Below are positions 1 to 64,000 of a stretch of 64,000 nucleotides of DNA, in pieces. The notes below the pieces were generated by a model that was not told where the DNA came from, ran no database searches, and worked only from the letters and a program-made list of their open reading frames with translations. How positions within the stretch are numbered: the first letter of the stretch is position 1; each line of letters starts with the position of its first letter. Source of the stretch: Raineyella fluvialis (GTDB taxonomy: Bacteria > Actinomycetota > Actinomycetes > Propionibacteriales > Propionibacteriaceae); the NCBI RefSeq assembly GCF_009646095.1, contig NZ_CP045725.1, positions 186,001 to 250,000 of the forward strand. The letters run 5' to 3'. The position numbers and the translations under genes are program-made.

Positions 1-102
1 GACCACGGTGGTCCAGGGCAGTTCGACGACGGCTTCCTCGGCGGGGCGCTCGATGACCGCCGTCCCGCCGGCGGGAGACGTCGGGTCCTCAGCAGCGGTC
101 AT
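1..102 (-). CDS. clpS: ClpS adaptor, N-terminal 34 residues only (cut by window edge)
   Basis: The minus strand opens with ATG at 102 and reads 34 codons to the window edge. It has an acidic, Pro/Ala-rich start followed by ELPWTTVV, which matches the W-x-T/V-V-V-W/L segment that begins the folded domain of actinobacterial ClpS. ClpS delivers N-degron substrates to the ClpAP or ClpCP protease. From memory, clpS lies beside a nicotinate phosphoribosyltransferase gene in mycobacteria, and pncB is 1.9 kb away here with only a PhoX-like gene between. The rest of the gene lies outside the window, so the core and substrate-binding residues cannot be checked. The stretch 103-363 holds no gene I can support. 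Confidence 0.7.
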   Translation of the reverse strand, partial: MTAAEDPTSPAGGTAVIERPAEEAVVELPWTTVV

Positions 103-363
103 ACCGGACAGTGTCTCACCGACGCGGCAACCGAGCACATCCACCGCTCCCCAGGATCGGAGTCCCGCGAGGTTGCCCGCGGCCCCTGCCCCGGCAGGGG
201 CGACGCCTGACCCGTGGCCAGCGCGGTGATCGACGCCACCAACTCGTCACCGGACGTTCATCGGCTGGACGTTCCACTTGCCATGGAGCGACAACATGCC
301 GCGGGCAGTCTTCATGAGGCCCCCTGAGAACTCAATAAGAAACACGTCTGGAAGGACTCCTCC

Positions 364-1836
364 GTGCCGAACCCCAAGCGCTGGCTGGCAGTGGCTGCGA
401 TCGCCGCCACCCTGCCTGCCGTCATCACTCCCGCCGCCCAGGCCGCTCCGGCCGGGACCATGACCGGTCCCTCGTCCTCCGCCTCCCCCTACCTGCTGCC
501 CGTCGCCCCCGGCGTGACCAACACGTCCGTCCTGACCGTCGGCGACAAGGCGGCCAATGGCTACTCGATGGTCGGCATCCCCGACGGTCTGGGCGCGTAC
601 GACAACGGCGACGGGACCATCACGCTGCTGATGAACCACGAACTCGGCGCCGACAAGGGCGTCCCCCGGGCCCACGGGGCCAAGGGCTCGTTCGTCTCGC
701 AGTGGGTGATCGACAAGAACACCCTCGAGGTCAAGTCTGGTTCAGACCTGATCACGACCTTCGTCCGTGCCGATACGAGCCTCGGCTCGGCCATCTCCCG
801 CCTCTGCTCGGCCGACCTGCCGAAGAAGTCGGCCTTCTTCAACACCGCCACCGGCAAGGGCTACGACGGGCGCATCTTCATGAACGGTGAGGAGGACGGC
901 TCCACCGGCCGCGCCTTCGCGCACGTCGCCACCGGCGCTGAGGCCGGCACCACGTACGAGGTCGCCGCCATGGGCAACTCCTCGTGGGAGAACGTGCTCG
1001 CCAATCCGGCCACCGGCGACAAGACGGTGGTGATCGGCACCGACGACTCCACCCCGGGCCAGGTCTACGTCTACGTCGGTGAGAAGAAGGACTCCGGCAC
1101 CGCGGTCCAGCGGGCCGGCCTCACCGGCGGCACCCTGTTCGGCGTCAAGGCCGAGGGAGGCCTGAACGAGTACGACAAGAGCACCGGGACCGGCACCGCC
1201 AGCTTCCCGATGAAGGGCGGCTTCACCCTGGCCTCGCTGGGCGATGCCTCCACCTACGACTACAAGACGACGCAGGCCGAGTCCGTCGCCAAGGGTGTCA
1301 CCGAGTGGTGGCGTCCGGAGGACGGCGCCTGGGACGCCAAGAACCCCAACGTCTTCTACTTCAACACCACCGCGAGCCTGAAGGGCCCTTCGCGGACCTG
1401 GAAGCTGACCTTCGCCGACGTCACCCAGCCTCAGCTCGGTGGCACCTTCGAGGCCGTCCTCGACGGCACCGAGGGCCAGAAGATGTTCGACAACATGGCG
1501 GCCGCCGACAACGGCAAGCAGCTCATCCTCAACGAGGACCCGGGCAACACGCCCTACCTCGGCCGGGTCTACAGCTACAACCTCGGCACCGATCGCCTCA
1601 CCCCGATCCTCGAGCACGACCCCTCGCGCTTCTCCGCCGGAGGCAGCCAGTTCCTGACCTCCGATGAGGAGTCGTCCGGCACGATCGACGCGTCCGAGTT
1701 CTTCGGCCAGGGCAGCTACCTGATGACCACCCAGGCCCACTACGAAATCTCCGGGGAGCTGGTCGAGGGTGGCCAACTCCAGCTGGTGCGCGTCCCGTGG
1801 ACCGACAACGGGAACGGCACCAAGGGCACCCGCTGA
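364..1836 (+). CDS. Secreted PhoX-like (DUF839) phosphatase family protein
   Basis: A 490-residue exported protein starting at GTG 364, with GGAAGGA about 7 nt upstream as ribosome binding site. Residues 1-28 form a signal peptide: KRW, a hydrophobic run, then AQA-AP as a probable signal peptidase I site. The mature part reads as a DUF839/PhoX beta-propeller, with an early TLLMNHE segment, FMNGEEDG near residue 175 and TEWWRPEDGAWD near 315. These acidic and His residues are the kind PhoX uses to hold calcium and iron. PhoX-type enzymes release phosphate from organic esters outside the cell. Whether this member is an active phosphatase is inference. It is monocistronic and followed by a strong hairpin at 1891. 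Confidence 0.72.
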   Translation: MPNPKRWLAVAAIAATLPAVITPAAQAAPAGTMTGPSSSASPYLLPVAPGVTNTSVLTVGDKAANGYSMVGIPDGLGAYDNGDGTITLLMNHELGADKGVPRAHGAKGSFVSQWVIDKNTLEVKSGSDLITTFVRADTSLGSAISRLCSADLPKKSAFFNTATGKGYDGRIFMNGEEDGSTGRAFAHVATGAEAGTTYEVAAMGNSSWENVLANPATGDKTVVIGTDDSTPGQVYVYVGEKKDSGTAVQRAGLTGGTLFGVKAEGGLNEYDKSTGTGTASFPMKGGFTLASLGDASTYDYKTTQAESVAKGVTEWWRPEDGAWDAKNPNVFYFNTTASLKGPSRTWKLTFADVTQPQLGGTFEAVLDGTEGQKMFDNMAAADNGKQLILNEDPGNTPYLGRVYSYNLGTDRLTPILEHDPSRFSAGGSQFLTSDEESSGTIDASEFFGQGSYLMTTQAHYEISGELVEGGQLQLVRVPWTDNGNGTKGTR

Positions 1837-1890
1837 CCTCCAGTTCCCGGGCACCGGATGGGCCGGTGTCCTGAAGACGGCCGGCTCGAC

Positions 1891-1939
1891 CCGACGACCG
1901 CCGAGGTCTCGCTGCGTGGGGGACCTCGGCGGTCGTCGG
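1891..1939 (+). terminator. 18-bp inverted repeat after the PhoX-like gene
   Basis: Perfect 18-bp arms (1891-1908 and 1922-1939, left arm beginning ccgacgaccg) surround a 13-nt loop. There is no T run, as is common for actinobacterial hairpin terminators. It sits 55 nt after the PhoX stop codon and ends only 15 nt before the pncB -10 hexamer, so it separates the two transcripts. Confidence 0.7.
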
Positions 1940-1966
1940 TCGGCACGGCGGCACTAGGCTGCCCCC

Positions 1967-3274
1967 GTGACCAGTTCTGCGCTGTACACCGACCACTACG
2001 AGCTGACGATGGTCGAGGCGGCGATGGCGTCCGGCACCGCCTCGCGCCGCAGTATCTTCGAGCTCTTCCCGCGCCGACTGCCCAGTGGACGTCGTTACGG
2101 CGTGGTCGCCGGAGTCGGGCGGGCCATGCAGCTCCTGCGCGACTTCCGCTTCGGCGACGAGGAGCTCGCGTTCCTCCGGGATCACCAGGTCGTGTCCCCG
2201 GCGGTCCTCGACTGGCTGGCCGACTACCGCTTCAGCGGCGATATCTGGGGCTACCCGGAGGGCGAGATCTACTTCCCGGGCTCGCCACTGATGATTGTCG
2301 AGGGCAGCTTCGCCGAGGCCTGCATCCTCGAGACCGCGATGTTGTCGGTCTACAACTACGACGCCGCAGTCGCCTCGGCCGCGTCCCGGATGACACTGAT
2401 GGCCGGCGACCGCCCCTGCATCGAGATGGGGGCCCGCCGGGCCAACGAGGAGGCGGCGGTGGCCGCCGCCCGCGCCGCGTACATCGCCGGGTTCGTGTCG
2501 ACGTCCAACCTTGAGGCGGGACGGCGCTTCGGGATCCCGACCGCGGGCACCGCGGCCCACTCCTTCACCTTGCTGCACGACAGCGAGCGGGAGGCCTTCG
2601 AGGCGCAGCTCACCGTCCAGGGCAAGGGCACCATCCTGCTGGTCGACACCTACTCCATCGAGGAGGCCGTCCGTACGGCCGTCGACCTGGCCGGCCCCGA
2701 GCTGGGTGCGGTGCGCATCGACTCGGGTGATCTGGCGATCACCGCCCGTGACGTACGCGACCAGCTCGACGCGCTGGGCGCCACCCGTACCCGCATCATC
2801 GTCACCTCCGACCTGGACGAGTGGCAGATCGGCGCCCTGTCGGCGGCGCCCGTCGACGGGTACGGGGTCGGCACCAACCTGGTCATCGGCTCCGGCCATC
2901 CGACCTGCGGCTTCGTCTACAAGCTGGTCGCCCGCGCGGCCTCGTCCGACCCGGATGCCGAACTGGTGCCGGTGGCCAAGCTGTCCGCCAACAAGGCGAC
3001 CGTCGGTGGGCGGAAGTACGCCATGCGCCGCTACGACAACGACGGGATCGCGGAGGCGGAAGTGATCGGTGTGGGGGTGCAGCCCCAGGGAGACCAGAAC
3101 GACCGCCCGCTGCTGCACCGCCTCGTGGCCGAGGGCGAGATCGTCTGGCAGGACGACCTGGCGGCCGCCCGGGAACGGCACCGCGCCGGCCTGGCGGAAC
3201 TGCCCCGGGCCGCCCGGAAGATGTCCCAGGGCGACCCGGTGATCCCCACCCTGTACGAATCGGACTACGCCTGA
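1967..3274 (+). CDS. pncB: Nicotinate phosphoribosyltransferase
   Basis: 435 residues. The enzyme joins nicotinate and PRPP, with ATP, to make nicotinate mononucleotide, the entry step of the Preiss-Handler route to NAD in the cytosol. The sequence shows the family hallmarks: an N-terminal TDHYELTM, the GARRANEEAAV loop near residue 148, GTAAHSF near 188 and the phosphate-binding VRIDSGDL near 245. Length is typical of the actinobacterial PncB1/PncB2 type. Start GTG 1967 is preceded by TAGGCT (1955-1960) and a 6-nt gap, so the transcript is probably leaderless. The neighbouring clpS fragment matches the mycobacterial arrangement. The gene converges on malQ. Confidence 0.93.
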   Translation: MTSSALYTDHYELTMVEAAMASGTASRRSIFELFPRRLPSGRRYGVVAGVGRAMQLLRDFRFGDEELAFLRDHQVVSPAVLDWLADYRFSGDIWGYPEGEIYFPGSPLMIVEGSFAEACILETAMLSVYNYDAAVASAASRMTLMAGDRPCIEMGARRANEEAAVAAARAAYIAGFVSTSNLEAGRRFGIPTAGTAAHSFTLLHDSEREAFEAQLTVQGKGTILLVDTYSIEEAVRTAVDLAGPELGAVRIDSGDLAITARDVRDQLDALGATRTRIIVTSDLDEWQIGALSAAPVDGYGVGTNLVIGSGHPTCGFVYKLVARAASSDPDAELVPVAKLSANKATVGGRKYAMRRYDNDGIAEAEVIGVGVQPQGDQNDRPLLHRLVAEGEIVWQDDLAAARERHRAGLAELPRAARKMSQGDPVIPTLYESDYA

Positions 3275-3277
3275 ACA

Positions 3278-3322
3278 GTCCTTGCCTGAGGGGTCCTCAC
3301 CTGAGGGGTCCTTGCCTGCGGC
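3278..3322. repeat. Three tandem copies of a 15-bp unit downstream of pncB
   Basis: Units start at 3278, 3293 and 3308, with consensus gtccttgcctgaggg. Units 1 and 2 differ at two bases and unit 3 ends differently. It begins right after the pncB stop and runs up to the malQ stop on the other strand. A short inverted pair, gcgcgggc (3321-3328) and gcccgcgc (3340-3347), may help terminate both convergent transcripts. Confidence 0.75.
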
Positions 3323-3334
3323 GCGGGCGGGCTG

Positions 3335-5635
3335 TCACTGCCCGCGCAGGACCTCCGCCAGCGCTTCGGCCCGCTCATCCGCGAGAGCCTCCTCCAGCAG
3401 CACGGGGCGCTGGGTCGGACCGGACAACGGGATGCGCCAGTTCGGGTACTCCCAGGCGGTGCCCGGCTGGTTCTGGATCCGGGTGTCGCCGACGAGGTCC
3501 GTTAGTGCCACGTTGAGAAGTCGTGCCCGGCTCTGCACGAGGTAGCCGTACAGTCCCTCGACCGCCTGCCGCAGGGCGTGCTGGTCAACCGGCGTGACCG
3601 CCGTGGACTCGGGCGGCACGCTGGCAGGCTCGGCCGACTCCGACCGGGCCGCCGCGGTCTGCTCCGTTGACCCGGGATCGGCGGGATCGCCCTCCGCCTC
3701 GCTCCGGCTGGCCAGTTCCGCCGCCGTGCGCAGCGCCCGGACCCGCCGCGCCTCGAGTTGCTCGGCGGTGAACAGCTGGAAGTCGGCCGGCAGCAGCCCG
3801 CGGTGGCGACAGGCGTCGAGGAAGATCCGCTGCTCGTGCTCCTCGACAGCGAGCTCCTCGTCCACCGGACGGGTCAGCACCCCCAGCTCCTGACGCAGCT
3901 GGACGTGGGCCATCTGGAGGTAGCCCGAGGTGGGCGGCAGGTCGTGTGTGGTGACCGAGGCCATGCAGGCCTCCCGATACCACTCGGGCTCGAGGGGCAG
4001 TCCGGCGTGGTTCTTCTCCCACCACAGGATCGAGGTGCCGAGCACCCCGCGGTCCCGCAGGTAGTCGCGAACGTACGGTTCGACGGTGCCCAGGTCCTCC
4101 CCCACGATCACTGCATCGGCCCGCTGGGCCTCGAGGGTCAGCACCCCGACCATCGCCTCGTGGTCGTAGTAGACGTACGTCCCCTCGGTGGCGGGCCGGC
4201 CCTCCGGGATCCACCAGAGCCGGAACAATCCGATGATGTGGTCGACGCGCAAGCCACCGGTGTGCCGCAGCAACGTCCCGACCAGGGCCCGGAACGGCGC
4301 GTACCCCTGCCGGGCCAGCACGTCGGGACGCATCGGCGGCTGGCTCCAGTTCTGGCCGTTCATGTTGTACGGATCCGGGGGTGCCCCGACGGTCACGCCG
4401 CGGGCATAGAGCTCGGGGTTGGCCCACGTCTCGGCCCCGAACTCGTTGACGCCCACCGCCAGATCACCCATGACACCGATCGGCATGCCGGCTGCTGTGG
4501 CGGCGTCCTGGACATTGCCCGCCTGCTCGTCCAGCACCCACTGCAACCACATCTGGAACTCGACCTCGTCGGCATGCTCCGCGGCCCACAGGTCGAGCTC
4601 GGCCGAGTGCACGTCGCGCAACGGCGCGTCCCACAACCGCCAGTCGGCCCCGTAGGTCGTGGCGAGGGCCATCCAGCGGGCGAAGTGGACCAGCCCTTCC
4701 TCCTGCTCGAACCGGTAGCGGCGGTAGGCCTCGTCCCGCTCGGGGGTGCGTTCGGCCTCGTGCACGACGCGGAGGGCCTTCATCTTGGCGGGCCAGACCC
4801 GGTTGCGGTCGATGTGCTCCCAGGTCTGCGGGTCGTTCTTCACCTGCCGGCGCCGCTTCGAGATCCGCGAGCGCTGGGCACGGGTCAGCGTGCGGTACTC
4901 GGGGATGTCCTCGATCCGCAGGTAGACCGGATTGCCGAACCGGCGACTGGTCGGCAGGTAGGGAGAAGGCTCCTGCGGCACTGTCGGTTCGGCGGCGTGC
5001 ATCGGGTTGGTGAGCACGTACCCGGCGCCTCGGACCACGCACCAATCGACCAGCGATGCCAGGTCACCGAGGTCACCGATCCCCCAGGAGGCGTCGGATC
5101 GTACGGAGTAGAGCTGCACCATCGGGCCCCAGGTCCGCTCCGGCAGCTCGAGCCGGTCGGGCGCGACGATCATCGGTGCCCAGACCGATCGGCCGTCCCA
5201 TTGGGCGCGGATGCGGTGGTAGCCCAGGGGCAGCCCGGTCGGCATCCGGAAGGATGCCTCGCCGAGGGTCACCCCGTCGACGACGCGCGGCGACTCCCAG
5301 TTGTCGACCTGATCGGCCGGGACGATCTCACCGCCCTCGAGGACCACTGTCACGACGATCGGCTGCCCGTGAGGGACGTGCACGTTGACGACCCGTTCCT
5401 GGGACTGCCGCATCACCACGACGTACGGCAGCACCCGCAGCCACCTGTCGTCCTTGCGCTTCTCGATGGCGGCGGCCGCCGCCTCCGGCGTGCTGGCGTC
5501 CACTCCCATCACCGCGAGCACCGAGACCAGGGTCTCCGCCGACACCTCGTTCAGATGACCCATGGTGTCGTAATAGCTGGTCGCGATGCCGTGATCGCTG
5601 GCCAGCTGATGCAGTTGGGGGCTCGGTGCTACCAC
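3335..5635 (-). CDS. malQ: 4-alpha-glucanotransferase (amylomaltase, GH77)
   Basis: 766 residues. It moves 1,4-glucan segments between maltodextrins in glycogen and maltose metabolism. GH77 signatures are clear: a conserved stretch around PSPYLPTSRRFGNP (near 230), the nucleophile region GLRVDHIIGLF (near 465) and the general acid region VIVGEDLGTVE (near 515). The N-terminal 150 residues are the extra domain seen in actinobacterial and enterobacterial MalQ. Start is GTG 5635, with AAGGAA about 6 nt upstream. Near residues 655-690 there is a Ser/Pro/Glu/Ala-rich insert that looks like a disordered linker, and the ordered C-terminus resumes after it. The gene stands alone and converges on pncB. 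Confidence 0.92.
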   Translation of the reverse strand: MVAPSPQLHQLASDHGIATSYYDTMGHLNEVSAETLVSVLAVMGVDASTPEAAAAAIEKRKDDRWLRVLPYVVVMRQSQERVVNVHVPHGQPIVVTVVLEGGEIVPADQVDNWESPRVVDGVTLGEASFRMPTGLPLGYHRIRAQWDGRSVWAPMIVAPDRLELPERTWGPMVQLYSVRSDASWGIGDLGDLASLVDWCVVRGAGYVLTNPMHAAEPTVPQEPSPYLPTSRRFGNPVYLRIEDIPEYRTLTRAQRSRISKRRRQVKNDPQTWEHIDRNRVWPAKMKALRVVHEAERTPERDEAYRRYRFEQEEGLVHFARWMALATTYGADWRLWDAPLRDVHSAELDLWAAEHADEVEFQMWLQWVLDEQAGNVQDAATAAGMPIGVMGDLAVGVNEFGAETWANPELYARGVTVGAPPDPYNMNGQNWSQPPMRPDVLARQGYAPFRALVGTLLRHTGGLRVDHIIGLFRLWWIPEGRPATEGTYVYYDHEAMVGVLTLEAQRADAVIVGEDLGTVEPYVRDYLRDRGVLGTSILWWEKNHAGLPLEPEWYREACMASVTTHDLPPTSGYLQMAHVQLRQELGVLTRPVDEELAVEEHEQRIFLDACRHRGLLPADFQLFTAEQLEARRVRALRTAAELASRSEAEGDPADPGSTEQTAAARSESAEPASVPPESTAVTPVDQHALRQAVEGLYGYLVQSRARLLNVALTDLVGDTRIQNQPGTAWEYPNWRIPLSGPTQRPVLLEEALADERAEALAEVLRGQ

Positions 5636-5774
5636 GATATTCCTTGCCAGAACGGTGACCGGGGGGCGCGGCGAGGCGCCGCAACAGCCCCGCAGTCCCT
5701 CACCCTATCCCGTGTGCCGCCCGGCGCGGCATCCTCGACCGGGCCCTGCCGCCGGGTCCGGGCAGACGCCCGGG

Positions 5775-6779
5775 TCAGCGGGTGCGAATGACCTGGGTGC
5801 GGGCAGCCTTGTCATGGAGGGCCTGTCGCTTGCGGTCCCAGACGGGCCAGAGGCCGTCGACGTAGCGGAAGGCCGCCAGGGCGACCGCGACGCCCAGCAC
5901 GGACAGGGCGAGGCCGGAGATCTCGGGCAGCACCCACACGATCGCCCGGAGCGCACAGGCCCCCCAGCCGAGCTTCTCCGTCGCCTGGCCGCGGTCGGCC
6001 GGCACCACCTTGAGGCGGAGCAGTAGCTTGCCGGGGGTGGCGCCGAGGAACCGGGTGAACAGGACGTAGTAGACGAACCAGATGGCCATCGGGGCCAGCG
6101 TGGCCCACAGCGCCGGCCAGAAGCCCATCACCCCGACAGGGGTGGGCAACGACCCCAACATCGCCGCCGGATCGGTCACTGCGCCGTTCAGCAGGCCCTG
6201 CTGCCACGCGACGAGTGCCTCGTTGTACGGGGCCATCAACCCCGCCGTGGCGACGCCCGTGAGGATGCCCAGCAGGACCGAGTCGATCAGGAATGCGACG
6301 AGCCGCTGCCACCAGCCGGCCAACTGCACGCCGTCAGCGGTCGTCGGACCCGTCTGGTAGCCCTGGTATCCGTAGACCGACCGGCCGTAGTCCTGCTGCC
6401 CGTAGGGAGAGGGAGAGCCGCCCTGCTGGCCGTACGGATAGCCGCCCTGCTGACCGTACGGGTAACCGCCCTGCTGGCCGTACGGGTACCCGCCCTGCTG
6501 CTGGCCGTAACCGTTCTGGCCATAGCCCTGCTGGCCGGCCTGCCCATAGCCCTGCTGGCCGTTTTGGCCATAGCCGGTCTGGCCGTAACCCTGCTGGCCA
6601 TAGCCGGTCTGGCCGTAACCCTGCTGGCCAGCCTGACCGTAGCCCCTGGCCGCCTCAGCGACCCGGACCTGCTCGGTCCAGCGCACGCCGTCCCAGTAGC
6701 GCTCCTGGTGCGTCGGGGCGGCGGGATCGGGATACCAGCCGGCGGGAACGAGGGGGCGATCGGGCACGTTGTCAGTCAC
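5775..6779 (-). CDS. DUF2510/RDD membrane protein with Gly-Tyr-Gln low-complexity segment
   Basis: 334 residues in three parts. Residues 10-40 carry a DUF2510 motif ([10 protein letters not shown], then [10 protein letters not shown]), a short module common on actinobacterial membrane proteins. Residues about 45-145 are almost only G, Y, Q and N, built from [15 protein letters not shown] and GGYPYGQQ repeats. Residues about 150-325 form an RDD domain, beginning [14 protein letters not shown], with three predicted membrane spans and the late Arg/Asp positions of that family. RDD proteins have been linked to ion transport, but the role here is unknown. Start GTG 6779 follows TAGGCT (6786-6791) by 6 nt. 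The gene is monocistronic or read with the helicase gene upstream. Confidence 0.85.
6390..6650 (-). repeat. Coding repeats for the GYGQ-rich segment
   Basis: Within the RDD gene the DNA repeats at two scales: 18-36 nt units encoding [10 protein letters not shown] or GQAGQQGY (about 6500-6650), and four near-identical 24-nt units encoding GGYPYGQQ (about 6420-6500). Length changes by slippage would stay in frame for the 24-nt unit. Confidence 0.8.
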
Positions 6780-6829
6780 GCCCCCAGCCTACGTGGAGCC
6801 GGTCCCAGGCCGGCGCCCCTGCCCAGCCG

Positions 6830-8626
6830 TCAGCGCGGGCCTCCACCGGTGATGGCCCACTGGCGGATCAGGTCGATGCGCTTCTCCAGCGTCTCCTCGT
6901 CCGCGGCTGCGGACGGTGGTCCCCCGGTCGTCTGCACGAGTTTGTTGTGGATGACGCCGTGCGGCAGGTCGGTCCGGTGGTTCCAGGCCGCGACCAGGGA
7001 GTTCAGCTCCTTGCGCAGGGCCCGTAACCGCTGGTGGGTGGCCTGTTGGCGGACGCGCCCCGCCGGATCCTCCTGTCCCCTGGTGGGGCTGGTCTCGCTG
7101 CGGGCGATCTGGTCGGCCTGGCGACGTTGCAGCAGGTCCTTCACCTGTGTCGGATCGAGCAGGCCGGGCAGCCCGAGATACTCCTGTTCCTCGGCCGACC
7201 CGGACATCGTCGTCAGCCCGAACTCGCCCCCGTCGAACAGCACCTTCTCGAAGTCCGCCTCCGAGGCCAGGGCCTGGAACTGGTGCTTCTCACCGTCGAT
7301 GTCAGCGTCGGCCGTGTTCTGCTCCCGCTGGGCGTCGGCCAGCAGGTCGGTCTCGTCCTCGGTCCTGCGCTTCAGCGCGTGGTCGCGTTGCACCTCCATC
7401 TCGGAGGCGTACGTCAACAGGCGCGGCACGCTCGGCACGAAGACCGTCGCCGTCTCCCCCCTCCCCCGGGCCCGGACGAAACGACCGACCGCCTGGGCGA
7501 AGAACAGCGGGGTCGCCGTCATCGTGGCGTACACCCCGACCGACAGGCGGGGTACGTCGACACCTTCGGAGACCATCCGTACCGCGACCATCCACCGGTC
7601 GGTGGAGTCGGCGAACGCGCTGATCCGCTCCCCCGACTTGGGCTCGTCGGACAGCACGACGGTCGGCTTCTCGCCCGCGATGTGGTGCAGCATCCGTGCG
7701 TACGCCCGGGCGGTGGTCTGGTCGTTGGCGATCACCAGGCCGCCGGCGTCGGGCACCGCCTGGCGGACCTCGCTCAACCGGGTGTCGGCCGCCCTCAGCA
7801 CGGCCGGGATCCACGCACCCTGGGGATCGAGGGCGGTGCGCAGTGCCTGGGAGATCATGTCCTTGGTCATCGGTTCACCGAGGCGCGCGGTGACCTCGTC
7901 GCCGGCGTTCGTCCGCCAGTGCATGTCGCCGGAGTACGCCATGAAGAGCACCGGCCGTACAATCCCGTCAGCCAGCGCCTCGGCGTACCCGTAGTTGTAG
8001 TCGGGGCGCGACCGCATCGTCCCTTCCCCGTCCGGCTCGTACGTCACGAACGGGATGGGGTTGGTGTCGGAGCGGAACGGGGTGCCGGTCAGCGAGAGCC
8101 GCCGCTTGGCCGGCTCGCACGCCTCCCGGACCGCTTCACCCCAGCTGAGGGCGTCGCCCGCGTGGTGGATCTCGTCGAAGATCACCAGGGTGTTGTGGTG
8201 CTCGATGCGGATGCGCAGGGCGTTCGGGTTCACGGCCGCACCCGCGTACGTCAGGGCGGTGCCGACGTAGTGCTTGCCGGCGGCACCGCCCTTGGCACTC
8301 CCCTCGGGGTCGATCAGGAGGCCGACGCGGTCGGCAGCGGACGCCCATTGAGTCTTGAGGTGTTCGGTCGGGGTGATGATCAGGATGCGGTCGACGACGC
8401 GGCGGTTGAGCAGGTCCGTCGCCACCGTCAGCGCGAAGGAGGTCTTGCCGGCGCCGGGGGTGGCCACGGTGAGGAAGTCGCGTGGTTCCTCCTCGCGGTA
8501 CTGCCGCAGGGCCGCCGCCTGCCAGGCGCGCAGATTCTTCACCGTTCCCCAGGCGGCCCGGTCCGGGTAGGCGGGTGAGAGGCCACGCGACCGCAGGTCG
8601 GGGGCTTCGGGGAAGAGGGCACTCAC
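6830..8626 (-). CDS. DEAD/DEAH-box helicase (SF2, XPB/RadD-like)
   Basis: 598 residues from GTG 8626, chosen because TACCAT (8634-8639) lies 7 nt upstream in the leaderless pattern of this window. Longer in-frame starts exist. Superfamily 2 motifs appear in order: ATPGAGKTSF (Walker A), IFDEIHHAGD (Walker B, DEIH variant), SLTGTPFRSD (motif III), VSEGVDVPRL (motif V) and QAVGRFVRAR (motif VI). After the helicase core there is a 150-residue acidic, Gln-rich C-terminal region with no recognised domain. It probably unwinds or translocates on DNA in repair, but the substrate is unknown. The gene stands between OsmC and the RDD gene, all on the minus strand. Confidence 0.85.
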   Translation of the reverse strand: MSALFPEAPDLRSRGLSPAYPDRAAWGTVKNLRAWQAAALRQYREEEPRDFLTVATPGAGKTSFALTVATDLLNRRVVDRILIITPTEHLKTQWASAADRVGLLIDPEGSAKGGAAGKHYVGTALTYAGAAVNPNALRIRIEHHNTLVIFDEIHHAGDALSWGEAVREACEPAKRRLSLTGTPFRSDTNPIPFVTYEPDGEGTMRSRPDYNYGYAEALADGIVRPVLFMAYSGDMHWRTNAGDEVTARLGEPMTKDMISQALRTALDPQGAWIPAVLRAADTRLSEVRQAVPDAGGLVIANDQTTARAYARMLHHIAGEKPTVVLSDEPKSGERISAFADSTDRWMVAVRMVSEGVDVPRLSVGVYATMTATPLFFAQAVGRFVRARGRGETATVFVPSVPRLLTYASEMEVQRDHALKRRTEDETDLLADAQREQNTADADIDGEKHQFQALASEADFEKVLFDGGEFGLTTMSGSAEEQEYLGLPGLLDPTQVKDLLQRRQADQIARSETSPTRGQEDPAGRVRQQATHQRLRALRKELNSLVAAWNHRTDLPHGVIHNKLVQTTGGPPSAAADEETLEKRIDLIRQWAITGGGPR

Positions 8627-8733
8627 TGGCCCCATGGTAGGCGGCCGGGGATGTACGTCCAGCCTCGCGAGCCCCGGTGTCCCACGTCCTCCCGGCAAGC
8701 AGGCGCCTGCCTGCCCACCTGGAGGAGCACTGA

Positions 8734-9294
8734 TCAGGCCGGAACAGGGACCCGATCGGCGTCGCGGTCGGTGTCCACGCGCGCCACCGAGCCGGTGATC
8801 GACTGCGGCCTGGCCAGCGGGTTGAGCACGGGGCAAACCCGTTCCACCTCCGACTTCAGGAACTCCAGCCGCTCGTCCTCAGCCGGAGAGGCGACCTGGA
8901 CCTCGTAGTGGATGTCCTGGAGCTCCACCGGAACATCGGGGAACTCAGGCAGTCCCCCACGCGGGTCGAGTCGCGCGGTCAGGCCCACGGCGAGGGAATC
9001 GAGCTCGATGTCGAACTCCGCGGCCTTGATCAGGTAGATGTGCGTCAGGCAACTGCCCAGCACGCCCAGCTGGATCTCGGGCGAGGAGGGGCCCAGGTCG
9101 TAACCGGCGAAGTCTGCCGGGCTGTCGCTGATGATGTGGTGGTCACGGATGCGGATCCGGCGGACACCGGAGCGGCCCTCGGCCGTCACCCGGGCGCTGA
9201 TCTGCATCGACGGGTGGCCGGCCTCGGCGGCCGCCGACCGGCGGGCGAGCAGGGCGGCCTTCTTCTGGACGAGGTACTCACGCAGCGTGCTCAT
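8734..9294 (-). CDS. OsmC family protein
   Basis: 186 residues. OsmC/Ohr proteins are small cytosolic dimers, some of which reduce organic hydroperoxides with a Cys pair. Here the first Cys is visible in LGVLGSCLTHIYL (near residue 95) and a second in VERVCPVLN (near 160), with the usual spacing of about 60 residues. Peroxidase chemistry is therefore possible. Two adjacent ATGs (9297 and 9294) allow either start. The VOC gene lies just upstream on the same strand, and the LLM/alkylhydroperoxidase operon runs the opposite way beyond it. This suggests a local theme of peroxide or sulfur chemistry, but that link is inference. Confidence 0.82.
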   Translation of the reverse strand: MSTLREYLVQKKAALLARRSAAAEAGHPSMQISARVTAEGRSGVRRIRIRDHHIISDSPADFAGYDLGPSSPEIQLGVLGSCLTHIYLIKAAEFDIELDSLAVGLTARLDPRGGLPEFPDVPVELQDIHYEVQVASPAEDERLEFLKSEVERVCPVLNPLARPQSITGSVARVDTDRDADRVPVPA

Positions 9295-9402
9295 CATGTT
9301 CTCATCTGTGGGGTGGGGCGTGTGGTCGACGCAGGAACGCGCCGGAAGAGTGGGAAGTCAGGTGTGGTCTGGAGGGCGGGCGGTCGAAGGACGCGAAGCG
9401 CC

Positions 9403-10065
9403 TCAGGAGAGGACGATCGAGCCCTTCGGTCCCGAGACGACGGCGGTCAGACCCGGGCGGCCGGCCGCCACCGGCAGGTCGACACCGAGAGCGGTGAGGA
9501 CGTGGGTCGCCGCCGCCGGATTGGTATGACGGAGGGTCAGCGACTCCAGTCGGGCGGCGGGAAGTCCGGAGGACGCCGGGTGGGCGGTTTGCCCCCAGTC
9601 GATCAGGAACGGCACCACCCCGTCGAAGGGTGCGGGATGGCGCGACGCGAGGCGCCACCTCAGCAGTGTGCCCTCCGGTGTACGGCGCGAGACTGGCCAG
9701 GGATCCCCCAGGTCGGCCCCGGCCCGGCGGGCCGCCACGGCGGCCTCATCGAGGTCGGCCGGGTGCACGGCCCAGCCTCGCAGCACAGGCTCGTCGAGTT
9801 CGTTCAACCCGAACGGCTTCGCCTCCGTCGATCCGTCCGACGCGTCGGCTTCGGCCTCGTCATCGGGCCCGATGATCTCCAGATAAGAAGTGTCACTGAA
9901 CGAGATCAGGTAGTTGCGGGTCCCCCGCCCCGGGTGCCGGCCACCCGGGGTGGCGCGGACGCCGATCGCCTCCTCCAGGGAGGCCACGGCGGTCGGGAGA
10001 TCGGGGGTGGCGAACACCAGGTGGTCGAGGTGGTGAGGGATGGCTCCGGTGGGCTGCGGGGGCAT
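9403..10065 (-). CDS. Glyoxalase-like (VOC) domain protein
   Basis: 220 residues from ATG 10065, preceded by a G-rich ribosome binding site about 7 nt upstream. An in-frame ATG at 10080 has no such site. LDHLVFATPDLPTAVASLE near residue 15 is the first VOC beta-alpha-beta unit with its metal-ligand His, and SYLEIIGPDD near 65 supplies the Glu typical of the second ligand. The C-terminal half repeats the fold weakly. This matches the Pfam Glyoxalase-like family (PF13468 type) rather than classic GloA. The substrate is unknown. It is divergent from the LLM/CMD operon across an unusually AT-rich gap. Confidence 0.78.
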   Translation of the reverse strand: MPPQPTGAIPHHLDHLVFATPDLPTAVASLEEAIGVRATPGGRHPGRGTRNYLISFSDTSYLEIIGPDDEAEADASDGSTEAKPFGLNELDEPVLRGWAVHPADLDEAAVAARRAGADLGDPWPVSRRTPEGTLLRWRLASRHPAPFDGVVPFLIDWGQTAHPASSGLPAARLESLTLRHTNPAAATHVLTALGVDLPVAAGRPGLTAVVSGPKGSIVLS

Positions 10066-10080
10066 GACACGTCCCCCCAT

Positions 10081-10182
10081 TCGATAAGCAGATTTTATCT
10101 AGTTGCCTATATATGCTTATACTCTACCGTAACAGTAGGTTTTCGGGAGGCGTTCCTCCCCGAACCTGTCCGAGAGGCAACG
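10081..10182. promoter_or_regulatory. AT-rich divergent promoter region
   Basis: This is the only clearly AT-rich stretch in the window. For the minus strand, TAAAAT sits about 20 nt before the VOC ATG. For the plus strand, TATACT (10118-10123) is a good -10. Two short dyads are visible: GATAA/TTATC (10082-10098) and CTAC/GTAG around 10124-10138. A 9-bp hairpin (10142-10164, ttcgggagg/cctccccgaa) lies in the plus-strand leader just before the AGAGG ribosome binding site at about 10174. A regulator site is likely here, but which regulator binds cannot be told. Confidence 0.5.
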
Positions 10183-10692
10183 ATGAGAAACTCCCGAGCT
10201 GCGGCCGGCGCCGTGGTCGCCGACATGTTGGACCGGGTGGCCCTGCCCGCCGGGACGGCCGCCCGCCATCCACGCGAGCTGTCGGGGGGCCAGCGCCAGC
10301 GGGTGGCCATCGCCCGCGCCCTGGTGCTGGAACCGAGCGTCGTGGTGCTCGACGAACCGGTCTCCGCGCTCGACGTCACGGTGCAGGCCCAGATCCTGCG
10401 GCTACTGGAGCGGCTGCAGCGCGACCTCGGCCTGACCTACCTGTTCATCTCGCATGATCTTGCCGTCGTCCGCCGGATCGCCGACACCGTCTCGGTGATG
10501 CGCGCGGGGCGCATCGTCGAGACCGGGCCACTCGGCCAGGTCTTCGACGACCCCCGTTCCGACTACACCCGAGCACTGCTCGACGCGATCCCCGCCCGGG
10601 GGATCCTGCCCGTCCGCCCCACCGTACTGCCCAGCTCGGTCACCCGACCGCCCCTGGCCACCGCCCCTCGAACCCAGGAGTCCCCAGCATGA
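10183..10692 (+). pseudogene. C-terminal half of an oligopeptide-type ABC ATPase
   Basis: 169 residues from ATG 10183. The sequence begins just before ELSGGQRQRVAIARAL (ABC signature), continues through VVVLDEPVSALDVTVQAQ (Walker B and D-loop) and FISHDLAVVRR (H-loop), and ends in the OppF/DppF-type C-terminus (DYTRALLDAIP). The Walker A P-loop, the Q-loop and roughly 150 N-terminal residues are absent from all frames upstream, so it cannot bind ATP alone. In the related operons I recall (LLM KPN_01858, SBP KPN_01854, CMD Avi_7170 and Avi_7169 families) a complete peptide-type ABC transporter precedes these enzymes. The stop overlaps the next start (ATGA), so the 3' end keeps its operon coupling. 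Confidence 0.85.
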
Positions 10693-11729
10693 CCGCACCA
10701 GCCCTCGGCTTCTTCACGCGTCTCCTCGAGGACGCCCCGGCCGCCGACCGGTACCGCTACGCAGTGGCCCAGATCCAGCAGGCCGAACGGTACGGGTACC
10801 GGTCAGCCTGGGTCGCCCAGCACCACTTCCACGAATCCGAGGGAGGGCTCCCCTCCCCACTGGTCTTCCTGGCGCACGCCGCGGCCCGGACCAGCCGGAT
10901 CCGTCTCGGCACTGGCGTGATCACCCTGCCCATGGAAGCGCCCGTACGGTTGGCCGAGGATCTCGCCGTGCTGGACCGGCTCGCTGACGGCCGGGTCGAG
11001 GTGGGCCTGGCCTCCGGCGGCACGCCGGGTTCCTTCCCGGCGTTCGGGCACCGGTTCGACAATCGCCACACCGTCTACTTCCGCCACCTGCAGGACCTGC
11101 TGGACGCCTGGGAGGGGCGCGGCGTCGCCGGCACGGAGAACCGTCTCTACCCCTCCGGCGGCACCCTGCCCGAACGCCTGTGGCACGCGACGTTCTCAGC
11201 CGACGGCGCACGCCGAGCCGGTCGGCGAGGTCTGGGTCTGATGCTGTCCCGTACGCAGCCCCGTCCGGAGGGCGACCCGCACGCATCCCTGCCCGAGCTG
11301 CAGCATCCGATCATCGACGCCTACCTGGAATCCCTGCCGCCGGAGGTCTCCCCCCGGATCATGGCCTCGCGGACGCTGTTCGTCAGCGAGGACCGTGCCG
11401 AGGCCCAGGAGTACGGCGAACAGGGACTGCGCCGCGGAGTGGAACGGCTGCGCTACCTGGATCCACGGCTCGCCTCCGCGCGGCTGGAGGACCTCACCGC
11501 CGTAACCGACACCCATCTGGGCACGCCCGAGGACGTGATCGCCTCACTGGCGACCGACACGGTCCTGCAGCGCGCCACCGACGTGGTCTTCCAGGTGCAC
11601 TCGGTCGACCCGCCCCACGAGGCCACACTGCAGTCCATCGCGCTGGTCGCCGAGCGCGTGGCCCCGCACTTCGGCTGGAAGGTGGCCACTCCGGCCTCCG
11701 CCCCCGAGACCGATCGGCAGGCAGCATGA
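10689..11729 (+). CDS. FMN-dependent luciferase-like monooxygenase (KPN_01858-type)
   Basis: 346 residues. Bacterial-luciferase-fold flavoprotein, read from RIRLGTGVITLPMEAPVRLAEDLAVLDRLADGRVE-like segments (residues 60-100) that are the LLM core, and GWVAQHH-type text near residue 40. LLM enzymes use reduced FMN and oxygen to oxidise small molecules such as sulfonates. It matches, as far as I recall, the family found with CMD-domain proteins and a peptide-type ABC transporter (TIGR04027). The physiological substrate is unknown. The ATG overlaps the preceding stop, and its own stop overlaps the next ATG, so all four genes from 10183 to 13023 form one translationally coupled operon. Confidence 0.85.
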   Translation: MTAPALGFFTRLLEDAPAADRYRYAVAQIQQAERYGYRSAWVAQHHFHESEGGLPSPLVFLAHAAARTSRIRLGTGVITLPMEAPVRLAEDLAVLDRLADGRVEVGLASGGTPGSFPAFGHRFDNRHTVYFRHLQDLLDAWEGRGVAGTENRLYPSGGTLPERLWHATFSADGARRAGRRGLGLMLSRTQPRPEGDPHASLPELQHPIIDAYLESLPPEVSPRIMASRTLFVSEDRAEAQEYGEQGLRRGVERLRYLDPRLASARLEDLTAVTDTHLGTPEDVIASLATDTVLQRATDVVFQVHSVDPPHEATLQSIALVAERVAPHFGWKVATPASAPETDRQAA

Positions 11730-12364
11730 GCGCGCCGGTGACGCCACGACACGTCGACGTCGACGTCGACGTCGACGTCGACGTCGTCGACCGACTGGCG
11801 GGGATCCGGCCGGGCAGCCGACTCGACGACGTGCGGCGACGCCGCCCCATCGCCCGGGAACAGACCCAGCACGCCTACGAACTGCTCTTCGGACCGGGCG
11901 CGGGTGGGCTGTTCTCCCGCGCTGAACGCCTTGCCGTCGCCACCTTCGTCACCGCCCTGCATGGGGAGACGAGGATCGCCGACCACTACGCCGCCCTGCT
12001 GGCCGAGGTCGAACCCGAGTGGGTCGACCCGCTGCGGGCTGAGGCCGACCGGGCCGCCGGGAGGGGCCCCTGGGGCACCTATCGCGAGCCCGGCCTCGCC
12101 GACGAGAGTGTGCCGGGGCCCGCCTACGTCGCCGCGCCAGGCATCCACGACCGACTCGGCGGACGGCTCGCGGGCGCCCTGACCCATGCCCACCTGCTCG
12201 TACTGCATCCCCGCGATGCCTCCCCGGAGGCGTTGGCGTCGCTGGCCGCAGCCGGCTGGTCCCGATCCGGAATCGTCACCCTGTCCCAGGCCGTCGCCTT
12301 CCTCACCTACCAGATCCGCCTCGTCCACGGCCTACGACAGCTGGCCATCGAAGGAGACTCATGA
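11726..12364 (+). CDS. CMD domain protein (Avi_7170-type)
   Basis: 212 residues from ATG 11726, which overlaps the LLM stop by 4 nt. The N-terminus carries a run of Val-Asp pairs encoded by a hexanucleotide repeat. The body resembles the carboxymuconolactone-decarboxylase-like helical fold (FSRAERLAVATFVTALHGE near residue 65). The usual CxxC-H peroxidase triad is not obvious here, unlike in its downstream neighbour, so this may be a non-catalytic partner. It is the companion of the LLM and alkylhydroperoxidase genes in a known conserved set. The function is not established. Confidence 0.78.
   Translation: MSAPVTPRHVDVDVDVDVDVVDRLAGIRPGSRLDDVRRRRPIAREQTQHAYELLFGPGAGGLFSRAERLAVATFVTALHGETRIADHYAALLAEVEPEWVDPLRAEADRAAGRGPWGTYREPGLADESVPGPAYVAAPGIHDRLGGRLAGALTHAHLLVLHPRDASPEALASLAAAGWSRSGIVTLSQAVAFLTYQIRLVHGLRQLAIEGDS
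11751..11789 (+). repeat. GTCGAC hexanucleotide repeat inside the CMD gene
   Basis: About six consecutive GTCGAC units encode a Val-Asp run at residues 11-20 of the CMD protein. Each unit is itself a palindrome. Copy-number changes by slippage would add or remove two residues without breaking the frame. Confidence 0.9.
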
Positions 12365-13023
12365 CCACCCCGACCGAGCAAGCGGCACTGGCGGAGCAGG
12401 CCGGGACACCACCGATCCCCCCGGTCGTGCACCCGAGCCTCGAGCGCCCCGACGCCTTCACCCAGGACCAGCTGGGCTGGGTCGCGTGGCTCGAGCCCCG
12501 CTCCGCAGCCGACCTGACCGAGGAGCAGCAGGCCGGCCTGCTGCAACGCTCCCGGGCCGCCAGCCCCTACTTCCGACTGCTGGCAGAGGACCCGCCGGTA
12601 CTGGCGGCTCGTACGCACACCGACTTCGACATCTTCCACTCCACCGAGGACGGCCTGCGCCGGGGCGAACGCGAACTGGCCGCGGCGGTTGCTTCCCGGG
12701 TCAACGGGTGCGTGTTCTGCGCCTCCGTGCATGCCCGTTTCGCGTCGCATCACTCGGGACGCCACGACCAGGTCCAAAGGCTGCTCGATGAGGGTCCCAC
12801 GGCCCTCATCGACGACGATGATCCTGCGTGGTCCGCCATCGCGGCGGCGGCCGTCGCACTCTCGGGGACGCCGGCAGGATTGGGCGCGGAGCACGTGGCC
12901 GCCCTGCGTGCGGCAGGTTTGGCGGACCTGGACATCTTCGACCTGGTCAACGCCACATCCTTCTTCGCGTGGGCGAACCGTCTGATGCTGTCGCTGGGTG
13001 AGCCGGAGGTGATCGGAACGTAG
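12361..13023 (+). CDS. Alkylhydroperoxidase-domain protein (Avi_7169-type)
   Basis: 220 residues, ATG overlapping the previous stop (ATGA). AhpD-like: residues about 117-125 read NGCVFCASVHA, giving the CxxC and downstream His of the AhpD catalytic motif. It probably reduces peroxides or acts as a thiol-active partner of the LLM enzyme. The C-terminal third (DLVNATSFFAWANRLMLSLGEP) is typical of the family. It ends the operon. The TAG stop (13021-13023) is also the first three bases of a TAGACT -10 hexamer for the next gene. Confidence 0.85.
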   Translation: MTTPTEQAALAEQAGTPPIPPVVHPSLERPDAFTQDQLGWVAWLEPRSAADLTEEQQAGLLQRSRAASPYFRLLAEDPPVLAARTHTDFDIFHSTEDGLRRGERELAAAVASRVNGCVFCASVHARFASHHSGRHDQVQRLLDEGPTALIDDDDPAWSAIAAAAVALSGTPAGLGAEHVAALRAAGLADLDIFDLVNATSFFAWANRLMLSLGEPEVIGT

Positions 13024-13032
13024 ACTCGTGCC

Positions 13033-13296
13033 ATGACCCAGCATCTGAGCCCTGGCGCCGAGACCCTCGTCGACGAGCGCGTCGAGCAGGAGGAGGACCT
13101 CCGGTACGAGGAGGGCGACCATGAGCGCTTCTCCCACTACGTGCCGAAGGAGCGCCTGACCGAGGCCATGGTGATGGGCACCCCTGTCATCGCCCTGTGT
13201 GGCAAGGTCTGGGTGCCCTCGCGCAACCCCGATCGCTTCCCGGTCTGCCCCGAGTGCAAGGAGATCTGGGAGACCCTGCAGGACGACAGGCACTGA
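13033..13296 (+). CDS. DUF3039 protein
   Basis: 87 residues, conserved in actinobacteria with unknown function. The core HYVPKERLTEAMVMGTPVIALCGKVWVPSRNP (residues 35-66) and the second Cys pair CPECKEIW (near 75) suggest a small zinc-binding fold with three Cys. Start ATG 13033 follows TAGACT (13021-13026) by 6 nt, so the transcript is likely leaderless and its -10 overlaps the upstream stop codon. The gap to the lipoprotein gene is 4 nt, suggesting co-transcription. Confidence 0.88.
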   Translation: MTQHLSPGAETLVDERVEQEEDLRYEEGDHERFSHYVPKERLTEAMVMGTPVIALCGKVWVPSRNPDRFPVCPECKEIWETLQDDRH

Positions 13297-13300
13297 CCCG

Positions 13301-13885
13301 GTGACTTTCCCTCTCGACGCCCGACGGCTGTCCGGCGTGGTCGCCGTCTGCGCGCTGCTGCTGGCCGGCTGCGCCCAGGGGACCGGTTCGGCGACCTCCA
13401 CCGCCTCGGACACTCCCGCGACCACCGATCCCGCCACCACCTCGGCCACCCCCAGCAGCAGCACGTCGGCGCCAGCCGTGAACGTCCGTCAGGTCGGTGC
13501 AGTGCTCGACGTGAGCAGCAGCGATCGCTATCGCTTCGCGTCGCCGACCGGCAACATCGTCTGCCAGCTGGACAAGGATGCCGTCCAATGTGCCGCCGCG
13601 GATCGCCAATGGACCCCGACGCCGACCGGTAAGGACGACTGCAAGGATCCGAACGGCGACGTGGCGCTGAGGTCCGACGGCCGGGCCGTCGTGGTCTGTC
13701 ACGGCGACTCCATCGGCCAGAGGACGGACAAGAAGACGTCCGCCACGGTCCTGGACTACGGCCACGCCGTGAAGAAGGGCGACATCATGTGCCTCAGCCA
13801 GACCAACGGCGTCACCTGCTCCAGCAACGTGAACGGCGCCAGCATCTTCCTGTCCCGGGAACGTTACGAGGTCAACGGGAGCTGA
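13301..13885 (+). CDS. Putative lipoprotein
   Basis: 194 residues from GTG 13301. The N-terminus has a charged start, a hydrophobic run and the lipobox LLAGC with Cys near residue 22, so it is probably anchored to the outer face of the membrane. Residues 25-60 are Thr/Ser/Ala/Pro-rich, a wall-spanning linker. The folded part (residues 65-190) has six regularly placed Cys (IVCQLD, AVQCAA, DDCKD, VVVCHG, IMCLS, VTCSS), which likely form three disulfides. I do not recognise a family with a known function. It follows DUF3039 closely and is closed by a hairpin at 13897. Confidence 0.75.
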   Translation: MTFPLDARRLSGVVAVCALLLAGCAQGTGSATSTASDTPATTDPATTSATPSSSTSAPAVNVRQVGAVLDVSSSDRYRFASPTGNIVCQLDKDAVQCAAADRQWTPTPTGKDDCKDPNGDVALRSDGRAVVVCHGDSIGQRTDKKTSATVLDYGHAVKKGDIMCLSQTNGVTCSSNVNGASIFLSRERYEVNGS

Positions 13886-13896
13886 CGCCTGGCCGC

Positions 13897-13926
13897 GGCT
13901 CGACCCGACATCGGTGGGGTCGAGCC
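13897..13926. terminator. Hairpin between convergent lipoprotein and tetR genes
   Basis: Ten-base arms ggctcgaccc and gggtcgagcc enclose a 10-nt loop. It lies between two convergent stop codons and can serve both transcripts. Confidence 0.7.
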
Positions 13927-13933
13927 TGGCGGC

Positions 13934-14515
13934 TCAGCGACTCGCCGACACCCCGGCCCGCACGTACGCCACGACGGAGGCCACCGCCGCCTCGACCGCC
14001 ATGCCATGCTCGATCAGCGGAACCACGCCGTTGATCGCACCCCAGGAGATCGCGGTCAGGACCGCGACGTCCCCGCCACCGACGGCGGCGATCGCCGCCG
14101 ACAGGGGGGCGACGAGCTCCTGGTGCAGCTGGCGCAGCCGCTCCTGCTGATCGGGGCCGAGCGTGGCGACATCGACGGACGGATCAGGAGCATGCCCGTC
14201 GGCGGCTCCCTGCAACATCGTCCGGATGATCGCCTCCAAGCGCGCCGCCGGCTCCGGTCCAGCGGCCTCGAGGGCTGCGGCGAGGGCGGCGTTGACCTGC
14301 ACGAAGGTCTCCTCCACCGCCAGGGCGACCAACTCGTTGCCCGACCTCGCGTACTGGTAGACGCTGGTCCTCGCCAGCCCGGCCCGCTCGGCCACGGCGG
14401 CGGGCGTAACGGCCGAGGCACCCTCGGTCGTGAGCAACTCGACCGCTGCCGCCACGACCTGGCGCTCCTTCATCGCACGATGTTCGGCGACCGTCGCGGC
14501 GGAGATCTTCGGCAC
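13934..14515 (-). CDS. TetR-family transcriptional regulator
   Basis: 193 residues. The N-terminal helix-turn-helix is clear: AAVELLTTEGASAVTPAAVAERAGL, then ARTSVYQYARSGNELVALAVEE (residues 24-70). The C-terminal ligand domain is Ala-rich. The gene is divergent from an MFS efflux pump, the usual arrangement for a local repressor that releases when the drug binds. An inverted repeat in the shared gap (14564-14595) is a possible operator. Ligand unknown. Confidence 0.9.
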   Translation of the reverse strand: MPKISAATVAEHRAMKERQVVAAAVELLTTEGASAVTPAAVAERAGLARTSVYQYARSGNELVALAVEETFVQVNAALAAALEAAGPEPAARLEAIIRTMLQGAADGHAPDPSVDVATLGPDQQERLRQLHQELVAPLSAAIAAVGGGDVAVLTAISWGAINGVVPLIEHGMAVEAAVASVVAYVRAGVSASR

Positions 14516-14563
14516 CGCCCCATCTTCCCACGGATCCAGCCACGGCAGCGATGCACATCACTC

Positions 14564-14595
14564 CATTCCGGTTTTACCAACACACCGTCGGAATG
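14564..14595. promoter_or_regulatory. Candidate TetR operator between tetR and MFS genes
   Basis: CATTCCG (14564-14570) and CGGAATG (14589-14595) form 7-bp arms with an 18-nt spacer in the 143-bp divergent gap. The spacer includes TTTTACC and the right side GTTACC, so other pairings are possible. No consensus -35 was seen. Confidence 0.4.
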
Positions 14596-14658
14596 TTACC
14601 GTCGACTCGTCAGTAAGATCGTCCCGCCACGCCTGAGTGGCACCGTCAGGGAGACCCC

Positions 14659-16314
14659 ATGTCCGACCCCACCACTCCCACTCCCCGCATCCCCACAGGT
14701 GCCGCCGGTGCCACGGCCGCTCCGCCCGGTGACTTCACCGGCACCCCCCACCGGTGGTGGGGGATGGCCGCCATCGCGCTGGGCACCTCGTTGGTGATCA
14801 TGGACGCCACGATCGCCAACGTCGCGCTGCCGGTCGTCATCGACGACCTCCACATGAGCGCCACCCAGGCGCAGTGGGTCAGCGCCGTCTATGCCCTGGT
14901 CTTCGCGTCACTGATGCTCACCTCGGGCCGGTTCGGGGATCTCTTCGGCCGCCGGATGATGTTCGTGGCCGGCCTGGTCGTCTTCATGGGGTCCTCCCTC
15001 GTCGCCGGTTCGGCGGGCAGCCCGGAGGTGCTGCTCGCGGCCAGGTTGGTGCAGGGTGTCGGGGCCGCGATGGTGCTTCCCGCCACCACGTCGACGATCA
15101 ACGCGATGTTCACCGGCAAGGACCGCAGCATCGCCTTCGCGATCTACGGCTCGGCGATCGGTGGCATGGCGGCGGTGGGCCCGCTCGTCGGTGGCTGGCT
15201 CGCCACCGACGCGAGCTGGCGCTGGGCCTTCTGGCTCAACATTCCGTTCGGGATCGCCGCGGTGGTTCTGGCCACCCGCTACCTGCCGGAGACGCGGGAT
15301 CGTACGTTGCGCCGAGGCATCGACTGGTCCGGGACCGTGCTCGCGACGCTGGGTCTCGGCGGCATCGTCTTCGCCCTGGTCGAATCCTCCTCGTTCGGTT
15401 GGCTGCACCAGGCGGACGGCTCGCTGTCCCCGGTGCCGTTCGCCCTTGCCGGTGGTGTTGTCCTGATGGGCCTGTGGGTCTGGGCCGAACGGATCCGGCA
15501 CCGTCGCGGGGCCATCGTCCAGGCCCACCTCGGGCTGTGGCGCATCGCGAACTTCCGGCACGGGGCCATCGCCTCGATGGTGATCACGCTCGGGGAGTTC
15601 GGCATGCTGTTCACCCTCCCCCTGGTCCTCCAGGGCGCGCTGGGCTACGACGCGCTGGGCACCGGGTGGCTGATGATGGTGCTGGCCGTCGGGACGTTCG
15701 TGATGTCGGGCGCGGTCCCCCAGCTCACCCGTCGGATCGGCGCGCGACGAGTGGTGCAGTTCGGCGTCTTCGTCGAGGCGATCGCGGTGGCCGGGCTGGC
15801 CCTGGCGCTTCCCGGCACCGCCTGGTCGATCGGGGCCTGCCTCTTCCTCTACGGCCTCGGCGTCGGGATGGCGACGGCGCAGGTGACCAGCGTCTCCCTC
15901 GCCGAAGTGCCGGTCGGCCTGTCCGGGGAGGCGTCCGGCATGCTCACCACCGTTCGCCAGATCGGTTCGGCACTCGGGGTCGCGGTGCTCGGTGGTCTGC
16001 TGATCAGTTCACTCACCCAGGGCACCCAGTCGCGCCTGGATGAGGTCCCACTGCCGGCGGCCGCCCGGACGGCGGTGGTCAGCGCGGTGCACGACTCGAT
16101 CGGTGCGGCGATCCCTGCGCTGCAGCGTGACGCCCGGACCACTGCGGCGGCCCAGCTCGCGGCGGAGGCCTTGGTCGACGCGGCCAGGATCTCCACCGGC
16201 GTCGCCGGCGGCATCCTCGGGATCGGTTTCCTGGCCACTCTCGCCCTGACCGAGGTGTCCGCCGAGGAGACGATGCGCCGGCGCGGACGTACGGAGAGCG
16301 CCGTCGAGGCCTGA
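14659..16314 (+). CDS. MFS drug transporter, DHA2 (14-TM) type
   Basis: 551 residues. Proton-driven efflux of drugs or other cations across the inner membrane is likely. The first membrane helix region has SLVIMDATIANVALPVV, the DHA2 motif D variant. GRFGDLFGRRMM near residue 95 is motif A. About 14 membrane spans can be counted, with an Ala-rich extracellular loop near 470. It is divergent from tetR and is probably repressed by it. The gene converges on the transglutaminase gene across a large paired repeat. Confidence 0.9.
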   Translation: MSDPTTPTPRIPTGAAGATAAPPGDFTGTPHRWWGMAAIALGTSLVIMDATIANVALPVVIDDLHMSATQAQWVSAVYALVFASLMLTSGRFGDLFGRRMMFVAGLVVFMGSSLVAGSAGSPEVLLAARLVQGVGAAMVLPATTSTINAMFTGKDRSIAFAIYGSAIGGMAAVGPLVGGWLATDASWRWAFWLNIPFGIAAVVLATRYLPETRDRTLRRGIDWSGTVLATLGLGGIVFALVESSSFGWLHQADGSLSPVPFALAGGVVLMGLWVWAERIRHRRGAIVQAHLGLWRIANFRHGAIASMVITLGEFGMLFTLPLVLQGALGYDALGTGWLMMVLAVGTFVMSGAVPQLTRRIGARRVVQFGVFVEAIAVAGLALALPGTAWSIGACLFLYGLGVGMATAQVTSVSLAEVPVGLSGEASGMLTTVRQIGSALGVAVLGGLLISSLTQGTQSRLDEVPLPAAARTAVVSAVHDSIGAAIPALQRDARTTAAAQLAAEALVDAARISTGVAGGILGIGFLATLALTEVSAEETMRRRGRTESAVEA

Positions 16315-16391
16315 GCCACGGAGTAACTCCCGGGTGCGAAGGGCCAGGGGTGGGATGGCCTGCCACGCCCGCAGAGCTGAGGTTCTCGCGT

Positions 16392-16495
16392 GAGGGCCCT
16401 GAACAACTGAGGGGAATTGCGTAACTGAGGAGGAAAAGCGGCCAGAAGGTCCTCAGTTGTGCCTATCCCCTCAGTTGCGCGAATGGCCCTCGCCC
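16392..16495. repeat. Large imperfect inverted repeat with four AACTGAGG units
   Basis: The left arm (16392-16431) carries GAGGGCC, then CAACTGAGGGGA, then AACTGAGGA. The right arm (16450-16495) has the same three blocks inverted in the same order and at the same 5-nt and 7-nt spacings, while the bases between the blocks differ. It fills the gap between two convergent genes. It could be a two-way terminator or a small mobile repeat. Confidence 0.8.
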
Positions 16496-16520
16496 TGGTC
16501 ACGGTGAGTCCCTCAAACGC

Positions 16521-17420
16521 TCAGGGAGCCGGGAAGGTCGAGGCCTCGATCGGCGCCATGTCCACGCTGACCTTCATCGCCGACCGCCCAGCCTCGCCGT
16601 AGATCACGCCCCGCACCGGGGCGACATCGGAGTAGTCCCGGCCCCAGGCGACGGTGGCGTGCGACTCGTCGACCGGCCGGTCGTTGGTCGGGTCGAGGTC
16701 GTACCAGCCGGCCCCCGGCACCCAGACCCCCGCCCAGGCATGTGTCGCGTCGGCCCCGATGTTGCGGGGCCGCCCGGGTGGGGGGATCGTGGCCAGGTAG
16801 CCGGAGACGTACCGCCCGGCCAGTCCCACCGAGCGCAGGCAGGCCACCATCAGCTGGGCGAAGTCCTGACAGACCCCCGCCCGGATCCGCAGCACCTCGT
16901 CGACCCGGGTCGTCACGGACGTGGCGCGAGGGTCGTACGCGAAGTCGGCGTGGATCCGGTGGTTCAGCTCCTCGACGGCCTCCCCCAGCGGCCGGCCGGC
17001 CGGGAACGACGGGGCCGCGTAGGCGGCGACCTCGGCACGGATGTCCACCCGCGGCGACGGCAGCGTCAGGTCGACGGCACGCCACCAGTCGGACACGTCG
17101 CGACGGCTGTCCGGCCGGCACCGTTCCCACGGCTCGGCGAGGGCCTGCGGCTCGACGGTCTGCGCGCCCACGGTCAGGTCCGTCGTGCCGACGATGACCA
17201 GGTCCGTGTGCGGCGCGGTGACGTGGTACCAGGTGCGGGTGTTGCCGTACACATCGACGTACGTCGCCCGATCCGAGGGGACCGGCGTCACGTCGATGCG
17301 GTGGCCGAGGAGGTGCTGACGGCTGTCCTCCTGCGGCGCCAGATGATAGAGCCCGTAGCTCGAGGTGATCCGTCCCTCGTAGTGGTAGGCGGTTTCGTGG
17401 CGGATGCGGTAGGTCCTCAC
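16521..17420 (-). CDS. Transglutaminase-like cysteine protease family protein
   Basis: 299 residues, cytosolic. The N-terminal beta domain (MRTYRIRHETAYHYEG) is the bacterial transglutaminase-like N-terminal module. The papain-fold core follows with the catalytic triad in order: Cys in IRAGVCQDFAQLM (near residue 173), His in ATHAWAGVW (near 225) and Asp in WYDLDPTNDR (near 240). Genes of this type sit beside the circularly permuted ATP-grasp and alpha-E genes in many bacteria, and the proteins are thought to act together in making and cutting an amide-linked product. The ATG overlaps the stop of the upstream gene (ATGA). Confidence 0.9.
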   Translation of the reverse strand: MRTYRIRHETAYHYEGRITSSYGLYHLAPQEDSRQHLLGHRIDVTPVPSDRATYVDVYGNTRTWYHVTAPHTDLVIVGTTDLTVGAQTVEPQALAEPWERCRPDSRRDVSDWWRAVDLTLPSPRVDIRAEVAAYAAPSFPAGRPLGEAVEELNHRIHADFAYDPRATSVTTRVDEVLRIRAGVCQDFAQLMVACLRSVGLAGRYVSGYLATIPPPGRPRNIGADATHAWAGVWVPGAGWYDLDPTNDRPVDESHATVAWGRDYSDVAPVRGVIYGEAGRSAMKVSVDMAPIEASTFPAP

Positions 17421-20065
17421 ATGCCACCCCCACCGGGACCGGGCGGCCGCTCGGCGGCGACCCAGAGCGGGCGCGGCTGCGGCTCACGGCGCAGGTAGGA
17501 CTCGGCGATCGACTCCGAGACGCGGAACAGCCTCGAGCGCAGGTCTGCGAGGTAGTCGTCGACGCAGTGGACCGGATTGGGACCCGGTGTCGGTGCCTGC
17601 GGCAGGGCCGATCCGGCCTCGTCAGCAGCCGGGGGGACGAGGGCCGGTTCACCGTGGCTCACCCGCCGCACGGCGGTGGCGGTGGTGAGGTCGGCGAGGT
17701 CCGCGAGCAACCGCTGGGGCCGGCCCGTGGTGGGGGCGTGCGGCAGGCGACCGAGCGCCCGCTGCAGCCGCTGCACCTGGAAGGCGACCGAACGCGGATT
17801 GCTCGGGTCGGCCACCAGCAGGTCCAGCACCGCGGCGACCTCGGGGCGCCCGCCATGTCGACGGCGGTGGGTCACCACGCTCTCCGCCGCCGTCATCGCG
17901 GCATTGAGCACCATCTGCTGCGGCGGGAGGGACCAACGGCCGTTCCCGTCGGCGGTCGCCCCGGCTCGCAGCGCCGGCATGGAGAAGCTGTACTGCAGCA
18001 GGCCGACCACCTGGACGGCACGTTCCACCGCTCGCCCCGAGTCGAGGAGTTGCCACCCCGCGTCGCGGACCATGTTCTCCGCGGTGATCCCGTTGAGCGC
18101 CAACAGCGCGACGAGGCTGCGTTCGGCGGCATCCGCGAGCCGACTCGAGTCGTCGGGGGCCGCGCGGCGCAGTTCGTCCAAGGCGCGCTCGGCCCCGGCC
18201 AGGACGACCCAGACGTCGGAAGAGAGCTGGTCCCGGACACCGTCGGCCGCATGGCTGAGTCTCGCCAGGGACCTGGCGACGGTGCCGCGCCGCGACCGGT
18301 TCACCAGCTGCGTCCGCAACTGGCGCAGGGCGCTGCTCCCGTCGTTGGGCCTGGGTGTCGACGTGAGCGCATACAGCGCATCGAGCAGTACGTCCACCGG
18401 TGACCCGGGCCGGCAGACCATGTTCATCTCGACCAGCACGTGGTGGGTGGCGCTGACGAGTCGGACGATGTCCTCGGCCCGTTCGGCATAACGGCCCATC
18501 CAGTACATGTCGTCCAGCACCCGCGGCACCATCGCACCATTGGTGGCGATGAGGTCGGCGACGACGTCGTCCTCGGCATCGGTCATGGCCGGCAGGTCGC
18601 TGCCGACGATCCACAGGTCCTTGGTGGGTCGTCCGGAGATGGCGGCCGTGCCCGGCGTCGTCGCCTTCGGCTCGGCGACGACCTCTCCCAGGCCGCCCGG
18701 GAGGGCGGCGTACGAGGTGCCGCGGCGGATCAGGTAGCCGGTGAGCTGGAACGGCGCGGTGACGATCCTGCCGTCCCGGATCGTCGGGCTCGTCGACAGC
18801 GGCAGCGGCTGCTGACCGACGTAGAGGTGGGGCTCCGCCTCGAGACGACGGACCAACTCGTCACGCTCACCGGGGCCGAGCAGGGGACCTTCCCAGGTGC
18901 GGCCGGAGCCGATGTGGGCGACCCGCAACTCGGCCAGATGCGTACGCACATGACTGCGGGCGGAGTCCTCGCCGCACCACCAGGTCGGCAACGAGGGCAG
19001 CCGCAGCGGCTCGTCCAGCAGCACATGGCAGATGACGTCGTCGAAGGCCATCAGGCCCGGATTCTCCAGCACCCCGGTGCCGAGCGCGTTGACCACCGAC
19101 ACAGCGCCGCGCCGGACCACCTCGGTGAGTCCCGCGACGCCGAGCCGGGAACCGGGCTGCAACTCGAGGGGGTCGGTGGCGCGAGCCGCTACGTGGCGGA
19201 AGATCACGTCGACCGGCTCGAGCCGCCCCAGCGACCGCAACCACACCCGCCCGTCACGGACGACGAGGTCGCTGCCCTCGACGAGGGGGAAGCCGAGCCG
19301 ACTCGCGAGGAAGGCCTGGTCGAAGGCCGTCGCGGCGTGGGTGCCGGGAGTGAGGACGACGACATGAGGGTCCTCGACCTCGCTCGGGCCGGACTCGACC
19401 AGCGCCGCACGCATCGCCTGGTAGAAGGGGGTGAGTCGGATCAGGTCCGCCTCGCGGTAGAGCTCGGCGTGCACCCTGGACAGGACCCGCCGGTTCTCCA
19501 TCGCATACCCGGCGCCGACCGGGGCCTGGGTCTCCTGGGCCCGGACCAGCCAGCCGCCCTGCGGATCACGCCCGATCGTCGCCCCGGCCATGAACAATCC
19601 GCCCGCCTGCCGCGCCCCGACCAACGGGCGGAGGTAGCCGGGGTGGCCCATCACGACCTCGGGCGGCAGGACGCCGTCGGCCAGCAGACGCTGCTCCCCG
19701 TAGAGGTCTGCGAAGACGGCCGACAGCAGCTCGGCACGCTGCACCAGCCCGGTCTCCAGCTCACGCCACTCCCGGGAGTGCAGGACGAGGGGCAGCGGGT
19801 CCAGACGCCAGGGCTGCGGCTCGGCGACGTCCTCGTCGTCGTCAGTGTGTCCGCCGTCGTCGGCGACCTGGGTCGTCCACGGGCGGTAGGTGACGTTGTC
19901 GTCCGCCAGGCGCCGGTCGATCTCCCGCTGCCGGACCGACCAGTCGAGAGACGCCTCCGTCAGTGCGTCGAGCTCGGCCCACCCCACCCGCAGCGTGCCG
20001 TCCGGGGCCCGGAACTCGTCGTACGGGCCCGGAGCGGGGCCGGGCCCCGCGGAATCCATCGTCAA
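17417..20065 (-). CDS. Circularly permuted ATP-grasp fused to alpha-E domain
   Basis: 882 residues. Residues 1 to about 510 are a type 2 circularly permuted ATP-grasp (DUF404/DUF407), recognisable by GAGYAMENRRVLSRVHAEL, VVLTPGTHAATAFDQAFLA and DLVVRDGRVWLRSLGRLEPVDVIFR. From about 530 (MVPRVLDDMYWMGRYAERAEDIVRL) to the end is the all-helical alpha-E domain (DUF403). In many genomes these are two proteins. Here they are fused and coupled to the transglutaminase, so ligase, helper and protease come from one transcript. Similar systems have been proposed to make peptide-like tags or products, but the substrate is unknown. Confidence 0.9.
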   Translation of the reverse strand: MTMDSAGPGPAPGPYDEFRAPDGTLRVGWAELDALTEASLDWSVRQREIDRRLADDNVTYRPWTTQVADDGGHTDDDEDVAEPQPWRLDPLPLVLHSREWRELETGLVQRAELLSAVFADLYGEQRLLADGVLPPEVVMGHPGYLRPLVGARQAGGLFMAGATIGRDPQGGWLVRAQETQAPVGAGYAMENRRVLSRVHAELYREADLIRLTPFYQAMRAALVESGPSEVEDPHVVVLTPGTHAATAFDQAFLASRLGFPLVEGSDLVVRDGRVWLRSLGRLEPVDVIFRHVAARATDPLELQPGSRLGVAGLTEVVRRGAVSVVNALGTGVLENPGLMAFDDVICHVLLDEPLRLPSLPTWWCGEDSARSHVRTHLAELRVAHIGSGRTWEGPLLGPGERDELVRRLEAEPHLYVGQQPLPLSTSPTIRDGRIVTAPFQLTGYLIRRGTSYAALPGGLGEVVAEPKATTPGTAAISGRPTKDLWIVGSDLPAMTDAEDDVVADLIATNGAMVPRVLDDMYWMGRYAERAEDIVRLVSATHHVLVEMNMVCRPGSPVDVLLDALYALTSTPRPNDGSSALRQLRTQLVNRSRRGTVARSLARLSHAADGVRDQLSSDVWVVLAGAERALDELRRAAPDDSSRLADAAERSLVALLALNGITAENMVRDAGWQLLDSGRAVERAVQVVGLLQYSFSMPALRAGATADGNGRWSLPPQQMVLNAAMTAAESVVTHRRRHGGRPEVAAVLDLLVADPSNPRSVAFQVQRLQRALGRLPHAPTTGRPQRLLADLADLTTATAVRRVSHGEPALVPPAADEAGSALPQAPTPGPNPVHCVDDYLADLRSRLFRVSESIAESYLRREPQPRPLWVAAERPPGPGGGGM

Positions 20066-20069
20066 TCCC

Positions 20070-21527
20070 TCAGTAGCGGTAGAAGTCCGGCTTGAAGGGT
20101 CCCTCGACCGGCACGCCGAGGTAGTCGGCCTGCTTCTGCGTCAGGGTCGACAGGTGCACACCGAGCGAGGCGAGGTGGAAGCGAGCCACCATCTCGTCGA
20201 GATGCTTGGGGAGCCGGTGGACGCCGATGGGGTACGCGTCGAGGTTGGTCCACAGCTCGATCTGGCCGAGGACCTGGTTGGTGAACGAGTTCGACATCAC
20301 GAAGCTGGGGTGCCCGGTGGCGTTGCCGAGGTTGAGCAGTCGCCCCTCCGACAGCACGATGATCGCGTGCTCGCTCACCTCGGCCCCGGACTCGGTGCTG
20401 CCGGCGGGGAAGACCCACTCATCGACCTGCGGCTTGACGGTCGTCCGCCGCACGCCCGGCCAGGCCGCGAGACCGGCCATGTCGATCTCGTTGTCGAAGT
20501 GACCGATGTTGCCGACGATCGCCTGGTGCTTCATCAGCGCCATCTGCTCGGCGGAGATGACGTCACAGCAGCCGGTGGCGGTGACGAAGATGTCGCCGAC
20601 ACCGATCACCTCGTCGAGGGTGGCGACCTGGTAGCCGTCCATCGAGGCCTGCAGCGCACAGATGGGGTCGATCTCGGTGACGATGACCCGGGCCCCCTGG
20701 CCGCGCAGCGACTGCGCGCAGCCCTTGCCCACGTCGCCGTAGCCGCAGACGACCGCGACCTTGCCGCCGATCAGCACGTCGGTCCCCCGGTTGATGCCGT
20801 CGATCAGGGAGTGCCGGATCCCGTAGATGTTGTCGAACTTCGACTTGGTCACCGCGTCGTTGACATTGATCGCCGGCCACAGCAGCGAACCGTCCCGCGC
20901 CGCCTGGTAGAGCCGGTGCACGCCGGTCGTGGTCTCCTCGGTCACGCCCTGGATGCAGCCGGCGACCGCGACCCAGTCGACCGTCCCGTCCTGGAGCGTG
21001 GACCGCAGGACACCGAAGAGCGCCCGCTCCTCGTCCGACTGCGCGGCGGCGGGATCCGGCAGGGTGCCGGCCTTCTGGTGCTCGGCCCCGAGGTGGACGA
21101 GCAACGTGGCGTCGCCGCCGTCGTCGAGGATCATCGTCGGCAGTTCGCCGCCGGGCCAGATGAAGGTCTGGGTGGTGGCCCACCAGTACTCGTCGAGGGA
21201 CTCCCCCTTCCAGGCGAACACGGGCTGGCCGGCCGGCGCCTCCGCCGTCCCGTCGCCCACGGCGATCGCCGCGGCGGCGTGGTCCTGGGTGGAGAAGATG
21301 TTGCAGGACGCCCAGCGGACCCGAGCTCCGAGAGCGACCAGGGTCTCGATCAGCACCGCCGTCTGGATGGTCATGTGCAGGGAGCCGGCGATCCGGGCTC
21401 CGGCCAGCGGCTGCTGGGGGCCGTACGTCTCGCGCATCGCCATCAGGCCCGGCATCTCGTGTTCGGCAAGAGCGATCTCACGGCGGCCGAAATCGGCCAG
21501 GGTCAGGTCAGCGACGCGGTAGTCCAT
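20070..21527 (-). CDS. ahcY: Adenosylhomocysteinase
   Basis: 485 residues. It splits S-adenosylhomocysteine into adenosine and homocysteine, keeping methylation running, with bound NAD. The NAD motif [15 protein letters not shown] and the upstream segment [17 protein letters not shown] are present, and the C-terminus ends in KPDFYRY, the classic terminal motif. It has the roughly 40-residue insert (near [11 protein letters not shown]) of the long bacterial form. Start ATG 21527 is preferred over an upstream TTG because TAGCAT (21536-21541) lies 8 nt away. It ends 4 nt before the ATP-grasp start, so the three genes may be read together. Confidence 0.95.
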
Positions 21528-21581
21528 GGTGGGCAATGCTACAAGGTGACTGTGCGGGGCCCTGCCGGTGCGCCACCATGC

Positions 21582-21615
21582 GTCGGGGCCCCGGTCGATC
21601 GACCGGGGACCCGAC
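21582..21615 (-). terminator. Hairpin after the DUF3618 operon
   Basis: A nearly perfect 34-nt dyad: gtcggg and cccgac outside, the self-complementary ccggtcgatcgaccgg inside. It lies 22 nt past the DUF3618 stop and about 40 nt before the ahcY -10 on the same strand. Confidence 0.7.
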
Positions 21616-21637
21616 GCCAGCAGGGAACAGGCGAGGC

Positions 21638-22378
21638 TCAGCGCACGGCGCCGGGGCCGGGCCGCGGCCCGGTGTCGCCCCCGCGGGCCTGGCCCTTGAC
21701 TGTCTCCGCGCTGGACCGGGCATCCTCACGTACGGTGTCGACGCCCGACTGGGCCGTGTCCTTCACCGAGGCTGCGGCGTCCTGGGCGACGGGCTTGACG
21801 TTCTCCACCGACTCCTGGACGACGCTCTTGGCCTCGTCGACCAAGGGAGCGGCCTGCTCCTTGACCCTGGACGCGGCCCGGCGCTCGGCCTCCGAGGCCG
21901 GCATGAGTGCAGCCACCACTCCGCCGAGGCCGAAGGCGATCAGGCCGAGGGCGAGCGGTGCGCCCTGGGTCCGGCGGCGGATCTCCTGCGGAGCATGGGC
22001 AGCAGCGTCGCGGACGTTCGCTGCCACCTCCCCGGCGCCCTCCTTGGCCCTCTGCACCGTCGAGGGCTCACCCGCCGAGGCGTAGGGGTCCTCGCCGGAG
22101 CGTGGCCCGGACGGACGGCCGTACGGCGCCCCGGTCCCGGCCGTCACCGGGTATCCGCGCTCGTCGTAGTAGTCGTAGTAGTCGTTGTCGTCGTACTCGT
22201 CGTCCGAGCCGAAGAGCCGGGCGCGCAGTGACCCGGCCGACGACCGGACCTTGCGCACCTGGCGCCGGGCGATCTGGCGGGGGCTCGCCTCGTCGGCCAG
22301 GGCGTTGACGTCATAGCTGAGATTGGCACGGGTGCGATCGATGTCGCGCCGGATGTCATCGGGGTCGTTGGTGCTCAT
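21638..22378 (-). CDS. DUF3618 membrane-associated protein
   Basis: 246 residues. DUF3618 is the start: [29 protein letters not shown] (residues 6-34), a short amphipathic motif seen in actinobacterial envelope proteins. An acidic Tyr/Asp patch follows (residues 58-75), then a single predicted membrane span ([20 protein letters not shown], near 155). The tail has repeated Val/Ala/Lys/Glu helices ([23 protein letters not shown]) like LEA or apolipoprotein-type amphipathic helices. It overlaps the holin-X gene upstream by 4 nt (ATGA) and is the last gene of a three-gene operon. Probable role in membrane stability, inferred only. Confidence 0.82.
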
Positions 22379-22848
22379 CGGTTGTTCTCCTCGTCACCCT
22401 TCAGGGCATCAGGGATCTGGGTGAGGCTTTCCTTGGTCTGCGGCACGCCGGGTGCCTTCTTCATCTGGGACCGTCCGACGGCCACGAGGATCGCGGCGAT
22501 GATCGCCCAGATCACGGCCACGATGAGGCCGGCGGGGGCGAGGGCGGGCTCGGCGGCCGTGCCGATGGCCCGGCCGATCACCCACCAGAGCGCCAGGGAG
22601 AGGAAGGTGACGACCATCAGCCCGCCGACCGCCGCTCCGGCGAACATGCCGGCGCCGGCGCCGTAGTGCTTGGCCGTCTGGGAGGCCTCCGCCTTGGCGA
22701 GGGCCACTTCCTGACGCATCAGGGTGGACAGGTCCTCTCCCAGGTCGCCGACGATCTCCCCGATCGAGCGCTCGTCACCAGGGAGGCGCGGGCTGTCGGG
22801 ATCGCTCCCGCGGGCCTCAGGGGTGACCGGCTGGTACGGGTGGCTCAT
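22375..22848 (-). CDS. Phage-holin-superfamily III (actinobacterial holin-X) protein
   Basis: 157 residues. A soluble helix (SIGEIVGDLGEDLSTLMRQEVALAKAEAS, residues 27-57) precedes two adjacent membrane spans (residues 65-88 and 100-122). This is the layout of the actinobacterial holin-X family (PF07332 type). Despite the name there is no sign of a prophage. These proteins sit with DUF3618 in many actinobacteria and are thought to be envelope components. It overlaps both neighbours by 4 nt. Confidence 0.85.
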   Translation of the reverse strand: MSHPYQPVTPEARGSDPDSPRLPGDERSIGEIVGDLGEDLSTLMRQEVALAKAEASQTAKHYGAGAGMFAGAAVGGLMVVTFLSLALWWVIGRAIGTAAEPALAPAGLIVAVIWAIIAAILVAVGRSQMKKAPGVPQTKESLTQIPDALKGDEENNR

Positions 22849-23678
22849 CGCGGACCCTCCTGACTTCTCCGGGGATCACGCGGATCCGGGATGCCGGCCC
22901 CGGTGGACGTGGGCCCGGTCGACTCGGAGGTCACCTCCGGGTACGTGTCGGAGTAAGGGTTGTACGAGGCGGTCTCGGGGAGGCGAGGGCCGGGGGTGCC
23001 GACTCCGCCCTGGGCCCGCTCGCCCGCTCCGACTCCGCCGTACGTGGAGCCGTACGTGGAGCCGTACGTCTGGGAGGAGACGGACGATGTCTGCTCCGGG
23101 TAGGTGGGCCGGCGGGTGATGGGCCGCTCGGGCGCGCCCTCCTGGAGGGCTCGGGCGAATCGGCCGACGACGAGGCCGGCGCCGGCTGCCGCGGCGAGGA
23201 ACGACACCGGGTTGCGCCGGGCATAGCGTCGGACCTCGGTGAGGGCCTCGTCGGGCCCGTGGTTCTCCAGCCAGTCGGCGATCCGCCGGCCACGGTGGGC
23301 GAGGTCGCCGACCAACTGGCTGGCCACCCCCTGCTGCTCGGATGCTCCGGCCATCTGGCGCAACTCGTCGGCGATCTCCCGGAGGCTCCCGCCGATGCGG
23401 GTCATCTGGGTATCCGTCTGGTCGCGGGCCTCCGCGAGGCTCTTGTCAGCGAGGCGGCGCACCTGCGTGCCGGCCTCGTCGGTCACCTGCTGGACCTGGT
23501 CTCCCGCTGTCGACGCGACCCGCCGTGCCTCATCCTTCGCGGTGTCTGCGGTGGCGCCGGCGTCGGGCCGGGAATTGCCGCCCCCTTCGCGGGCGGGACT
23601 CACCTCACCACCTGTGGCGCCGAAGGCGGCCGTAGGCGGGTAGCCGGTGGGGCTGGTGGGATCGGTAGGGGTCGTCAT
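22845..23678 (-). CDS. LEA/apolipoprotein-like helical protein
   Basis: 277 residues from ATG 23678, with a GGAG ribosome binding site 6 nt upstream. No catalytic motif. Residues 40-135 are long charged amphipathic helices (TAKDEARRVASTAGDQVQQV, then ADKSLAEARDQTDTQM). Residues about 165-185 form one possible membrane span (SFLAAAAGAGLVVGRFARAL). The C-terminal 90 residues are Ser/Thr/Tyr/Pro-rich with short GSTYGSTYGG repeats and look disordered. It is the first gene of the operon with holin-X and DUF3618. A shared role at the membrane is likely, but the function is unknown. Confidence 0.7.
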   Translation of the reverse strand: MTTPTDPTSPTGYPPTAAFGATGGEVSPAREGGGNSRPDAGATADTAKDEARRVASTAGDQVQQVTDEAGTQVRRLADKSLAEARDQTDTQMTRIGGSLREIADELRQMAGASEQQGVASQLVGDLAHRGRRIADWLENHGPDEALTEVRRYARRNPVSFLAAAAGAGLVVGRFARALQEGAPERPITRRPTYPEQTSSVSSQTYGSTYGSTYGGVGAGERAQGGVGTPGPRLPETASYNPYSDTYPEVTSESTGPTSTGAGIPDPRDPRRSQEGPR

Positions 23679-23753
23679 GGCGTCTCCGTTCCATTCGCGG
23701 CGCCCTTCGGCGCCGACTCCACCCTCTTGCCCCCTCTGGGACGTCCAAAACCC

Positions 23754-23791
23754 CTGAAAATGAAAAAAGGGAGGAGGAGGGGGAAGGAGAA
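23754..23791. other. Polypurine/polypyrimidine tract
   Basis: The plus strand from 23754 to 23791 is almost only A and G, including an AAAAAA run and repeated GGAGG. On the minus strand it reads T- and C-rich and lies in the gap after the SIS gene stop, where it may help end transcription. The hairpin ggcgcc/ggcgcc near 23700-23715 is nearby. Confidence 0.55.
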
Positions 23792-23797
23792 CGCGAC

Positions 23798-24826
23798 TCA
23801 GTCGATCGAGGACGCGCCCAAGCCGATCCCGAGGTAGGCGGCGGTGAAACGACCGCGCTGCAGAAGCATGACGTAACGGGCGAGGGCTTCGCTCTCGCGC
23901 GCCTCGATGGTGTCCGTGCGCACGTCCACCCGGCTGCAGGCCGTACGCAACGAGGCGACGGCCCTGGTCACGTCGGAGCGGGTGTCGCCGTCGTCGAGGA
24001 TCACCAGGCAGGGGCGCCGATCGGCCTGTGGCCCGTCCTCGAACGGATCGGCGAACGGATCGGCGGGCTTGGTGGCCTCGATCACCGCCATCAGGTCGTG
24101 CGCGTCGGCGGACAACGCCGCTCGGCCGCTGACGGAGCGGAGGTCGGAGGCGACCCTGCGGCCCGCTCTGGCTGCCAGCACGGAGCCTCCCCAGACCAGC
24201 GGCTGGGCATCGGCCAGGGCGCAGGCCAGTTCCTTGGCCGGATTGGCCGACAGGTCCACGTACGGGGAACACGCCTCCGCCACCATGTCCGCGGCATCGG
24301 CGATGGACTCGACCGAGACCGGCGGCCCGAGCCGCATCTCATGCAGGGCGGCCAGCACCACCATGACCGCGGCGAGCGGGTCACCGGTGGAGGTGGGGAT
24401 CAGGGTGGTGCTGCGCGACGCGGCGAACTCCGCCACGGACGAGACCTCGGGGGCGGTGATGACGATCCGGGCGCCTCGCCGCGAAGCCTCCTGCGCCGTT
24501 TCGATCAGGGCGGGGTCGGAGCCCTCGGAGGCCAGGATCAGCACCAGGTCGAGCGGGCCGACCCAGCCGGGAAGCCCCTGCCGCGGCCAGGCGACGAACG
24601 GGACGGGGCAGGTGGGCTCGAGAACGGCCCGGATGAGCCGGGCATCGGTCCCCACGGCGATCACGGCGCGGGGCCGATCCGACTCCGCCAACCCGAAGAT
24701 CCGCGCGGACGCGCCGAACCACTCGCTCCGCAGCCGGGCGCCGCTCTCGGCGAGTCGGCGCAGACCCTCGTCGTACCTCAGCAGCACCCTGCGGTCATCG
24801 AGGCGGGAGTCGTCGAAGTCCGCCAT
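23798..24826 (-). CDS. SIS-domain sugar isomerase-like protein (PGI/PMI type)
   Basis: 342 residues from ATG 24826. It resembles the actinobacterial SIS protein that sits next to phosphomannomutase (Rv3256c type, from memory) and the bifunctional phosphoglucose/phosphomannose isomerases. The SIS core is seen around LDLVLILASEGSDPALIETAQEASRRGARIVITA (residues 103-140), and a second half begins near 195 (PLVWGGSVLAARAGRRVASDLRSVSG). Such enzymes interconvert fructose-6-P and mannose-6-P, which fits the neighbouring mannose genes. Activity is inferred. It follows Trm112 by 13 nt. Confidence 0.75.
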   Translation of the reverse strand: MADFDDSRLDDRRVLLRYDEGLRRLAESGARLRSEWFGASARIFGLAESDRPRAVIAVGTDARLIRAVLEPTCPVPFVAWPRQGLPGWVGPLDLVLILASEGSDPALIETAQEASRRGARIVITAPEVSSVAEFAASRSTTLIPTSTGDPLAAVMVVLAALHEMRLGPPVSVESIADAADMVAEACSPYVDLSANPAKELACALADAQPLVWGGSVLAARAGRRVASDLRSVSGRAALSADAHDLMAVIEATKPADPFADPFEDGPQADRRPCLVILDDGDTRSDVTRAVASLRTACSRVDVRTDTIEARESEALARYVMLLQRGRFTAAYLGIGLGASSID

Positions 24827-24839
24827 CGTCGTCGGAGTC

Positions 24840-25061
24840 CTACTCGCTCTGGTCGCCGTGGTGGCGGCCGGTGTCCACTCCGTGGGGGTTGCGGGCCTCG
24901 TCGACCAGCAACACGGGGATCCCGTCCCGCACCGGATAAGCCAGACCACACCCGTTGCCGGTGCACACCAACTCATGGCGATCGTGGTCCACCGCCAAGG
25001 GCGAATGACAGTTCGGGCATGCCAGCACGTCGAGCAGTGACGGATCCAGATCAACAGCCAT
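24840..25061 (-). CDS. Trm112-family zinc-binding protein
   Basis: 73 residues. LLDVLACPNCHSPLAVDHDRHELVCTGNGCGLAYPVRDGIPVLL shows the four Cys of the Trm112/YcaR zinc ribbon (C15, C18, and the pair near C35 and C40). In eukaryotes Trm112 activates methyltransferases. In actinobacteria this gene stays with the manB/SIS pair and its partner is unknown. GAGGAGA lies 6 nt before the ATG, and TAGACT (25107-25112) is a probable -10 about 45 nt upstream. Confidence 0.85.
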   Translation of the reverse strand: MAVDLDPSLLDVLACPNCHSPLAVDHDRHELVCTGNGCGLAYPVRDGIPVLLVDEARNPHGVDTGRHHGDQSE

Positions 25062-25106
25062 GTCAGTCTCCTCGCTGCCTGCCGGTGTCGGCGGGCCGTA
25101 TCTGTC

Positions 25107-25142
25107 AGTCTAGGAGCGCTCCGTGGGTCGCGGAGCGCTCCG
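25107..25142 (-). promoter_or_regulatory. Trm112 promoter next to paired GGAGCGCTCC palindromes
   Basis: TAGACT (minus strand, 25107-25112) is followed upstream by two GGAGCGCTCC palindromes at 25114-25123 and 25133-25142, 9 bp apart. They cover the expected -35 region and also lie just past the manB stop. They could be an operator or a terminator stem. The centre AGCGCT also occurs at the accD5 and accA3 promoters. Confidence 0.5.
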
Positions 25143-25154
25143 GAACGGTGGCAC

Positions 25155-26540
25155 TCAGTTGCGGACGAGCCCGAGGACCTCGTCGCGCAACGATTCCATC
25201 GTGGCGCGATCGGCGGCCTCGACATTGAGCCGCAACAGGGGCTCGGTGTTCGAGGGACGCAGGTTGACCCGCCATCCGTCGCCGTGGACGGTCAGTCCGT
25301 CGATCCGGTCCTGCCTGCCGCGACCGTCGAACGCCTTGGCGACCACGTCCATCGAGGCCTGCTGGTCCTCGACGTCGGAGTTGATCTCGCCCGAGGCGAC
25401 CCGCCGGGCGTACTTACCGACCAGCTGGGACAGCGGCTGGTCGGAGTGCCCCAACAACGAGAGCACGTGCAGCCCGGCCAGCATGCCGGTGTCGGCGAAG
25501 TAGAAGTCGCGGAAGTAGTAGTGCGCCGAGTGCTCGCCGCCGAAGATCGCGTCCTTCTCGGCCATCAGGGCCTTCACGTACGTGTGGCCGACCTTGGAGG
25601 TCACCGTCGTGCCGCCGTTCTCCGCGACGATCTCGGGGACCGACGCCGAGGTGATCGTGTTGATCACGATGGTGGCTCCCGGCTCGCGGGCAAGCTCCTG
25701 CTCGGCGATCATCGCGGTGATCGCCGACGGGTCGACGACGGCACCGGTCTCGTCGATGGCGAAGCACCGGTCAGCGTCCCCGTCGAACACGAGCGCCAGA
25801 TCGGCGCCGGTCTCGACGACACGATGCTGGGCGTCCACCAGGTTCTCCGGGATCAGCGGATTCGGCTGGTGATTGGGGAACGAACCGTCGAGTTCCCCGT
25901 ACAGCACGTCCACGTCGAGGTTGAGCGGGCCGAGCACGCTCGGCGCGGTGTGGCCGGCCATGCCGTTGCCGGCATCCACGACGACCTTGAGCCGGCGGAT
26001 ACCGTCCAGCGGGACGAGGGCATGCAGGTGCGCCGCGTACTCCGCGAGGAAGTCCTGCTCACGGTAGGACCCACTGGTCTCGGCCGCCGTGGCGATCGCC
26101 GCAAGATCCAGTTCCTGCGCGTCGAGCTCCTGGGCGTCGTGCTTGAGTCGCAGGAGGAACTCCGGCGTCACCGGCCGCGCCCCGGCCAGACAGAACTTCA
26201 CGCCGTTGTACCGGGCCGGGTTGTGCGAGGCGGTGAAGGTGATCCCGGGCAGGTCGAGATGACCGGAAACGAACCACAACTCGTCGGTGGAGGTGAGCCC
26301 GGCGCCGATCACCCGAGCACCCTCACTGCGGGCGCCGGCGATGAACGCCTTGGAGAACTCCGGGCCGCTGGTGCGCATGTCACGCCCGACGACGAACTCC
26401 ACCGGCTCTCCCCCCGCCCCCTTCATGAGTCGGGCGTACGCGACGCCGAGAGCGGTGGCACCGGCGGTGTCCCACTCGGGGGTGTCCCCCGAGGTCACGC
26501 CGCGGATGTCATTGGCCTTGAAGATCTGATCCTGAAGCAT
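25155..26540 (-). CDS. manB: Phosphomannomutase/phosphoglucomutase
   Basis: 461 residues. It converts mannose-6-P to mannose-1-P, the step before GDP-mannose. All four family motifs are visible: the phosphoserine loop ITFTASHNPARYNG (near 100), the metal site LVFDGDADRCF (near 245), the sugar loop FGGEHSAHYYF (near 330) and the phosphate loop RPSNTEPLLRLNVEA (near 430). Start ATG 26540 follows TAGGAT (26549-26554) by 8 nt. With the SIS gene and the GDP-mannose pyrophosphorylase at 29.2 kb it supplies mannose donors for the cell envelope. A second, unrelated-length mutase lies at 49.9 kb. Confidence 0.93.
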   Translation of the reverse strand: MLQDQIFKANDIRGVTSGDTPEWDTAGATALGVAYARLMKGAGGEPVEFVVGRDMRTSGPEFSKAFIAGARSEGARVIGAGLTSTDELWFVSGHLDLPGITFTASHNPARYNGVKFCLAGARPVTPEFLLRLKHDAQELDAQELDLAAIATAAETSGSYREQDFLAEYAAHLHALVPLDGIRRLKVVVDAGNGMAGHTAPSVLGPLNLDVDVLYGELDGSFPNHQPNPLIPENLVDAQHRVVETGADLALVFDGDADRCFAIDETGAVVDPSAITAMIAEQELAREPGATIVINTITSASVPEIVAENGGTTVTSKVGHTYVKALMAEKDAIFGGEHSAHYYFRDFYFADTGMLAGLHVLSLLGHSDQPLSQLVGKYARRVASGEINSDVEDQQASMDVVAKAFDGRGRQDRIDGLTVHGDGWRVNLRPSNTEPLLRLNVEAADRATMESLRDEVLGLVRN

Positions 26541-26607
26541 CGTCGGCGATCCTATCCTCTCGTGGCGGCGCTATGCCCGCCGGTCCGTTGATCCGTACGG
26601 GTCGAGC

Positions 26608-27021
26608 TCAGGACGGTCGGTGCGACCCACGCACCGGCACGGTCCGCTCACCACCGGCGGAATCCTTGAGCATGGTCAGGTGCCCCTTGTGAGCCACCTC
26701 TCGGACATCGGCCCGATCGGCGAAATCCCCCGGGCCGACCGGCTCGTCCTCGGCGAGACCGACCCGGCGGATGGCATCGGCCAAGGCCATCAGGTCGTCG
26801 ACATCCGGCTGGCCGGGTTCCCCGGTCAGCGGCAGGCGGATCACGTCCCACCCGCGGGGAGCGGACAGCCGCTGCGAGTGCTCCAGACAGAGGTCGTACG
26901 CCGACGGCTCGGAGCGCGCGGACAGTGGGCCGAGCACGACCTGCTGGTCCGCGTACGCGAAGGTGAGGGTCGCCACCGCCGATCGGCCGCAGCCCGATCG
27001 CGTACACCGCCTGGTCGTCAC
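26608..27021 (-). CDS. DUF3499 protein
   Basis: 137 residues from GTG 27021, with TACCGT (27029-27034) 7 nt upstream. The N-terminal RRCTRSGCGRSAVATLTFAYADQQVVLGPL and YDLCLEHSQRLSAPRGW (residues 45-60) supply three Cys and a His typical of this actinobacterial family, probably a zinc site. Function unknown. It is divergent from the metallopeptidase-like gene across a 109-bp gap and is conserved between phosphomannomutase and whiB2 in mycobacteria (from memory). Confidence 0.85.
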   Translation of the reverse strand: MTTRRCTRSGCGRSAVATLTFAYADQQVVLGPLSARSEPSAYDLCLEHSQRLSAPRGWDVIRLPLTGEPGQPDVDDLMALADAIRRVGLAEDEPVGPGDFADRADVREVAHKGHLTMLKDSAGGERTVPVRGSHRPS

Positions 27022-27130
27022 CTCACGAACGGTACCCCGGACTCGCCCCGTTCCCGCTGAAGGGGGCGGATCGTGTCGTGGCGACGCATCCTAGGACGCC
27101 GCCCCGGGCCCGGCGGCTATCCTGACCAGC

Positions 27131-27589
27131 ATGTCGAGCTCCTACCGCTCGCGCCGGCGTGACCGGCACGGCCGTGGCCTCCGCGGCCCGCTGGCACTAC
27201 CCAACCCGTGGACCGGGCAGCCGGTCGACGCACCACGGCGCCCCGACGATCGCGAGTTCTTCGCCGACGTGCTGGCCGAGGCCATCACCGCGATCGCCGC
27301 AGCCCGCCCCCAGGTGCTCGACGGGATCTCGGTCGGGATGGAGGACGTCCCGGATCTGCCGGCCTCGTGGGCGCACGACAGCGTGCCGCTCGCCGCGGCT
27401 GTCGAGTCGGCCGACGGCCGGGCCGCCGAGGTGGTGCTCTATCGCCGTCCACTGCAACGACGAGCGGCCTCGCGCGAAGGTCTGCGGATCCTCGTCCGTC
27501 GGACCTTGGTCGAGCAGCTGTCGGTGGTGACCGGCCTGTCCGCCGAGGAGATCGACCCGGAGGGCCGGACGGACGACGATGAGGACTGA
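27131..27589 (+). CDS. Metallopeptidase-family-like protein lacking HExxH
   Basis: 152 residues. The position (beside DUF3499 and whiB) and the layout match the Rv3259-type metallopeptidase family. Segments such as EAITAIAAARPQVLDGISVGMEDVPDLPASW and VVLYRRPLQRRAASREGLRILVRRTLVEQL fit it. The place where zincins carry HExxH reads RTLVEQLSVVTG, with no His, so zinc catalysis is unlikely. The N-terminus is Arg-rich. Start ATG 27131 follows TATCCT (27118-27123) by 7 nt. It may be a structural or regulatory relative. Confidence 0.72.
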   Translation: MSSSYRSRRRDRHGRGLRGPLALPNPWTGQPVDAPRRPDDREFFADVLAEAITAIAAARPQVLDGISVGMEDVPDLPASWAHDSVPLAAAVESADGRAAEVVLYRRPLQRRAASREGLRILVRRTLVEQLSVVTGLSAEEIDPEGRTDDDED

Positions 27590-27684
27590 CGGCCGACCCT
27601 CACCCACGTGAGCGCACAGTTCCTCACTGATGGGGGCCCTGTTCCTTGCCGAGAGTATTGCCGGACGATTATCCCCGAAAACGG

Positions 27685-27735
27685 CGAGAAGGCACCCGAA
27701 AGGGTGCCTTCTCGATAACTCGATTTTCTCGAGTT
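27685..27735. terminator. Strong bidirectional terminator between convergent genes
   Basis: Perfect 13-bp arms (27685-27697 and 27702-27714) close a GAAA tetraloop. A second hairpin, AACTCGA/TCGAGTT with a TTTTC loop (27717-27735), follows. On the minus strand TTTT comes three bases after the stem, so whiB is served too. Confidence 0.9.
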
Positions 27736-27766
27736 CGCCGTTCGACGATTTCTGGGAGCGTGCCGA

Positions 27767-28030
27767 TCACACGATCTGCTTCTTGATCTTGCGGCGTTCC
27801 CGCTCGCTCAAGCCACCCCAGATACCGAATCTCTCATCATGCGCCAAGGCGTAGTCGAGGCATTCCGCGCGTACTTCACAGGATTGGCAGACTGCTTTCG
27901 CCTCACGGGTCGAGCCGCCCTTCTCGGGGAAGAAGGCCTCGGGGTCCGTCTGCGCGCAGAGGGCCTGCTCCTGCCAGCCCAGAATGCCCTCGTCCTCACC
28001 TCCATCGAGGACGGTCAGCCACTCGTCCAT
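27767..28030 (-). CDS. whiB2: WhiB-family iron-sulfur regulator (WhiB2/WhmD type)
   Basis: 87 residues from ATG 28030, with AGGAGG 6 nt upstream. Longer in-frame reading upstream lacks such a site. The four iron-sulfur Cys are at 25, 48, 51 and 57 (C...C-x2-C-x5-C), followed by GIWGG (69-73) and a basic tail RERRKIKKQIV. WhiB2/WhmD-type proteins bind the primary sigma factor and control septum formation in mycobacteria and sporulation septation in Streptomyces. The gene order DUF3499, metallopeptidase, whiB2 supports the WhiB2 call over other WhiBs. It has an unusually long upstream gap with several dyads. Confidence 0.9.
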   Translation of the reverse strand: MDEWLTVLDGGEDEGILGWQEQALCAQTDPEAFFPEKGGSTREAKAVCQSCEVRAECLDYALAHDERFGIWGGLSERERRKIKKQIV

Positions 28031-28338
28031 GCGTTCCTCCTGGTTTCCCGGATGAACTGCCCGCGGGGGGATTCGGACAGCCGCTGTCGTGTCGGTGGCC
28101 GGACCTGGAGACCGGCCTCGGTCTGGTTGCTCGATTGGACCAGGGCCCGATCGAGCAACATATCGAATCACATCGGAGGGATTACACTGGTGTGATCCCT
28201 TGGTGTGAGACCGACATTACGGCATCGCCAGCGCACGACGCAACGCAGAACGACAACAAGTCAGTGACATTCCCGCGTGTCGGATGGCGGTGCGGTGGGG
28301 ATACATGCTCGCACCCACCCGCGGAGGGTCCGGAGCGC
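28031..28338 (-). promoter_or_regulatory. 308-bp leader/promoter region upstream of whiB
   Basis: No gene is supported here. Dyads seen: GTTGCTCGAT (28126-28135) with ATCGAGCAAC (28150-28159), perfect arms with a 14-nt spacer; and a near-palindrome ATTACAC-tg-GTGTGAT at about 28181-28196. The second is followed by a second TTGGTGTGA about 12 nt on, giving a direct repeat of TGGTGTGA. Either could be an operator. WhiB genes often have long leaders, and the true start of transcription cannot be fixed from sequence. Confidence 0.5.
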
Positions 28339-29180
28339 TCAGGCCCTGTCCGCTGGCGGCGTACCCCACAGGTCCGGGTCGATCTGTCCCGCGGGTGGAC
28401 CTGGCTTGGCCGCCGGACCGGATTCGCCGCCCGATGGGGCGTCCTCGACGCGATCCCGATCCCAGCCGAAGGGAGTCGTGGTGTCCCCCCAGGCGTCGGC
28501 CTCCTTGCCGTGCGCGGCATCGACCGCCGTCTGCCAGACGGCTCCGGCGGTGGGATCGGGCCGTACCACCTCGGACTGGCCCCCGACCGACGGGGACTCG
28601 CCGGGGATTCGTCCCTGGGACGGCTCGACCACCTCACCGCCGGGCGACGCCGCTGCGCCTGCGCCCCCGCCGACTCGCCCGCCGGCCGCGAAGACCCCTC
28701 GCCGATGACCCCGGCCTGCCCCTCCTGCAGAGCGGCTCGCCGGGCCGCGCTCGCCACCGTTCCCATCGCCACGCAGAGCAGGACGGGCACCACCGAGGAG
28801 ACGACGATGTCGGCCACCTGGAGAGCCCGGTCGCCGGTGGTTCGCAGCTGCGGCGACCAGAGGCCGACGATTCCCGCCACGATCGACGAGCCCGCCGCGA
28901 CGGAGCCGACCCAGGTGGCGAGCCGGGTCAGCCGGACCGCATTCTCCAACCGAGGCCTGACCCACACATCTGCGCCCACGAAGAGCAGGAGCACGAGGAG
29001 CACGGGAACGGAGACGAGGTCCTGGGCGTGACGGCCCACCGCCTCCACCGGATGGACCCCAGCGGTCATGGCGACGACCATCCGGACGATCCCCAGCACC
29101 CACCAGGCGATCAGCAGGCCGATCACGACCCGGGTGAACGGCCCGCGCCGCTTGCGCACCTGCGACAGCACATCGGGCAT
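28339..29180 (-). CDS. Four-span membrane protein with a broken reading frame
   Basis: Starts at ATG 29180 with a GAGGAGAG ribosome binding site. About 165 residues give four membrane spans (e.g. VVIGLLIAWWVLGIVRMVVAM, VPVLLVLLLFVGADVWV, SVVPVLLCVAMGTVASA). Past the G4 run at 28695-28698 this frame turns into Arg/Pro-rich text and ends at 28182. The next frame instead continues with an acidic, plausible tail (SPGGEVVEPSQGRIPGESP ... IDPDLWGTPPADRA) to a stop at 28339. One missing G would join them. I therefore give 28339 as the end. Family unknown; it lies between whiB and the GDP-mannose gene. Confidence 0.65.
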
Positions 29181-29227
29181 GACACTCTCCTCGGGAAAGG
29201 CTGGATGTGGTGGGCGATCCGCACCGA

Positions 29228-30307
29228 TCAGACGAAGGCTTCGCCCGCCTGCTCCCGGACAGCCGCCACCAGCTGCTTGATCCGCTCGGTGTCGCCCTTG
29301 GGGCAGACGAGCGTGACGTCGGCCGTACGGACAACGACCATGTCGGAGACGCCCACCGTGGCCACCAGGTGACCGTCGTCGGTCCGGTTGATCACCAGCG
29401 TGTCGTGCGAGTCGAGATGGACGACCGACCCCTCGCCGGCGTTCCCGTCGGCGTCATGGGGCAGCTGCTCGGCCAGGGCGGGGAAGCCGCCGATGTCGTA
29501 CCACTGGATCGGCAGGGCCACGGCCAGCACCCGGGCGCTGCCCTCGCCGCGCGAGACCGGTTCCATGATGGCGTAGTCGACGCTGATCTTGGGCGCCTTC
29601 GGGAAGAGCTCCTCGACGCGGGAGGGATCGGCGGCGATGGCCGTGACGATGTCGTACGACTCGGGGGCGAGGACCTGCAACTGGTCGAGGAAGGTCCGGG
29701 CACGCCAGACGAACATGCCGGAGTTCCACCAGTAGTCACCCGACGTGAGGTACTGCTCGGCGGTCACCCGGTCCGGCTTCTCCCGGAACTCGAGGACGGA
29801 GGTGACGTCGTCGAATCCCTCGATCTCGTCGCCACGGTGCAGGTAGCCGTACCCGGTGTGGGCACTGGTCGGGACCACGCCGAAGGTGACGAGGGCTTCG
29901 GGCTGGGCCTCGACGACGTCGTACGCCAGGGCCAGGCGCTCGCGGAAGGTCTCCAGCGGCCGCATGATCTGGTCGGCGGTGACCACGGCGACCGAGGCCT
30001 CCGGGTCCTGGCCGGCGAGGACCGCCGACGGCCACGCCACCGCGTTCAGCGAGTCCCGGCCGATCGGCTCGCCCAGGATGTGGGCGGGATCGATCTCGGG
30101 CAGTTCCGATTCGACGACGTCGCGGTACGACGCGCCGGTGCAGACCCACACGTGGTCCGCGCCGACGACCGGCTCCACCCGCTCGTAGGCGAGCCGCAGC
30201 AGACTCTTGTCCCCCACCAGGGGGAGCAACTGCTTCGGCATTCCTTTACGCGACAGCGGCCACAGCCGCGTCCCCGACCCACCGGCAACGATCACAACAT
30301 GACGCAT
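29228..30307 (-). CDS. manC: Mannose-1-phosphate guanylyltransferase (GDP-mannose pyrophosphorylase)
   Basis: 359 residues. It makes GDP-mannose from mannose-1-P and GTP, for mannosylated envelope glycans. The nucleotide-binding start VVIVAGGSGTRLWPLSRKGMPKQLL is intact. FREKPD (near 172) and WNSGMFVWRA (near 190) are typical sugar-contact segments. The C-terminal mannose-6-P isomerase-like domain of long ManC proteins is absent, as in mycobacterial ManB/Rv3264c. Start ATG 30307 follows TAATCT (30314-30319) by 6 nt. It is divergent from the TIGR03089 gene, with only 36 bp between the two start codons. Confidence 0.93.
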   Translation of the reverse strand: MRHVVIVAGGSGTRLWPLSRKGMPKQLLPLVGDKSLLRLAYERVEPVVGADHVWVCTGASYRDVVESELPEIDPAHILGEPIGRDSLNAVAWPSAVLAGQDPEASVAVVTADQIMRPLETFRERLALAYDVVEAQPEALVTFGVVPTSAHTGYGYLHRGDEIEGFDDVTSVLEFREKPDRVTAEQYLTSGDYWWNSGMFVWRARTFLDQLQVLAPESYDIVTAIAADPSRVEELFPKAPKISVDYAIMEPVSRGEGSARVLAVALPIQWYDIGGFPALAEQLPHDADGNAGEGSVVHLDSHDTLVINRTDDGHLVATVGVSDMVVVRTADVTLVCPKGDTERIKQLVAAVREQAGEAFV

Positions 30308-30343
30308 GGCGCCAGATTAGGGGATCTCGGTACTGTTCTGCGC
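30308..30343. promoter_or_regulatory. 36-bp divergent leaderless promoter pair
   Basis: The minus-strand -10 is TAATCT (30314-30319), 6 nt from the manC ATG. The plus-strand -10 is TACTGT (30331-30336), 7 nt from the TIGR03089 ATG. Each expected -35 region would lie at or beyond the other gene's start. Confidence 0.7.
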
Positions 30344-31117
30344 ATGCGCACCGCCGGATCGCTGTCCCTGGACCACTGCCTGCGGGATCGGGTACGTCAC
30401 CGCGGCGGCGATCCGCTGGTCACCTACTACGCACCCAGCAGCGGCGTACGCATCGAATTGTCGGCCCGGACCTTCGCGAATTGGGTGGACAAGACCGCCA
30501 ATCTCATCGTGGACGACCTCGATGTCACCGAGGGCGACGTGGCCGTCCTGCCGCTCGTCACGGACCATCCGGGCCACTGGAGCAGCCTGGTCTGGATCGC
30601 CGCCCTGTGGCAGGTGGGCGTGCTGGTCCGCGACCCACGGCAGGCCGATGGTGCGCCCGACCTGGTCGTGACCGGCCCCGAGGAGTACGACGACGATTTC
30701 GCCGGAGCGCGGGCGCTGGCGGCGCGGGCAACAGTCGCCTGCGCCCTGCACCCCCTCGGGCTCGGCTTCCCCCGGCCCGTCGCGCCCGGCGTGGTGGACT
30801 ACGGGGCCGAAGTGCTGTCCCAGCCGGACGTCTACGTGCAGGCGCCCGCATCGCCGGGCGCCCCGCTGTGGCAGGCCGCCGGGAGCAGCCTGGACTGGGC
30901 AGCCGTGCGCGGCGACGCCGAGCGCCTGCTCGCCGATCCCAGCGTCGGCGATGTCACGTACGGACGGCGGCTGGTGCGCCCGGGAGAGGCGTACGCCACC
31001 GTGCTCGCCGCGCTGGTGGCCCCGCTGCTGGGCGACGGGTCGGTCGTGGTGGTCGACGGGCCGGTCGACGAGGCCGCGCTGGCCGGGATCGCGGCGGCGG
31101 AGCGCATTACCGCCTGA
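30344..31117 (+). CDS. TIGR03089 family protein
   Basis: 257 residues from ATG 30344 (TACTGT 7 nt upstream). This actinobacterial family resembles the N-terminal part of AMP-binding enzymes (VTYYAPSSGVRIELSARTFANWVDKTANLIVDDLDV, residues 25-62), but it lacks the ATP and C-terminal domains, so adenylation is not expected. Function unknown. It stays beside LCP and GDP-mannose genes in mycobacteria (Rv3268 region, from memory), suggesting a link to the envelope. Confidence 0.88.
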   Translation: MRTAGSLSLDHCLRDRVRHRGGDPLVTYYAPSSGVRIELSARTFANWVDKTANLIVDDLDVTEGDVAVLPLVTDHPGHWSSLVWIAALWQVGVLVRDPRQADGAPDLVVTGPEEYDDDFAGARALAARATVACALHPLGLGFPRPVAPGVVDYGAEVLSQPDVYVQAPASPGAPLWQAAGSSLDWAAVRGDAERLLADPSVGDVTYGRRLVRPGEAYATVLAALVAPLLGDGSVVVVDGPVDEAALAGIAAAERITA

Positions 31118-31168
31118 CCAACAGCCGCCTGAAACAACATGCGCCTGGACCTCATACCCTGGGCCTCC

Positions 31169-32260
31169 TCAGGCCGATGGGCGGCGCTCCCCCAGCCCGA
31201 CCAGGAAGCCCAGTCCCCAGCAGATGTGCATGGTGGCGAAGACGAACGGCAGCCGCACCCGGACCTGCCAGGGCATCTCGCGACGCAGGGCGGCGGCGCC
31301 GCTGACGAGCATGCCGAGGTAGGCGAGCGGGGCGAGCCAGCCGAGCTTCATCCAGTTCACCCGGTGGTAGCTGCCGTGGCCACCGATGGCGAGCCCTCCC
31401 GCTACGCCGAGCACGGCGAGCGGCGGCGCGAGGTAGCGCGCGTTCAGCGTGTCGGGATGGCGTCGGACCACTTCGCGGCGCCACTTGCCGGTGTCGTAGA
31501 ACTGCTTGGCCAGCGCCCGGTAGGTGGACCGCGGCCGGTAGGTCACGCGCATCGCCGGGGTGAACCAGACGACCTCACCGGCCTGCCGGAGCCGGTAGTT
31601 GAGCTCCCAGTCCTGGGCACGATGGAGCGTCTCGTCGTAGCCACCGACGGCCTGCAACGCCGACTTGCGGAAGCTGCCGAGGAAGACCGTGTCGGCGGGT
31701 CCCTCCGCAGAGGTGCGCAGGTGGAACGTCGACCCACCCAGTCCCAGTCGGCTGGTGTAGGCGACGGCGACGGCCTGCTCGAAGCCGGTGCGGCCCTGCG
31801 CGTCCATGATGCCGCCGACGTTCGCGGCGCCGGTGCGCTCGAGCGTCTCGACAGCCGTGCCGATGTAGCCGTCGCCGAGCTCGCCGTGGCCGTCGACCCG
31901 GACAATGATGTCGTAGCGGGAGGCGGCGATGGCGAGGTTGAGGCCGGCCGGCGTACGACCGGTCGGGTTGTCGACCAGACGCACCCGGGGGTCGGCGGCG
32001 GCGAGTCGCTCGGCGATCGCGTGGGTGTCGTCCCGGCTCGGCCCGACGGCGACGATGACCTCGAGGGTGCCCCGATAGTCCTGTGCCAGCACGCCGCGAA
32101 CGGCCTCCTCGAGGTGGCGCGACTCGTTGCGTACGGGCATCACGACACTGACCGGGGGATGCTCGCCCACCTCCGCCACCGGAGGGGTCCCGGACGGCGC
32201 GGTGGCCGGATTGGTGGCGGAATCCTGCGGGAAGACGGTCATCTGGTCCTCACTGGTCAC
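31169..32260 (-). CDS. Family 2 glycosyltransferase (ExoA/ExoO-like)
   Basis: 363 residues. The GT-A core is VSVVMPVRNESRHLEEAVRGVLAQDY (residues 36-62) with the DxD-type metal site in RVDGHGE (near 125) and EDWELNYRLRQAG-like AQDWELNYRL (near 225). Three membrane spans at the C-terminus (residues 290-350) anchor it. The second half fits succinoglycan-type transferases. It probably adds a sugar to a lipid-linked polymer at the inner membrane. GTG 32260 is the longest start. ATG 32242, with GAGGA just upstream, is a fair alternative. It is followed upstream by the LCP gene on the same strand, 53 bp away. Confidence 0.85.
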   Translation of the reverse strand: MTSEDQMTVFPQDSATNPATAPSGTPPVAEVGEHPPVSVVMPVRNESRHLEEAVRGVLAQDYRGTLEVIVAVGPSRDDTHAIAERLAAADPRVRLVDNPTGRTPAGLNLAIAASRYDIIVRVDGHGELGDGYIGTAVETLERTGAANVGGIMDAQGRTGFEQAVAVAYTSRLGLGGSTFHLRTSAEGPADTVFLGSFRKSALQAVGGYDETLHRAQDWELNYRLRQAGEVVWFTPAMRVTYRPRSTYRALAKQFYDTGKWRREVVRRHPDTLNARYLAPPLAVLGVAGGLAIGGHGSYHRVNWMKLGWLAPLAYLGMLVSGAAALRREMPWQVRVRLPFVFATMHICWGLGFLVGLGERRPSA

Positions 32261-32313
32261 GGTCGGGCGCGTACGGCACCCTACCGGGAACGGGCTGGCC
32301 TACCGGGCCGAGG

Positions 32314-33855
32314 CTACCCGGCAGACCGCCTCGAGGTTGTCGACCTCCGGGCCGGGCGAGGCACTGGCCGATGGCGTTGCCGATGCGGCCGCGGAGGGGC
32401 GGGGGCGGCCTTCGCGTCGCTCGTCGCGGCGTTGGTCGTCGTGCCCGCCGCCTTGGTCGGGGCGGCCTTCGACGGGGAGGGCGCGGACGACGGGGCGGTG
32501 CGTGCAGCGGCCGCCTGGCGGTCGAGGTCCTCCGCGATGGCGATGTGGTCCTTCACCGTCGCCTGCAGAACGTCGTACTTCGGGTTACCCGGGTAGATCA
32601 ACGGCGGCACGAAGCTGATGCTGCTGATCGGCAGGGCCCGGGCCTTGAGCGCCAGGTCGGAGAGACGGCCGATGTCGCTGGGGGGCACGTCGGTGGCCAC
32701 GATGTTCCCGCCCGCCGTGGCCAGGGCGTCGAACTTCGCCACCACTGTCACCGGGTCGGCCTGGTGCAGGACCGCCGTCATGACGCACTTCTGTCGCTGC
32801 ATGCGCTCGAAGTCGTTGGCCCCCTGGCGGGAGCGGGCGAACCACAGCGCGTGGTAGCCGTCGAGGTGGACGCCGTCGCCGGCCTTGATCCAGCCGAGGA
32901 TGGGGGACGTCCCGCCACCGATCGGGACGTCCTTGCGGATGTCCAGGGTGATGCCGCCCAAGGCGTCGATCAGGCCCTGGAAGCCGGCCATGTCCACCAT
33001 CGCGTAGTAGTTGATGGTCAGGCCGGTGGCTCCCTCGACCGCCTCCTTCGTGGCCCGGGCACCGGGGTCGGCCACCCCGGGGTAGAGCTTGCGATTCTTG
33101 GCGGCGGCCTCGGTCGCCGTGGTGTAGACGGCGTTGAGCAGGCAGGCATGGTCGGCGCAGCTGAAGCCCTGCGGATAGAGCGCGTGCATCGGCGAGCTCA
33201 CCGGGAACGGGACGTCCTCCAGGTTGCGCGGCATCGAGAACAGCACGGTCCGCCCGGTGACCACGTCGATGCTCGCCACGGTCATCGAGTCCGGCCGCAG
33301 TCCCACCCGGCTCGCACCGGCGTCCGCACCGAGCAGCAGGATGTTGACCCGCCCAGCGGTGGCCTTCCCCGAGCCGCCACCCGCGAACACCGTGCCGAGC
33401 AACTGCGCGCCACTGGCTGCCGTCCGTACGCTCACGCCGAGGACGGCCGCGACCAGCACGATGAGGGACAGTGTCACGGCGGCGAAGGCGCGGCGGTGCC
33501 GGGGCTCCATCGCCGGGGGGTAGGTCAGTCGCCAGGTGTCGATCAGCAGCACGATCCAGCCGAGGCCGCCGAGCGAGGTCGCGACGATCAGCAGGCTGAG
33601 CACCAACGGATTGGCGACCACCGTCAGCAGGGCCGACCAGGAGATCACCCCGATGACGGCGAGCACCGCCACCATTCCGAGGATGATCCCCCACACCCGC
33701 AGGGCGACGATCCCGACCCCCCGATGGCCGGCCACCACCTGGGCGGATCCGGGCGCGACGGCGCTCAACAGCAGCAGGCCGACGCCACGGCGCACCCGGA
33801 TGCCCTCAGCGGCGCGCTGAGGGTCGGGCGATGATGCGCTCGGGCGTCTGGTCAC
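32314..33855 (-). CDS. LCP family cell-wall polymer ligase with four-span N-terminus
   Basis: LytR-CpsA-Psr enzymes move lipid-linked glycopolymers onto peptidoglycan outside the cell. Residues 20-150 contain about four membrane spans, more than the usual one. The LCP domain (170-400) has DSMTVASIDVV, the Arg-rich SMPRNLEDVPF and the late FARSRQGANDFERMQRQK. As read, the protein ends at 32314 in basic text. In another frame, after a likely missing C near 32396-32405, the tail reads SASASPGPEVDNLEAVCRVASAR to a stop at 32300, which looks more natural. The C-terminal linker is Ala/Pro/Thr-rich. Confidence 0.87.
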   Translation of the reverse strand: MTRRPSASSPDPQRAAEGIRVRRGVGLLLLSAVAPGSAQVVAGHRGVGIVALRVWGIILGMVAVLAVIGVISWSALLTVVANPLVLSLLIVATSLGGLGWIVLLIDTWRLTYPPAMEPRHRRAFAAVTLSLIVLVAAVLGVSVRTAASGAQLLGTVFAGGGSGKATAGRVNILLLGADAGASRVGLRPDSMTVASIDVVTGRTVLFSMPRNLEDVPFPVSSPMHALYPQGFSCADHACLLNAVYTTATEAAAKNRKLYPGVADPGARATKEAVEGATGLTINYYAMVDMAGFQGLIDALGGITLDIRKDVPIGGGTSPILGWIKAGDGVHLDGYHALWFARSRQGANDFERMQRQKCVMTAVLHQADPVTVVAKFDALATAGGNIVATDVPPSDIGRLSDLALKARALPISSISFVPPLIYPGNPKYDVLQATVKDHIAIAEDLDRQAAAARTAPSSAPSPSKAAPTKAAGTTTNAATSDAKAAPAPPRPHRQRHRPVPRPARRSTTSRRSAG

Positions 33856-34033
33856 GGCGAGAACTTTCGAGGAGCGGAGCGGCTCTCCGGAGCGGTTCCG
33901 ACACTAGACAGGGCCCGGCCACCCCGCCGGGTGCCACGCCGATCGGCGGCGAAGCTCACGCTGCCGTCCCGTACGCGGCCCGTCCGGGACGCGTTCAGGG
34001 CTCACTGGGGTGGGTCCGGGTAGTTTGGCAGTC

Positions 34034-35332
34034 ATGGCAGGACGCGACGACCTCGACTGGCTCTACGGCCGGAACGACGACGCGCCGGATCCCTCCCGCC
34101 CGTTCGGAGAGGACCCGGCGCCCTCCCGTGCGTCCGCCCGGGCCGATGGCCGTCGTGACCGCCGCGAGGATCTGCCGCCCGCCCCGCCGTCCCCACCCCG
34201 CTCCGCGCTGCGCGGCGGACCCTCACCCCGGCCGTCCGCGCCCGCCGGGCGCCCACCCGCGCCCGCCGACCCCCGGCCCAACAGCCTCGGTTCCCGGCCC
34301 GCCGGCGGCGGCCCCCGGATCCCCACGATTCTCGGCCGCGGACGTGCCGGCCGTCCCCGCTCCACCGTCCCCCGGGGGCGGCGGATCCGTCGACGCGTCC
34401 TCACGGTGGTCGCCGTGCTGCTCGTCTACCTGCTGGCGTTCCCGGCATGGGCGTGGTTCGGCTCCGCCCGGGTGAACGCCACCCCGGCGGGCCAACGCCC
34501 GGGCCGACAGCCGGGCATCACGCTGCTGCTCACCGGGTCGGACTCCCGGGTCGGTCTGACCGCCGACCAGACCCACGCCATCGGGGGTGGCAGCTCGGAC
34601 AGCGGGCGTACGGACTCGATCATGCTGCTGCACGTGCCGGTGGTCGGGGCGCCCGCCCTGGTCTCGATCCCTCGCGACTCGTACGTCGCGATCCCGGGCC
34701 ACGGCAAGAACAAGATCAACGCGGCGTACGCGTTCGGGGGCCCGGATCTCCTCGCCCAGACGATCGAGCAGGACACCGGCGTACGGATCGACGGCTATGT
34801 CGGTCTGGGATTCGAGGGATTCGTGAGCATCATCGACTCCCTCGGCGGGATCCCGATGTGCCTGGACTCGCCGATGAAGGACCAGGACGCCCACGTGGAC
34901 CTGCCGGCCGGATGCCAGACGCTCAGCGGGGCCCAGGCGCTGGGGTACGTCCGGATGCGGCACGCCGATCCGCTCGGCGACATCGGCAGGGTCAAGCGCC
35001 AGCGGGAGATGGTCGGTGCCACGGTCAAGAAGGCCGTCTCACCCCTGACGGTGATCAACCCGATCCGCTGGATCGGGCTGAACAACGCCGTCCGCGGGGC
35101 GGTCAGCCGGGGGAAGGACACCGGCCCGCTGGACGGAAGCGCACTGCTGTACGGTGCGGCGGTCATCGGAGGGGGCGGTGGCCACACCATCAGCGTGCCG
35201 ACCTCGAACACCAACTACCGCACGCCCGTGGGTGATGCCGTGCTGTGGGACGAGGCCAAGGCAGCGATCGTCTTCGGGGCGATGAAGACGGGTAACACGA
35301 CGAATCTCGGTCAGTTCGACAAGAAGGACTGA
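34034..35332 (+). CDS. LCP family cell-wall polymer ligase, single-span type
   Basis: 432 residues from ATG 34034, chosen over GTG 34010 because TAGTTT (34021-34026) lies 7 nt upstream. Residues 1-115 are cytosolic, Pro/Arg/Ala-rich and probably disordered. One membrane span follows (VLTVVAVLLVYLLAFPAWAWF, 118-138). The LCP domain has TLLLTGSDSRVG, RTDSIMLLHVP, SIPRDSYVAIPG and VRMRHADPLGDIGRVKRQREM. It is divergent from the other LCP gene over a 178-bp gap, so two ligases of different build share a promoter region. Confidence 0.92.
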   Translation: MAGRDDLDWLYGRNDDAPDPSRPFGEDPAPSRASARADGRRDRREDLPPAPPSPPRSALRGGPSPRPSAPAGRPPAPADPRPNSLGSRPAGGGPRIPTILGRGRAGRPRSTVPRGRRIRRRVLTVVAVLLVYLLAFPAWAWFGSARVNATPAGQRPGRQPGITLLLTGSDSRVGLTADQTHAIGGGSSDSGRTDSIMLLHVPVVGAPALVSIPRDSYVAIPGHGKNKINAAYAFGGPDLLAQTIEQDTGVRIDGYVGLGFEGFVSIIDSLGGIPMCLDSPMKDQDAHVDLPAGCQTLSGAQALGYVRMRHADPLGDIGRVKRQREMVGATVKKAVSPLTVINPIRWIGLNNAVRGAVSRGKDTGPLDGSALLYGAAVIGGGGGHTISVPTSNTNYRTPVGDAVLWDEAKAAIVFGAMKTGNTTNLGQFDKKD

Positions 35333-35341
35333 CCGGGTCGG

Positions 35342-35835
35342 TCACTTCCCGCGGACCTTGGCACCCTTCGCCTCGGCGGTCTGGCGGAGCTGGTCCTGGA
35401 AGGCGAGCATCCGGGCAGTGAGCTCCGGGTCGGCCGCCGCGAGGATCCGGACGGCCAGCAGTCCCGCGTTGCGGGCGTTGCCGATCGCCACCGTCGCCAC
35501 CGGTACACCGGCGGGCATCTGGACGATCGAGAGCAACGAATCCATCCCGTCGAGATACTTCAGCGGGACGGGCACGCCGATCACCGGCAGAGGCGTCAGG
35601 GCCGCGAGCATGCCGGGCAGGTGCGCCGCACCCCCGCCCCGGCGATGATCGCCTCGAGCCCCCGCTCGTGGGCGTGGCGCCCGTACGCCACCATCGCCTC
35701 CGGCATCCGATGGGCCGACACGACGTCCGCCTCGTACGCCACGTCGAACTCCTGCAGCGCGAGCGCCGCGGCCTCCATCACCGGCCAGTCGGAATCGGAC
35801 CCCATCACGATGCCGACGCGGGGCTGAGTGGTCAT
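35342..35835 (-). CDS. purE: N5-carboxyaminoimidazole ribonucleotide mutase, frame broken
   Basis: PurE and PurK together carboxylate AIR in purine synthesis. ATG 35835 overlaps the purK stop (ATGA). The first 65 residues ([38 protein letters not shown]) are standard. Then the frame goes wrong and stops. The expected continuation, [19 protein letters not shown] and [25 protein letters not shown], is in the next frame and ends at 35342. The break is at the G5 run near 35633-35637, where one more G restores [10 protein letters not shown]. As an essential gene for purine prototrophy this is more likely a sequence error than a true pseudogene. Confidence 0.9.
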
Positions 35836-37028
35836 GCGATCTCTCCCATCAGGTAGCGGGCGGCGTGCAGGGCGCGGGCCCGGACGTCCGGCAGGTCGTT
35901 ACCGTACGCGGTCACGTGCCCGACCTTCCGCCGCGGCTGGACCGTCTTGCCGTAGAGCTCGACCTTGAGCTGCGGGTCGCGCGACATCACGTGCAGCAGG
36001 CCGGCGGCCAGGTCCTCGCGGGAGCCGCCGAGCACGTTCTCCATCACCGTCCACGGGGCGCGGGCCGCCGGGTCACCGAGGGGCAGGTCCGCGACGGCGC
36101 GCAGGTGGTTCTCGAACTGCGAGGTGTGGGCCCCGTCGATCGACCAGTGCCCGGTGTTGTGCGGCCGCATCGCCAACTCGTTGACGAGGATGCGGCCGTC
36201 CCGGGCCTCCATGAGCTCGACGGCGAGCACACCGACCACGCCCAGTTCCCCGGCGATGCGCAGGGCCAACTGCTGGGTGGCGATGATCCGGGCCTCGTCC
36301 AGCCCGGGGGCCGGGGTGACGGTCTCGGCGCAGATGCCGGCGTCCTGGAACGTCTCCGAGACGGGATAGGCCACGCCCTGGCCCGAAGGGGACCGCACGA
36401 CCAGCGCGGACAGCTCGCGGGTGAAGTCGATGAACTCCTCGGCAAGGATGCGGACCTCGCCGCTGGTCCCCGAGCCGGCGGTGGTCCCACCCCCGACCTC
36501 TCCGGAGGCCACCGCATCGAACGGCACGGTCGCCTCGGCCGGGCCGTCGATCTTCCAGACGCCCTTGCCGTCGTAGCCGCCGCGGGAGGTCTTGGCGATC
36601 ACCGGCCAGCCGATCCGGTCTCCGAAGGCGACCAGCTCGGCCGCGGTGGCGACCACCTGGTACGCCGGACAGGGCGCCCCGAGCTGCGCCATCGCCTCCC
36701 GCATCACGACCTTGTCCTGGGCATGGACGAGGGCCGCCGGTCCGGGGCGTACGGCGACGCCACGCTCCTCCAGCGCCTCGAGGATGGTCGTGGGGACGTG
36801 CTCGTGGTCGAACGTCACCGCGTCACAGCCCTCGGCGAAGGAGAGCACCGTCGCGGCGTCGGTGTAGTCACCCACCACGACATCGTGGGCGACCTGTTCG
36901 GCGCTCACCCCGGGGGCCTCGGCCAGCAGCCGGACGTGCAGCCCCAGGCGGGTCGCCGGACCGTACATCATCCGGGCCAACTGGCCGCCGCCGATGATTC
37001 CCACTACGAAAGGTCGCGCTCCACTCAC
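35832..37028 (-). CDS. purK: N5-carboxyaminoimidazole ribonucleotide synthase
   Basis: 398 residues. It uses ATP and bicarbonate to make N5-CAIR from AIR. The ATP-grasp start is [27 protein letters not shown] site residues are in [17 protein letters not shown] (near 160), and [29 protein letters not shown] (near 280) is a PurK signature. A Gly/Thr/Ser-rich insert (residues 190-205) is unusual but in frame. Start GTG 37028 follows TAGCCT (37037-37042) by 8 nt. It is coupled to purE by ATGA. Confidence 0.94.
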
Positions 37029-37100
37029 GATCGACAAGGCTACCCGGATGCCCTCCGGTCGACCGCCGGCTCGGAACGCGGATGTGAGAGTATGCACCCG

Positions 37101-38198
37101 ATGACCGAGAACCAGCCGCAGACCACCGACCCCACCCCTGTCGAGACAGCCCTCGGCGGCGACCAGGCGGGGCTCATCGCGCGCGAGCAGGACGTGCTGG
37201 CGCACCCGGAGCGCTACCGGATCCTCACCGGTGACCGCCCCACCGGATCCCTGCACCTGGGTCATTACCTCGGCACCCTGCAGCGCCGGGTGCAACTGCA
37301 GGACGCGGGCGTGCCGACGGTTCTGGTCATCGCCGACTTCCAGGTCATCACCGACCGTGAGGACCCGGGCGACATCCAGCGCAACGTCTTCGAGATCCTC
37401 AAGGACTACCTGGCCTGCGGGATCGACCCGGAGAAGACGATCACCTTCACGCACTCGGCGGTCCCGGCCCTCAACGAGCTGATGCTGCCGTTCCTGTCCG
37501 TGGTGAGCCTGCCGGAGATGGAGCGCAACCCGACGGTGAAGTCGGAGCTGGCGGCGTCCGGGCAGAAGACACTGAACGGACTGCTGCTCACCTACCCGGT
37601 GCACCAGGCGGCCGACATCCTCTTCTGCAAGGGCAACCTCGTGCCCGTCGGCCGCGACCAACTGCCGCACGTCGAGCAGACCCGGGTGGTCGCCCGCCGG
37701 ATCAACGAGCGCTACGCCGGGGGCCGGACGATCCTGCCCGAACCGCAGGCGCTGCTCTCCCCGGCACCCCTGGTCCTCGGCACCGACGGCGACAAGATGT
37801 CGAAGTCGCGGAACAACTTCATCTCGATCTCCCACACGGCCGACGAGACCGCCAAGCTGCTGCGCAAGGCGAAGACGGACGCCGACCGGCACATCGCCTA
37901 CGAGCCGGAGACGCGCCCCGAGGTCTCGTCCCTGGTGCTGATCGGTGCCCTGCTCAGCGGGCAGGAGCCCGAGGACTTCGCCGCGGCGCTGGGTGACCGC
38001 GGCGGCAAGGCGCTCAAGGACGCCGTCACCGAGGCGGTGAACGAGCACCTCGCCCCGATCCGGGCCCGCCGACTGGAACTGGCCCAGGACATGGGCTACC
38101 TGCGGCAGGTGCTGCGGGACGCCAACGAGAAGGCGAACGCCCTGGCCGACGCCACCCTGGCCGAGGTCAAGGACGCGCTCGGGATGGTCTACTACTGA
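37101..38198 (+). CDS. trpS: Tryptophanyl-tRNA synthetase
   Basis: 365 residues from ATG 37101. An in-frame ATG at 37092 would add three residues, and neither has a clear ribosome binding site. Class I signatures: TGDRPTGSLHLGHYLGTL (HIGH, near 45) and GTDGDKMSKSRNNFI (KMSKS, near 230). SVVSLPEMERNPTVKSE is the tryptophan pocket region. It charges tRNA-Trp in the cytosol. It sits between purK and gtrA, where mycobacteria (from memory) have no trpS, so it looks like a lineage-specific insertion. A clear terminator follows. Confidence 0.96.
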   Translation: MTENQPQTTDPTPVETALGGDQAGLIAREQDVLAHPERYRILTGDRPTGSLHLGHYLGTLQRRVQLQDAGVPTVLVIADFQVITDREDPGDIQRNVFEILKDYLACGIDPEKTITFTHSAVPALNELMLPFLSVVSLPEMERNPTVKSELAASGQKTLNGLLLTYPVHQAADILFCKGNLVPVGRDQLPHVEQTRVVARRINERYAGGRTILPEPQALLSPAPLVLGTDGDKMSKSRNNFISISHTADETAKLLRKAKTDADRHIAYEPETRPEVSSLVLIGALLSGQEPEDFAAALGDRGGKALKDAVTEAVNEHLAPIRARRLELAQDMGYLRQVLRDANEKANALADATLAEVKDALGMVYY

Positions 38199-38229
38199 TG
38201 TGAAAGTCTTCCCTGCCAAGGGGCAGGCT

Positions 38230-38264
38230 CAAGCGCCGCCAGGCTGGATGCCTGACGGCGCTTG
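38230..38264 (+). terminator. trpS terminator
   Basis: Stem caagcgccg-c-caggc (38230-38244), loop tggat, then gcctg-a-cggcgcttg (38250-38264) with one mismatch, followed by TTCGTT. Confidence 0.88.
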
Positions 38265-38318
38265 TTCGTTCACCGTGGTGGCGGGGACCAAGGGGTTCCG
38301 GCCCCATGCATTCCAGAG

Positions 38319-38356
38319 GCTGCGGATGGTCGGCCGGGCTGCGGATGGTCGGCCGA
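38319..38356. repeat. Two tandem copies of a 19-bp unit
   Basis: ggctgcggatggtcggccg occurs at 38319-38337 and again at 38338-38356, perfectly. It lies in the 225-bp gene-free gap between the trpS terminator and the gtrA stop. Nothing else is supported in that gap. Confidence 0.85.
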
Positions 38357-38495
38357 CCTGATGGTTCGGTCGACATCCAGGAAGGTCGGCCAACGTCGGA
38401 TGGCTCGCCGCGCCCCCACCAGCACCGACCCCGGACCTCAGCCCAAAGCGACGTCGGTCGTCACACCCCGACGACGGTCACTCAAACCCCCGGCG

Positions 38496-39191
38496 TCAGT
38501 CAACCGCGGAAGCGGCCTCCCGGACCGGGGCCTGGGTCGGCCGGAAGATCAACCACCGCTGCATGGAGAAGTTGGCGACCGTGGCGGCGCCCTGGCCGAA
38601 GACGAAGGAGATCGTCTGCACGGCCAGCCGCGGCAGGTGCTCCTGGGCGATCAGCGGGAACAGTTTCGCGAAGATCCCGACCTGCAGGGCGAACGTCACG
38701 ACGTAGGTGAGCATCGTCAGGATGAAGCGGCGCCTCGACGGCTGGGCCTTGAAGGTGAAGCGGCGATTGAGCGAGTAGGCAGTGATCGTCCCGACGATGA
38801 ACGAGGCCGCCTTGGCCGGGGTGTAGCCCACTCCGACCGCCATCAGGATGAGCAGCAGGCCGAAGTCCACCACTGCCGACATCACACCGGTGCCGAAGTA
38901 GCGGATCGCCTGCTGGACCAGCCCGACGTGCTCCACGTCGGGGTGATGACCGCGCGCCTCGGGGTGCACCGCGGTCTCGCCGGTCTCCAGCGACGTCTCG
39001 CCTGTCCTGGATCCTGCTGTGATGGATTCCGCCGTCATGGCCTCCGCCGTCGTCGGTCCGGGGGTGGATGTCCCGGGCGTGGTCGATCCGGGCCGTGTCG
39101 ATCCGGATCTTGTCGCGCGAGGGGCCGTCCGCGGCCCACCCGAGAGGTCCTTGTCAGGCCGTTCGGCCTGGCTGCTCCCGGGGTTCGTCAC
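38496..39191 (-). CDS. GtrA family membrane protein
   Basis: 231 residues. The GtrA domain (residues 95-225) has four membrane spans, starting QQAIRYFGTGVMSAVVDFGLLLILM, with SLNRRFTFKA and the closing NFSMQRWLIFRP, which are family signatures. GtrA proteins help move lipid-linked sugars across the membrane. The first 90 residues are Ser/Thr/Gly-rich with TTPGTSTPGP-type repeats and likely disordered. Start GTG 39191 follows TAGGCT (39198-39203) by 6 nt. It sits between purine and biotin genes as in mycobacteria (Rv3277, from memory). Confidence 0.9.
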   Translation of the reverse strand: MTNPGSSQAERPDKDLSGGPRTAPRATRSGSTRPGSTTPGTSTPGPTTAEAMTAESITAGSRTGETSLETGETAVHPEARGHHPDVEHVGLVQQAIRYFGTGVMSAVVDFGLLLILMAVGVGYTPAKAASFIVGTITAYSLNRRFTFKAQPSRRRFILTMLTYVVTFALQVGIFAKLFPLIAQEHLPRLAVQTISFVFGQGAATVANFSMQRWLIFRPTQAPVREAASAVD

Positions 39192-39299
39192 CCGGACAGC
39201 CTAACCCGGGGCCCAGCCGGCCCCCTATTCAGCGCCTCGGTGCACGTCGCGTTTTCTCAGCGTGCGGCACGGCCTCGAGGAGCGGCCGTGTGAGGTCGG

Positions 39300-40121
39300 T
39301 CACCGCAGATGGGTGACGTCGCCGGCGGCGAAGGCCTCCACCCCGTCCTCCGTCCGCACCAGGACCGCCCCCGAGGTGTCGATCCCCACGGCATGCCCGA
39401 TGACGGTACGTCCGAGCCGTCCGGGCACCTCCAGCAGCACCCGTACGTCACGGCCGATGGTCGAGCACTGCTCCTCGTAGACCCGGCGCATCTCCGCGAG
39501 GCGGCCCTCGTCCCACAGCAGGTACATCTGGGACCAGGCACCGAGCACCTCCGCGATCAGGTCGACCCGGTCCACGTCCGCACCGCACAGGGCGAGCGAG
39601 GTCGCGGTGGGCACCGGCAGCTGGTCCTCCGACAGCGACACGTTGATCCCGAAACCCACGACGCAGCCGGGGCCGTCAGGGCCGTCCACCCGCTCGGAGA
39701 GGATCCCGCAGACCTTGCGGCCACCGATGAGGACGTCGTTGGGCCACTTCAGCATCGCCTCCACCCCGGTGGCCCGGCGGATCCCCCGCGCGATCGCCAC
39801 CCCCGTGAAGAGGGAGAGCCACATCCACTCGGGCAGCGGGCGGTGCGGCCGGACGCCCAGCGAGATCGCCACCGCGGTTCCGGGCGGCGCCTCCCACCGA
39901 CGGTCGAAGCGGCCACGGCCGGCGCTCTGGTGGTCGGAGACGCGGACCAGGCCCACGCCCGTACCGGCCCGCATCCGGGCCGCGACGTCGGCGTTGGTCG
40001 ACCCTGTCGAGGCGACGACCTCGACGTTGTGCCATAGTCCGGCACCCACGCCAAGGCCCGTTCCAGAAGCGAGAACCCGCTGTCGGAGGCGTTCTTCATC
40101 GGTACGTGGGGAATCCGCCAT
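39300..40121 (-). CDS. birA: Biotin--[acetyl-CoA-carboxylase] ligase
   Basis: 273 residues. It attaches biotin to the carrier domain of acyl-CoA carboxylase, whose gene (accA3) is at 45.5 kb. The motif SAGRGRFDRRWEAP (near 65) and the substrate strand MLKWPNDVLIGGRKVCGIL (near 120) are intact, then GFGINVSL near 155. The C-terminal small domain ends with ILVRTEDGVEAFAAGDVTHLR-like text. No N-terminal DNA-binding helix-turn-helix is present, so it is a pure ligase. Start ATG 40121 follows TAGGCT (40129-40134) by 7 nt, and it is divergent from accD5. Confidence 0.93.
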   Translation of the reverse strand: MADSPRTDEERLRQRVLASGTGLGVGAGLWHNVEVVASTGSTNADVAARMRAGTGVGLVRVSDHQSAGRGRFDRRWEAPPGTAVAISLGVRPHRPLPEWMWLSLFTGVAIARGIRRATGVEAMLKWPNDVLIGGRKVCGILSERVDGPDGPGCVVGFGINVSLSEDQLPVPTATSLALCGADVDRVDLIAEVLGAWSQMYLLWDEGRLAEMRRVYEEQCSTIGRDVRVLLEVPGRLGRTVIGHAVGIDTSGAVLVRTEDGVEAFAAGDVTHLR

Positions 40122-40167
40122 GATCGCCAGCCTACCGGCGCCCGCTGAATCCTCAGCTGACCGGCGG

Positions 40168-40190
40168 AGCGCTCAGTCAGGCGCTACAGT
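40168..40190 (+). promoter_or_regulatory. accD5 promoter with AGCGCTCAGTC box
   Basis: TACAGT (40185-40190) is a plausible -10, giving a leader of about 90 nt. AGCGCTCAGTC (40168-40178) lies just upstream, between the expected -35 and -10. An almost identical box, AGCGCTCACTC, lies before accA3. Confidence 0.5.
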
Positions 40191-40287
40191 CGGCGCCAAA
40201 GCCCGCATCCCTGCCCGACGCCGTACGACCGTGCAGGGGGCGGGAGCTACATCGTAGTAGGCACCCGAGGCGAAGGTTTCAAAAAGT

Positions 40288-41859
40288 ATGGACGTCGACA
40301 TCCACACGACAGCAGGGAAACTCGAGGATCTGAAGCGGCGCATCGAGGAGGCTGTCAACGCAGGCTCCGCGGCCGCCGTGGAGAAGCAGCACGCAAAGGG
40401 CAAGCAGACAGCCCGCGAACGCATCGACGCTCTGCTGGACGAGGGGTCCTTCGCCGAGCTGGACCAGTTCGCCCGGCACCGCTCCCACGCGTTCGGCCTG
40501 GAAGGGAAGCGTCCGTACGGGGACGGCGTCGTCACGGGCATCGGGGCGATCCACGGTCGCCCGGTGTGCGTCTTCTCGCAGGACGTGACCATCTTCGGTG
40601 GCGCCCTCGGCGAGGTGTACGGCGAGAAGATCGTCAAGATCATCGACTTCGCCCTCAAGACCGGCTGCCCGCTGATCGGCATCAACGAGGGTGGTGGCGC
40701 CCGGATCCAGGAGGGCGTGGTCTCCCTCGGCCTCTACGGCGAGATCTTCCGCCGCAACACCCTGGCCTCCGGCGTGATCCCGCAGATCTCGCTGATCATG
40801 GGTGCCGCGGCCGGCGGTCACGTCTACTCCCCCGCCCTCACCGACTTCACCGTGATGGTCGACCAGACCTCGCAGATGTTCATCACCGGCCCCGCGGTCA
40901 TCAAGACCGTCACCGGCGAGGACGTCTCACTGGAGGACCTGGGTGGCGCCCGCACCCACAACACCAAGTCGGGCAACGCCCACTACCTGGCCGCCGATGA
41001 GGCCGACGCCCTCGAGTACGTCCGCGAACTGGTCTCCTACCTGCCGCAGAACAACCTCGAGGACCCGCCGTTCTACGACGAGGTCGCCGACCTCGGCATC
41101 AGCGAGACCGACCTCGCCCTCGACACCCTGATCCCGGACTCGCCGAACCAGCCGTACGACATCCGTCGGGTGATCGAGGCCGTCCTGGACGACGAGGAGT
41201 TCCTCGAGGTCCAGGAGCTCTTCGCGCAGAACATCGTCGTCGGCTTCGGCCGCGTCGAGGGTCGTACGGTCGGCATCGTCGCGAACCAGCCGATGCAGTT
41301 CGCCGGCTGCCTCGACATCGACGCCTCGGAGAAGGCCGCCCGCTTCGTCCGCACCTGTGACTGCTTCAACATCCCGATCGTCACCTTCGAGGACACCCCG
41401 GGCTTCCTGCCCGGCACCGACCAGGAGTGGAACGGCATCATCCGCCGCGGCGCGAAGCTGATCTTCGCCTACGCCGAGGCGACCGTCCCGCTGATCACGA
41501 TCATCACCCGCAAGGCCTACGGCGGCGCATACGACGTGATGGGCTCCAAGCACCTGGGCGCCGACGTCAACCTCGCCTGGCCGACCGCCCAGATCGCCGT
41601 GATGGGTGCCGAGGGTGCGGTCAATATCCTCTACCGCAAGCAGCTGGCCAACGACTCCGACCCGGAGACGCTGCGCAAGACGCTGATCGACGAGTACAAC
41701 GACACCCTGGCGAACCCGTACGTCGCGGCGGAACGTGGCTACATCGACCAGGTCATCCAGCCGCACGACACCCGCCAGGAGATCGTCCGCGTGCTGCGCC
41801 TGCTGCGCACCAAGCGCGAGAGCCTGCCGCCGAAGAAGCATGGGAACATCCCGCTGTGA
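40288..41859 (+). CDS. accD5: Acyl-CoA carboxylase beta subunit (propionyl-CoA type)
   Basis: 523 residues. Carboxyltransferase that moves the carboxyl from biotin to acyl-CoA, mainly propionyl-CoA to methylmalonyl-CoA in AccD5-type enzymes. Motifs: [23 protein letters not shown] (oxyanion hole region), [17 protein letters not shown], then in the second half [21 protein letters not shown] and [18 protein letters not shown]. The last two residue groups are the two CoA/biotin pockets of this fold. It ends with KKHGNIPL, as in AccD5. The stop overlaps accE (GTGA). A transcarboxylase 12S subunit is related, but the adjacent epsilon subunit favours an ATP-dependent carboxylase. Confidence 0.93.
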
Positions 41860-42095
41860 GCACCGACACCGACGTGACCACGTCTCCGACGGCCTTCCGC
41901 GTCATCGGCGGGAACCCCTCGGAGGAGGATCTCGCCGCGATCACCGTCGTGTTCGCGACCATGGCGGGTCCCGACGCCCTTCCGGGCACCGGCACCCAGC
42001 CCCGCCACTCCCGGTACAACTCGTACTGGCGAGCCGTCCGGCGCACCTTCGCGACCGGGCGGGAGACCTGGAACTCGGGTCTGCGCCAGTTCTAG
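41856..42095 (+). CDS. accE: Acyl-CoA carboxylase epsilon subunit
   Basis: 79 residues from GTG 41856, overlapping the accD5 stop. The pattern [23 protein letters not shown] (residues 13-36) is the AccE/PccE fold, and the C-terminal [24 protein letters not shown] is typical for the AccE5 group. The subunit stabilises the alpha-beta complex. The TAG stop is at 42093 and forms the first half of the TAGTCT hexamer before maf. A longer reading upstream in the same frame is a shadow of accD5. Confidence 0.9.
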
Positions 42096-42105
42096 TCTGT
42101 CGGGC

Positions 42106-42822
42106 GTGACACCACGCACCCACGATCGAGCCGGGGAGACCGCTCCGCGACCGGGCCACAGCCTCACCATGAGGCACCGGCTGGTCCTGGGGTCGGCCTC
42201 CCCGGCTCGTCTGTCCACCCTGCGCGCCGCGGGACTGCATCCCGAAGTGATCGTCTCCGGGGTGGACGAGGACGGCGTCGACGCCGCCGGCCCGGCGGAG
42301 CTCGCCGACCTGCTGGCCCGGCTCAAGGCCGAGGCCGTGGTGACCGAGCTCCGGGCCCGGTCCGCCGGTGCCGGGCCGGCCGCCCCCACCGCCCCCGCCG
42401 GCACCACGATCGTGATCGGGTGCGATTCCGTCCTCGACCTGGACGGCGTGGCGTACGGCAAACCGCACACCGCCCAGGTGGCGCGGACCCGCTGGCGGAT
42501 GATGCGGGGCGCCACCGGCGTCCTGCACACCGGCCACCGGGTGGTGGTACTGACCGGCGACGAGCTCGTCGAGACGGCAGCCGTCTCGGGGACCGGCAGC
42601 ACCGTCGTCCATTTCGGCACTCCCTCCGACGAGGAGATCGACGCGTACGTCGCCACCGGCGAACCCCAGCGGGTGGCGGGGGCCTTCACCCTCGACGGGC
42701 TCGGTGGCGCCTTCGTCTCCGGGGTCGAGGGCGACCCCCACAACGTCGTCGGGATCAGCCTGCCGCTGCTGCGGCGCCTGCTGGCCGGTCTGGGGATCAA
42801 GTGGGTGGACATGTGGCAGTAG
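42106..42822 (+). CDS. maf: Maf nucleotide pyrophosphatase
   Basis: 238 residues from GTG 42106, with TAGTCT (42093-42098) 7 nt upstream. Maf proteins hydrolyse modified nucleoside triphosphates. LVLGSASPARLSTLRAAGLHPEVI (near residue 25) has the SxSxxR-type signature, and GCDSVLDLDG with GKPHT (near 105) carries the acidic catalytic residue. The first 22 residues are an extension absent from most Maf. An ATG at residue 22 (MRHRLVLG) is an alternative start. The order accD5-accE-maf matches mycobacteria. Confidence 0.92.
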   Translation: MTPRTHDRAGETAPRPGHSLTMRHRLVLGSASPARLSTLRAAGLHPEVIVSGVDEDGVDAAGPAELADLLARLKAEAVVTELRARSAGAGPAAPTAPAGTTIVIGCDSVLDLDGVAYGKPHTAQVARTRWRMMRGATGVLHTGHRVVVLTGDELVETAAVSGTGSTVVHFGTPSDEEIDAYVATGEPQRVAGAFTLDGLGGAFVSGVEGDPHNVVGISLPLLRRLLAGLGIKWVDMWQ

Positions 42823-42834
42823 GCTGACGCCATC

Positions 42835-43764
42835 ATGAGTTCGACGCCCGATTCCGGAATCGCCCCGCAGCTGACCGACGCGCCCGCCCGCCCCCGCCGC
42901 TTCCTTCCGGCGTGGCTGCGGGCCATGAGACCCAAGCAGTGGATCAAGAACGTCCTCGTCCTGACCGCCCCGCTGGCTGCTGGTCGCATCGGTGAGCCAA
43001 CCGTCCTGCTCGCCACCCTCCTCGCGATGGTGGCGTTCATCGCGGTCTCGGCCGCCATCTACCTGCTCAACGACATCCACGACATCGAGGCGGACCGCCA
43101 GCACCCGAAGAAGCGGCTCCGTCCCATCCCGGCCGGCGAGCTGCCGATCCCGCTCGCCTGGGTCCTCGCCGGACTGACCGGCGTCGGCGGCCTCGCGCTC
43201 GGCTTCTCGGTCTCCCCCGGTCTCGGCATCACGCTGACCACCTACGTCGTCGTGCAGTTCCTCTACTCCTATTTCCTCAAGGACTTCCCGGTCATCGACC
43301 TGGCGGTCGTCGCGTCCGGCTTCCTGCTGCGGGCGGTCGCCGGTGGCGTCGCGAGCGACATCCCGCTCAGCCAGTGGTTCCTTCTGGTCGCCTCCTTCGG
43401 CTCGATGTTCATGGTGGCCGGCAAGCGCTACTCGGAGATGCGCCACCTCGGCCCCGAGGCGGGGACCCGCAAGTCGCTGGCGTCCTACACCGAGAGCTAC
43501 CTGAAGTTCGTCTGGGAACTGGCGGCCGTGGCCGTGGTGATGTCCTACTCGCTGTGGGCCTTCGACCAGCGCCTGGGTGGCTACACCAAGGGGTTGTGGG
43601 CCGGCATCTCGATCTTCCCGTTCGCCATGGCGATGCTGGAGTACGCCTTCCGGATCGACCGTGGCGAAGGCGGCGCCCCCGAGGACGTCGTCCTGCACGA
43701 CCGAGTGCTCCTCGTACTCGGCCTGGCGTGGCTGGTGACCATCTGCCTCGCCGTCTTCCTCTGA
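42835..43764 (+). CDS. ubiA: Decaprenyl-phosphate phosphoribosyltransferase (UbiA type)
   Basis: 309 residues, about nine membrane spans. RAMRPKQWIKNVLVLTAPLAAG (near 30) is the DPPR-synthase subgroup start. The first polyprenyl site is YLLNDIHDIEADR (NDxxD, near 78), and the second acidic cluster is around 195. It transfers phosphoribose to decaprenyl phosphate, the first step to decaprenyl-phospho-arabinose. Start ATG 42835 follows TAGGCT (42820-42825), whose first three bases are the maf stop, by 9 nt. A DprE2-type reductase follows 18 bp later, so the pair acts in one pathway. Confidence 0.87.
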   Translation: MSSTPDSGIAPQLTDAPARPRRFLPAWLRAMRPKQWIKNVLVLTAPLAAGRIGEPTVLLATLLAMVAFIAVSAAIYLLNDIHDIEADRQHPKKRLRPIPAGELPIPLAWVLAGLTGVGGLALGFSVSPGLGITLTTYVVVQFLYSYFLKDFPVIDLAVVASGFLLRAVAGGVASDIPLSQWFLLVASFGSMFMVAGKRYSEMRHLGPEAGTRKSLASYTESYLKFVWELAAVAVVMSYSLWAFDQRLGGYTKGLWAGISIFPFAMAMLEYAFRIDRGEGGAPEDVVLHDRVLLVLGLAWLVTICLAVFL

Positions 43765-43782
43765 CCCCCAGGAGATCCCCTC

Positions 43783-44541
43783 ATGATGGACGCGACCGCG
43801 AACCCCCGCACCTTGCTGCTGCTCGGTGGCACCTCAGACATCGCCTTGGCCATCGCCCGCGCATACGCCGCCGAGAGCCCGGCCCTGGACGTGGTGCTGG
43901 CGGCCCGGCCGACCGAGCGTCGCACGGCGGCCGCGGAGTCGCTGCGGGCCGAGGGTGTCGCGGTGCGTGAGGTCGACCTCGACGCCCGCGCAACGGACAC
44001 GCACGCCGCAACGATCGAGGAGGCCTTCAGCGGGGGTGACATCGACATGGCCGTGGTGGCGTTCGGCGTGCTCGGCGATGCCGAGGGTGCCTGGCAGGAT
44101 CCGCAGCAGGCGCTCGAACTGGCCGAGGTCAACTACACCGCCCCCGTCCACCTCGGTGTCCTGCTCGCCGGACGGATGCGCCAGCAGGGCCAGGGCCAGA
44201 TCGTCCTGCTCTCCAGTGTCGCGGGCGAGCGGATCCGCCGCTCCAACTTCGTCTACGGCTCCACCAAGGCGGGTGTCGACGGCTTCTACCGCGGCATCGG
44301 CGAGGCACTGCGCGGCTCCGGCGTGAACGTGCTGGTGGTGCGCCCCGGGTTCGTGAAGTCCAAGATGACGACCGGCCTGAAGACGGCCCCGCTCGCGGTG
44401 ACCCCCGACGAGGTGGCGGCCGAGGTGGTCGACGGCGTCCGCGCGCACCGTACGGTGATCTGGGCGCCGAAGCTGTTCCAACTGGTCATGCTGGTGCTCC
44501 GCCACGTCCCGCAGCCGATCTTCCGCAAGCTCCCCTTCTGA
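43783..44541 (+). CDS. dprE2: DprE2-type SDR (decaprenylphospho-ketopentose reductase)
   Basis: 252 residues. NAD-binding LLLLGGTSDIALAIARAYA (the GGTSxI form typical of DprE2). Active site SSVAGERIRRSNFVYGSTKAG has the Ser, the Tyr (YxxxK) and the Lys. The C-terminus (FQLVMLVLRHVPQPIFRKLPF) is membrane-associated, as in DprE2. It reduces the 2-keto intermediate to decaprenyl-phospho-arabinose, after DprE1 oxidises DPR. No DprE1 is in this window. AGGAGA lies 7 nt before the ATG. Confidence 0.87.
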   Translation: MMDATANPRTLLLLGGTSDIALAIARAYAAESPALDVVLAARPTERRTAAAESLRAEGVAVREVDLDARATDTHAATIEEAFSGGDIDMAVVAFGVLGDAEGAWQDPQQALELAEVNYTAPVHLGVLLAGRMRQQGQGQIVLLSSVAGERIRRSNFVYGSTKAGVDGFYRGIGEALRGSGVNVLVVRPGFVKSKMTTGLKTAPLAVTPDEVAAEVVDGVRAHRTVIWAPKLFQLVMLVLRHVPQPIFRKLPF

Positions 44542-44563
44542 GCGGGCCGAAGCCGCTCGAGAT

Positions 44564-44581
44564 CGCTCCTGACCAGGAGCG
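44564..44581 (+). terminator. Small hairpin after dprE2
   Basis: cgctcctg-ac-caggagcg gives an 8-bp stem, 23 nt after the stop. The two-base loop is too small for a stable full stem, so it is only a candidate. Confidence 0.45.
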
Positions 44582-44713
44582 TGCCGCCCGCGCCGGGGAC
44601 TCCGGCGGGGCGGCGGTTCCGTTGCGAGGACGGGACGCACCCGCGGGAGGCGGCGTATCCTCCCGATGACCCCCATGGCTCGGCTGCCCCGAGCCGAAGA
44701 GAAGGCAGACGCA

Positions 44714-45382
44714 GTGCAAGTGGACCTCAATGCGACGATCGGCGACACCATCCGGGTCGAGGCGCTCCAGCACGATGAGGCCGTGCTCCCGTACGTCTCG
44801 AGCATCACCATCCCGGCGGGCCTGCACGCCGGGACGCCGCGCGTCATCCTCGCCGCGATCCGCCGCGGCCTGGCCGCGGGTGTGCGGCTGGGTGCCGGCG
44901 TGGGCTACCGGGACTTCCTGGGGGGTGGCGACCGCTACGTCGACGTCGCGTTCGAGGATCTGTACGCCGAACTGATCTACCAGATCGGGGCCGTCGACTC
45001 GCTCGCCTTCACCGAGCAGGGGCGGCTCTCCTACGTCCGTCCCAGCGGGGCGCTGGCGCGGATGGCCGGTCGCCGCAAGGACCACGCCGAAGCCATCCTG
45101 CGGGCCATCGCGTCGTACGACCCGGAACTGCCCCTGGTCGTCCACCACCTGTCGCCGCTGCTCGGGATGGCCCGTGACGCCGGCCTGGAGGTGATCGTGG
45201 AGTATTCGGCCAGTTCGCTGGAGCGGATGCGCGCCTCGGTGGGCCGGATCGCGGCCGACGGACATCCGGAACAGTCCGTGTCCCTCCATCTCGACCCCGT
45301 CACGGCACCGGTGGTGGTCCGAACTCTCCGTGAACTGGGTCACACTTTCGGGGCTCCCCTCACGGCACGGCGCGGGATGTGA
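44714..45382 (+). CDS. Divergent LamB/YcsF (PxpA-like) protein
   Basis: 222 residues from GTG 44714 (AAGG about 8 nt upstream, and the domain starts at residue 2). An upstream ATG at 44666 would add 16 residues. PxpA with PxpBC cleaves 5-oxoproline. The fold is clear: VQVDLNATIGD, VLPYVSSITIPAGLHAGTPRVI, AAGVRLGAGVGYRD, YQIGAVDSLAF, LSYVRPSGALARM. Yet the PxpA-type residues have changed: NADLGE is NATIGD, HAGDP is HAGTP, GAHPSYPD is GAGVGYRD, and the HGAL His is Ser. Activity is thus doubtful. It is just before accA3. Partner PxpB/C are not present. Confidence 0.75.
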   Translation: MQVDLNATIGDTIRVEALQHDEAVLPYVSSITIPAGLHAGTPRVILAAIRRGLAAGVRLGAGVGYRDFLGGGDRYVDVAFEDLYAELIYQIGAVDSLAFTEQGRLSYVRPSGALARMAGRRKDHAEAILRAIASYDPELPLVVHHLSPLLGMARDAGLEVIVEYSASSLERMRASVGRIAADGHPEQSVSLHLDPVTAPVVVRTLRELGHTFGAPLTARRGM

Positions 45383-45430
45383 TTTTCGGCGCACCGGCCT
45401 GCGGAACGACCCTTGTCGGTGGGTTGAACA

Positions 45431-45464
45431 AGCGCTCACTCCGGGCCCGGACAACCCCTAGACT
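45431..45464 (+). promoter_or_regulatory. accA3 promoter with AGCGCTCACTC box
   Basis: TAGACT (45459-45464) is the likely -10, giving a leader of about 63 nt before GTG 45533. AGCGCTCACTC (45431-45441) overlaps the expected -35 region. The leader contains the AGGAGG ribosome binding site at 45523-45528. Confidence 0.55.
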
Positions 45465-45532
45465 CTGGCCTGACAGTGCCGTCATGGCCGGGGAAGCCGT
45501 CGGGCGGTTCAGAGTGGAACCCAGGAGGAATA

Positions 45533-47296
45533 GTGCCCATCAGCAAGGTGCTCATCGCGAACCGAGGGGAAATCGCGGTCCGTGTGATCCGCGCAGCACG
45601 TGACGAGGGAATTGCCAGCGTCGCCGTCTACGCTGATCCGGACGCCGATGCCTTGTTCGTGAAGCTCGCAGACGAGGCGTATGCGCTGGGTGGCGCGACG
45701 CCCGCCGAGTCCTACCTCGACATGGGCAAGATCATCGACGTCGCTCGCCGCAGCGGAGCCGACGCCATCCACCCGGGCTACGGCTTCCTCGCCGAGAACG
45801 CGGACTTCGCCCAGGCCGTCATCGACGCAGGCCTGATCTGGATCGGCCCTTCCCCGCGGTCGATCCGTGATCTGGGTGACAAGGTCGCCGCCCGTCATAT
45901 CGCTCTCAAGGTCGGCGCACCGCTGGTTCCCGGTACGCCGGACCCGGTGGCGAACGCTGACGAGGTCGTCGCCTTCGCGCGTGAGCACGGCCTGCCGATC
46001 GCCATCAAGGCTGCCTTCGGCGGCGGCGGGCGTGGCCTCAAGGTCGCCCGTACGCTCGAGGAGGTCCCCGAGCTCTTCGAGTCGGCCACCCGTGAGGCCG
46101 TCACCGCCTTCGGCCGTGGTGAGTGCTTCGTCGAGCGCTACCTCGACAAGCCGCGCCACGTCGAGACCCAGTGCCTCGCCGACCAGCACGGCAACGTCGT
46201 GGTGGTCTCCACCCGTGACTGCTCGCTGCAGCGCCGCCACCAGAAGCTCGTCGAGGAGGCCCCGGCCCCGTTCCTCAACGAGGACCAGATGAACCGCCTC
46301 TACGAGTCCTCCAAGGCGATCCTCCGTGAGGCCGGCTACGTCGGCGCGGGCACCTGCGAGTTCCTGGTCGCCCAGGACGGCCTGATCTCCTTCCTGGAGG
46401 TCAACACCCGCCTCCAGGTGGAGCACCCGGTGTCGGAGGAGGTCTCGGGCCTGGACCTCGTCCGGGAGATGTTCCGCATCGCCAACGGCGAGGAGCTCGG
46501 CTACGGCGACCCGGAGCTGCGCGGTCACTCCTTCGAGTTCCGCATCAACGCCGAGGACCCGGGCCGCAACTTCATGCCTGCCCCGGGCACCGTCACCGAG
46601 TTCGTCGCCCCGCAGGGTCCGGGCGTCCGCTTCGACGACGGCTACCGCAAGGGGATGACCGTCCCGGGCTCGTTCGACTCCCTCGTCGGCAAGCTGATCG
46701 TCACCGGCGCGACCCGCGAGCAGGCGCTGCAGCGCTCCCGCCGCGCGCTGGACGAGCTGGTGCTGGAGGGCATGCCGACCGCCATCCCGTTCCACAAGGT
46801 CGTCATCGATGACCCGGCCTTCACCGCGGCCGACGGCAAGTTCGCCGTCCACACCCGCTGGATCGAGACCGAGTTCGACAACCAGATCCCGCAGTACGAC
46901 GGCGCCCCCGGCGAAGGGGGCGAGGCCGAGGAGAAGCGGACCGTCGTCCTCGAGGTGAACGGCAAGCGCGTCGAGGTCAGCCTGCCGGCCGGTCTCGGCA
47001 GCATGAGCGGCGGCACGAACGCCGCCAAGAAGCCGAAGCGCCAGAAGTCCAAGTCGGCCGTCAAGGAGGCCTCCGGCAACTCGGTGACCGCACCGATGCA
47101 GGGCACCGTGGTCAAGGTGGCCGTGACCGACGGTCAGGAGGTCACCGAGGGTGACCTGGTGGTGGTGCTCGAGGCGATGAAGATGGAGCAGCCCATCAAC
47201 GCGCACCGCACCGGCATCATCACCGGCCTTGCGGTCGAGGGTGGCCAGACCGTCCAGTCCGGCGAGGTGATGTGCGAGATCATCGACGCCGAGTGA
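45533..47296 (+). CDS. accA3: Acyl-CoA carboxylase alpha subunit (biotin carboxylase plus carrier)
   Basis: 587 residues from GTG 45533, four bases after AGGAGGA. The carboxylase part (1-450) has [21 protein letters not shown], the ATP loop [34 protein letters not shown] and the catalytic [23 protein letters not shown] basic Lys-rich linker (near 500-515) leads to the carrier domain with EAMKMEQPI, in which Lys 550 is biotinylated (by BirA at 39.3 kb). It supplies carboxybiotin to AccD5 and other beta subunits. A longer reading from 45476 is not supported by a ribosome binding site. Confidence 0.96.
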
Positions 47297-47336
47297 TCCT
47301 GACGGGCCCCTGACGGGGCTCGCTGGACCGACGTCC

Positions 47337-47387
47337 GACCGGGCCGTCGTCCCGTCCTCCCAGCGAGGACGAGGCGGCGGCCCGGTC
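47337..47387. terminator. Nested hairpin between accA3 and lpdA
   Basis: Outer arms GACCGGGCCG (47337-47346) and CGGCCCGGTC (47378-47387), inner arms gtcctc/gaggac (47354-47370). It lies between convergent stops. The rest of the 183-bp gap holds no gene. Confidence 0.7.
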
Positions 47388-47480
47388 GCGTCCGCCGTAC
47401 ATGGCCCGGGACGAGGAAGCGCCCGGGCGAGGTCCTGATGACCCCACCCGGGCGCGTCTCAGCAGCCCGGCGTACGCGAC

Positions 47481-48908
47481 TCAGTTGGTCAGCTGGGCGG
47501 TCGCGGTCTGGCCGTGCGTGTGCAGGCGGCGGGCCGCCTCCGCGATCGAGCCCGACAGAGACGGGTACACGGTGAAGGCGTGGGAGAAGTCGTCGACCGA
47601 GATCCGCTGGGCGACCGCCAGCGAGACCGCGTGGATCAGTTCGGAGGCCGTCGGGGCGACGATGACACCACCGACGATGATCCCGGTCAGCGGCAAGCAG
47701 AACAGCTTCACGAACCCGTCGGTGAAGCCCTGCATCTTGGCGCGGGCGTTGGAGGCCAGCGGCATCATGACGACCTCGGCGGTCGAGTGGCCTTCGTCGA
47801 TGTCCTTCTGCGTGACGCCGACGGTGGCGATCTCCGGCGCGGTGAAGATGTTCGAGGCGATCGTCTCCTGGCGGAGCTGGGGAACGGCATCGCCGAGGGC
47901 GTGCCACATCGCGATCCGGCCCTGCATGGCAGCGACCGAGGCGAGGGCGAAGACGCCGGTGCAGTCCCCCGCCCCGTAGACGCCCCGGGCCGACGTCCGC
48001 GACACCTTGTCGACGGTCACGTAGCCACGCTTGTCGAGCTCGACGCCCGCCTCCTCCAGGCCGATACCGGCGGTGTTCGGGATGGAGCCGACCGCCATCA
48101 GGACGTGCGACCCGACGACCTCACGGCCGTCCTCGAGGCCGACCACGACACCGTCACCCTCACGGCGGGCCGACACGGCGCGGGCGCGGCTGATGATGGT
48201 GATGCCGCGGCGCTCGAAGACGTCCTGCAGCACGCGGGCGGCGTCGGGGTCCTCGCCGGGCAGCACCATGTCGCGCGACGACACGAGAGTCACCCGGACA
48301 CCCAGGGCGTCGTACGCGTTGGCGAACTCGGCGCCGGTGACGCCGGAGCCGACGACGATCAGGTGCTCGGGCAGCTCGGTCAGGTTGTAGACCTGCGTCC
48401 AGTCGAGGATCCGCTCCCCGTCCGGCATCGCGTCCGGCAGGACCCGAGGGTGTGCCCCGGTGGAGACGAGGATGACGTCGGCCTCGAGCCGCTCCTCCCC
48501 GAACTCGGTGGTCGCGACGACCGCGCGGGTGCCCTCCAGACGGGCCTTGCCGCGGACGATGCGTACGCCCTCCTTGACCAGCCGCATGGCGATGTCGCCG
48601 GACTGGGCTTCGGCGAGCTGGATGACGCGGGTGTTCACGGCAGCCAGGTCCGTGGTCACCGTCAGGGTGAGGTCCTCGTCACCGGCCGGGGAGTAGAGTC
48701 CCTGCCCCGAGGCCTGCTCCATCGTGGACATCACGTTCGAGGTCGCGATCAGGGACTTCGACGGAACGCAGTCCGTGAGGACCGCGGAACCTCCTATCCC
48801 GTCGCTGTCGACCAGGGTCACCTCCCCACCGAGTTGCGCCCCCACGAGGGCCGCTTCGTAGCCGCCTGGTCCTCCACCGATGATCACAACCTTGGTCACA
48901 TCGGGCAT
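47481..48908 (-). CDS. lpdA: NAD(P)H quinone reductase, LpdA type
   Basis: 475 residues from ATG 48908, with GGAAGA next to the start. It has the disulfide-reductase fold: FAD site VVIIGGGPGGYEAALVGAQLG, NAD site LIVVGSGVTGAEFANAYDALG, and FAD site 2 VYGAGDCTGVFALASVA. Where dihydrolipoamide dehydrogenases have GTCLNxGCIPSK, this reads GGSAVLTDCVPSKSL, so only the second Cys is present. This fits the LpdA/FprA-like quinone reductase of mycobacteria (Rv3303c, from memory) rather than a lipoamide dehydrogenase. It is divergent from the deoD-type gene. Confidence 0.9.
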   Translation of the reverse strand: MPDVTKVVIIGGGPGGYEAALVGAQLGGEVTLVDSDGIGGSAVLTDCVPSKSLIATSNVMSTMEQASGQGLYSPAGDEDLTLTVTTDLAAVNTRVIQLAEAQSGDIAMRLVKEGVRIVRGKARLEGTRAVVATTEFGEERLEADVILVSTGAHPRVLPDAMPDGERILDWTQVYNLTELPEHLIVVGSGVTGAEFANAYDALGVRVTLVSSRDMVLPGEDPDAARVLQDVFERRGITIISRARAVSARREGDGVVVGLEDGREVVGSHVLMAVGSIPNTAGIGLEEAGVELDKRGYVTVDKVSRTSARGVYGAGDCTGVFALASVAAMQGRIAMWHALGDAVPQLRQETIASNIFTAPEIATVGVTQKDIDEGHSTAEVVMMPLASNARAKMQGFTDGFVKLFCLPLTGIIVGGVIVAPTASELIHAVSLAVAQRISVDDFSHAFTVYPSLSGSIAEAARRLHTHGQTATAQLTN

Positions 48909-49045
48909 TCTTCCATGAGGTCGCGGTCTGCGCGGCCTCACGACCCTCCCGGTGCCGTGACACGGATCGCACGGGCCTGCGGTGCCACAGGGCGGCACCG
49001 CGGTCGTCGCCCGCGGGCCGTGCGGCACGTGGCAGACTCTCGCCC

Positions 49046-49943
49046 ATGAGCCCCGAGACGACCGCGACGACCGGCGCGGGCTCCCCCGTGCCGGCCACCC
49101 CGGATCCCCCTCCCCGGATCGATCGCCCGGTGCCGGGGCAGCGGAGAGCGGCTCCTGGCAGGACGTCGCCGAGCGTGCCGCCGCGGCCATGCTGACCGGC
49201 CTCGCGATCGACCACGCCGATGTGGCCGTCGTCCTGGGATCCGGCTGGGCCGATGGACGTGACGCCCTCGGCACACCGCTGGCCAGCATGGCGCTCGAAG
49301 GACTCCCCGGGTTCCGGGCCCCGGTCGTCGCCGGGCACGGGGGTGAGGTGCTCGCGATCCGTACGGCCACCGGAGCGATCGCCCTGCTGTTCACCGGCCG
49401 TACGCACCTCTACGAGGGCACCGGCGTCGAGGCCGTCGTCCACGGCGTGCGGACCGCCGCGGCCGCCGGGGTACGGACCCTGGTGCTCACCAACGGCTGC
49501 GGGTCCGTACGACGCGACTGGGAGCCGGGCACCCCGGTCCTCCTCCGGGACCACATCAACCTGACCGGCGCCACGCCGCTGCGCGGCCCGTCGTTCGTCA
49601 GCATGTCCGACGCCTACTCCCCCGCCTGCGGGCGGCGCTGCGCCGGCTCCGACCGGAGCTGCCGGAAGGGGTGTACGCGCAGTTCCACGGCCCGCAGTAC
49701 GAGACACCGGCCGAGGTCGAGTATGCGCGGCGGATCGGTGCCGACCTGGTCGGGATGTCGACCGCGCTGGAGACCATCGCCGCCCGCGAGCGGGGCCTGG
49801 AGGTCCTCGGCCTGTCCCTGGTCACCAACCAGGCGGCCGGGGTGGCCGACCGGCCGCTGGACCACGCCGAGGTGCTGGCAGCCGGCAGGGCCGCCGGACC
49901 CCGACTGCGGTCGCTGCTCGCCGACGTGATGGAGGTGCTGTGA
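49046..49943 (+). CDS. deoD: Purine nucleoside phosphorylase, two frame breaks
   Basis: Start ATG 49046, with CAGACT (49033-49038) 7 nt upstream. The frame is shifted at the G4 run 49135-49138 (ATG frame ends; the next continues with [37 protein letters not shown]), and again at the C5 run 49619-49623. The last part reads [47 protein letters not shown] and [20 protein letters not shown] are PNP class signatures. It phosphorolyses purine nucleosides. Both breaks need one extra base, as in pmmB next door. The order lpdA-deoD-pmmB matches mycobacteria. Confidence 0.88.
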
Positions 49944-51627
49944 CCGCCCTTGCCGGCCTCCTCGACCGGGCGGCGGCCTGGCGGGCGGAGGACCCCGACC
50001 CGCACACGGTGGCGATCCTCGACGGCCTGGTCACCGCCGCCCGCAGCGGGGATGCCTCCGCCCTGGCCGAGTTGCACGCGGCGTTCGCCGGCCCCTCGAA
50101 TTCGGGACCGCCGGCCTGCGCGGTCCCCTCGGGCCGGGCCCCGCCCGGATGAACCGGGTCGTCGTCAGCCGGGCAGCCGCCGGTCTGGCGCGCTATCTCC
50201 TCGACAACGGACAGGGAGGCGGGCGCGTGCTGGTCGGCCACGACGCGCGTCACGGGTCCGCGACCTTCGGGCGCGACACCGCCGAGATCCTGGCCGGCCA
50301 CGGGCTCGATGCGGTGCTGGTGCCGCAGCCGGTCCCCACCCCGGTCGTGGCGTACGGCATCCGCGCGCTCGGCTGCGTCGCCGCGGTGGTCGTCACCGCC
50401 TCCCACAATCCCGCCGCGGACAACGGCTACAAGGTCTACCTGGGGGACGGATCGCAGATCATCCCGCCGGTCGACGGCGAGATCGCGACCCGCATCGCCG
50501 CCGCGAGCGCCGAACCGCTGGCGAGCCTGCCGCGGGCTGCGACCTGGCGCACGGCCGCCCCGCAGCTGCAGGAGGCGTACGTCGCACGGGCCGCCTCCCT
50601 GCTCAGCGAGCCCCGGCCCCGCGCGCTGGCAGCGGACTCCGGGCGCCCGCTGCGGTGGGTCTACACGCCGCTGCACGGTGTCGGGCTGGCGACCGTGCAG
50701 CGGGTCATCGACGCCGCGGGGCTGCCCGCACCGACGGTCGTGGCCGAACAGGCCGAGCCCGATCCGGACTTCCCCACCCTCCCGTTCCCCAATCCGGAGG
50801 AACCCGGAGCCCTGGACCTGGCGCTGGGCCTCGCCGCACGCACCGGGGCCGACCTGGTCATCGCTCACGATCCCGACGCGGATCGCTGTGCGGTCGCGGT
50901 CCACGGACCGGACGGCTGGCGGATGCTGCGAGGCGATGAGCTCGGTGTCCTGCTCGGCGCCGACCTGCTCGAGCGCGGGGTGCGCGGGACGTACGCGAAC
51001 TCGGTGGTCTCCTCCACCCTGCTGGCGCGGATGTGCGCGGCGGCCGGGGCACCGCACACCACGACACTGACCGGGTTCAAGTGGATCGGCCGCGTGCCGG
51101 ACCTCGCCTTCGGGTACGAGGAGGCCCTCGGCTATTGCACTGATCCGGAGGCGGTCTCCGACAAGGACGGGATCACCACCATGGTCCGGGTGCTCGACCT
51201 GGCGGGTCGGTGCGCCGACGCGGGTGGGACGCTGAGCGATGTCCTCGACCGGGTGATGCGCACCCACGGCCTCCATGCCACCGACCAGCTGTCCTTCCGG
51301 TCCGAGGAGACCGAGCTCATCGCGGGCGCCATGCGACGACTACGCGACGCGGCGCCGGCGACCCTCGGCGGAGAGCCGGTGCGGACCGTCGACCTGCGTG
51401 AGGGGACGCCGGATCTGCCACCCACCGACGCCGTGCTCCTCGAGGCACGTACGTCACGGGTGGTGGTGCGCCCCTCAGGGACCGAGCCGAAGCTCAAGTG
51501 CTACCTCGAGGTGCGGGCCACACCGGAGGAATCGACCGACCTCACCACGGCCCGCGAGCGGGCCACCGGGCATCTGGCGGGTCTGAAGGCCGAGATCGCC
51601 CTGCTGCTGGGGCTGGACGGCTCCTGA
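49940..51627 (+). CDS. pmmB: Phosphomannomutase/phosphopentomutase-like, one frame break
   Basis: The start ATG 49940 overlaps the deoD stop. The first 51 residues ([30 protein letters not shown]) are the family N-terminus. The frame breaks at the C4 run 50092-50095: one more C restores [21 protein letters not shown], which joins the second reading starting at 50149. That part has [19 protein letters not shown] (phosphoserine), [13 protein letters not shown] (metal), GYEEALGYC (sugar loop) and [15 protein letters not shown] (phosphate). Total about 560 residues, typical of PmmB (Rv3308 type). It likely handles pentose-1-P or hexose-P next to the nucleoside genes. Confidence 0.9.
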
Positions 51628-51679
51628 CCCGAGCGGCGTCGCGGCGTGCCACCCAACCGACGAACACCCAACCGATGAA

Positions 51680-51720
51680 CACCCCGGGGTCGGGCCGCTG
51701 AGCGGCCCGACCCCGGGGTG
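51680..51720. terminator. Strong bidirectional terminator between pmmB and actP
   Basis: A 20-bp perfect inverted repeat (51680-51699 and 51701-51720) of caccccggggtcgggccgct and its complement around a single G. It is among the strongest hairpins in the window and lies between convergent stops. Confidence 0.85.
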
Positions 51721-51742
51721 CGTACGTATCAGCGCGTCCGGT

Positions 51743-53386
51743 TCAGTGGACGATGGCCTCCCCGGCCCCCAGACCGGTCATGGAGCGGACCTCCATCTCG
51801 GCCTGCAGCGCCTTGTCGGCCTTGTTCTTCGCCGTGACCGTGCCGAGCCAGCCCATGAAAAACGCCAGAGGGAGCGCGACGATCGTCGGGTTGGTCAGCG
51901 GGAACCAGGCGAAGTCGGCGTGCGGGAAGAACGCGGACTTGTCCCCGGAGATGGCCGGCGAGAACGCGATGAGCACCACAGAGGTGATCAGGCCGGTGTA
52001 GATCGACCAGACCGAGCCACGGGTGTTGAACGAGCGCCAGTACAGCGTGAACAGGATCGCGGGGAGGTTCGCGGCAGCCGCGACGCCGAACGCCAGCGAG
52101 ATCAGGAACGCGATGTTCTGACCGTTGGCGAAGATCCCACCGATCACGGCCAGGATGCCGATGATGACGGAGGTGGCGCGAGCGACCCGGACCTCGGAGG
52201 CGGCGTCGACCTTGCCGCCCTTCAGGACGTTGTTGTAGATGTCGTGGGCGAAGGACGCCGACGCGGTGATGGTCAGGCCGGCGACGACCGCGAGGATGGT
52301 CGCGAAGGCGATGCCGGAGATGATGCCCATCATGATCTCGCCGCCGAGCTGGAGGGCCAGCAGCGGGGCCGCCGCGTTCGCCTTGCCCGGGGCGCCGGCG
52401 ATGAGGGTGTTACCCATCCCGCCGGTGTTCTGGCCGACGAGCCAGATGGCGCCGTAGCCCAGGAGGAAGGTGACGATGAAGAACAGGCCGACCAGGTTGA
52501 TCGCCCACACGGCCGAGCGGCGGGCCTCCTTGGCCGTGGGCACGGTGTAGAAGCGCATCAGCACGTGCGGCAGGCCCGACGGGCCGGTGACGAGCGCGAT
52601 GGCCAGCGAGATGAAGGACAACTTCGTGGCCCAGTCCTTGCCGTACTGCAGGCCGGGCTTGAGGATGGCCTCGCCGCCGGTGTGGTGGGCGATGGCGTCC
52701 CGCAGCAGGTGCGAGACGTTGAAGTTGGCGTAGACGAGGACCCACAGGGCCATCACCGTCGCGCCGGTGACCAGCAGGACGGCCTTGATCATCTGCACCC
52801 AGGTGGTGCCCTTCATGCCGCCGATGAGGACGTACGCGATCATGATCGCGCCGACCACGACGATGACCAGGTTCTGCCCGATCGTCGACTTGATGCCGAG
52901 CAGGAGGGCGACCAGGCCGCCCGCGCCGGCCATCTGGGCCAGCAGGTAGACGAAGGAGATGACCAGGGTCGAGATCGCCGCGGCCGTACGGACCGGCTTG
53001 GCATCCATCCGGAACGACAGCACATCGGCCATGGTGTAGCGGCCGGTGTTACGCAGCGGCTCCGCCACCAGGGTGAGGGCGATGATCCACGCGACGAAGA
53101 AGCCGACGGAGTACAGGAAGCCGTCGAAACCGTTGATCGCGATCGCGCCGGTGACGCCGAGGAAGGCGGCCGCCGACAGGTAGTCACCGGTGATGGCCAG
53201 GCCGTTCTGGCGACCCGAGAAAGCGCCGCCGCCGGTGTAGAAGCTGGCGGCGGCCTTCTTGTCAGCATTACGGCTGACCGAGATGACCACACCCATCGTC
53301 GCGATCACGAAGACGGCGAAGATCGAGATGTTGATGAGGGGGTTGCCGAACTGGACGGCTTTGGCGGTGTCGAGCAGGGTCAGCAT
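51743..53386 (-). CDS. actP: Acetate/solute:cation symporter (SSS family)
   Basis: 547 residues from ATG 53386 (TGATG overlap with the DUF485 stop). About 13 membrane spans. SGRQNGLAITGDYLSAAAFLGVTGAIA (near 60) and the sodium-site region YLLAQMAGAGGLVALLLG are typical of ActP. The C-terminal tail is short and charged. It takes up acetate or similar short-chain monocarboxylates using a sodium or proton gradient. The DUF485 partner is coupled upstream, as in the yjcH-actP pair. The substrate beyond short-chain acids cannot be told. Confidence 0.9.
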   Translation of the reverse strand: MLTLLDTAKAVQFGNPLINISIFAVFVIATMGVVISVSRNADKKAAASFYTGGGAFSGRQNGLAITGDYLSAAAFLGVTGAIAINGFDGFLYSVGFFVAWIIALTLVAEPLRNTGRYTMADVLSFRMDAKPVRTAAAISTLVISFVYLLAQMAGAGGLVALLLGIKSTIGQNLVIVVVGAIMIAYVLIGGMKGTTWVQMIKAVLLVTGATVMALWVLVYANFNVSHLLRDAIAHHTGGEAILKPGLQYGKDWATKLSFISLAIALVTGPSGLPHVLMRFYTVPTAKEARRSAVWAINLVGLFFIVTFLLGYGAIWLVGQNTGGMGNTLIAGAPGKANAAAPLLALQLGGEIMMGIISGIAFATILAVVAGLTITASASFAHDIYNNVLKGGKVDAASEVRVARATSVIIGILAVIGGIFANGQNIAFLISLAFGVAAAANLPAILFTLYWRSFNTRGSVWSIYTGLITSVVLIAFSPAISGDKSAFFPHADFAWFPLTNPTIVALPLAFFMGWLGTVTAKNKADKALQAEMEVRSMTGLGAGEAIVH

Positions 53387-53823
53387 CACAGGGCCGCCTT
53401 CTTTTCCAGGGCCTCACGCAGGGCGGTGGAACGGGGGTCGAGGTTCTTGTTGGCGTGGCGCACGTACGCCCACGTGACGAACCAGGTGCTGGCGAAGGCC
53501 AGCAGGCCCAGGGGCACGCCCCACGGGATGTAGCTGCCGGCGATCCGCGCGCCCATGAAGGCGGGCGCGTACGTCGACAGCAGGACGAACACGAAGTAGT
53601 ACCCCACGAAGGTGATCACCATCGGGAAGGCGAACCGCACGTGCGACGTGCGCAGGGCCCGGTACTCGGCGGAGTTCTGGACAGCGATGAAATCGATGCC
53701 CTCAGGATCGTGATGCCCGTCGCGGTCCTTGTCCCAGATCTCAGGGAGGGGTGCGTGGTGCTTCGGGAGATTGGCCTCCACTTCCGGCAATTCGGAATGG
53801 GGCGATCGGGTGTGCGGCGTCAT
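53386..53823 (-). CDS. yjcH: DUF485 small membrane protein (YjcH type)
   Basis: 145 residues. The DUF485 core has two membrane spans with QNSAEYRALRTSHVRFAFPMVITFVGYYFVFV-like text (residues 48-80) and YIPWGVPLGLLAFASTWFVTWAYVRHANKNLD (near 97-128). The N-terminal 45 residues are charged and specific to actinobacteria. It helps the ActP symporter. It is immediately upstream of actP and shares one nucleotide with its start codon. Confidence 0.9.
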   Translation of the reverse strand: MTPHTRSPHSELPEVEANLPKHHAPLPEIWDKDRDGHHDPEGIDFIAVQNSAEYRALRTSHVRFAFPMVITFVGYYFVFVLLSTYAPAFMGARIAGSYIPWGVPLGLLAFASTWFVTWAYVRHANKNLDPRSTALREALEKKAAL

Positions 53824-53966
53824 TGTCGCTCCTCATGAATCAGCGGGGTGACTGGGCCCCGTTGGTTGTCCTTAGAGATTGGCTGTAAGCCGGCTCACAG
53901 GTCAACTCGGGTACCACACAGGAGTCCGTGATCTCAGTCACATGCATAAGGGCGTGCGGAGGCCGT

Positions 53967-53972
53967 GATAAT
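53967..53972 (+). promoter_or_regulatory. -10 of the TPP riboswitch transcript
   Basis: GATAAT lies about 20 nt before the 5' side of the aptamer. No convincing -35 is seen. The gap 53824-53991 also holds the actP/yjcH promoter region. Confidence 0.5.
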
Positions 53973-53991
53973 GTCAGGAGAACTATTTCCC

Positions 53992-54104
53992 CGGGAGTCC
54001 GCGCCACATGGCGGGCTGAGAGGGTCGAGCGCCACGAGGTCCACAGCCTCAGGGCTGGTCGGCCGACCGGACGAACCTGACCGGATCATGCCGGCGTAGG
54101 GAGC
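53992..54104 (+). ncRNA. TPP (THI-box) riboswitch
   Basis: The conserved aptamer parts are visible: CTGAGA (54016-54021), CCTGA (54076-54080) and the 3' end CCGG-atcatg-CCGGCGTAGGGAG (54081-54103). P1 can pair TTCCC (about 53986-53991) with GGGAG (54099-54103). That strand contains the ribosome binding site AGGGAG 9 nt before ATG 54113, so thiamine pyrophosphate binding probably hides it. The P3 arm is longer than average. Confidence 0.92.
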
Positions 54105-54112
54105 TGATCTCC

Positions 54113-55474
54113 ATGACAGTCGAATCACCGCAATTGTCGACCACCGAGCCCGGTGGCGTGGACGGACGAGGCGTCGAGGCGCCACTGGTGCTGAGCACCG
54201 AGCCACCGCGCACCCTCGGGGTGTGGGCACAGACCGCCCTGTGGGGCAACCTCGGCATCTCGCTCTTCGGGCCCCTCACCGGTGCTCTGATCGGCCTGTC
54301 GGTCGGCTCTGTCGGCCTGGGCCTGCTCGCCACCGTTGTCGGCTGCGCCATCGGCGCGGTCATCCTCGGCGGCTCCGCGACCCTCGGCTCGGTCACCGGG
54401 GCACCCTCGATGGTCGCGCTGCGCGGACTGCTCGGACGGCGCGGCTCGACCGTGCCGACCGTGCTCAACATCCTCCAGAACATCGGCTGGGGGACGATGG
54501 AGCTGATCGTCATCTCCACGACGGCGGCGACGATCCTCGGCGCGGGCTGGCGCTGGCCGTTCGTGCTGCTGGCCGGGGCGGTGACCACGACGATGGCCGT
54601 ACGCCCCCTCGGATCGGTGAAGCTGCTGCGCACCATCATGGTGTGGCTGGTGCTCCTGTGCTCGGCCTACCTCTTCGTGATGGTGCTGCGCCAGCCGTCG
54701 CACCCGATCGACCAGACGAACGTGATCGGCTTCTGGCCCGCTGTCGACCTCGCCGTGGCCGGTGTGGTGTCGTTCGCCCCGCTGGCCGCCGACTACTCGC
54801 GGCACTCCCGTTCGACGAAGGCGGCCTTCACCGGCGCGGCCGTCGGTTACGGCCTCGCCGCGATCGCGTACTACGCGCTGGGAGTGTTCGCCATCGCCCA
54901 CCTCAACGGCGACCTGTCGGACGCCAAGCTCATCGGCGCCCTGGTCGGGCTGCCGGCCGGCGGCGTCGCCCTCTTCATCCTGATGGTGGACGAGGTGGAC
55001 GAGGCGTTCGCGAACATCTACTCCACGACGATGTCGGTCCACAACCTCGCCCCCTCCATCGACCGCCGGGTGCTGTCGATCGGCATCGGCATCCTCTGCA
55101 CCCTGCTGGCGGGACTGATGGATTTCTCCCGCTACCAGAGCTTCCTGTACCTCATCGGGTCGGTCTTCGTGCCGCTCTTCACGGTGGCCGTGGTCGATTT
55201 CGCGCTGATCCGACGCGGCGCCTGGGACGTCTCCGACCGAGCGCCGTTCCGATGGGCCCCGGTCGTCGCCTGGCTGGTCGGCTTCCTGGCCTACCAGCTG
55301 ATCTACCCGGGTGACATTCCCGGCTGGTCGGACCTCTGGACCGCAGCCGCTGAGGCAATCCACTTCACGGCGCCCAGTTGGCTCGGGTCCTCGGTGGGAT
55401 CGATCGTCGTGTCGGGCGTGGCGATGGCGCTGCTGGGACAGCTCGGGCGCGGGCGGTCACGGCTGCAGGCCTGA
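54113..55474 (+). CDS. cytX: NCS1-family permease under TPP control (CytX-like)
   Basis: 453 residues, about 12 membrane spans. NCS1 signs: WAQTALWGNLGISLFGPLTGAL (residues 43-64), SVTGAPSMVALRGLLGRRGS (near 100) and FAPLAADYSRHSRSTKAAF (near 218). CytX takes up hydroxymethylpyrimidine for thiamine synthesis. The riboswitch directly before it is strong support for a thiamine-precursor substrate rather than cytosine. It stands alone. The C-terminus ends near the VNTR at 55534. Confidence 0.87.
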   Translation: MTVESPQLSTTEPGGVDGRGVEAPLVLSTEPPRTLGVWAQTALWGNLGISLFGPLTGALIGLSVGSVGLGLLATVVGCAIGAVILGGSATLGSVTGAPSMVALRGLLGRRGSTVPTVLNILQNIGWGTMELIVISTTAATILGAGWRWPFVLLAGAVTTTMAVRPLGSVKLLRTIMVWLVLLCSAYLFVMVLRQPSHPIDQTNVIGFWPAVDLAVAGVVSFAPLAADYSRHSRSTKAAFTGAAVGYGLAAIAYYALGVFAIAHLNGDLSDAKLIGALVGLPAGGVALFILMVDEVDEAFANIYSTTMSVHNLAPSIDRRVLSIGIGILCTLLAGLMDFSRYQSFLYLIGSVFVPLFTVAVVDFALIRRGAWDVSDRAPFRWAPVVAWLVGFLAYQLIYPGDIPGWSDLWTAAAEAIHFTAPSWLGSSVGSIVVSGVAMALLGQLGRGRSRLQA

Positions 55475-55533
55475 GCCGTAACGCTGCCCTGCCCTCACCG
55501 ACAGCCCTTCCGCTGCTCTTGGCTTGATATCTG

Positions 55534-55659
55534 CCTGCCGTCCGCTCGCCATCGGCCTGCCACCCGGCCTGCCGTCCGCTCGCCATCGGCCTGCCACCCG
55601 GCCCGCCGTCCGCTCGCCATCGGCCTGCCACCCGGCCCGCCGTCCGCTCGCCATCGGCC
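55534..55659. repeat. 34-bp tandem repeat, about 3.7 copies
   Basis: Units start at 55534, 55568, 55602 and 55636. Each reads cctgccgtccgctcgccatcggcctgccacccgg, with one C/T change in units 3 and 4 and a short last copy. It lies between cytX and the HNH gene. There are no spacers, so it is not a CRISPR array. No coding reading is convincing. Confidence 0.93.
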
Positions 55660-55720
55660 CTCGGACAGTAACCGTTCACGTGTCTGAAGAATGTCTGAGG
55701 CTGATCGTACGGTTGGGGAC

Positions 55721-57056
55721 ATGGAACGGGAGTGGGGGACCCGGACCGGCCAGGCGATGGCCGGGATCCTGGGATTGCTGGACGGGCTGCTGGACGGGCC
55801 CGACGAAGACCGGGCGCTCGCATCTGATGCGGAGCGGCTGGCCATGACAGAAGCGGCGATCGAGGCCGCGGATCGGCTGCGCATCCTGGCCGGCGTACTG
55901 GTCGCCGAGACCGAGGCCCACGGCTCGGATCTCGCGGTGACGGGGCTGGGGGTGGTGAGCTGGCTCGCCGACACCCGCCGGATGACCAGCCGCGAGGTGT
56001 GGGCCCTGGTGCACGAGGGCCGCGATCTGGCCGCCCTGCCCGCACTACGCGCGGCCGGCCTGGCCGGGAGGGTCTCACCGCCGCAGGTCCGGTCCATCAG
56101 CCGAGTGCTCGCCCAGTTGCCCGACGAGCTCGGCACCGAACAGCTTCGGCAGGCCGAACTCGACATGGTCGCGTACGCTACTGAGTTCGATTCCCAGGGC
56201 CTGTCGACCCTCTCGGAGCACCTACTGGAGGTACTCGCCCCGAGATCATCGAGGAGCAGGAGGCCAAGCGGCTGGAGCGCGAACTGCGCCGCGCCCGCAA
56301 GAACCGGGAACTGATCCTCACCGACGACGGCCACGGCTCGGTCCAGATCAAGGGCAAACTGCCCGTCCTGGCCGCCCAGACCCTCATCACCCAGATCGAC
56401 GCGCTGGTCGAACGCGACCGCCGACGCGCCCTCGACGCCCTGGACCCCTCGCCGAGGAGCTGACCCCGACGATGCGCCGGGCCGACGCGCTGGTGGCGCT
56501 CGCCGAGGCCGCGGCGCTGCACGGCGACGCCCCGCTCCACGGCGGTGACCGTCCGCGCGTGGTCGTGACCATCCCCGAGGAACGACTGCGGGACAGGGCC
56601 GCGACAGGCGGACTGATCGCCACCGGGGAACGGATCGCACCGGCTGACCTGCGCCGTCTGTGCTGCGACGCCGACGTCCTACCGGTCGTCCTCGGCGGGG
56701 AGGGTCAGGTGCTCGACGTGGGTCGTGAGCATCGCCTCGTCACACCGCCGATCCGCACCGCCCTGACCGTACGCGACGGCGGCTGCGCCTTCCCCGGCTG
56801 CGACCGGCCACCCGCCGCCTGCCACGCTCACCACATCATTCCCTGGCAGGAAGGCGGACCGACCTCGCTCGACAATCTCGTCCTGGTCTGTCCCCACCAC
56901 CACGGCATCGTGGAACCGGCAACCGACACCAGCGCAAGACGCTGGGAGATCCGCCTGGGAACGGACGGCATTGCCGAGGTCCTCCCGCCCGTCCATGTCG
57001 ACCGGAGCCGCCGACCGCGGCGCCATCAACGGTTCCGACTCCCTGACGTCGCCTGA
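55721..57056 (+). CDS. DUF222/HNH endonuclease protein, two frame breaks
   Basis: From ATG 55721, with TACGGT (55708-55713) 7 nt upstream. DUF222 domain first (GILGLLDGLLDGPDEDRALASDAERLAM, WLADTRRMTSREVWALV). The frame breaks at C4 56240-56243 and again at C4 56445-56448. Each needs one extra C (restoring LAPEIIEEQ and DPLAEELTPT). The C-terminus has the HNH motif: CAFPGCDRPPAACHAHHIIPWQEGG then NLVLVCPHHHGIV. Such proteins recur in actinobacterial genomes and act like selfish elements or repair nucleases. The flanking tandem repeats on both sides fit a mobile origin, though no target duplication was seen. Confidence 0.85.
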
Positions 57057-57083
57057 GCGGGGGCGGGAATGCTGTCGCCGGCC

Positions 57084-57156
57084 GGTGCGCCGGCCGGAAC
57101 TTTGTCGCGCCCCGGTGCGCCGGCCGGAACTTTGTCGCGCTCCGGTGCGCCGGTCG
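57084..57156. repeat. 30-bp tandem repeat, about 2.4 copies
   Basis: Units start at 57084 and 57114, with a partial at 57144. Each begins ggtgcgccggccggaacttt, holds the palindrome CCGGCCGG and ends with a single base change. They lie between the HNH stop and the metG stop. Confidence 0.9.
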
Positions 57157-57179
57157 TACCAGCGCTCGAGGCGCCCGGC

Positions 57180-58973
57180 TCAGTCGGCGACGATCGGCGC
57201 CCACTCCGGTCCCGTCTCGCCCAGCGCGTCGTCGAGCTTCGCGAACAGCGGCTCGGGCTTGGCCAGCGGGGTTCCCGGCGTGATCGGCAGGGACTTCCAC
57301 ACGGCGGCGGCTGAGGCGTAGTCGCCCATCAGCACGGAGTAGTCCGGTCCACCCTCCTCGGAGACCGTACGGATCTCGGGCAGTGCGGCCCAGACTCCTT
57401 CGCCGCCGAGCATCTCGTAGATCTTCTGCGAGGCGTGCGGCATGAAGGGGGTGAACATCGTGTTGCAGTCGGCGACCACCTGCAGCACCGTCCACAGCAC
57501 GGTGTCGCGCCGGGAGGGATCGTCCTTCAGCTTCCACGGCTCGGTCTCCGAGAGGTACTGGTTCGCCAGGCCGACGATCCGCATCACCTCGCCGATGCCG
57601 TGCTTGAAGTGGCTGTGGGACAGCGCCTCGCCGACGATGTCGAAGGCCGCCCGGGAGGCCTCGAGCAGCGTACGGTCCACCTCCTGCAGGTCGCCCGGCT
57701 GCGGGATGGCGCCGACGTTCTTCCAGGCCATCGAGACGGCGCGGTTGACCAGGTTGCCCCACTGGGCGGCGAGTTCGGTGTTGTTCCGGCGGACGAACTC
57801 CTCCCAGGTGAAGTCGGTGTCCTGGTTCTCCGGGCCGGCGACCGCGATGAAGTAGCGCAGGGCGTCCGGGCCGAACTCCCGCAGGAAGTCACCCACGTAG
57901 ATCACATGGCCGCGGGAGGAGGAGAACTTCGAGCCGCTCATCGTCAGGTATTCCGACGACACGACCTCCGTGGGCAGGTCGAGCAGACCGAACGTGCCCA
58001 GCTCACCGCCGTGGTCACCCTGGCCGTTGTGGCCGAGCAGGATGCCGGGCCAGATGACCGAGTGGAAGACGATGTTGTCCTTGCCCATGAAGTAGGAGGC
58101 CGTCGTCTCCGGATCCAGCCACCACGCCTTCCACGCCTCGGGGTCCCCGCTCCGGAAAGCCCACTCGATGCTCGCCGAGAGGTAGCCGATCACCGCGTCG
58201 AACCACACGTAGAGCCGCTTCATCGGCTCGTCCCGCCACCCCTCCAGCGGCACGGGGACACCCCAGTCGAGGTCGCGGGTGATGGCCCGGGGCTTGAGGT
58301 CGTCGATCAGGTGCTGGGAGAACTTGATCACGTTCGGACGCCAGTCCTCGCGGGTCTTCAGCCACTCGGTCAGCGACTCCGCCAGCGCCGGCAGGTCGAG
58401 GAAGAAGTGCTCCGTCTCGACGAACTGCGGGGTCTCCCCGTTGATCCGGGAGCGGGGATCCTTCAGCTCGATGGGGTCGAGCTGGTTGCCGCAGTTGTCG
58501 CACTGGTCACCGCGGGCGCTCGTGTAGCCGCAGATCGGACAGGTGCCCTCGATGTAGCGGTCGGGCAGCGTACGACCGGTGGAGGGGCTGATGGCGCCGC
58601 GGGTGGGCCGGGCCACGACGTAGCCGTTGCGGTGCAGGGAGAGGAAGATGTCCTGGGTCACGCGATAGTGGTTCTTCGTCGTGGTCCGGGTGAACAGGTC
58701 GTACGAGAGCCCCAGCCCTTGCAGGTCCTCGACGATGACGCGGTTGTACTTGTCGGCGAGCTCGCGGACCGCGACGCCCTCCTTCTCCGCCTGCACCGAG
58801 ATCGGCGTGCCGTGCTCGTCGGTGCCGGAGACCATCAGCACCTGGTGGCCACTCATCCTCATGTACCGCGAGTAGACGTCGGAGGGTACGCCGAAGCCGG
58901 ACACGTGGCCGATGTGGCGAGGTCCGTTCGCGTACGGCCAGGCAACAGCGGTCAGCACACGGGATGAAGTCAT
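57180..58973 (-). CDS. metG: Methionyl-tRNA synthetase
   Basis: 597 residues from ATG 58973, after TATCGT (58981-58986) and 7 nt. Charges initiator and elongator tRNA-Met. HIGH reads [13 protein letters not shown], the zinc knuckle [19 protein letters not shown], and KMSKS is the variant [11 protein letters not shown] (near 345). The C-terminal anticodon domain is present, and the extra dimerisation domain of E. coli MetG is missing, as in most actinobacteria. It converges on the HNH gene. A longer start at 58997 is less likely. Confidence 0.96.
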
Positions 58974-59099
58974 GGGCCCCACGATATCGCCCGGCACGCC
59001 GGTCCCAATGACCGCGATACGCCCAACGCGCGGGTGTGAGCGTTCACATCACGTTCGGAAGGCCCCGCCCCGTACCCACGGTGCTGCCATACTCGCCCC

Positions 59100-59618
59100 A
59101 TGGAGAGCTTCGTCGTGCACATCGACCGCAAGCGGTGGGCGGACATGCGACGTAATGTCCGCCTCGGGCTCGCCGGCTCGGTGGTGATCGGCTTCGGCGG
59201 CGGCGCGTGGTTGACCATCGCCGGAATCGTCGGCGCCCGACAGACGAGCCTGGTCCCCGGGATCCTGCTGCTGTTGCTCGGTGTCGGAGCGGCCTGGTCA
59301 TTGCTGCAGAGGAAGCACCAGACGATCAGCGCCAGCGGCTCACCCGTGCTCTTCTCCCTCGACCACGCCGGCCTGCACCTCGATCCGGGCGAGGGAGCGG
59401 ACCCTCTCGAGCGCGACTGGGACGCATTCCGGATCACCTGGCCGGAACGAACGGGGAGCTATCTCGAAGTGTCCCCCGCCGACGCCCCGGCGCGGCGCTG
59501 GCCCGTGCTCGTTACCGACGCGGCCCGCCCCGCCCTTGCGGCTGCCATCGCCGAACTGTCGGGCGGGTCCTCGACCCTCGGAGACGATTCCCACCCCGCT
59601 CCCCGCCCCGCCCGCTGA
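59100..59618 (+). CDS. Small two-span membrane protein, unknown
   Basis: 172 residues from ATG 59100. Two adjacent hydrophobic spans (LGLAGSVVIGFGGGAWLTIAGIVG, residues 23-45, and LVPGILLLLLGVGAAWSLL, 50-70), then a 100-residue soluble domain with a beta-rich pattern (GSYLEVSPADAPARRWPVLVTD). No family recognised. CATACT lies 6 nt upstream, giving a weaker leaderless signature. It sits between metG and the add fragment, all on opposite strands. Confidence 0.6.
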   Translation: MESFVVHIDRKRWADMRRNVRLGLAGSVVIGFGGGAWLTIAGIVGARQTSLVPGILLLLLGVGAAWSLLQRKHQTISASGSPVLFSLDHAGLHLDPGEGADPLERDWDAFRITWPERTGSYLEVSPADAPARRWPVLVTDAARPALAAAIAELSGGSSTLGDDSHPAPRPAR

Positions 59619-59636
59619 AGCAGCCAGGTCGGCCCG

Positions 59637-60400
59637 TCAGTGCGGCCAGGTGTGCGCGACGTGCCCGGCGATCCTCTCCTTGGTGTCGTCGTCGACGAAT
59701 GCTGCCCGGACAGCCCGATCGACCGTGGCCCGGACGTCGTCGAGCGTCCAGCCGAACGTCTCCACCAGGAGCGCGTACTCCCGGCTCAGGGTCGTCCGGC
59801 TGACCAGCCGGTTGTCGCACGAGATCGTCACCTCGAAGCCGAGCCGGTGCAGGCGGTCCACCGGGTGCTCCGCCAGCGAGGCGGCGACGCCGGTCTGCAG
59901 GTTGGACGAGGGGCAGACCTCCAACGGGATGCGCCGGCTCCGCACCAGGGCGGCGGTCTCCCCCAGCACTGGCTCCGCACCGGAGAGGTCAATGTCCTCG
60001 ATCAACCGGACACCGTGCCCGATGCGCTGGGCGTGGCACACCTCGACGGCCTCCTGGACCGACTCCGGGCCGACCGCCTCCCCGGCATGGATGGTGTACG
60101 GGATGCCCTCGCGCTCGAGGAACCGAAACGCGTCGAGCTGCCGGCTCGGCGGGAAACCGTCCTCGGCCCCGGCGATGTCGAATCCGGCGACGAGGTCCTC
60201 CTCGTGCCGGGCGGTCAGTTCGGCGATCTCCAGGCCCCGATCGGCGTGGCGCATGGCGGTCAGTAGTTGCCGCACGATGATCGGGTGCCCGTCGCGCCGG
60301 GCCGCGGCCATCCCGTCCTTCAGGCCCCGGCCGACCGCAGTGACGGCGGCGGACAACGACAGGCCGCGGCGCAGGTGCTGCTCCGGCGCCCACCGCCCTG
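59637..60400 (-). pseudogene. add: Adenosine deaminase, N-terminal third missing
   Basis: Only the back of the protein remains. It starts near WAPEQHLRRGLSLSAAV and keeps IHAGEAVGPESV (with catalytic His, near the middle), IGHGVRLIEDIDL, EVCPSSNLQTGV and FEVTISCDNRLVSRTTLSREYALL (with the catalytic Asp). The front 100 or so residues, including the metal-binding HxH near the start, are missing in all frames. No start codon with a ribosome binding site is seen. In mycobacteria (from memory) the order is add-deoA-cdd. Here cdd abuts this fragment, so deoA and the front of add are absent. Confidence 0.85.
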
Positions 60401-60898
60401 ACGCCAGTCCGCCTGACGCTCGTCCGCCTGACGCTCGGCCGTCGCTGGCGCCGGCCTCTCGCCCGCCCTCCCCGGCGACACCGATCCCGCCTTCCGCGCC
60501 GTCGCGATCCGGTCCAGGTCGGCCGAGCCGAAGGCCCGCGGCAGGAGTTCCGTCAGCGGAATCGGCCCGTCCCCGCTCTGCACCAGCATGCCGGGGTCGG
60601 CGTGCTCCGCCAGCAACTGCCGGCAGCGACCACAGGGCATCAGGAACGTCCCCGCTCCGTCGACGCAGACGAACGCCACCAGGCGTCCGCCTCCCCCCAG
60701 CACGAGGGATGACACCAGGCCGCACTCCGCGCACAGCGTGACTCCGTAGGACGAGTTCTCGACGTTGCAGCCCGCCACGACGCGTCCGTCGTCGACGAGG
60801 GCGGCGGCACCCACCGGGAACCTCGAGTACGGGGCGTACGCCCGCTCGCAGGCGTCCACCGCCGATCGGCGCAGGCCCGCCCAGTCGACGGCGATCAT
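60320..60898 (-). CDS. cdd: Cytidine deaminase with altered tail
   Basis: 192 residues as read. Converts cytidine to uridine. The zinc site of the tetrameric form is intact: CNVENSSYGVTLCAECGLV and MPCGRCRQLLAEH. The enzyme proper should end near LPRAFGSADLDRIATAR (residue 133). After that come Gln/Ala/Asp repeats (ERQAD, ERQAD, WRQGG) and basic text overlapping the add fragment, which is junction sequence. The ATG overlaps the M20 stop (ATGA). Confidence 0.9.
   Translation of the reverse strand: MIAVDWAGLRRSAVDACERAYAPYSRFPVGAAALVDDGRVVAGCNVENSSYGVTLCAECGLVSSLVLGGGGRLVAFVCVDGAGTFLMPCGRCRQLLAEHADPGMLVQSGDGPIPLTELLPRAFGSADLDRIATARKAGSVSPGRAGERPAPATAERQADERQADWRQGGGRRSSTCAAACRCPPPSLRSAGA
60397..60440 (-). 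repeat. 15-bp repeats at the cdd/add junction
   Basis: On the minus strand the 15-nt unit gagcgtcaggcggac occurs twice in a row and a third, shorter variant follows (tggcgtcagggcgg). They lie exactly where cdd sequence passes into add sequence. Confidence 0.8.
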
Positions 60899-62195
60899 CG
60901 GGTGTCCTGGAGCGAGTGGGCGATGGACGGCTGGTCGGCACCGGCACCCGACCCGTCGGGCCGGGCCTGGTAATGCGTGGGTGTGGCGGCAAGCCGACTG
61001 AGCACCTTGACCCCGACCTGGATGCATCCCTCGTCCACGTCGAAGCGCGTCTGGTGGATGTCGGGCCAGTCGGCTTCGGCCACGTCGCGGGGCCGCACCC
61101 CCAGCCGGGCCATCGCCCCGGGGACGGCCTGCAGGATCCAGGCGAAGTCCTCCCCGCCCATCGACTGGGCGGTGCGGGCGACGGACTGCGGGCCCAGTTG
61201 GCGTTCGGCGGCATCCACCAGCCGGGCGACACCGCGCGCGTCGTTGACCGTGGGCGGGATGCCGGAGTCGACATCGACGTCGACCTCGACACCGAACGGG
61301 GCGACGATCGAGGTGATCAGATCCGGCAGGATCGACACTGCCCGCTTCCACCCCGGCACATCGAGGACGCGGAGTGTCCCGCCCAGTTCCCCGGTCCGTG
61401 GGATGGCGTTCTCGACGCTGCCGGACCGTACCCGCCCCAGATCAGGGACGCGCCGCTGCGCGGGTCGATCCGCCGGCTGAGCAGGAAGGGGGTCTCGGTG
61501 ACGACAGCGCCGAGGGCACCGATGATGTCCGCCGTGAGGTGGGGGCGCGAGGTGTGCCCGCCGGCCCCCCGCAGGTTGACGTTGACCTTGACGGCCGCCG
61601 AGGTGATCGCCCCGCGCTTGACGGCGATCTGGCCGACGATGGTCCGCGGATCGCAGTGCAGGGCGTACGCCTCCCGGACCCCGTTCAGGGCTCCCGCGCG
61701 GATGACGTCCGGCGCGCCGCTCGGGGTCGACTCCTCGGCCGGCTGGAAGATCAACCTCACTCCCGTACGGAGCAGCCCGCGCTGGCGCAACTGCACCAAG
61801 ACGTGTCCGACGCCGAGGATGATGGTGGTGTGCACGTCGTGTCCGCACGCGTGGACGATGCCCTCGTTCCGCGAGGCGTACGCCACGTCCTTGGCGTCAC
61901 TGAGTGGCAGGGCGTCCATGTCGCCGCGCAGGGCGACCATGCCCTTCTCCGGCACCCAGTCGTCAGCCACGATGTCGCAGGTGAGCCCGGTGCCGACCGG
62001 CAGGACCTTCGGGTCCAGGCCGATCGACGACAGCGAGTCGGCGACCCGCTGGGTGGTGCGCCGCTCGGCGTGGCCGAGCTCGGGGTGGGCGTGCAGGTCG
62101 CGTCGGAAAGCGATCATCCGCTCACTGATGGCGGCGGTGGCCACCGCGATGGCGGGACCGGGATCCACCTCCGGCGTGATGGGTGAGGCGGTCAT
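60895..62195 (-). CDS. M20-family amidohydrolase, one frame break
   Basis: From ATG 62195, after TAGGCT (62202-62207) and 6 nt. The front half shows the dinuclear metalloenzyme core: HAHPELGHAERRT, VALRGDMDALP, HACGHDVHTTIIL, IFQPAEESTPSGA. The frame breaks at the C4 run 61435-61438 (plus strand). One more base joins it to SGSVENAIPRTGELGGTLRVLDVPGW, with SMGGEDFAWILQAVPG (metal/catalytic Asp). It cleaves N-acyl or carbamoyl amino acids or similar amides. Rv3305c/Rv3306c (amiA1/amiB1) have the same genomic place in mycobacteria, from memory. Substrate unknown. Confidence 0.88.
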
Positions 62196-62342
62196 TGGCC
62201 CAGCCTATCGCCGCCGCCCTGTCCCCGACAGGCCACCGGACGAGACGGCATCCAATCACCTCCACACAGGCCGACGGCCGCCCTCCGCAGGGGAGGACGG
62301 CCGTCGGACGATCCCGGCTGTCGGGGCTGTCGGGGTGTCGGC

Positions 62343-63935
<1,593 letters not shown>

Positions 63936-64000
63936 GGGCCTGAGCCTACCGGTGGCTGTCCCGGCCCGTACGGGCGATCCCCCCTTTCCGTACGGCCTTT

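Follow-up and report, generated by a model that had tools for sequence, protein, structure and literature searches.

The closest described arrangement is that of REP/REPIN sequences with their RAYT genes. According to the accessible part of one account (PMC3733652) these are short, sharp-bordered palindromes, mostly intergenic, multicopy and species-restricted, and in REPtrons and TIRtrons a gene is bracketed by their copies. The palindromes described here, among them the element with copies designated C1, C2 and C3, resemble this general plan, although bracketing on both sides is seen only around some DUF559 genes of related genomes and the gene at C2 has a palindrome on one side only; moreover, no Y1/HUH transposase (PF01797, RAYT/IS200) was detected in any of 11 genomes, which included the genome of the window (G000) and G002 but not G081, the ends of C1 when read directly carry neither the GTAG nor the CGTC tetranucleotide which the same source gives as a REP feature, and the gene bracketed by palindromes here encodes a DUF559 PD-(D/E)XK protein. 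MITEs are comparable as small gene-less repeats with inverted arms, but here no parent transposase was identified and no target-site duplication is readable.

Two groups of proteins are also related. The AbiE-type antitoxins (AbiEi, Rv2827c) resemble the N-terminal part of several DUF559 proteins and likewise have inverted repeats near the gene, whereas the proteins considered here possess a C-terminal Vsr-like nuclease domain and the palindromes are found also on the 3' side and dispersed in the genome. The Vsr-like and homing-endonuclease-like nucleases (Vsr, mobile intron protein 3r3p, Caulobacter VsrA) are related by profile to this C-terminal domain, but here the domain is fused to the AbiEi-like part and associated with palindromes. 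Caulobacter VsrA is characterized, in the part of the report available, as a DUF559-containing PD-(D/E)XK, Vsr-like endonuclease which cells devoid of a methyltransferase need for an SOS response (PMC12907096). Caulobacter crescentus, which has this DUF559 protein, is also listed in the accessible part of PMC3733652 among the species with CGTC REPs without dedicated transposase.

Within the titles and starts of abstracts of the open-access papers listed, neither a report on the pairing of a palindrome with a DUF559/AbiEi nuclease nor a role for AbiEi-fused DUF559 proteins was found. The main text of the RepRanger REP survey (PMC12306157), so far as it is accessible, contains neither RAYT nor any word starting with nuclease; its table includes actinobacteria, e.g., Acidipropionibacterium, and thus such repeats may have been counted there already without a partner.

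The window, that is the whole stretch of 64,000 nucleotides that was analysed, contains C1 as a hairpin between the stop codons of a convergent pair consisting of an MFS transporter gene and a transglutaminase-like gene, with the following features.

14659..16314, plus strand: MFS transporter gene flanking C1, context only (PF07690, E 8e-52)
16390..16398, plus strand: outer stem of C1, left half, differing in sequence from that at C2 (fold of 16380-16500)
16404..16477, no strand assigned: C1, shared core of 74 nt, imperfect hairpin (inverted repeat, alignment with C2 and covariance-model match)
16404..16433, plus strand: left arm of C1 with two AACTGAGG units at 16405 and 16423 (unit matches and C1/C2 alignment)
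16434..16447, no strand assigned: middle of C1, 14 nt, differing between C1 and C2 (C1/C2 alignment)
16448..16477, minus strand: right arm of C1 with two AACTGAGG units on the minus strand at 16451 and 16469 (unit matches and C1/C2 alignment)
16485..16493, minus strand: outer stem of C1, right half (fold of 16380-16500)
16521..17420, minus strand: transglutaminase-like gene flanking C1, context only (PF01841, E 6.2e-20)

The AACTGAGG unit has only these four matches in the whole 64 kb (16405 and 16423 on the plus strand, 16451 and 16469 on the minus strand), while dinucleotide shuffles gave a mean of 0.84; since 1 of 100 shuffles reached four, the units by themselves are just moderately unlikely and the stronger evidence is their paired arrangement. 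The inverted arms 16404-16431 and 16450-16477 are 82% complementary, and the RNA fold of 16380-16500 on the plus strand has an energy of -61 kcal/mol versus -40.7 (sd 3.8) in shuffles, none of 200 of which equalled it (z -5.4), the z value for the minus strand being -4.9. The four-unit paired repeat between convergent genes, as proposed in the original prediction, is thereby confirmed by unit positions, arms and fold, and the three blocks expected in both arms (CAACTGAGGGGA, GC and AACTGAGGA) are indeed common to them, with the differences between the arms located outside the blocks. The proposed arm length of about 40 bp has to be corrected to the measured value of about 30 nt, and is reached only if the outer stem 16390-16398/16485-16493 is included, which is not a part of the shared element because its sequence at C2 is unlike that at C1.

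The genome of the window is a 3.65-Mb single contig and contains two further copies. C2 was located at 663068-663150 by BLASTN and at 663064-663138 by the covariance model R1, which was made from C1 and C2 on both strands, and C3 was detected at 2359746-2359818 (E 1.7e-9) by this model alone, having been missed by BLASTN with C1. In alignment C1 and C2 have in common two 30-nt arms flanking a middle of about 14 nt, and C3, as judged by eye, has an additional repeat inside the left arm. As regards the expectation of copies at convergent gene ends, C1 is at such a place, C2 is situated between two minus-strand, i.e., tandem, genes, and C3 lies between genes of opposite strands, 3' of a tRNA-Leu gene (plus) and 3' of an alcohol dehydrogenase gene (minus).

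BLASTN with C1 gave no match in 36 other genomes (0/36). The R1 search in 198 genomes of the family, for which stricter filters were used so that weak copies may be missed, resulted in the three copies of G000, one match in G195 (E 1.9e-5) and a marginal match in G092 (E 0.055), which is left out of the argument, with none in the remaining 195. The idea of a repeat family was to be abandoned if the genome held a single copy and the relatives none; three copies rule out the first half, and for the relatives there are none in the three congeners and, besides the genome itself, only G195, and marginally G092, among 198. Matches to the pattern of two AACTGAGG units at the C1 spacing, which appeared in one Desulfosporosinus contig and one viral contig, were taken as chance, because 250 bases around each held no opposing arm.

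The convergent pair of genes is present in the congeneric genomes G001, G002 and G003 (best transglutaminase matches 83–89% identical), and the C1 hairpin is missing between the two genes in all three. Judging from these sequences, the gain of C1 in G000 would be the simpler reading; loss in the congeners is not excluded, because their other intergenic DNA is too diverged for a target-site duplication or a clean junction to be read.

Copy C2 precedes a DUF559 gene (about 662094-662957, minus strand), at a distance of 106 bp from the likely ATG. The palindrome is found on the 5' side of this gene only, and nothing resembling it was seen on the 3' side. Because G000 holds just 2 DUF559 matches in 3.65 Mb, a position within about 110 bp of one of them is unlikely by chance. 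The R1 match of G195 also has such a neighbour, about 34 bp separating it from the end of a gene with DUF559 and MTES_1575 matches. DUF559 genes in general are common, with at least one in 130 of 148 genomes of the family.

According to domain matches the C2-linked protein is composed of a weakly AbiEi-like DNA-binding part and a C-terminal Vsr/homing-endonuclease-like PD-(D/E)XK domain: the DUF559 match (E 6.5e-6) is above and the AbiEi_4 match under the curated cut-off, NCBIfam gave only weak matches far under cut-off, and PADLOC gave no match for this protein and AbiEi matches in 4 of 5 tested DUF559 proteins. A profile of 15 of these DUF559 proteins compared with PDB matched the endonuclease-like 3hrl (1e-12) and the mobile intron protein 3r3p (2e-7). 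Its N-terminal part matched two abortive-infection proteins, 9hlo (0.0049) and 6y8q (0.0059), and there was a weak match to Vsr (1cw0, 0.055). Acidic residues are conserved across the aligned DUF559 proteins and fit a PD-(D/E)XK site. At one position of the probable active-site motif all of the 22 other proteins in the alignment carry E but the C2-linked protein carries Q, and on account of this replacement it may be inactive, which is a prediction from sequence. The protein of another locus, L116, is its relative (34% over 282 aa).

The surroundings of other DUF559 genes were compared with those of control ORFs, which were crude predictions of 400–1600 bp from the same regions. In 8 genomes, 13 DUF559 loci were looked at first, and several of them had hairpins close by. 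Hairpin counts at the 1-kb scale around 60 DUF559 genes resulted in weak enrichment, and in the 250-bp flanks hairpins were slightly commoner at DUF559 genes, at score 13 (11/60 versus 55/468 controls) as well as at score 15 (9/60 versus 39/468).

In the flank-pair measure the 250 bp before a gene were aligned with the 250 bp after it, with a score threshold of 30. In the first set, where 60 DUF559 genes were examined in 20-kb regions, such pairs were found at 10 of 60 genes versus 2 of 468 control ORFs (Fisher p 9.7e-9), and in a fresh set with the threshold unchanged at 8 of 40 versus 3 of 327 (p 1.3e-6), which gives 18 of 100 versus 5 of 795 for both sets and leaves 82 of 100 DUF559 genes without a pair at this threshold. 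It is by the similarity of the flanks that DUF559 genes are separated from controls. The measure was picked after inspection of the first set and only then held at threshold 30 for the fresh one. The samples were not random: the 13 loci inspected earlier supplied 11 genes of the first set, which account for 4 of its 10 matches (L106, L108, L110, L111), and the remaining DUF559 genes were drawn from listed matches with preference for long contigs. Among the controls, all three matches of the second set are in one tandem-repeat region (L163), and those of the first set are at L110 and L100.

The flank pairs are mostly long imperfect palindromes with a sequence differing from gene to gene. The automatic palindrome test (versus 100 shuffles) was passed by 12 of the 18; from the six failing pairs L065, L071 and L164 fold as hairpins when excised, L108 does so less strongly, and L156 and L163 are not palindromes by fold. 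At L156 (G053) the DUF559 gene is flanked on the 5' side (-198 to -112) and on the 3' side by similar non-palindromic repeats with a short tandem motif. The L116 gene has a palindrome on both sides, yet it is not included in the flank-pair count, as the reading frame extends into the 3' copy.

Genome-wide counts cover only two families besides that of the window. In G002 the L110 palindrome matches 23 times, at 12 places, whereas G000, G001 and G003 gave no match, and 4 of these 12 copies lie within about 2.5 kb of the L110 gene. The L170 palindrome, whose copies bracketing the gene are identical (80/80 bases), has 53 matches in G081, which amount to 24 full copies plus a half copy; 15 other genomes of that genus gave none. 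The 24 copies have sharp borders and a core of 77 nt (20 copies) or 76 nt (4 copies), with arms 94% alike and middles 54% alike in 196 equal-length pairs; the figure for the arms is inflated, as the copies were located and excised by their arms. By a crude ORF rule 19 of 24 copies in G081 (3.9 expected) and 7 of 12 in G002 (1.7 expected) are intergenic, the same rule having put C1 in a spurious ORF, though C1 is between two annotated-type genes. The copies of both families occur in convergent, divergent and tandem settings.

Some other palindromes were noticed in G002. One at L032 (2952-2991, score 14), near L110-family copies, is different and has a similar TTCTTG/CAAGAA motif at its beginning and end, being perhaps a diverged or second family. 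At L109/L029 two direct copies of another palindrome (L029, 422-467 and 624-675) are located about 760–970 bp past the 3' end of a third DUF559 gene.

L108, which is the other DUF559 gene of G000, can be followed through the congeners. It shares 83% identity with the G003 counterpart (L105), and both genes have related palindromes on both sides, the 3' one of G003 being about 1.9 kb off with predicted ORFs between. In G001 a part of the gene and the 3' palindrome are seen, the stretch stopping short of the 5' side, and in G002 the flanks are present with neither the gene nor the palindromes found between them. The ORFs of G003 (L105, about 10158-12145), one of them lipoprotein-like, lie between the DUF559 gene and the 3' palindrome and are missing from this place in G000, as if they were cargo or a later insertion.

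Starting from what is observed, namely three copies, an empty site in congeners, domain matches, an excess of flank pairs and two multicopy families each in one genome, we propose that C1 belongs to a family of REP/REPIN-like palindromes whose enzyme is an AbiEi-DUF559 nuclease and not RAYT, a hypothesis to which we give an even chance. C1 would be a gene-less copy of the element and the DUF559 gene at C2 its partner. The AbiEi-like part may recognise its own palindrome, the arms forming a two-sided site and the middle a spacer; the fixed length of the variable middle in G081 fits such recognition of two arms at set spacing, which is itself an inference. The Vsr-like part would then nick or cut the palindrome, perhaps as a single-stranded hairpin at replication, and new copies could be gained through repair at mostly intergenic sites. 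A DUF559 gene with a copy of its own palindrome on either side would represent the gene-bearing form, analogous to the REPtron. Binding or cutting of the palindrome by the protein, its spread by this action and the belonging of C1 with the C2-linked gene are all inferred, without direct evidence of binding, cutting or movement.

In the general form, that widespread mobile palindromes are propagated by an AbiEi-type protein fused to a Vsr/homing-endonuclease-like domain, as a REPtron with a PD-(D/E)XK nuclease replacing the HUH transposase and a private palindrome family for each gene, the hypothesis is offered only tentatively, and we lean slightly against it. If true, it would be a second, independent solution to the REP/RAYT arrangement and would provide a testable role for DUF559, a common orphan domain, together with a candidate enzyme for palindromic repeats without dedicated transposase, e.g., the CGTC REPs in the available part of PMC3733652.

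Counting against the partnership are the 82 of 100 DUF559 genes without a flank pair and the bracketing of the C2-linked gene on one side only, and further the sub-threshold AbiEi_4 match and missing PADLOC match of its protein, the Q in the motif, the merely mild excess of hairpins, the unreadable junction and the restriction of genome-wide counts to two other families. The first two observations, with only 1 of 3 copies beside a DUF559 gene and a transposase search that covered the Y1 class alone, agree with the explanation that C1, C2 and C3 are a miniature element of the usual kind, dependent on an unseen transposase, and that the DUF559 proximity at C2 is coincidental. This explanation is considered unlikely, although it keeps some weight: it has to attribute to chance the placement within about 110 bp of one of two DUF559 matches in 3.65 Mb, the G195 match of R1 is likewise beside a DUF559 gene, and the flank-pair excess was reproduced in the fresh set.

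The AbiEi-like part could also indicate that the palindromes are operators through which the protein represses its own gene, the scattered copies being regulated sites or relics. In the accessible text of PMC7319586, AbiEi and Rv2827c repress their own promoters, where they bind to 23-bp inverted repeats, and AbiEi profiles match 4 of 5 tested DUF559 proteins; the position of C2 5' of the gene fits such a role (without binding data), and next to the orthologues in G000 and G003 (in G001 on the 3' side too) the palindromes remain recognisable despite diverged intergenic DNA nearby. However, the flank-pair measure detects copies 3' as well as 5' of the gene, the 12 and 24 dispersed copies occur in settings of every orientation, and C1 adjoins the two neighbour genes where they end and not where they start, which makes regulation improbable as the whole explanation. 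An operator role is a rival of the partnership with the nuclease, and the two could coexist.

Another view is that the palindromes were there before the DUF559 genes, which would insert at or next to them in the way of some insertion sequences at REPs. REPs are known insertion-sequence targets (PMC1525189, in the part available), and the vicinity of 4 of the 12 G002 copies to the L110 gene, within about 2.5 kb, would agree with this order. We regard it as improbable too: the palindrome sequence differs for each bracketed gene, and the bracketing copies of L170 are identical over 80/80 bases, whereas the other copies are at least 13% different from the query over comparable length.

Finally, the hairpin might end transcription from both sides or stabilise the RNA of both convergent genes, for which its location between them and the very stable fold on both strands could speak. 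This is very improbable, since the consensus scan of 16200-16700 gave 0 terminator-like sites with a T-run, Rfam gave no match at gathering score, the hairpin is absent from the corresponding gene pair in three congeners, and the C1/C2 stem is without compensatory changes (in four rows, i.e., two copies and their reverse complements). The suggestion in the original prediction that the structure is not a simple terminator and is rather a repeated extragenic or miniature mobile element is therefore upheld by the three genome copies, the empty place in 3/3 congeners and the lack of a terminator-like site. Its further suggestion of binding by a protein dimer or of a long stem in RNA stays conjectural, the latter finding no support in compensatory changes. 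The window also contains further strong hairpins with scores of 15–20 at 51680-51720, 1891-1939, 21580-21617 and 47336-47388, two of which have very short or no loops, and a repeated run of ACGTCG-type hexamers at 11751-11784, detected as a 17-bp palindrome.
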